DNA of 20,032 nucleotides from a virus. Shown piece after piece: positions 1-20,032 of the stretch; within the stretch, counting starts at the first letter, position 1; each line of letters begins with the position of its first letter. The notes beneath the pieces were generated by a model that saw nothing but the letters and a program-made list of their open reading frames with translations, did no database searches and was not told where the DNA came from. The stretch lies in IMG/VR virus record IMGVR_UViG_3300030329_004114, positions 1 to 20,032 of that record; one strand, given 5' to 3'. The position numbers were made by a program, and so were the translations under genes.

Positions 1-1
1 T

Positions 2-484
2 GATAGGCCAGGGTGGGCCGACAGTAGGGATAAACCAAAGTCGGGAGCTGTTCAGTTTCTAAGGGGTGTCGAGCTTGACCCGTATAATGTACATCTCGGA
101 CGATGGCCCGCTAATATATACCACTGCCCAAAGCCCAGCAGAGGAGAGCGGGATGCTGGGTGTGATGAGTTGCCGGGAATGACTGGGGCCGCAGCGGTTG
201 ATCGGCAACCTGACACGGCGGGCGTCAACAATCCCCGTGCGGGAGCAGGGCGGACCGCCAGCGAGGTCAAGAACCATCACCCGACCGTCAAGCCGATCCA
301 GTTGATGCGATGGCTTGTGAGGCTTGTAACGCCGCCAGGGGCTACCGTTCTCGAGCCGTTTTGCGGATCGGGCACAACGCTTGTTGCGGCTGAGTTGGAA
401 GGGGTGACGTGTTTGGCGGTGGAGATGGAGCCGAAATATTGTGACATCATACGGGCAAGGTATCAGGGGGCGTTGAATGAGTAG
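2..484 (+). CDS. DNA methyltransferase, beta class, C-terminal part (5' end outside window)
   Basis: The frame is open from the first complete codon at position 2, so the gene starts before the window and only about 160 C-terminal residues are seen. It has the circularly permuted layout of beta-class N6-adenine/N4-cytosine methyltransferases. A KPSRGERDAG-type segment (about 134-163) is followed by HHPTVKP (275-295) and then the AdoMet-binding motif I LEPFCGSGTT (350-379), which in this class lies near the C-terminus. The catalytic DPPY/SPPY motif must lie upstream and cannot be checked. An internal ATG at 170 exists, but the coding signal upstream makes it an unlikely start. The gene overlaps the small terminase gene by 8 nt, so it belongs to the late operon. 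Likely roles are protection from host restriction or marking of genomes for packaging; which one is inference. The methylated base is not determinable here. Confidence 0.88.
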   Translation, partial: DRPGWADSRDKPKSGAVQFLRGVELDPYNVHLGRWPANIYHCPKPSRGERDAGCDELPGMTGAAAVDRQPDTAGVNNPRAGAGRTASEVKNHHPTVKPIQLMRWLVRLVTPPGATVLEPFCGSGTTLVAAELEGVTCLAVEMEPKYCDIIRARYQGALNE

Positions 485-950
485 ACCAAAGGGACGCCCA
501 ACCAAGTGCGACACCCAAAAGATTCTCGACGCGGAGCGCATCCAGAAGTTGGGAGCAACCGATATAATCACGGCGGAGTATTTAGGCATTCAGACTAGCA
601 CCTTTTACGATTGGATCCGCAAAGGTGAACAAAACCCTAAATCAATATACGGGCAATTTGCGGAGGCTGTTAAAAGGGGTCGGTCCCAGTGTGGGATAGT
701 AAACCTCGCAACCATTCAGGCGGCGGCCAGGGCTGGTCAATGGACAGCGGCGGCCTGGATGCTTGAGCGGCGCTATGGCTACAAAAATGTAGTTGAAACT
801 GAACAACGCAACCAACCAGACTCAATAGACCTGGAGACTGAGGAAGGCAGACAACAAGCCGTTGACATGCTTAATCAGCTACCGATCTCCATTCTTAAGA
901 ACATCGACCACAGGCGGCTGTATGCTGCATTGGATGCCGGTGAAGAATGA
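477..950 (+). CDS. terS: Terminase small subunit
   Basis: A 157-aa protein with an N-terminal helix-turn-helix: a GATDIITAEYLGIQTSTFYDW segment at about residues 26-46, then IRKGE, the usual recognition-helix pattern of phage small terminases. The following helical part contains the AVKRGRSQ stretch and the AARAGQWTAAAWMLERRYG motif (about 85-103), typical of this family. Small terminase subunits bind the packaging site on concatemeric DNA and load the large subunit. The start ATG lies inside the methyltransferase tail (8-nt overlap). The stop overlaps the large-subunit start as ATGA, which suggests coupled translation. Assignment rests on motif recognition and position directly before a clear large terminase. 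Confidence 0.85.
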   Translation: MSRPKGRPTKCDTQKILDAERIQKLGATDIITAEYLGIQTSTFYDWIRKGEQNPKSIYGQFAEAVKRGRSQCGIVNLATIQAAARAGQWTAAAWMLERRYGYKNVVETEQRNQPDSIDLETEEGRQQAVDMLNQLPISILKNIDHRRLYAALDAGEE

Positions 951-2353
951 ACCTCAAGATCTTCCAATACAACCAGCTTGACAGATACATCAATGAGCCT
1001 GCTGGACTTGGAGGCATGAGCCCACCACAAAGAAGATTTCACGAAGATCAAGCATCAAAGCGCCTGTTCCGTGCAGGAAACCAGATCGGCAAGACACGAA
1101 GCGGGGCCGCCGAGGCTTGGTGGCATGCGTTAGGCAATCACCCATTCAGAGAAACGCCACCAGCCCCTAACACCGGATGGGTCCTTTGTTCGGACCTGCG
1201 TAACGGGTGGCCAACTTTAAGTCAGAAGCTTAGAGAAATTGAGCCCCCTGGCGTAGTTGACCCAGAGTGCAGATACGACAGCGCGCGCGGCTACTATTAC
1301 CGAGGGGTGAGAGGTTTAAAGCTGGTCAATGGTTCGCTCATCATCGGCAAAGGATCGGATCAATCAACAATAGCAATGGCCTCAGGAACGGTCGACTGGC
1401 AATGGGTTGACGAGTTGCCCAAGCCCCAACACTTCAGCGAGTTTAGAACGCGTGGAGCCGTTCGCAATGCGCCTTTGTGGTTAACGTTAACACCTATTGG
1501 CCGATCGGCTGAGTGGCTCAAAAGGCTAATCGATGGCGATGACTACGCTGGGACAGGCCCAGAGGAGGAAGGCTGGTCTTCACATGTGGTGCCTTTAAAA
1601 CCAGAAAACGCACCACACCGATCCTCAAAAGACATAGCCGCCCAAATCGCCGCAATGCCGAGTTGGGAGCGCAGTATCAGGTGTGAGGCCGGATGGGATT
1701 CCATCACGATAAGCAGACGCGTTCCAGGCTTTAGCAAAGAGAGGAACACCTTCGACCAATCGGAAGAGCACCCGCTCAATGATCTCACCAGCATTGGCAT
1801 TGGTTGCGACTGGGGGATCACTGTTGGCAATACGGTGTTCATCTTGGTGGGCTATGCTGAGACAAGCGGGATTCTGTATGTGCTTGGTGAGTATACGCCC
1901 ACTGACCGCATGACACCGCGCGAGGAATGCGCAGCAGTTCAAGAGAACCTATTGGCGGAATGGGGTCTCAATTTCTTTCAAGTGGAGCACTTTAGGGGTG
2001 ACTCCAATAGTGCCGGACGAAGATCCGTAGCGGCCAGTTGCAACAACTTGTTCGAAAGAGCAGTGGCAGAGCACCACGGCAAGTCCCAAGCAATCTTTAA
2101 TTGTCGCTCACCTTACAAAGGGCGAGGATCGGTGCTCGCACGCGCGCGCATGTTATCAAGTGCGGCGCTTGAAGGAAAGCTAATGGTTCACCAAAGTTGT
2201 CAACGTGTCATTGCAAGTCTTCAACACTGGGACGGCAGCCCAAGCACCGAAAAGTTAAAGCATTCATACGACGCGCTTGCATATGTGTCGGATGTTTATC
2301 TTGGACTTGACAAGTCGAGAGGTGATAAGATGCAATACACAATTGTGAGGTAA
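947..2353 (+). CDS. terL: Terminase large subunit (packaging ATPase/nuclease)
   Basis: A 468-aa two-domain packaging motor. The N-terminal ATPase has Walker A GNQIGKT at residues 44-50, Walker B QWVDE ending in D155-E156, and the coupling motif LTLTPIGR at about 179-186. The C-terminal RNase H-like nuclease has its acidic residues in GCDWG (D288), FRGDSN (D352) and SYDALAY (D442), with the expected spacing. All key residues are present, so it should be functional. Length is in the normal range. It acts at the portal vertex, translocating DNA into the prohead and cutting it. The start at 947 overlaps the small-subunit stop by 4 nt and has GGTGAAG just upstream. Whether packaging is headful or cos-type cannot be told from this sequence. 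Confidence 0.96.
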   Translation: MNLKIFQYNQLDRYINEPAGLGGMSPPQRRFHEDQASKRLFRAGNQIGKTRSGAAEAWWHALGNHPFRETPPAPNTGWVLCSDLRNGWPTLSQKLREIEPPGVVDPECRYDSARGYYYRGVRGLKLVNGSLIIGKGSDQSTIAMASGTVDWQWVDELPKPQHFSEFRTRGAVRNAPLWLTLTPIGRSAEWLKRLIDGDDYAGTGPEEEGWSSHVVPLKPENAPHRSSKDIAAQIAAMPSWERSIRCEAGWDSITISRRVPGFSKERNTFDQSEEHPLNDLTSIGIGCDWGITVGNTVFILVGYAETSGILYVLGEYTPTDRMTPREECAAVQENLLAEWGLNFFQVEHFRGDSNSAGRRSVAASCNNLFERAVAEHHGKSQAIFNCRSPYKGRGSVLARARMLSSAALEGKLMVHQSCQRVIASLQHWDGSPSTEKLKHSYDALAYVSDVYLGLDKSRGDKMQYTIVR

Positions 2354-2355
2354 GA

Positions 2356-4035
2356 ATGGGGTCGGGCAAAAAACAGGTCTACACGTTTCAAAATCTGATC
2401 GCCCCAGCTCCGCCAGAGTCGGAGGCATCGCGCATCAATCAACAATCTCTGAGGGTTCGGTTGTTGCGCGGTATGCAGGAGCCAGATGTTGAAAACGAGA
2501 TCGCTAAGAACTTTGCTCCAGAGGTGGCCTACGATTTAACCTACAACCCAGACCTATCATCCAACGTCTTTCTTGAATGCTGGCAACAGCTCGCCATTGC
2601 ATACGATACATACCCAAATGTGAGCATTGATGGAGATGAAAGTCTTGGCACCATCATCACGCCTGACCTCTGGCCCCTATGTCAAACAAGGCAGTTAACG
2701 CAAATAGCTGTGAATGAAGCTGTGATCCGGCTTGACTGGCCATCCAATGAAAACGAACTACAGGAAGTCAAGTATAGAGTGGTGAGCCCAAATATGATCT
2801 ATGGAGCCCGATCCAGTAAGGCTGACCCCTCCCAGCCTGATTATGTTTGTGAGCTGAGAGTCAGGACCAAAGAAAACGCAGTTGATTGCTACACATTTGA
2901 GACCTGGGACGTGTCAAATCCAGACGATCCCAAGTTCTCAATACACGAAGAAATCGAGGGCGAGCTAGTTGATCGCACCAGCTATTATTTGGGTAAGGTC
3001 GAAGACTACCCCTACAGAGACAGAGACGGCGCGCCAATCCTGCCCTATGTGTTCTATCACAAAAAGATTCAATCACAGCTGTGGGACTGGCAGAACGGAA
3101 TCGAAGTTGTCAAGGGTACGCTTAGGCTCGCGGCCGGTTTCACCTTCTTCTGGGATAGCTTTCTGAATGCATCCAGCCCGGTACGCGTGGCCATTGACTT
3201 GGATCTACCTGCGGGCAATGGGCTACAAATGCGAAACGGTGGCGCACTTCAGCAGGTGGTCTATAGCCCCAAGACAATTATCAAGATGCAAAGCACAGTT
3301 GATCGGACGGGACGGATCGACACCTTTCCAGTCGGGATGTCTCCGGAAGAGGGCCTTGAATCTCTAAAATCCTATGCCGAGCGCCTCGCAATGTATTGCG
3401 GGATCAGTGGCGCTGACCTTCAAACCAAAAACGGCGGAGCCAAGAGCGGGATTGCTATCATTGTTAGCCGCGACGGAATGAGACGAGCACAGATGAGAGC
3501 AGAGCCCGCGAACCGCAAAGGCGACCAGATCATGTTGGCCAGGGCTGCCAAGTTGTCGAACGCTTATGGTGGAACAAACCTACCTGAAGAGCCCAGAGAA
3601 TACCGGATCAGCTATGCGTTGATCGGTCAATCACCATTTGAAAGGAAAGAGGAATTGGCCAACGTTGAGAAGGAACTATCAATGAACCTGATCAGCCAGG
3701 TGGATGCAACGCGGCGTCTGTATCCAGAGATCGAATCTGAAGAGGAGGCAGTAGGGTATCTGCTTGGAATTAGAGAGCAAGACAGAGCACTAGCACAAGC
3801 TGAAAACCAAGGCGTTGAGGGTGTCGAAATCGCAACAGAGAACCTGCAATCAACCGCCTTGAATGGTGCCCAGGTAACAAGCGCGCAAGGCATCATCGAA
3901 ACGGTGGCCGCCGGTAGATTGCCGCGTGCAACCGGCGTGTCCATGTTAAGCAGATTCTTTGGCATTGATTACGCTGTAGCGAATGAGATCATGGGATCAG
4001 TGGGCGGCGGGTTCACTCCAACCAAAGAGGCTTAG
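2356..4035 (+). CDS. Portal protein
   Basis: A 559-aa protein directly after the large terminase, in the position and size range of siphovirus portal proteins. It shows the usual portal layout: an N-terminal mixed region with the NPDLSSNVFLE segment, a central beta-rich wing (about residues 130-230, with VVSPNMIYG and PILPYVFYHKK), and a helical core (about 235-430) with a KSYAERLAMYCGISGADLQT helix end followed by SGIAIIVSRDGMR. The C-terminal crown is rich in Glu, Gln and Ala. The portal forms the dodecameric DNA gate at one capsid vertex and docks the terminase. The start has GTGAGG upstream and the gene follows terL by 2 nt. No fused head-morphogenesis (MuF) domain or protease is present. 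Confidence 0.88.
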   Translation: MGSGKKQVYTFQNLIAPAPPESEASRINQQSLRVRLLRGMQEPDVENEIAKNFAPEVAYDLTYNPDLSSNVFLECWQQLAIAYDTYPNVSIDGDESLGTIITPDLWPLCQTRQLTQIAVNEAVIRLDWPSNENELQEVKYRVVSPNMIYGARSSKADPSQPDYVCELRVRTKENAVDCYTFETWDVSNPDDPKFSIHEEIEGELVDRTSYYLGKVEDYPYRDRDGAPILPYVFYHKKIQSQLWDWQNGIEVVKGTLRLAAGFTFFWDSFLNASSPVRVAIDLDLPAGNGLQMRNGGALQQVVYSPKTIIKMQSTVDRTGRIDTFPVGMSPEEGLESLKSYAERLAMYCGISGADLQTKNGGAKSGIAIIVSRDGMRRAQMRAEPANRKGDQIMLARAAKLSNAYGGTNLPEEPREYRISYALIGQSPFERKEELANVEKELSMNLISQVDATRRLYPEIESEEEAVGYLLGIREQDRALAQAENQGVEGVEIATENLQSTALNGAQVTSAQGIIETVAAGRLPRATGVSMLSRFFGIDYAVANEIMGSVGGGFTPTKEA

Positions 4036-4038
4036 GAG

Positions 4039-4197
4039 ATGCCAGTTAGAAAAGTACCGGGAGGATATCAGTGGGGGACCCAGAAAGTGTACCGGACGAG
4101 ATCCCAGGCGGAGAGGCAGGGCAGAGCGATCCGAGCCTCACAAGCCAGACAAAGAAAACCAAACGTAAGAATCAAAAAGCGAGTAAAGCAAAAATGA
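4039..4197 (+). CDS. Small basic phage protein with VRKVPGGYQWG motif
   Basis: A 52-aa ORF too short for most gene callers. It begins MPVRKVPGGYQWGTQKVY, continues RSQAERQGRAI, and ends in a strongly basic tail. The pattern P-x-R-K-V-x-G-G-Y-x-W-G, then KVY and QAERQ-R-AI, recurs in tiny phage proteins near head genes that I recognise from family knowledge; their function is unknown. The ATG lies 3 nt after the portal stop. AAGAGG at 4025-4030 gives an 8-nt spacer, while the AGGAG touching the ATG is too close to act. Its stop TGA overlaps an ATG in the next frame (ATGA, 4194-4197), which sets the scaffold start. It may bind nucleic acid or the scaffold; that is speculation. Confidence 0.75.
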   Translation: MPVRKVPGGYQWGTQKVYRTRSQAERQGRAIRASQARQRKPNVRIKKRVKQK

Positions 4198-4781
4198 CCG
4201 ACACCGAGACCAATGGCACCAGTCAAGACAATGGGGCGGCACAAGTAAGCGCGACACCCTCACGCACCGATAGCAGCAATCTACAGAACCAATTGAGAGC
4301 GGTGACCAAAGAGCGATCAAGGTTATCCACAGAGCTGGCAGAGCTGAAGCCGTTGCAAGCCGAGGTTCAACAGTTGCGTGCAAAGCTTGCAGAGTCTGAC
4401 ACCCGCTACCAGCAAGACATGCACCTGGTAGAACTCGGCATCAAGTCAGACCGAGCCCGGAGAGCAATCAGGCGTGAGTATCGGGAAGAAATCGCAGAGC
4501 TTGCAGAGGACAGCAGACCAGGCTTCTCCGACTTTGTGACCTCGTTAAGAGAGGATAACTTCTATGGGAAACTGTTTGAACAACAGGCTCCACCTGTACA
4601 GAACCAACAAATTGAAGCGGCACCAGCACCCACGCCACAGCGCAAAATGGTGACAGATCCCAACGCTGGAGCAGATCAACCAAAAGATCCATCCAGACCA
4701 TTTGATGAGGCCGCTTACCGCAGTATAAAAAGCAGGAAGGAGCGCCTGGCCCTTGCACGAAAGTATGGGCTTGTCAAATAG
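4194..4781 (+). CDS. Capsid scaffolding protein (predicted)
   Basis: A 195-aa acidic, low-complexity N-terminus is followed by a clear coiled coil (about residues 30-75: LQNQLRAVTKERSRL, then TELAELKPLQAEVQQLRAKL with regular Leu spacing). A helical middle and a Pro/Gln-rich linker lead to a basic C-terminus ending KERLALARKYGLVK. This is the usual shape of siphovirus scaffolds, which fill the prohead and whose basic C-terminus contacts the coat protein. It lies between portal and major capsid gene. I choose ATG 4194, coupled by ATGA to the 52-aa gene, over the in-frame GTG at 4071. The extra 41 residues from 4071 would overlay that small gene. No protease motif is visible. Function rests on composition and position. 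Confidence 0.75.
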   Translation: MTDTETNGTSQDNGAAQVSATPSRTDSSNLQNQLRAVTKERSRLSTELAELKPLQAEVQQLRAKLAESDTRYQQDMHLVELGIKSDRARRAIRREYREEIAELAEDSRPGFSDFVTSLREDNFYGKLFEQQAPPVQNQQIEAAPAPTPQRKMVTDPNAGADQPKDPSRPFDEAAYRSIKSRKERLALARKYGLVK

Positions 4782-4783
4782 AC

Positions 4784-4812
4784 TTGACCCGCCAACATTA
4801 AAAATATAGAAT
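4784..4812 (+). promoter_or_regulatory. Sigma70-like promoter before the major capsid gene
   Basis: TTGACC (4784-4789, one mismatch to TTGACA) and TAGAAT (4807-4812, one mismatch to TATAAT) are separated by exactly 17 nt, partly AT-rich. This is the best promoter-like match I noticed in the window, and it sits in the only plus-strand intergenic gap above 100 nt (4782-4915). Transcription would start near 4819, giving a leader of about 95 nt before the capsid ATG. It would raise capsid mRNA above that of the upstream packaging genes. No activity evidence is available. Confidence 0.6.
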
Positions 4813-4903
4813 ATCAATCAAGCGTCTATCGTTTGGCCTGCGGCAACGGCTATCGGGCTCCCTCCGGAATGGGTTGAGACGTCAACAAACTCATCCAAAA
4901 CCC

Positions 4904-4910
4904 AGGGAGA
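4904..4910 (+). promoter_or_regulatory. Ribosome binding site deciding the capsid start
   Basis: AGGGAGA ends 5 nt before ATG 4916. This supports that ATG over the in-frame TTG at 4874, which has no comparable site and would add 14 residues (MRRQQTHPKP...) with no capsid character. Confidence 0.75.
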
Positions 4911-4915
4911 AACCC

Positions 4916-5824
4916 ATGGCCAACGAAATTACAACCACAGCTTTGGTCGCCAATGGCGGTATGGTTGATCTGATTCTTTCGGATCTCGTACTCGAAAAAA
5001 TCTACGACGGAACCGACTTGTCAAGTACAATGCTTTTCATTGATTGGCATGCTCGAGGCGGACAAGGAATGTCAGTCACATTGGCAGACGCGCCGACTGC
5101 ATTGAATGCTGAAGCATCAGAACCAACAGCAGAGGCCAACTCAGCGTATACCACAGCAAAATTTTCACTCACACCGGCTCGCTACACCAAAGCCTTCGGA
5201 ATCACTGATCGCACCCTGGTAGACAATAGCGTGATCGGAATGGAGACCCTGGCCACGAATCTGGCTCAAGGTGTCGGCATGACTCTCACAGATTTGTTGT
5301 GTACGGCTATTGCTACACTGAGTGCAACTGTTGGTGCAAACACAGCAGCGTTGTCGGTTGACACTGTCTATGATGCTGCCTTTAAGCTGAATGAGGAGCT
5401 GAACTTCGGCAATTACAACATGGTCGTGGGCGCCTCCCAGCTCAATGACTTCCGGTCCAGCCTTCGTGCAGAATCTGGAGCGATCCAGTTTGTGCCCGCT
5501 ACTGCTGATCAGTTGGCAGCTAAGGGGCCAGGGTATCAAGGACGATGGAATGGAATTGATATATGGCAATGCGACAGTACTGCGACCAGTGGGAGCGGCA
5601 AGGCTGGGGGGATGTTTTCCTTCGGCGCATTCGCTTACACCCTCGCTGACCCCAGAGTAATCCAGCAGGGTATTAATGCTGCCGATTTGGTAGTGTCAAA
5701 TGAAGCTCTGATCGTAGAAAAGGCAAGAGATGCGGCATTGGGCGTGACTCAACTTGTGGCTCAGTGCTATCCAGCAGTGGCCCTGGTTGAAGACGCTCGC
5801 GGCGTTCAGGTCTTAGCAAGCTAA
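4916..5824 (+). CDS. Major capsid protein (HK97-fold predicted)
   Basis: A 302-aa protein beginning MANEITTTALVANGG. It shows an N-arm and E-loop-like region (about 40-95), then a long helix rich in Ala/Leu/Thr that fits the spine helix (about 108-140: TLATNLAQGVGMTLTDLL). An A-domain follows with NYNMVVGASQLNDF, the loop GRWNGIDIWQCD, and a C-terminal EKARDAALGVTQLVAQCYPA leading to VALVEDARGV. That ending is typical of HK97-fold coat proteins. Length fits an unprocessed capsid without a delta domain, matching the separate scaffold gene and the lack of a protease. A promoter and a strong ribosome binding site precede it, as expected for the most abundant virion protein. Confidence 0.88.
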   Translation: MANEITTTALVANGGMVDLILSDLVLEKIYDGTDLSSTMLFIDWHARGGQGMSVTLADAPTALNAEASEPTAEANSAYTTAKFSLTPARYTKAFGITDRTLVDNSVIGMETLATNLAQGVGMTLTDLLCTAIATLSATVGANTAALSVDTVYDAAFKLNEELNFGNYNMVVGASQLNDFRSSLRAESGAIQFVPATADQLAAKGPGYQGRWNGIDIWQCDSTATSGSGKAGGMFSFGAFAYTLADPRVIQQGINAADLVVSNEALIVEKARDAALGVTQLVAQCYPAVALVEDARGVQVLAS

Positions 5825-5846
5825 TAAACCAAAAGGGAAGCCAATC

Positions 5847-6584
5847 ATGAGAAAGTCAGCAGTTACACTTACCCGACCTGAACGAAGCGCGGCGGTGAGC
5901 GGGCCAGATCGGTCACGTTTACCAGTCAGGCAAGGTCAAAAGATACCTTTGCCGTATGTTTTTGTTCATTATGGTGAGTGGCAATATGATTGCGCTCATG
6001 GTTGGCTGCCCGTTTTGGCCAAGGTGATTGCAATGCCAGGGGTCAACGGGGTCGGCAGTGATGGGTCATTATCTGGGACGCTTCAGGTAACGGCCCAACG
6101 TGGCGGCAACATCATTGACCCCCACGACATTAGATTGTTGCAAGCTGGAGAAACTAAAGAGGATTCTGAGTTTTATCAATACGCCCGGTTCTATTTGACC
6201 ACAACAGGGAAAAAATACTGGGTTGAGCCCGGCATGGAGCCCACTATCAGCGCCAATGGTCGCCGAGTAATGTGGGACAAAAAGAAAATTGGCGAGACTC
6301 TTGGGCGTTTTCGCAAGCATCTGAGAGACTCTGGAATCGTGCAGCCTATGCACCGATTGAACTTAGATGAAGAGCTGAAGCTTGAGCAAAACCGGATCGA
6401 CCGTCTAGCCTCAAGAGTGGGCCACAACCCACACCTACAGGCTTCGCTTGACCTAAGAAAAGAAAGGTTGACCCAAATGAAAAAGGCGTTTTTTGGTGAC
6501 GAAAAAAAAGAGATGAAGGGCGGAACGAAGCTGAAAGCCAAGCGATCAAAGAAGACGTTGCAAGCAGAGGTGCCCAATGGGTGA
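5847..6584 (+). CDS. Uncharacterised protein after the capsid gene
   Basis: A 245-aa protein I cannot assign. The N-terminal half (about 1-140) has motifs such as PLPYVFVHYGEWQYDCAHGW, VNGVGSDGSL and KKYWVEPGMEP, and looks like a compact soluble domain. The C-terminal half is helical and very basic, with KLEQNRIDRLASRVGHNP near 180 and a Lys-rich tail ending KKTLQAEVPNG. There is no signal peptide or membrane segment. AAGGGAAG lies 6 nt before the ATG. Position between the coat and connector genes suggests a head or head-tail assembly role, possibly binding DNA or an inner capsid surface through the basic tail; this is inference. It overlaps the next small gene by 8 nt. Confidence 0.8.
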   Translation: MRKSAVTLTRPERSAAVSGPDRSRLPVRQGQKIPLPYVFVHYGEWQYDCAHGWLPVLAKVIAMPGVNGVGSDGSLSGTLQVTAQRGGNIIDPHDIRLLQAGETKEDSEFYQYARFYLTTTGKKYWVEPGMEPTISANGRRVMWDKKKIGETLGRFRKHLRDSGIVQPMHRLNLDEELKLEQNRIDRLASRVGHNPHLQASLDLRKERLTQMKKAFFGDEKKEMKGGTKLKAKRSKKTLQAEVPNG

Positions 6585-6714
6585 GAAGCCGGGCAGGCGT
6601 GAGGCCATGGATCGCATGGTGAAGAAGATGATCGAGAATGGTGCAAACAAAGATTACGCAAAAAAGAAAGCCGTCGAGTGTGCCCAGCGCGCCGACAAAA
6701 ACGAAAAGAAATAG
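6577..6714 (+). CDS. Small Lys-rich protein, 45 aa
   Basis: This short ORF begins MGEKPGRREAMDRMVKKM, continues ENGANKDYAKKKAVECAQ and ends KNEKK. It is almost entirely helical and charged, with a net positive charge. Its ATG lies in the tail of the previous gene (8-nt overlap). Its TAG stop forms the front of the TAGGGGG ribosome site of the next gene, so it fits the packed operon exactly. No catalytic motif is visible. It could be a head-associated or DNA-binding small protein; no function is claimed. Support comes from placement and reading-frame fit, not from recognised homology. Confidence 0.6.
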   Translation: MGEKPGRREAMDRMVKKMIENGANKDYAKKKAVECAQRADKNEKK

Positions 6715-6723
6715 GGGGAAGAG

Positions 6724-7056
6724 ATGAGTCAATTCAACAATAGAGTGGTATCTGATCCGGGCGATGGCGGAGCTATCCCAGTCGGCAATTACAACACAAT
6801 ATGCAATATGACATCCACAGGGGCGTCTGACACTCGCACATTGGCAAACCCAAAATATTTAGGGCAGACCTGTACACTTGCTCTTGATGTAGACGGTGGG
6901 GGGCTTGATATTACAGCGGCCTCTGCGGTTAACCAGACTGGCAATACCGTAATGGATTTTTCACACGCTGGCGACTTCGCAAAACTTTGCGCAGTGCATC
7001 AAGCGGGCGCTCTACGGTGGCAAGTCATAGGCTCTGACGGGGTGGCCTTCAGCTAA
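6724..7056 (+). CDS. Small beta-type structural protein (decoration-like)
   Basis: A 110-aa protein starting MSQFNNRVVSDPGDGGAIPV. It contains GASDTRTLANPKYLGQT, LALDVDGGGLDITAAS and AVNQTGNTVMDFSHAGD, and ends ALRWQVIGSDGVAFS. The alternation of short hydrophobic stretches with Gly/Asp/Thr turns points to a beta-sandwich. I recognise the GDGGAIPV / TRTLA-P / GQ / VNQTGNT / RW-V---GV pattern from small phage virion proteins with no established function. Placement after the coat gene makes a capsid decoration or head-surface protein the best guess. GGGGG lies 5 nt before the start. Its TAA overlaps the next ATG by one base. Confidence 0.7.
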   Translation: MSQFNNRVVSDPGDGGAIPVGNYNTICNMTSTGASDTRTLANPKYLGQTCTLALDVDGGGLDITAASAVNQTGNTVMDFSHAGDFAKLCAVHQAGALRWQVIGSDGVAFS

Positions 7057-7793
7057 TGCCAACAGAGACAAACTACAGTGCACGATGGGCTTCTGTGACC
7101 CTGATCCCCAAGGATCGGGATCACGTTGTTGAAATGTCGCTTGAGCGCAATGGAGCAGCGCCCACGGTTACAGCCGTGACGTTCACCCTGTTTGATACAG
7201 GTGGCACCAAGCTCATTGATGCTGCAGCTGCGACAGAGACAGCCGGGAAGCTCACCTACACTGTACCAGCAGCGACCACCACTGATAAGTCATTGGGAAG
7301 CGGTTACATGGTGCGGTTTGAAGTTACCATCGCCTCTCAGGTTTATTGGTTTTCAAATGCTGCGGCAGTTTGTCTTCAATTGCTATACTGCCCAATCGGA
7401 ACCACAGACCTGGTCAACCGTTATCCTAAATTGTCCGACCTCCAAGTCACAGGCGCGAGCGATCTTCAGGCATTCGTTAGCGATGCCTTCGATCAATTGA
7501 TCAACAAGATGCATAGCGGGGGATTGCCATTCTGGACGATCAGGTCTCCATCCAACCTTAAGCCCTGGTTAATGACCCGGAGTTTGTCCTGGGCGCTCGC
7601 CTCGCTGGCTTTAGTGCTTGGGAAGGGTGGACCATACCGTGACGAGTCAAGACGCCTTGAGGCCATGCTCAAGGGCCAGTATGAGCAGATCAGGTCAACA
7701 ATGGACGTTGATGAAAACAACTCCACCTCAACGGTTCAAACACCAACCTCCGGTGTCATTCAGTTGAGCAGTAGTAGAGGGGGCTGGCGGTAA
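7056..7793 (+). CDS. Head-tail connector protein with extra N-terminal beta domain (predicted)
   Basis: A 245-aa protein that seems to have two parts. Residues about 1-110 are Thr/Val-rich, with FTLFDTGGTKLIDAA and SGYMVRFEVTIASQVYWFS, like an immunoglobulin-type beta domain. From about 113, GTTDLVNRYPKLSDLQ begins a helical part with DAFDQLINKMHSGG, LKPWLMTRSLSWALASLAL and DESRRLEAMLKGQYEQI. This resembles the four-helix adaptor (gp6-like) proteins that sit under the portal. The C-terminal 35 residues are Ser/Thr-rich and probably flexible. It starts on the previous stop (TAATG). The call is from fold-type pattern and gene order; the connector half is more certain than the N-terminal domain. 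Confidence 0.6.
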   Translation: MPTETNYSARWASVTLIPKDRDHVVEMSLERNGAAPTVTAVTFTLFDTGGTKLIDAAAATETAGKLTYTVPAATTTDKSLGSGYMVRFEVTIASQVYWFSNAAAVCLQLLYCPIGTTDLVNRYPKLSDLQVTGASDLQAFVSDAFDQLINKMHSGGLPFWTIRSPSNLKPWLMTRSLSWALASLALVLGKGGPYRDESRRLEAMLKGQYEQIRSTMDVDENNSTSTVQTPTSGVIQLSSSRGGWR

Positions 7794-7799
7794 AAACTC

Positions 7800-8243
7800 A
7801 TGACTCCATCGTCAGCACTTACAGCGCTTATAGCGAGACTCAACGCCGACTCTAACTTGGTCGAATGCAAGAGCCCCAACGGACTCATGGACGGGGGTTC
7901 CATGCGTCTCAATCGGGGCTTTGCAGTTAAGCCAAAAGCACTAAAACCACTCAAGGGCCGCAATCGCTCAGACGTGGCAGGCATGAGAGTGTCCCAAACA
8001 TTTGTGGTCACGCTCGGCCATGTGCTCAAACCAAGCTCCGGGATCACTGCACCAAGTCAAGCAATGAGCGACCTGCATTCCGTGCTGCGCTATTTATTTG
8101 TCCCCAACAGCGCGCTGAACTCGGGGTCAGGCGCGGCTATTTACATCGGTGGGGTAACAGTCAAATATGAAGAGGGCGGGGCTTATATGACCCAGACCTT
8201 CGGTGTCGAGCTCCACTACAACCTTGACCTTACAAGCCCATGA
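7800..8243 (+). CDS. Probable tail completion or head closure protein
   Basis: A 147-aa protein beginning MTPSSALTALIARLNADSNL, which looks like the short N-terminal helix of tail-terminator proteins. It continues with mixed alpha/beta sequence, including SQTFVVTLGHVLKP, a helix AMSDLHSVLRYLF, and a closing strand AYMTQTFGVELHYNLDL. Terminator proteins often share this order: helix, strand, central helix, and a final strand with an alternating hydrophobic pattern. The gene lies between the connector gene and the gp10-like genes, where a head closure or tail completion protein is expected. A GGCGG lies about 9 nt before the ATG. The stop overlaps the next start as ATGA. No direct family match is claimed. 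Confidence 0.55.
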   Translation: MTPSSALTALIARLNADSNLVECKSPNGLMDGGSMRLNRGFAVKPKALKPLKGRNRSDVAGMRVSQTFVVTLGHVLKPSSGITAPSQAMSDLHSVLRYLFVPNSALNSGSGAAIYIGGVTVKYEEGGAYMTQTFGVELHYNLDLTSP

Positions 8244-8770
8244 GCACCATTGATCTATATATCGATTTGCGGACGGCAAGAAACAAGATCCGGGAAACGT
8301 CCAAGGGTAAGCCGCGAAACCTTACTCCTGAAGAGTTGGATATTTTGTTGACAGGCCAAGCAAGGATCTTAAACCTGTTGACCCAGACTTGGCCAGTAAG
8401 GACCGGAGATTCGAAAAACGCGTGGCGGGTGAAGTTAAAAACCAAGCCGACTCTTGGCTATCAGGTGTCAAACGCAATGGATTACGCATCCTATGTCTTT
8501 AGAGCAGGTGAGAAAGCTGGTGGGCCGTTGTACAACATCCTCATAGCCCAGGTTTTCACCGACATTATCACAGACATCAACACCCAAATTGCTCAAGTAG
8601 TAGACATCCAGCTTGCAAGAATGGAACAGGATGAGCAGTACACTGGCGAACTTGAAGAGCTGGAAAGAATCAATCGCGTTGAATCGGCCCGAGTATTGCG
8701 CAAAGCGTCAGCCAGGGCAAGACCACTTATCAGAGCGAGACGAAGGCCGGGCCGGAGGTTTGCACAATGA
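8240..8770 (+). CDS. HK97 gp10-like neck/tail-joining protein, copy A
   Basis: A 176-aa protein whose core matches the gp10-like pattern. WPVRTGDSKNAW (51-62) is followed by a strand ending YQVSNAMDYASYVFRAG (74-90), then a long helix with IAQVFTDIITDI. In this family the P-x-x-TG and N-x-x-x-YA-x-Y motifs are typical. The C-terminal 30 residues are Arg-rich (VLRKASARARPLIRARRRP), which is unusual and may contact DNA or an acidic partner. The next gene repeats the same motifs, so the two look like tandem paralogues. It shares ATGA overlaps with the genes on both sides. Confidence 0.65.
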   Translation: MSTIDLYIDLRTARNKIRETSKGKPRNLTPEELDILLTGQARILNLLTQTWPVRTGDSKNAWRVKLKTKPTLGYQVSNAMDYASYVFRAGEKAGGPLYNILIAQVFTDIITDINTQIAQVVDIQLARMEQDEQYTGELEELERINRVESARVLRKASARARPLIRARRRPGRRFAQ

Positions 8771-9201
8771 ATGTAATGGTTGACGTCGAAACACAAGTGG
8801 GTGGAATCCTTGAAGCTATGGAGGTGCCCGGCAACATAGTGCTCCCAGCGTTTGAGGATTTCGCGCGGGTTGCATTGGACGAAATCAGACTTGGAACGCT
8901 CAGTGGAAACCCATGGCCAGTTGACACGGGCATAAGTCAAGACAGTTGGATCTCATCTGTTGATTTTGACGATCAGTCTATCACTGTTTCTTTCTTCAAT
9001 GCCGCAAGGACTGAGCCAAACCCGCGAACAGGGAAAGGTGGTGGTCGGTCTTATGCGGCGTACATCTACCGGGCCGGAACGGCCAACGATGACAACAACC
9101 GCGTCTGGGAAGAGAAAGAGAACTTTATAATCGAAAATCTGCTTCCTTCCTTGATGGAAGAGTGCATCCAACTAATTCTCCAATCAGGATTAGAAGTCTG
9201 A
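8767..9201 (+). CDS. HK97 gp10-like neck/tail-joining protein, copy B
   Basis: A 144-aa protein with WPVDTGISQDSW (50-61) and SYAAYIYRAG (95-104), followed by a C-terminal helix with FIIENLLPSLMEECIQLIL. These match copy A in both sequence and order: WPV-x-TG-x-S-x-x-x-W, then YA-x-Y-(V/I)-(F/Y)-RAG. An insert between the two motifs (ARTEPNPRTGKGGGR) is absent from copy A. The N-terminal helix (about 25-42) is longer, and the Arg-rich tail of A is missing. The proteins may occupy different neck positions or form a mixed ring; that is inference. It starts on the stop of copy A. Confidence 0.62.
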   Translation: MNVMVDVETQVGGILEAMEVPGNIVLPAFEDFARVALDEIRLGTLSGNPWPVDTGISQDSWISSVDFDDQSITVSFFNAARTEPNPRTGKGGGRSYAAYIYRAGTANDDNNRVWEEKENFIIENLLPSLMEECIQLILQSGLEV

Positions 9202-9237
9202 TCAACAAATAATCAAAAAAGGAAAAGGGAGTTTAAA

Positions 9238-9720
9238 ATGGCTATTTCGACATATGTCAAAGTAAAAAGGGACGGAACGCTTGTTCTCAAGGATTCGGGT
9301 GGAGCAAACACGTACACCCTTTCATATGAAGACGGAGATATAAAATTCGACAATCCAAAAGCTGAGCAAGTGGTCATCATGGATCGCGGTGTTTTTGCTG
9401 GTGTGAGAAAAGGCAACGATCAAGCGATCACCGGTTCATTCACCGTGAACTTCAGACAATGGGCGAGCGCGGCGACTGAAAATCTGTGTGATGTCTTGGA
9501 CGGTGTCAACAGTGCCAGCAGTTGGACAAAGGTTAACACAGCATACGAACAATTCAACCTTGATGCCGTGTTCACAATCGCGGGCGGTATTGATGGCACA
9601 GACAGCGTAGCCACGCTTTCAACCTGCATTTTTGAGTGGAACTTTGCCGAGGGCGACCCGGATAAATTGAGCGTCACCTTCACCTGTTACGAAGGTGCCG
9701 TCTATACCGGCCCAGCATAA
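9238..9720 (+). CDS. Major tail (tube) protein, predicted
   Basis: A 160-aa protein beginning MAISTYVKVKRDGTLVLKD and rich in beta strands. It includes YTLSYEDGDIKF, AITGSFTVNFRQW, a long loop, then CIFEWNFAEGD and DKLSVTFTCYEGAVY. The paired strand pattern in which a GSFTVNF strand is answered by a late KLSVTFTCYEG strand is like the tube fold of siphovirus tail proteins. It lies between the neck genes and the tail-chaperone pair, the normal place for the tube gene. A purine-rich AAAAGGAAAAGGGAG precedes the ATG by about 7 nt, fitting a highly translated protein. The next gene is a second candidate tube or tail-surface protein. Confidence 0.65.
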   Translation: MAISTYVKVKRDGTLVLKDSGGANTYTLSYEDGDIKFDNPKAEQVVIMDRGVFAGVRKGNDQAITGSFTVNFRQWASAATENLCDVLDGVNSASSWTKVNTAYEQFNLDAVFTIAGGIDGTDSVATLSTCIFEWNFAEGDPDKLSVTFTCYEGAVYTGPA

Positions 9721-9734
9721 TATAGGGGGATAAA

Positions 9735-10106
9735 ATGGCATACGCATCAACGGTCACGGTAACGAGACACGGCGATAGGGTGAAGGTCACAGTTGCAGAA
9801 ACGGACGCTGGAACTACGGCCGAGGCTACAATTGAAAGCGGGATCAGATACCTCAAGCTGATCAGTGTGGAACAGGATCTCACTGCGGGCTCTGCGGCCA
9901 CAGTTGCCCCTTCTGTAAGCACAAAGACGGGCGGCACGGCGGGGGATGGTTTGCTCTACAGTGCAAGCGCATCGGCAGGGGCTTTGAATGCTGGGCTTGA
10001 CGTGTCAATTTATAGTGCAGACGGCAAGCTCTACCACAAAGCCAACCCAAACACAGGGTCAAACAACTCAGTCACCACGGTGTATCACTTCAAGACGGAC
10101 TGGTAA
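9735..10106 (+). CDS. Small structural protein next to tail tube gene
   Basis: A 123-aa protein that starts MAYASTVTVTRHGDRVKVTV and then has TIESGIRYLKLISVEQDLTA. A Thr/Ser/Gly-rich middle (VAPSVSTKTGGTAGD, SASASAGALNAGL) leads to the end SIYSADGKLYHKANPN followed by TTVYHFKTDW. The composition is that of an exposed beta-rich virion protein. I recognise the N-terminal YASTVTVTRHGDRVKV pattern from phage structural proteins of unknown role. GGGGG sits 5 nt before the ATG. It could be a tail-tube decoration or minor tail protein, or the real tube with the upstream gene in a supporting role. The stop is directly followed by the next ATG. Confidence 0.6.
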   Translation: MAYASTVTVTRHGDRVKVTVAETDAGTTAEATIESGIRYLKLISVEQDLTAGSAATVAPSVSTKTGGTAGDGLLYSASASAGALNAGLDVSIYSADGKLYHKANPNTGSNNSVTTVYHFKTDW

Positions 10107-10496
10107 ATGAAGACAATCAAAATCAAACCGATCGGAAAAGTGCACGTGAAAGCTCCGGATAACTGGTGCACGGTGGCAGACCTTTCTCAAGGCTGGTCTA
10201 GAATCGCAGACAATGACATATTGCAGACGCGCGTGTGTGCCGCCTCAATTGGCATGGTTTGGGATCATGACCTCAACAAACAGAAGATGCCTCGATATGA
10301 TTTCAGCCGTGGCGATTTGTTCTTGTATGGCACCGCATGCCAAAACCAACTCCATCAAAACGGGGTGAAGCTCGATCAAATCTTTGCGGGCGGGATCAAG
10401 GTTTTTGGCTGGCTTCAGGACATCTTCCCCACCTATGAGGATATTGAAAAAACTGCGGATTTTTCCGAAGCGGACGAGGCGCAAGCGACCTCTTGA
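10107..10496 (+). CDS. Tail assembly chaperone, 0-frame part (gpG-like)
   Basis: A 129-aa protein immediately before a -1-frame ORF and the tape measure gene, the standard place of the gpG-type tail chaperone. It contains NWCTVADLSQGWSRI, a helical middle with QTRVCAASIGMVWD, and an acidic C-terminus (PTYEDIEKTADFSEADEA). These chaperones coat the tape measure protein during tail assembly and are absent from virions. The ATG follows the previous stop with no gap and no strong ribosome site, so translation may be coupled. The identification depends on order and on the -1-frame partner; sequence likeness to lambda G is not evident. Confidence 0.65.
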   Translation: MKTIKIKPIGKVHVKAPDNWCTVADLSQGWSRIADNDILQTRVCAASIGMVWDHDLNKQKMPRYDFSRGDLFLYGTACQNQLHQNGVKLDQIFAGGIKVFGWLQDIFPTYEDIEKTADFSEADEAQATS

Positions 10497-10690
10497 GCCT
10501 CCGAGTTGATCGAAGCTGGGGTCAAGATCCTGGCTGGCTCTTGAGCCTTGATCCGCCAACACAAATCAAACTGGTCGCTGAATATTTAGTTTCGAACGAA
10601 TCGCCAGAGCACGCAAAAAAACAGATCAAAAGAGCAAAACGGGACAAGATGAAACGCATCATTGAAAGGCGGGAATCAAGGGGGTATTGA
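10493..10690 (+). CDS. Tail assembly chaperone, -1-frame extension (gpT-like)
   Basis: This 65-aa stretch from TTG 10493 contains SWGQDPGWLLSLDPPTQIKL, then VAEYLVSNESPEHAK and a basic helical end (KKQIKRAKRDKMKRI). The W-G-x-DPGW-x-LSL-P-x-x-Q pattern is common in the second half of gpG-GT tail chaperones. The frame is open only after a stop at 10445-10447, so a -1 shift must occur between 10448 and 10493. The alternative is re-initiation at TTG 10493, which overlaps the 0-frame stop as TTGA. No canonical slippery heptamer lies in correct phase. T TTT TCC (10460-10466) is the nearest. There is no ATG start. Its stop overlaps the tape measure ATG (TGATG). Confidence 0.65.
   Translation: MSLRVDRSWGQDPGWLLSLDPPTQIKLVAEYLVSNESPEHAKKQIKRAKRDKMKRIIERRESRGY
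10680..10684 (+). promoter_or_regulatory. Ribosome binding site deciding the tape measure start
   Basis: GGGGG stands 5 nt before ATG 10690. This spacing is the same as at four other starts in the window, so ATG 10690 is preferred over the adjacent in-frame TTG 10687. Confidence 0.65.
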
Positions 10691-12237
10691 TGGCAGAGCT
10701 AACAATGGACGCCGATGTCCTGATCAAGTTCCTCGCGGAGATCTCAGACTTTCAAGACAAGGTAACCCAAGTCACCGGAGAGCTTGACACCGTCACAGAA
10801 AAACAGGCTGAAGTCGCTCAATCTGGAAGCGATATGGCCAAGGCCACCGGTTCATCAATGCAGGCGATGGCGGGAGTTGCTTCAATCGCAAGGCAGGTGA
10901 ATCCGCAATTAGGAAGGATGGCAACTGTTACAATGGGCGTGACCCGCGCCATGAGAGGTTTCGGAATAGCGGCCGGGACCGCTATGCGTGTCATGGGACC
11001 ATTAGCGGTCGCGGTCGGTGTTGGCTATGGCGCATTCAGGATCTGGACCGCTGAATCCAGAAAAGCGAAAGAGGCCGCAGAACAATTCGCAGCCGCTCAA
11101 GATAGTGTTCAAGACGCCGTAACAGCGACTGCGGACATCCTTTTAAGGGCGAAGGTCATCACCGGCGAAATGACGCAGCTCGAAGCCGACAGAATAGAAA
11201 ACGCGGCAACCCTTGATGAAATATTTAAAGCCAACCAGACAAACCTAAGATTGCGTAAAGAAGCATTGGAAAGCGAGATTTCAGCTTTGCACGAACGAAA
11301 CGCAGCGATTAGGGAACACAATGCAGGGGTTCTGGAAGATATACAAAACCGAGGTGCGGCTGCTAGAGAGCTTGAGCAGATTCAGCCTTTTAGACCACTC
11401 GTTGACGAGGATGCATTTCACGAATTACAGGTCCAGCTTAGAGATGTCAACTATGAGATTGAATCGCTGGAACGGCACAGGGGGCAAACAGAGCGCGCGC
11501 TTGAGATTATAGCACAAAAAGCCAATGAAGCCGCGACTGGTGACGCGGGTGGCGGCGATGTAGGGGGCGGAGTTAGCGGGCTAGTCGACGCCTTTGAAAA
11601 TCTCAACACAGCAATGCAAGACCTCCCCACCGAGACGTTCAGATTTGATGGTGCAGAGATGGACCTGCGGGAGCCTCTCCAGCAGAATGAAGAATCAGCC
11701 AAAGAGATGGCCATCACTTACAGTGACGCCTTCGGATCAATGGCTAACAGTGCAGGCAAATTGAATCAGGCTCTCGGAGGCGACGCACAAGAGCAATTCA
11801 AACGGGGCCAGGCTTTAGCATTGGCCGAGGTTGCTTTCAACACTGCATCGGCTGTAATGAAAGCCTTACCCAATATCCCGTTGAGTGTAGCAATGGGCAC
11901 GGCAGGGGCTGCCAATGCCGCTTTGGTCATGGCTCAACAACCCCCACCCGCTCACATGGGCCTAGTCCCATCGTCAACAGGGCCTCTGGCTCCCGATGAA
12001 ATGAATACAAGAGTTTTGAAAGGTGAGGCTGTCTTGGATCGGGCCACAGTCCGCAGAATGGGCGGCGCTCAAGGCGTGCGTGATCTTATGCAAGGCGGTG
12101 GCGGTAACGGTCAGACGGTCGTGGTTGTTCCGTGGAAGCATTTAGACAGAGAACTCCAAAGCTCTGGACGTGCCAATAGCAGGTTTGGTAGAACCATGAG
12201 AAGGAACGCTCAAATCTCGACAGGTCAACGGGGGTAA
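10690..12237 (+). CDS. Tail tape measure protein (short)
   Basis: A 515-aa, Ala/Gln-rich, mostly helical protein. A hydrophobic Gly/Ala segment (about 90-118: FGIAAGTAMRVMGPLAVAVG) resembles the membrane-active region of tape measures. A charged coiled coil follows (about 180-280), then a Gly-rich hinge (DAGGGDVGGGVSG). The C-terminus has the familiar GLVPSSTGPLAPDEMNT and VLKGEAVLDRATVRRMGG pattern of compact tape measures. These proteins fix tail length and may help DNA cross the inner membrane. At roughly 0.15 nm per residue it would imply a tail near 77 nm, which is an estimate by rule of thumb. It follows the tail chaperones and precedes the distal tail genes. Confidence 0.85.
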   Translation: MAELTMDADVLIKFLAEISDFQDKVTQVTGELDTVTEKQAEVAQSGSDMAKATGSSMQAMAGVASIARQVNPQLGRMATVTMGVTRAMRGFGIAAGTAMRVMGPLAVAVGVGYGAFRIWTAESRKAKEAAEQFAAAQDSVQDAVTATADILLRAKVITGEMTQLEADRIENAATLDEIFKANQTNLRLRKEALESEISALHERNAAIREHNAGVLEDIQNRGAAARELEQIQPFRPLVDEDAFHELQVQLRDVNYEIESLERHRGQTERALEIIAQKANEAATGDAGGGDVGGGVSGLVDAFENLNTAMQDLPTETFRFDGAEMDLREPLQQNEESAKEMAITYSDAFGSMANSAGKLNQALGGDAQEQFKRGQALALAEVAFNTASAVMKALPNIPLSVAMGTAGAANAALVMAQQPPPAHMGLVPSSTGPLAPDEMNTRVLKGEAVLDRATVRRMGGAQGVRDLMQGGGGNGQTVVVVPWKHLDRELQSSGRANSRFGRTMRRNAQISTGQRG

Positions 12238-12239
12238 CG

Positions 12240-15200
12240 ATGGGCAGTGATGCAACCGGGACATATCTAAGGGCGCTTGGTGTCCCGTTCACGCTAAAGA
12301 ATGCTCTTACCATGTCGACTGGTAGCCAGGATGGGCCGCAGCCAGGCACACCGGAAGCATCGGCGGATGACGTTGAAATGCGATTGGTGTCAAGTGGAAC
12401 CATGCGCAGTGATGCTTCCTACACCGTCAAAACAATTAACAGCGGTAACCCCGGTCCCGGTGGTGGTGCACAATTTCTCTGGAAGAATACCTCAGACGCG
12501 GACAAGATGTATAGAGGGCGGGACGTCCAGACAATCAGCGCGTTTACATCAATCTTTAATAGCGCGGGCACTACGGAAACACGTGAGATCGATTGTTGCA
12601 GAAGTGACGATGATGGCCTTGTAATAACCACACATGTCACACTCCCAAGCGGTTCAAGCCCAGACCGAATCTATGTTTGGACCTGGAAAGACGGCGTAGT
12701 CTCGAGCCCTGTGAGCTTATACCAAACCGGCCAGACATTGGGCACCTTCGACATGAGCCCAACAGTGTGCAAAGCTGAAAACGGCTATTTGTATCTGTGC
12801 CACTGGAATTTCGACATTGCAAACGACCTGGCCAACGTGTCCTCATATGTATCAAAGGACAACGGGGTAACCTGGGAAGACCTAAGCGAACGCGCTTTGA
12901 GAGAGTCTATAGACGTTAACACCACAACAGGAAGTCAGGCCGTTGGATGGTACCCAAGGCGTCTGAGATTAGCGGTGGCAAATGGACAGGCGTTGTTGAT
13001 GGGTCATCTGAGAAGCAATGATACAGTTTTTGCAGCCACTCGGGGACTCAGAGACCAGTTCGGACAATGGGCCTCAAACTCCTTAAATGGATATTTCAAT
13101 TTAGTTCAAATTGCGTCACTGGCTCCAGATTACAACCCGAGCGGGATAACCGTTGCGGAATGGGCAACCTTCAGCCACCATTCGATCTTTGTATACCAAA
13201 ACAAATTCCACGTTATTTTTCCCAGTAAGGCCGCCACTGTATCAAACACAACAGTAACTTGGCAAAAAGATTGGCTTGCGATGGGTGTCCTTGGCAATGC
13301 CTATGAACCAATGCAGGCTCAAATTCCAGGCGTGGACACCAATAACAGAATCGCAGAGACGCCCGGCACCGATCCTTATTTCTATGTATGGGACGGCTCA
13401 GCAACTCAGATCGCCAGCGTTTTAAGCGTAAATTTGACCCTTAATTATGTGGCTTATGGAGATGGCGCGGGTTGGTGTGATGATGACGGGGCCTTTTTTT
13501 GGGCTTCCAACGTTATACAACACGAAGGCGGGGGAAGAGACACCAAGACAAAAAACACCACTTTTCTCATGCGTTCCGATTCGAGTTTTGGAACGGAAAA
13601 TGCAGCGGGTGAATCTGTCGGGCGGGTCTTTAGGTATTGCGGCGCGGGTGGCGTCACTGGTCGATATGCGACAGATGCCATTGTGGCCGATTTCAAATAT
13701 GACGCCCAGCCAACAGGCAACTTGATCAGCTATTCAGGTTGCTCAATACAAGGGCGTCAAGTCTTACTGAGCAAATCGGATGCCCCCAATATTACATTTG
13801 ACAACAATGTCTTTGCCTTATGGCTCGGCGGCTATACGACGATCAACACGCCCCAGCGAATCCAATCAAGCAATGAGAACCAGAGAGCCAAATGGACCTC
13901 AAGTTGGATACCCGTCATTGACCCTAACGAGGCGGGACTGCAACCACAGACGGCCGGGAGCGGATCGATAACCGCAACCGATGGCGCATACTCTTATTTG
14001 AACAGCCCATCAGGTTCAGGCAATCGTGCATATTTCGAAGTCACCACATCCGCCGCCGCAGATGTTGAACACTTCATCGTGCGTTGTCAACTGTTTGCGG
14101 AGTCTGGAGGGACAACCGCCGATAGTCACAGAGTGATCGGGATTGAGTTAGCAAACGCAGCCGGAGAGAAATATGACGCCAGATTGAGAATCACAGACAC
14201 CGAGGTTGAGTTGTGGGACTATCACGACGGAGGCACAACCACACCGGCTCAAGTTGGTTCAACATTCACGTATACCCGAGGCCACAAACTAGATATATTG
14301 TTTGCTCTTGGCGGGACCACCATGACGGCCACGGCCTGGGTCAGAACGGCCGCAACTTATCTGGATCTGAGTGATAGGAACTTTGATGTTGCTGGGGTGA
14401 TCACCGGGCCCATCGATAACAGGGCCGCAGCTAGCGCAGACAACCAGGTCTACATTGGGCAAATGGTGGGCGTGACTGGTTCAGCTATGACCACTCAAGT
14501 GTATTTAGCTTGCTTCAGCAAAGAGCCATTGAGCGTACCCTATATATGGGACACGTCCGAAACAAAAATTGACCCAGGCGCCCCCAGTTACTACAGCAAA
14601 TTTGGGCGGCCATATGCAGGCAGGGGTGCCAAGACTTACGTTGATAGCGGATTTTCGATAACGGCTACAGATGGCAACGCAAGAAGGGAGGACACATATA
14701 CGATTGCTACCCGGTATGAATTCCCAATCTCTGCCACTCAATGGTCCAATAGCAAGACGCCCAGAGTATTCTGGAGAAGTGCGGCTCCGGCTTCTGGAAT
14801 ATCAGTGTCGGCTCAAACATTCGAGCAAACATTTACACAGACAACAGAAGACACCGCAATTGGAAATGGTCTTTTTTTTCTGCATCTGAACGAATTTCAC
14901 GGGGGGAGAATTAGATTCTCTTTGAGACGCGGTGGAAGCTATGACCTTATCAGCTTGCCAGATCCGCAAATTTCATTTGATGGAAAGCGTCAAGGCTCAA
15001 GCATTGTAGTGACGGGAGGCACGAACACCAAAGACATGGTGTTGGCTGAAAACGAATGTGTGGGATGGACGGTGGAGGCCGATGATACGTCCAATCAGGC
15101 GGTCTATCGTATCATTGGGAACACCTCCGGAAGCATTGCGGGCAACACCAACACAACGAAAAAAGCCACATTTTTCATTGAGGGCGTGTTGGGTACAGAT

Positions 15201-15848
15201 CCGCTCAACAATCGCCAGGCTACCTTCAAACTCAGACCAAACAAAGTCACATGGGTGTTCTGCAATCCAACCGGCCGTTATTATGACGGTTTGAAGCTGG
15301 AAATAAGCAGCCACAACGGCTACGAGGGGCGCGCCAAACTGGGCACCATGATCTTCGGTAGGCTATTTATTCCCGGCCGACAGTACAGCCGTGGCCGCGT
15401 CATTGCCTACGATCCGCAAACAAACTCAGAGATCAATGAAACAGGGGTGATGAGATCCTTTTCACAGGGGCCCGGGGGGAGAGATTTAACAATCGCATGG
15501 TCGGACGGAATTGACACCAGTAATTTACAATCTAACCAAGCCGATCCGGATTATCTCGCCGTTGCTGGCGGAACCTTAGTGGACAAAGTCGGAATTCTTA
15601 ACGATGTCCCCAAATCAATGCAGGGGATTTCCTCTGAGATCGGGTTGGGTGATCAGCCTATCGTTTACCTTCCAAGCCTTGCGGTCGCAGACTTTCCCGC
15701 ATCGGGCAGCTCACAAGTCTATGTGAGAAACAAAGATCACATTTTGTTGCAGGCGTTGAGTGGGGTCACAATTGAGTCGGTATTGGGAAATGAGAGCATC
15801 GATGAGGTATTTCGAGTTGCAAGCTTTAACGCCCGCGAGGTTAGATAA
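12240..15848 (+). CDS. Large distal-tail / tail fibre protein with Asp-box
   Basis: A 1202-aa virion protein with a mosaic of beta domains. The N-terminal half (about 90-560) looks like a sialidase-type propeller and has one clear Asp-box, YVSKDNGVTW (203-212). Residues about 583-762 resemble a lectin/LamG-type sandwich (VEHFIVRCQLF, RLRITDTEVELWDYHDGG, TTMTATAWVRTA). SITATDG occurs twice (576-582 and 806-812), at apparent domain borders. The last 200 residues, with TWVFCNPTGRYYDGLKLEIS and LGTMIFGRLFIPGRQYS, resemble distal-tail (Dit) platforms. The protein therefore may join the tube end to a receptor- or glycan-binding array. Active-site residues of a sialidase cannot be confirmed, so enzymatic activity is not claimed. 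GGGGG lies 5 nt before the ATG. Confidence 0.7.
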   Translation: MGSDATGTYLRALGVPFTLKNALTMSTGSQDGPQPGTPEASADDVEMRLVSSGTMRSDASYTVKTINSGNPGPGGGAQFLWKNTSDADKMYRGRDVQTISAFTSIFNSAGTTETREIDCCRSDDDGLVITTHVTLPSGSSPDRIYVWTWKDGVVSSPVSLYQTGQTLGTFDMSPTVCKAENGYLYLCHWNFDIANDLANVSSYVSKDNGVTWEDLSERALRESIDVNTTTGSQAVGWYPRRLRLAVANGQALLMGHLRSNDTVFAATRGLRDQFGQWASNSLNGYFNLVQIASLAPDYNPSGITVAEWATFSHHSIFVYQNKFHVIFPSKAATVSNTTVTWQKDWLAMGVLGNAYEPMQAQIPGVDTNNRIAETPGTDPYFYVWDGSATQIASVLSVNLTLNYVAYGDGAGWCDDDGAFFWASNVIQHEGGGRDTKTKNTTFLMRSDSSFGTENAAGESVGRVFRYCGAGGVTGRYATDAIVADFKYDAQPTGNLISYSGCSIQGRQVLLSKSDAPNITFDNNVFALWLGGYTTINTPQRIQSSNENQRAKWTSSWIPVIDPNEAGLQPQTAGSGSITATDGAYSYLNSPSGSGNRAYFEVTTSAAADVEHFIVRCQLFAESGGTTADSHRVIGIELANAAGEKYDARLRITDTEVELWDYHDGGTTTPAQVGSTFTYTRGHKLDILFALGGTTMTATAWVRTAATYLDLSDRNFDVAGVITGPIDNRAAASADNQVYIGQMVGVTGSAMTTQVYLACFSKEPLSVPYIWDTSETKIDPGAPSYYSKFGRPYAGRGAKTYVDSGFSITATDGNARREDTYTIATRYEFPISATQWSNSKTPRVFWRSAAPASGISVSAQTFEQTFTQTTEDTAIGNGLFFLHLNEFHGGRIRFSLRRGGSYDLISLPDPQISFDGKRQGSSIVVTGGTNTKDMVLAENECVGWTVEADDTSNQAVYRIIGNTSGSIAGNTNTTKKATFFIEGVLGTDPLNNRQATFKLRPNKVTWVFCNPTGRYYDGLKLEISSHNGYEGRAKLGTMIFGRLFIPGRQYSRGRVIAYDPQTNSEINETGVMRSFSQGPGGRDLTIAWSDGIDTSNLQSNQADPDYLAVAGGTLVDKVGILNDVPKSMQGISSEIGLGDQPIVYLPSLAVADFPASGSSQVYVRNKDHILLQALSGVTIESVLGNESIDEVFRVASFNAREVR

Positions 15849-17545
15849 TGCCCAATTTCCTCACCAATCAAAACTCATGGATGGACGGCAAGCGCCCCGT
15901 CTATTTATTGACGTTGGATTGGGGCGGTGAAGTTTTTAGATTCTCAACCATACCCATCGCGCTGACAAACACCAGCCTAAGCGCCGCAGAAAATGACGTG
16001 TTGCAGTTTCGGGGCGGTTTGGAGAATCCCGACTTTGAAGAAAGAGCAAACCGCCAAGGGGTGTCAACTGGCGGCGTTTCAATACCCTTTACGGTCTACC
16101 TTCCCGATGATGTCGATGTAGCTACAGAGATCCAGAAAAGGGTACCCCTAAGCGCGGCAACTGGTGAGCTCTCAATGATCATCATTGACGAAAAGCACAG
16201 GCACACAACCCCCACTTATGATTTCAACAACCGGTTTTTGTTGGCTCGTGGCATTTGTCAGATGCCGGTTTATGCTCACGTCGGCCAACCTAACCGCCTT
16301 GACTTTAGCCTCGAAAGCATCTTACCGGATTCAGATTCCACGCCTTTGGTATCACCTACGAAAAGTATCACGGTGAAAACGTGGCCATCAGCGCCCGACA
16401 CTAGCAAAGGACGCGTCTATCCTACGGTGATCGGCACCCCTGGCTATTACTTCCAAGGCAACCCAGAAGCGGGGCCTGTGGTTACCTATTGTCAAGGCGT
16501 TCCGGCTTACAAGGTAACAGACAACACAGGAAGTGATGTCAAGTTGCTTATCGCCGGTCATGATGTGGTCGCCGATAGCGTTAGGGTTTTCTCTGAGAAC
16601 AACACCACGGGTACAGCGTTTGACGTTGAACACATAACCGACGGCCTCGGACAGTTGATCAGCTTCGTGCAACTGGCTGGTAACGCGCTGCAGAATGATT
16701 CTTCTTTTCATGTCTCATGGTCTGGTGGTGGTTTGCCTAATCCTTTTGGGCCATCCGCTTTGCGTGGCATGGGTGACGTAATGCTATGGGCTCTTCAGAG
16801 TGCAGGGACGGGTGGGCTTGACCTTCCGAAGTGGGAGAACGAAAGGGAGAACCTCAACAAAATCGCGATTGATTGCTATATCAACGACAACAGAATCACG
16901 GGCTGGGAGTTTGTTAGAAACAACCTGCTTGATCTGCTTGCACTGGAAATACGCGAAGGTGTGAGGGGCATATTTCCACGTGTGAGGCTGTGGGGTATTA
17001 CTGCGAACGATTGCCAGAAAATCAATGAAGGGCCTGACTTCTACCCTATCGGGCCAATGACAACCCAAACAGATTTTGGAGATATACGCAACGACATATC
17101 AATTCGGTATGCATACTGTGCCACCGACGGATACCGGCAAAGCTCAGTGATCAGTGATCTTGTCAGTGGTCAGACGGTGTCATCTGCCGCAATACAAACA
17201 GACGTTGATCTGAGCATGTTCAGCTCATCATATGCTTTCATAAGCGCCCAACGCTACGGCACCCGCTCGGAGTCAATCAACTCACGCGTTTTGTGGGAGG
17301 ATGCAAGCGCCGCGTTAGCTATCTCTGAGCGATGCAGAAACCTCGGTTTTACCCAATCAAGTCGACCTTATGAAGCCGATGTCACTTATGGTTGGCTCGA
17401 CGTTGGAGATTACATCTCTTTGGAATCGGACACCCTCGGAACCGCTAACGGCTTTTCGATGGCCGAAATCACTGGCAAGAAGTGGAACGGATTCGCGTGG
17501 GAGTTCCTACTGACTTTTGATGATGATCCATTATTAAGGAGTTAG
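15848..17545 (+). CDS. Tail hub / baseplate-type protein (predicted)
   Basis: A 565-aa protein beginning MPNFLTNQNSWMDGKRPVYL. The first 170 residues are beta-rich (VYLLTLDWGGEVFRFS, VSIPFTVYLPDD). A KGRVYPTVIGTPGYYF segment near 190 is a pattern I associate with phage tail hub proteins. The middle includes a helix WEFVRNNLLDLLALEIREG and the C-terminal part has TYGWLDVGDYISLESDT and a final WEFLLTFDDDP. It is next after the Dit-like fusion and before the lysis genes, where a hub or tail-associated protein is expected. No peptidase or lysozyme motif is seen. The start overlaps the previous stop (TAATG). Confidence 0.62.
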   Translation: MPNFLTNQNSWMDGKRPVYLLTLDWGGEVFRFSTIPIALTNTSLSAAENDVLQFRGGLENPDFEERANRQGVSTGGVSIPFTVYLPDDVDVATEIQKRVPLSAATGELSMIIIDEKHRHTTPTYDFNNRFLLARGICQMPVYAHVGQPNRLDFSLESILPDSDSTPLVSPTKSITVKTWPSAPDTSKGRVYPTVIGTPGYYFQGNPEAGPVVTYCQGVPAYKVTDNTGSDVKLLIAGHDVVADSVRVFSENNTTGTAFDVEHITDGLGQLISFVQLAGNALQNDSSFHVSWSGGGLPNPFGPSALRGMGDVMLWALQSAGTGGLDLPKWENERENLNKIAIDCYINDNRITGWEFVRNNLLDLLALEIREGVRGIFPRVRLWGITANDCQKINEGPDFYPIGPMTTQTDFGDIRNDISIRYAYCATDGYRQSSVISDLVSGQTVSSAAIQTDVDLSMFSSSYAFISAQRYGTRSESINSRVLWEDASAALAISERCRNLGFTQSSRPYEADVTYGWLDVGDYISLESDTLGTANGFSMAEITGKKWNGFAWEFLLTFDDDPLLRS

Positions 17546-17555
17546 GGGGCCGAGT

Positions 17556-18209
17556 ATGATCACGTTCGTAGACTGGCAGCACAGCGGCAAACCCAACCAC
17601 AAACACATGCGTGATCGAGGGGCATGGGGAGATCTAAACCAAAACCGATCACGGCTTAAGCTGGATGGTCAGATTGACATCAAAGAGCTTGAGGCGTATT
17701 GGACGGGGAAGCTTGCCTTCCAAATCATGTGGGATTGTTACGCTCGAAACATGCCAAGCATACTATTGGGAGACGGGTGGTATGCAAATAGAGCGCGGCG
17801 GGCCTCGGCCTATGTTCCAAGGCGTGAGAAGGCGGTCCTGTTGGCGCTACACTTCAACGCGTTGACCGGCGGTTTGACTAAAAAGAGCGGGGACTATGGC
17901 TCAGTCTTTTATGATTACCGAAGTGGGGAGCACAACGGGCCACGCCTGGCCGGACTTTTGTGCCAGAGATTAGGGCGGGCACTGCCAGAGGTAAAGCGAT
18001 TCAAAAGAATCAGGGCCACCAGTAAGGACTGGACACGCAACGCATTTTCAACGATTAGGGGCGCACCTGGCAACATTATTGCGCTTTGTGTGGAACCCGC
18101 TTTCATTGATCAAGAGGATCACCGTAACGTGTTTACCGACAGCGGCATCGAGAGAATGAGCGAGGCCATTGTCACGGCGATCCAAGAATTTCACAACACC
18201 AGGAGCTAA
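17556..18209 (+). CDS. N-acetylmuramoyl-L-alanine amidase (endolysin, Amidase_3-like)
   Basis: A 217-aa single-domain enzyme. It fits the zinc amidase layout: DWQHSGKP (H9) in place of the common DPGHGG, an acidic site in DIKELEAYW (E44 or E46), ALHFNAL (H99), and LCVEPAFIDQEDH (E180, the catalytic Glu). It also has the DRGAW segment after the first His and SGDYGSVFYDYRSGEH (about 111-126), as in phage relatives. The enzyme cuts the bond between MurNAc and the stem peptide in peptidoglycan. There is no signal peptide or cell-wall-binding domain, so it needs a holin to reach the wall. GGGGG lies 6 nt before the ATG. It could also be virion-borne, but the adjoining membrane protein favours lysis. 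Confidence 0.82.
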   Translation: MITFVDWQHSGKPNHKHMRDRGAWGDLNQNRSRLKLDGQIDIKELEAYWTGKLAFQIMWDCYARNMPSILLGDGWYANRARRASAYVPRREKAVLLALHFNALTGGLTKKSGDYGSVFYDYRSGEHNGPRLAGLLCQRLGRALPEVKRFKRIRATSKDWTRNAFSTIRGAPGNIIALCVEPAFIDQEDHRNVFTDSGIERMSEAIVTAIQEFHNTRS

Positions 18210-18210
18210 C

Positions 18211-18396
18211 ATGGGACTAACTAGTGACGAACTCATTGAACTCAGTGAGGAAGTGTGGGCGCTAATCAACGATATCCAGGCCATCAAGGCGGCCAACAGC
18301 GAGGATGGTAAAAAGATCAGCAAGAAAGAAGGGCGTCATTTGCTCCGATCGATTCTAAAGCTGGCTGGCAAAATCGTTGTTGATGTGGTCGATTAA
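18211..18396 (+). CDS. Small protein in lysis cassette, 61 aa
   Basis: This small protein has two helical stretches: SDELIELSEEVWALINDIQA (acidic) and KEGRHLLRSILKLAGKIVVD (basic, amphipathic). Between them lies a polar loop, NSEDGKKISKKE, that loosely resembles a Ca-binding loop, although the spacing is off by one. No membrane segment is clear. AGGAG at 18201-18205 is 5 nt before ATG 18211, so I reject the upstream in-frame start at 18169, which lies inside the amidase gene. The stop shares its A with the next ATG (TAATG). Similar small proteins lie beside endolysin genes in other phages; a holin accessory role is inference. Confidence 0.68.
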   Translation: MGLTSDELIELSEEVWALINDIQAIKAANSEDGKKISKKEGRHLLRSILKLAGKIVVDVVD

Positions 18397-18764
18397 TGGA
18401 AATTCCTGAAGGTGGTGGGGTGGCGGGCGGGATTGTGGCAATCGCTGCAACGGTTGCGGCACTGCTGCGCCATCACTTGAAGGCTTTTTTTGCCGCCGTT
18501 TTTGGGGCGTTGTTGAGCAGTGACACTAACACCCATAAGGCACAACCAAACGAGGTTGACCGCCTTTGGAAAATGGTTGATGATATTGCTGAGAGGGTTC
18601 GTGGATTAGAAGAGAAGGCAACAGAGTGGAAAGTGGCAGAGATCAACAACACACATGAGATGAGACGTCTTCAGGAAGATGTTGAGCGCATTGCCAGCAA
18701 AATTGGCAGTGATATGTCTGGCCTTCGTGATCTGCTACTTGAAATTCTGAAGCGGACACGTTGA
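18396..18764 (+). CDS. Membrane protein with coiled-coil tail, holin candidate
   Basis: A 122-aa protein. Residues about 8-24 (GVAGGIVAIAATVAALL) and 28-41 (LKAFFAAVFGALLS) are hydrophobic, separated by RHH. The rest is a soluble amphipathic coiled coil (VDRLWKMVDDIAERVRGLEE ... RRLQEDVERIASKIG). Two short membrane segments plus a charged cytoplasmic tail match a number of holins and holin accessory proteins (XhlA-like in layout, though the order is reversed). The gene sits two positions after the amidase with a TAATG start, so a role in inner-membrane permeabilisation is likely. A spanin is less likely, as there is no lipobox or signal peptide. Confidence 0.6.
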   Translation: MEIPEGGGVAGGIVAIAATVAALLRHHLKAFFAAVFGALLSSDTNTHKAQPNEVDRLWKMVDDIAERVRGLEEKATEWKVAEINNTHEMRRLQEDVERIASKIGSDMSGLRDLLLEILKRTR

Positions 18765-18767
18765 GCC

Positions 18768-18935
18768 ATGGACAAAAAGAAGCCCGCCAACGTGCCTACA
18801 ATCGCTCGCGATGATGAAAAGGTGGTGTTGCTTACCGAACGCGACAAAGAGCGGCTGAGACGGCACGTAGGCCAAGTTCTAATGACAATCAACGAGGGGC
18901 TTGCTTGTCTCGGTTATATGAAAATGGATCAATAA
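18768..18935 (+). CDS. Small uncharacterised ORF, 55 aa
   Basis: This ORF follows the holin candidate by 3 nt and begins MDKKKPANVPTIARDDEKVV. It continues LLTERDKERLRRHVGQVL and ends LACLGYMKMDQ. It looks soluble and helical. No strong ribosome site precedes the ATG, so translation would depend on coupling. Its last 47 nt overlap the end of the oppositely oriented ribbon-helix-helix gene (18889-18935). Whether it is expressed is uncertain; the sequence has no known motif. Confidence 0.5.
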   Translation: MDKKKPANVPTIARDDEKVVLLTERDKERLRRHVGQVLMTINEGLACLGYMKMDQ

Positions 18936-19062
18936 AAGTCAAGGACACCTCACGCATGTAGCGAGCCATGGAAGCATACCCCATGTCTCGGGCCCTCTTT
19001 TTTAATAGTTTGAGCTCTTCTTTGGTGAAATGGACGGCTACTCTTTTGGTTCTTGTTGTCAT
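18889..19062 (-). CDS. Ribbon-helix-helix-type small protein
   Basis: A 57-aa protein starting MTTRTKRVAVHFTKEELKLL. A short beta strand (TKRVAVHF) leads into two helices (KEELKLLKKRARDM and SMARYMREVSL), the ribbon-helix-helix pattern of Arc/MetJ-type DNA-binding proteins. The C-terminal tail FIDPFSYNRDKQAPR is short and polar. The start is ATG 19062, with GGTGGA upstream, rather than GTG 19071. It begins on the stop of the nuclease gene (ATGA overlap), so it is probably co-translated with it. A role as a regulator of this operon or as a DNA-positioning partner of the nuclease is possible; neither is shown. It is the last gene of the minus-strand operon in this window. Confidence 0.7.
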   Translation of the reverse strand: MTTRTKRVAVHFTKEELKLLKKRARDMGYASMARYMREVSLTFIDPFSYNRDKQAPR

Positions 19063-19547
19063 AGTTTCCACCCGCTCACCGATTCGGCTTTGAAAATAGT
19101 GATAGGTACGTGGGGTATTCGAATGCTCACATCTGGTATCTCATCGAACAAAAACCCAGTGTTGAAAAGAAACTGACAGGCCACCCATATTTGACCCCGG
19201 TTTTTTTTAAACATCAAAATGGGCTCAGTGTTGGGTGTCTTTGATTGCTTGGCCTCTTCTCTTACCTTGGCCCACCAATCATAGACGGGGCCTTTTCCAT
19301 CGAGTAAGCCTTCCCATGTCCAGCCCTCCCGGCGTTTGATTTCAATAATGACGTTGGGCGTGTTGTCACCTGAAAACATTAGATCACCGGCCAGGTTGTC
19401 CCAGCCCTCACCACCATAAGCGCCAGAACGAGGGGTACGCCTGCACGGTAAACCGGTCCAAGTCGACCACATATCAGCCACTTCCCTCTCAAAAGATGCA
19501 CCCTTGCGCCTACTGTATTTTCCAATCTGTTTTTTGGTGCGTGTCAT
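19059..19547 (-). CDS. PD-(D/E)xK nuclease, Holliday-junction-resolvase-like
   Basis: A 162-aa protein with SRRKGASFEREVADMW (12-27), CRRTPRSGAYGG (35-46), AGDLMFSGD (53-61) and VIIEIKRREGW (66-76). E20 or E22, D55, E69 and K71 give the PD-(D/E)xK catalytic set. YDWWAKVREEA and EPILMFKKNRG (108-118) match a widespread phage resolvase-like family. Such enzymes cut branched DNA during recombination or packaging, or act as structure-specific endonucleases; activity is inferred. The start overlaps the stop of a small membrane protein by ATGA, and the stop overlaps the ribbon-helix-helix start the same way. The catalytic residues are intact. Confidence 0.78.
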   Translation of the reverse strand: MTRTKKQIGKYSRRKGASFEREVADMWSTWTGLPCRRTPRSGAYGGEGWDNLAGDLMFSGDNTPNVIIEIKRREGWTWEGLLDGKGPVYDWWAKVREEAKQSKTPNTEPILMFKKNRGQIWVACQFLFNTGFLFDEIPDVSIRIPHVPITIFKAESVSGWKL

Positions 19548-19684
19548 AGTTGCCGCCCAGTTTCAACCAGCAGCCAAGCGGCACCAGCGCCAAAGACCAC
19601 CAGCTCAAACAGGCCGCCAGCCATAGCCGTGAATATCATCAGCGCGGACACGATAAGGCCGAAGCCACATAAAATGGTTTTCAT
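19544..19684 (-). CDS. Small membrane protein, 46 aa
   Basis: A previously easily missed ORF on the minus strand: MKTILCGFGLIVSALMIFTA, then MAGGLFELVVFGAGAAWLLV, ending ETGRQL. It holds two hydrophobic segments of about 18 residues each (about 4-22 and 25-40), so it is probably an inner-membrane hairpin, or one signal-anchor plus a second segment. A very good ribosome site (AGGGGGTAGCA, G5 at 19694-19690) precedes the ATG by 5 nt, and the stop overlaps the nuclease start (ATGA). These two points make it a convincing gene. Function is unknown. It might anchor the neighbouring proteins, act on the host membrane early in infection, or be unrelated to recombination. Confidence 0.7.
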   Translation of the reverse strand: MKTILCGFGLIVSALMIFTAMAGGLFELVVFGAGAAWLLVETGRQL

Positions 19685-19689
19685 TGCTA

Positions 19690-19694
19690 CCCCC
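19690..19694 (-). promoter_or_regulatory. GGGGG ribosome binding site for the 46-aa membrane protein
   Basis: On the minus strand GGGGG lies 5 nt before ATG 19684. Its first G is the last base of the upstream gene's TAG stop, so termination and re-initiation sit together. It is the main evidence that the 46-aa ORF is translated. Confidence 0.65.
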
Positions 19695-20032
19695 TACGCC
19701 GTTTGTACGTCATTGATTTGAATATCGCCGTCTTTGAGTTGTCTAAAAAACTTGTGCTTGGTTTTGTCTTGCCAGTCCCAGAATTTTGTTTTGTATCCAA
19801 TTGTATCCGCCCACCGGTTGACATCGGCCACCGTCAAACCGTGATCGTCCAGCTTGCATTGCCACCAATCTTCCTGGCTTGTGATTGCCTGGTTGACTTC
19901 CTCAGCAGATGCAATGGCAAAGTTACCATCACCAAGATAGCCAACGCTGGCCAGGGCTCTACCGATGGCGCTGGTCTCTGCGTTTTCCAACATTGAAGTT
20001 GTATTGATTCGGCTCCCGGCTTTGTGTTCTTG
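19694..20032 (-). CDS. ssDNA annealing/recombination protein-like (ERF-type?), partial
   Basis: The frame is open to the window edge, so only the C-terminal 112 residues are seen. They contain KAGSRINTTSMLENAETSAI, GRALASVGYLGD and AIASAEEVNQAI. The N-TS-x-x-EN-x-ETSA-x-GRALA-x-x-GY motif followed by IASAEEV is characteristic of the phage annealing proteins often annotated as ERF-type. The ATG at 19993 lies inside this motif and is not the start. The last 60 residues (EDWWQCKLDDHGL, VADVNRWADTIGYKTKFWDW) form a separate domain I do not recognise. Single-strand annealing proteins pair ssDNA in phage replication and recombination; the following nuclease fits such a module. The upstream part is needed for a firm call. 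Confidence 0.55.
   Translation of the reverse strand, partial: QEHKAGSRINTTSMLENAETSAIGRALASVGYLGDGNFAIASAEEVNQAITSQEDWWQCKLDDHGLTVADVNRWADTIGYKTKFWDWQDKTKHKFFRQLKDGDIQINDVQTA

Follow-up and report, generated by a model that had tools for sequence, protein, structure and literature searches.

Gene order and the overlap

The window, which is the whole stretch of DNA that was analysed, is a 20032-base virus record from a phage known solely as environmental sequence. Its genes include, in order, terminase (PHROG_2 match, E 7.4e-15), probable major tail protein, ORF 9735-10106, chaperone ORF, -1-frame ORF and tape measure gene. Upstream of the chaperone pair is the major tail protein gene, a weak assignment, with ORF 9735-10106 in between; downstream of the pair comes the tape measure gene.

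9238-9720, + strand: probable major tail protein gene; weak PHROG_117 match (E 0.019), and a homologue precedes the chaperone pair in relatives
10107-10496, + strand: predicted tail assembly chaperone, 0-frame product (gpG-like, 129 aa); homologues equally placed in relatives, model mean pLDDT 87, weak resemblance to HK97 2OB9
10437-10441, + strand: weak Shine-Dalgarno (SD)-like GAGGA, 15 nt upstream of the heptamer; anti-SD duplex -5.6 kcal/mol
10457-10463, + strand: putative slippery heptamer G GAT TTT in 0-frame phase; equivalent place and phase in 20/24 loci, another slippery heptamer in the remaining 4
10463-10690, + strand: -1-frame extension (75 aa plus stop) of the predicted fusion chaperone, gpT-like; -1 frame kept in 24/24 loci, residues conserved before TTG 10493, dual-coding site pattern
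10493-10496, + strand: TTGA overlap of a TTG with the 0-frame stop, probably no start site; the TTG is not conserved as a start, and initiation here would interrupt the first long predicted helix
10690-12237, + strand: tape measure protein gene; PHROG_1533 tape measure protein match (E 2.6e-5)

At 515 aa the tape measure protein is rather short, and its ATG at 10690 overlaps the -1-frame stop as TGATG. ORF 9735-10106, between the tail protein and chaperone genes, is without significant family match, and L029 is its sole relative matched at E 0.01 among the loci compared.

The 0-frame ORF (10107-10496) ends with a TGA stop at 10494. The open stretch of the -1 frame begins at 10448, just past a TGA at 10445-10447, and ends with the TGA at 10688-10690. 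These limits agree with a preliminary description of the sequence, which was also right that TTG 10493 overlaps the 0-frame TGA as TTGA and that A AAA AAC at 10447-10453 is in the wrong phase. The same description held that the -1 frame has no ATG and that TTG 10493 is its only start-like feature. In fact, a second TTG is found at 10541 and an ATG at 10649, the latter unfit to start the domain because it is too near the end of the frame. The description further reported no canonical heptamer. The putative slip site, GGA-TTT-T in the window, is indeed not of the strict X XXY YYZ class, but the in-phase G GAT TTT at 10457-10463, one codon upstream of the T TTT TCC that it named, had been overlooked. 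The 0-frame codons across this heptamer are GCG GAT TTT TCC, and 30 nt separate its end from the 0-frame stop. A plain ORF list gives only the 65-aa TTG frame here and hides the predicted 194-aa fusion.

Relatives of the chaperone pair

Neither viral contigs nor named phages yielded a relative when searched directly with the 0-frame protein of the window. No relatives were found in named phages for g17, g18, the 0-frame proteins of loci L025, L032, L070 and L015, the window tail protein or the L056 extension. Relatives were reached by protein homology, via terminase and tail-protein alignments and then chaperone alignments. One scan used a peptide pattern that included the Asp-Phe of the site and no codons; it added one new locus, L060. 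Together, 23 further loci carry an equivalent pair, giving 24 with the window, or about 23 distinct loci since L033 and L034 are 99.5% identical. The 20-sequence alignments leave out L034, L016, L022 and L028.

Several contigs fell outside the 24. L004/L038, L017-L019, L024, L027, L040, L043 and L044 showed no pair after the tail protein, in most cases because the contig stops there. Also outside are L023, in which no pair was seen, L071, and a set without a tail-protein or chaperone match (L002, L003, L005, L006, L009-L014, L020, L021 and L026). L046-L055, L057, L058 and L061-L069 are contigs already counted, and L059 is the same contig as L045.

A heptamer at an equivalent place

In 24/24 loci the second ORF overlaps the first and lies in the -1 frame, which supports the earlier proposal of a tail-chaperone pair with a -1-frame second part. 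Comparison of related loci for conserved heptamers, one of the checks that the preliminary description had suggested, revealed an in-phase slippery heptamer at the equivalent place in 24/24 loci, 15-75 nt before the 0-frame stop. The heptamer is G GAT TTT in 20 loci, A AAT TTT in 1 (L031), G GGA AAC in 2 (L041 and L070) and A AAA AAG in 1 (L039), the last four being of the strict class. One 21-locus scan sought just these four heptamers (G GAT TTT in 17/21), and G GAT TTT was present in 3/3 further loci. General-rule scans, together covering 24 loci, returned identical sites. Secondary candidate heptamers were GGTAAAT (L031), GGAGGGA (L070), GGAGGGC (L042), TTTTTTG (L039) and, far upstream, AAAAAAT (L030).

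Synonymous resampling was used to estimate how often such heptamers arise by chance. Some qualifying heptamer occurred in the window overlap in 12% of 1000 resamplings; taken alone, the window is therefore weak evidence. With the protein held fixed, a qualifying heptamer is expected in about 6/20 loci; it was observed in 20/20, loci that share ancestry. The per-locus chance ranged from 3% to 77% and was 67-77% in L042, L056 and L039. TTT is used at the site even though it accounts for 6-17% of Phe codons in the GC-rich L008, L025, L060, L007, L042 and L015. The combined codon-usage probability is ~10^-15.7 over 11 representatives, with lineages treated as independent though they are partly related. 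The base preceding GAT, which is silent in the 0 frame, is G; it is A where AAT follows.

Slippage might involve a single tRNA on T TTT (10460-10463) regardless of the P-site codon, a reading that takes in the T TTT TCC (10460-10466) named in the preliminary description. T TTT is present in 21/24 loci, and tetramer sites function in bacteria (PMC4066793). However, the silent base completes GGA or AAA in all 21 of these loci, with a third-base probability of ~10^-4.7 over 11 representatives, and the remaining 3 loci, which lack the T run, carry full heptamers. T TTT TCC is in phase as described, but six different codons follow TTT (ACC, ACA, ACG, TCC, TCT and TCA), and it is G GAT TTT that is conserved as the putative slip site. 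Furthermore, a block of P-site re-pairing cut frameshifting to 36-40% in pea enation mosaic virus (PEMV) (PMC4737148). Slippage of a single tRNA is improbable on this evidence.

Conservation of the -1-frame protein

In 20 aligned -1 proteins G11 is invariant and R7 and D14 are nearly so. All three lie upstream of TTG 10493, which encodes residue 16. F5 of the -1 frame is likewise conserved, but it falls within the heptamer. The first long predicted helix comprises -1-frame residues 9-23 (model pLDDT 84). The extension past the heptamer is 70-77 aa in 18/21 loci, with 68 aa in L070, 46 aa in L041 and 116 aa in L039, and the 0-frame tail past the heptamer is 5 to 25 codons. The longest tail of the set is that of L007 (17483-17567), where the 0 frame extends 75 nt beyond the heptamer into the conserved -1 domain.

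Site variability was compared in two ungapped groups of 6 and 3 loci. Pooled, third positions of the 0 frame were variable at 158/239 sites upstream and at 5/18 sites in the overlap (p 0.0018), whereas second positions, silent in the -1 frame, were variable at 52/241 upstream and 9/18 in the overlap (p 0.017). By group, the third-position test gave p 0.006 in the larger group and a marginal 0.065 in the smaller, and the second-position test gave p 0.29 and 0.018, respectively. Sites in the overlap appear to vary as dual coding predicts; because the overlap is short this serves as supporting evidence only. What the loci are shown to conserve is the -1 placement of the second ORF, together with the heptamer and the protein encoded in the -1 frame.

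Start codons and possible re-initiation

Re-initiation could accompany frameshifting, with both the fusion and a free C-terminal domain produced, at a minimum in the loci whose start overlaps the stop. This combination overlaps with frameshifting at G GAT TTT as an explanation instead of excluding it. A start in the -1 frame overlaps the 0-frame stop in 8/24 loci, as ATG in L025, L045, L008, L031, L041 and L007 and as TTG in the window and L029. However, the overlapping starts are not all at a homologous position, the Met or Leu that they encode belongs to the -1 protein alignment, and in each of 6 loci tested the SD pairing is either poor or at an unsuitable distance. We give the combination a slim chance.

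In five loci (L025, L045, L008, L031 and L041) the ATG overlaps the stop as TGATG or TAATG and could release a free C-terminal domain.

The preliminary description had also raised stop-start re-initiation as a replacement for frameshifting. Ribosomes ending at TGA 10494 would restart at TTG 10493 and produce a separate 65-aa protein. The TTGA overlap is real in the window, and besides the loci with an overlapping start there are 6/24 in which the first start lies 14-23 nt past the stop (L056, L015, L070, L016, L022 and L028). In 10/24, however, no ATG, GTG or TTG occurs until 59-110 nt after the stop (L030, L032-L037, L060, L042 and L039). The overlapping ATG of L007 falls inside the conserved domain, and in the window the conserved -1 residues and the helix begin upstream of TTG 10493. 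SD-to-start spacing is usually 5-9 nt; the sole SD-like GAGG before TTG 10493 ends 13 nt upstream, beyond this range. Because start positions differ (8 overlapping, 6 near, 10 distant), re-initiation is unlikely as the shared mechanism of the loci, and this poorly supported proposal is highly improbable for the window.

An indel from sequencing or slippage during transcription of the T run, in place of any programmed ribosomal event, has negligible probability. Nothing beyond the split ORF favors it, the -1 relation is identical in 24/24 loci on different contigs, and the T run is just 4-5 long, compared with the T runs of over 8 that PMC3711429 gives for transcriptional slippage.

Candidate stimulatory elements

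No stable RNA structure was detected downstream of the window heptamer by pseudoknot-free folding (z 0.13). Downstream folding of 15 loci gave z values between -2.49 and 0.93; L056 alone surpassed every one of 200 shuffles, and 12 shuffles equalled L045. With a covariation term of +0.31 over 8 sequences, RNAalifold lent no support to a structure.

Bacterial -1 sites use an SD spacing of 10-15 nt, and SD-like pairing is located 10-15 nt upstream of the heptamer in 17/19 loci. The GAGGA duplex of the window was equalled or beaten in 272/500 synonymous resamplings and by 77/372 windows of the same gene. None of the 19 loci (0/19) has an SD-like element beyond synonymous resampling, the lowest fraction being 118/500. 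The shared position is explained by the amino acids encoded there, often E-E-V or Q-E-V, from which SD-like sequence is already expected.

Chaperone identity and fold

Searches of Pfam and PHROG with 20 members returned no chaperone family match. A Pfam match to methanol dehydrogenase beta in one relative (E 0.0018) was taken as chance.

A Foldseek search of the PDB with the 0-frame model found no match at E 0.001 or better, and the HK97 tail assembly chaperone 2OB9 was at rank 39 (E 9.6). VIA-align of the model with 2OB9 gave Z 4.2 and an rmsd of 4.0 over 85 residues at 11% identity, second of 6 rows; this weak fold resemblance is too slight to prove homology. In BFVD, a viral library, an uncharacterised protein of a marine virus matches best (E 3.1e-4), and several tail assembly chaperones are among the weaker rows. 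For the -1 domain model no PDB row exceeded Z 3.5 among 25 chains compared. The fold evidence for chaperone identity is suggestive only.

The top VIA-align row is 5ir0 (Z 5.1), ORF19 of a Vibrio cholerae PICI-like element, a protein of unknown function that may be chaperone-like.

Proposed mechanism

The comparison of loci argues for lambda-type -1 frameshifting at G GAT TTT, which would yield chaperones of 129 and 194 aa; we estimate the probability of this reading at roughly 0.88. Most ribosomes would read the 0 frame through to TGA 10494 and produce the 129-aa protein. A minority would slip back one base on G GAU UUU (10457-10463). In the A site the Phe tRNA would re-pair perfectly, UUU to UUU, while in the P site the Asp tRNA would re-pair imperfectly, GAU to GGA. 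Slipped ribosomes would resume at UUC 10463-10465 and continue in the -1 frame to 10690, producing a 194-aa fusion in which 75 -1-frame residues follow 119 from the 0 frame. If the two forms act as their lambda counterparts do, the 129-aa protein would coat the tape measure protein, and recruitment of the major tail protein would fall to the fusion. The occurrence and efficiency of slippage and the role of the two products in tail assembly are inferred.

The preliminary description expected a departure from the lambda-type mechanism. This expectation was not upheld, because tandem -1 slippage at a conserved heptamer is the lambda-type mechanism. Most likely the locus uses that usual mechanism with a less common slip site and involves no new way of starting a gene. 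A chaperone pair without a Pfam or PHROG match can nonetheless be identified by its conserved frameshift site.

A more elaborate model seems very doubtful. It supposes a phage lineage in which G GAU UUU is the standing slip site, working with little or no RNA structure through A-site UUU re-pairing and upstream SD-like codons, and a subclade in which stop-start overlap also frees the C-terminal domain. If it were true, the subclade would make three products from one gene pair.

Comparison with known systems

The gpG/gpGT scheme of lambda (described in PMC5009743) likewise has a two-part gene before the tape measure gene, with the second part in the -1 frame. The lambda heptamer G GGA AAG (PMC7618472) is close to the G GGA AAC of two distant relatives, L041 and L070. 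The window differs from lambda in its heptamer, G GAT TTT, in showing no detected similarity to named phages or chaperone families, and in that its products are predicted.

G GAU UUU and A AAU UUU occur both in these phages (20 + 1 of 24 loci, at one place) and in plant umbraviruses, and Dianthovirus uses the G GAU UUU heptamer too. Among umbraviruses, PEMV has G GAU UUU as a tested -1 site, and two members carry AAAUUUU instead (PMC4737148). The PEMV site departs from X XXY YYZ, and only the A-site tRNA re-pairs perfectly (PMC4737148). Umbraviruses are RNA viruses of plants and are translated by eukaryotic ribosomes; their sites have a stimulatory hairpin downstream and are followed by a stop within 0-3 nt. 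In the window, by contrast, no structure was detected, and 30 nt lie between heptamer and stop.

Frameshifting in E. coli is most efficient at motifs that permit cognate A-site re-pairing, and G GAU UUU lies outside the motif set named in the abstract of that paper (PMC4066793). No report of GGATTTT as a phage tail-chaperone site was found among the papers listed by literature searches, which omit most subscription papers and for GGAUUUU turned up mainly work on RNA viruses; in the accessible portion of PMC3483164 GGATTTT appears only within a ribosome-binding site in a table. The 'twoonefour' backward-shift motif of PRFect occurs in annotated SEA-PHAGES frameshifts, and GG-A-TTTT, with two, one and four like bases, fits this motif by its name alone (PMC10885494).
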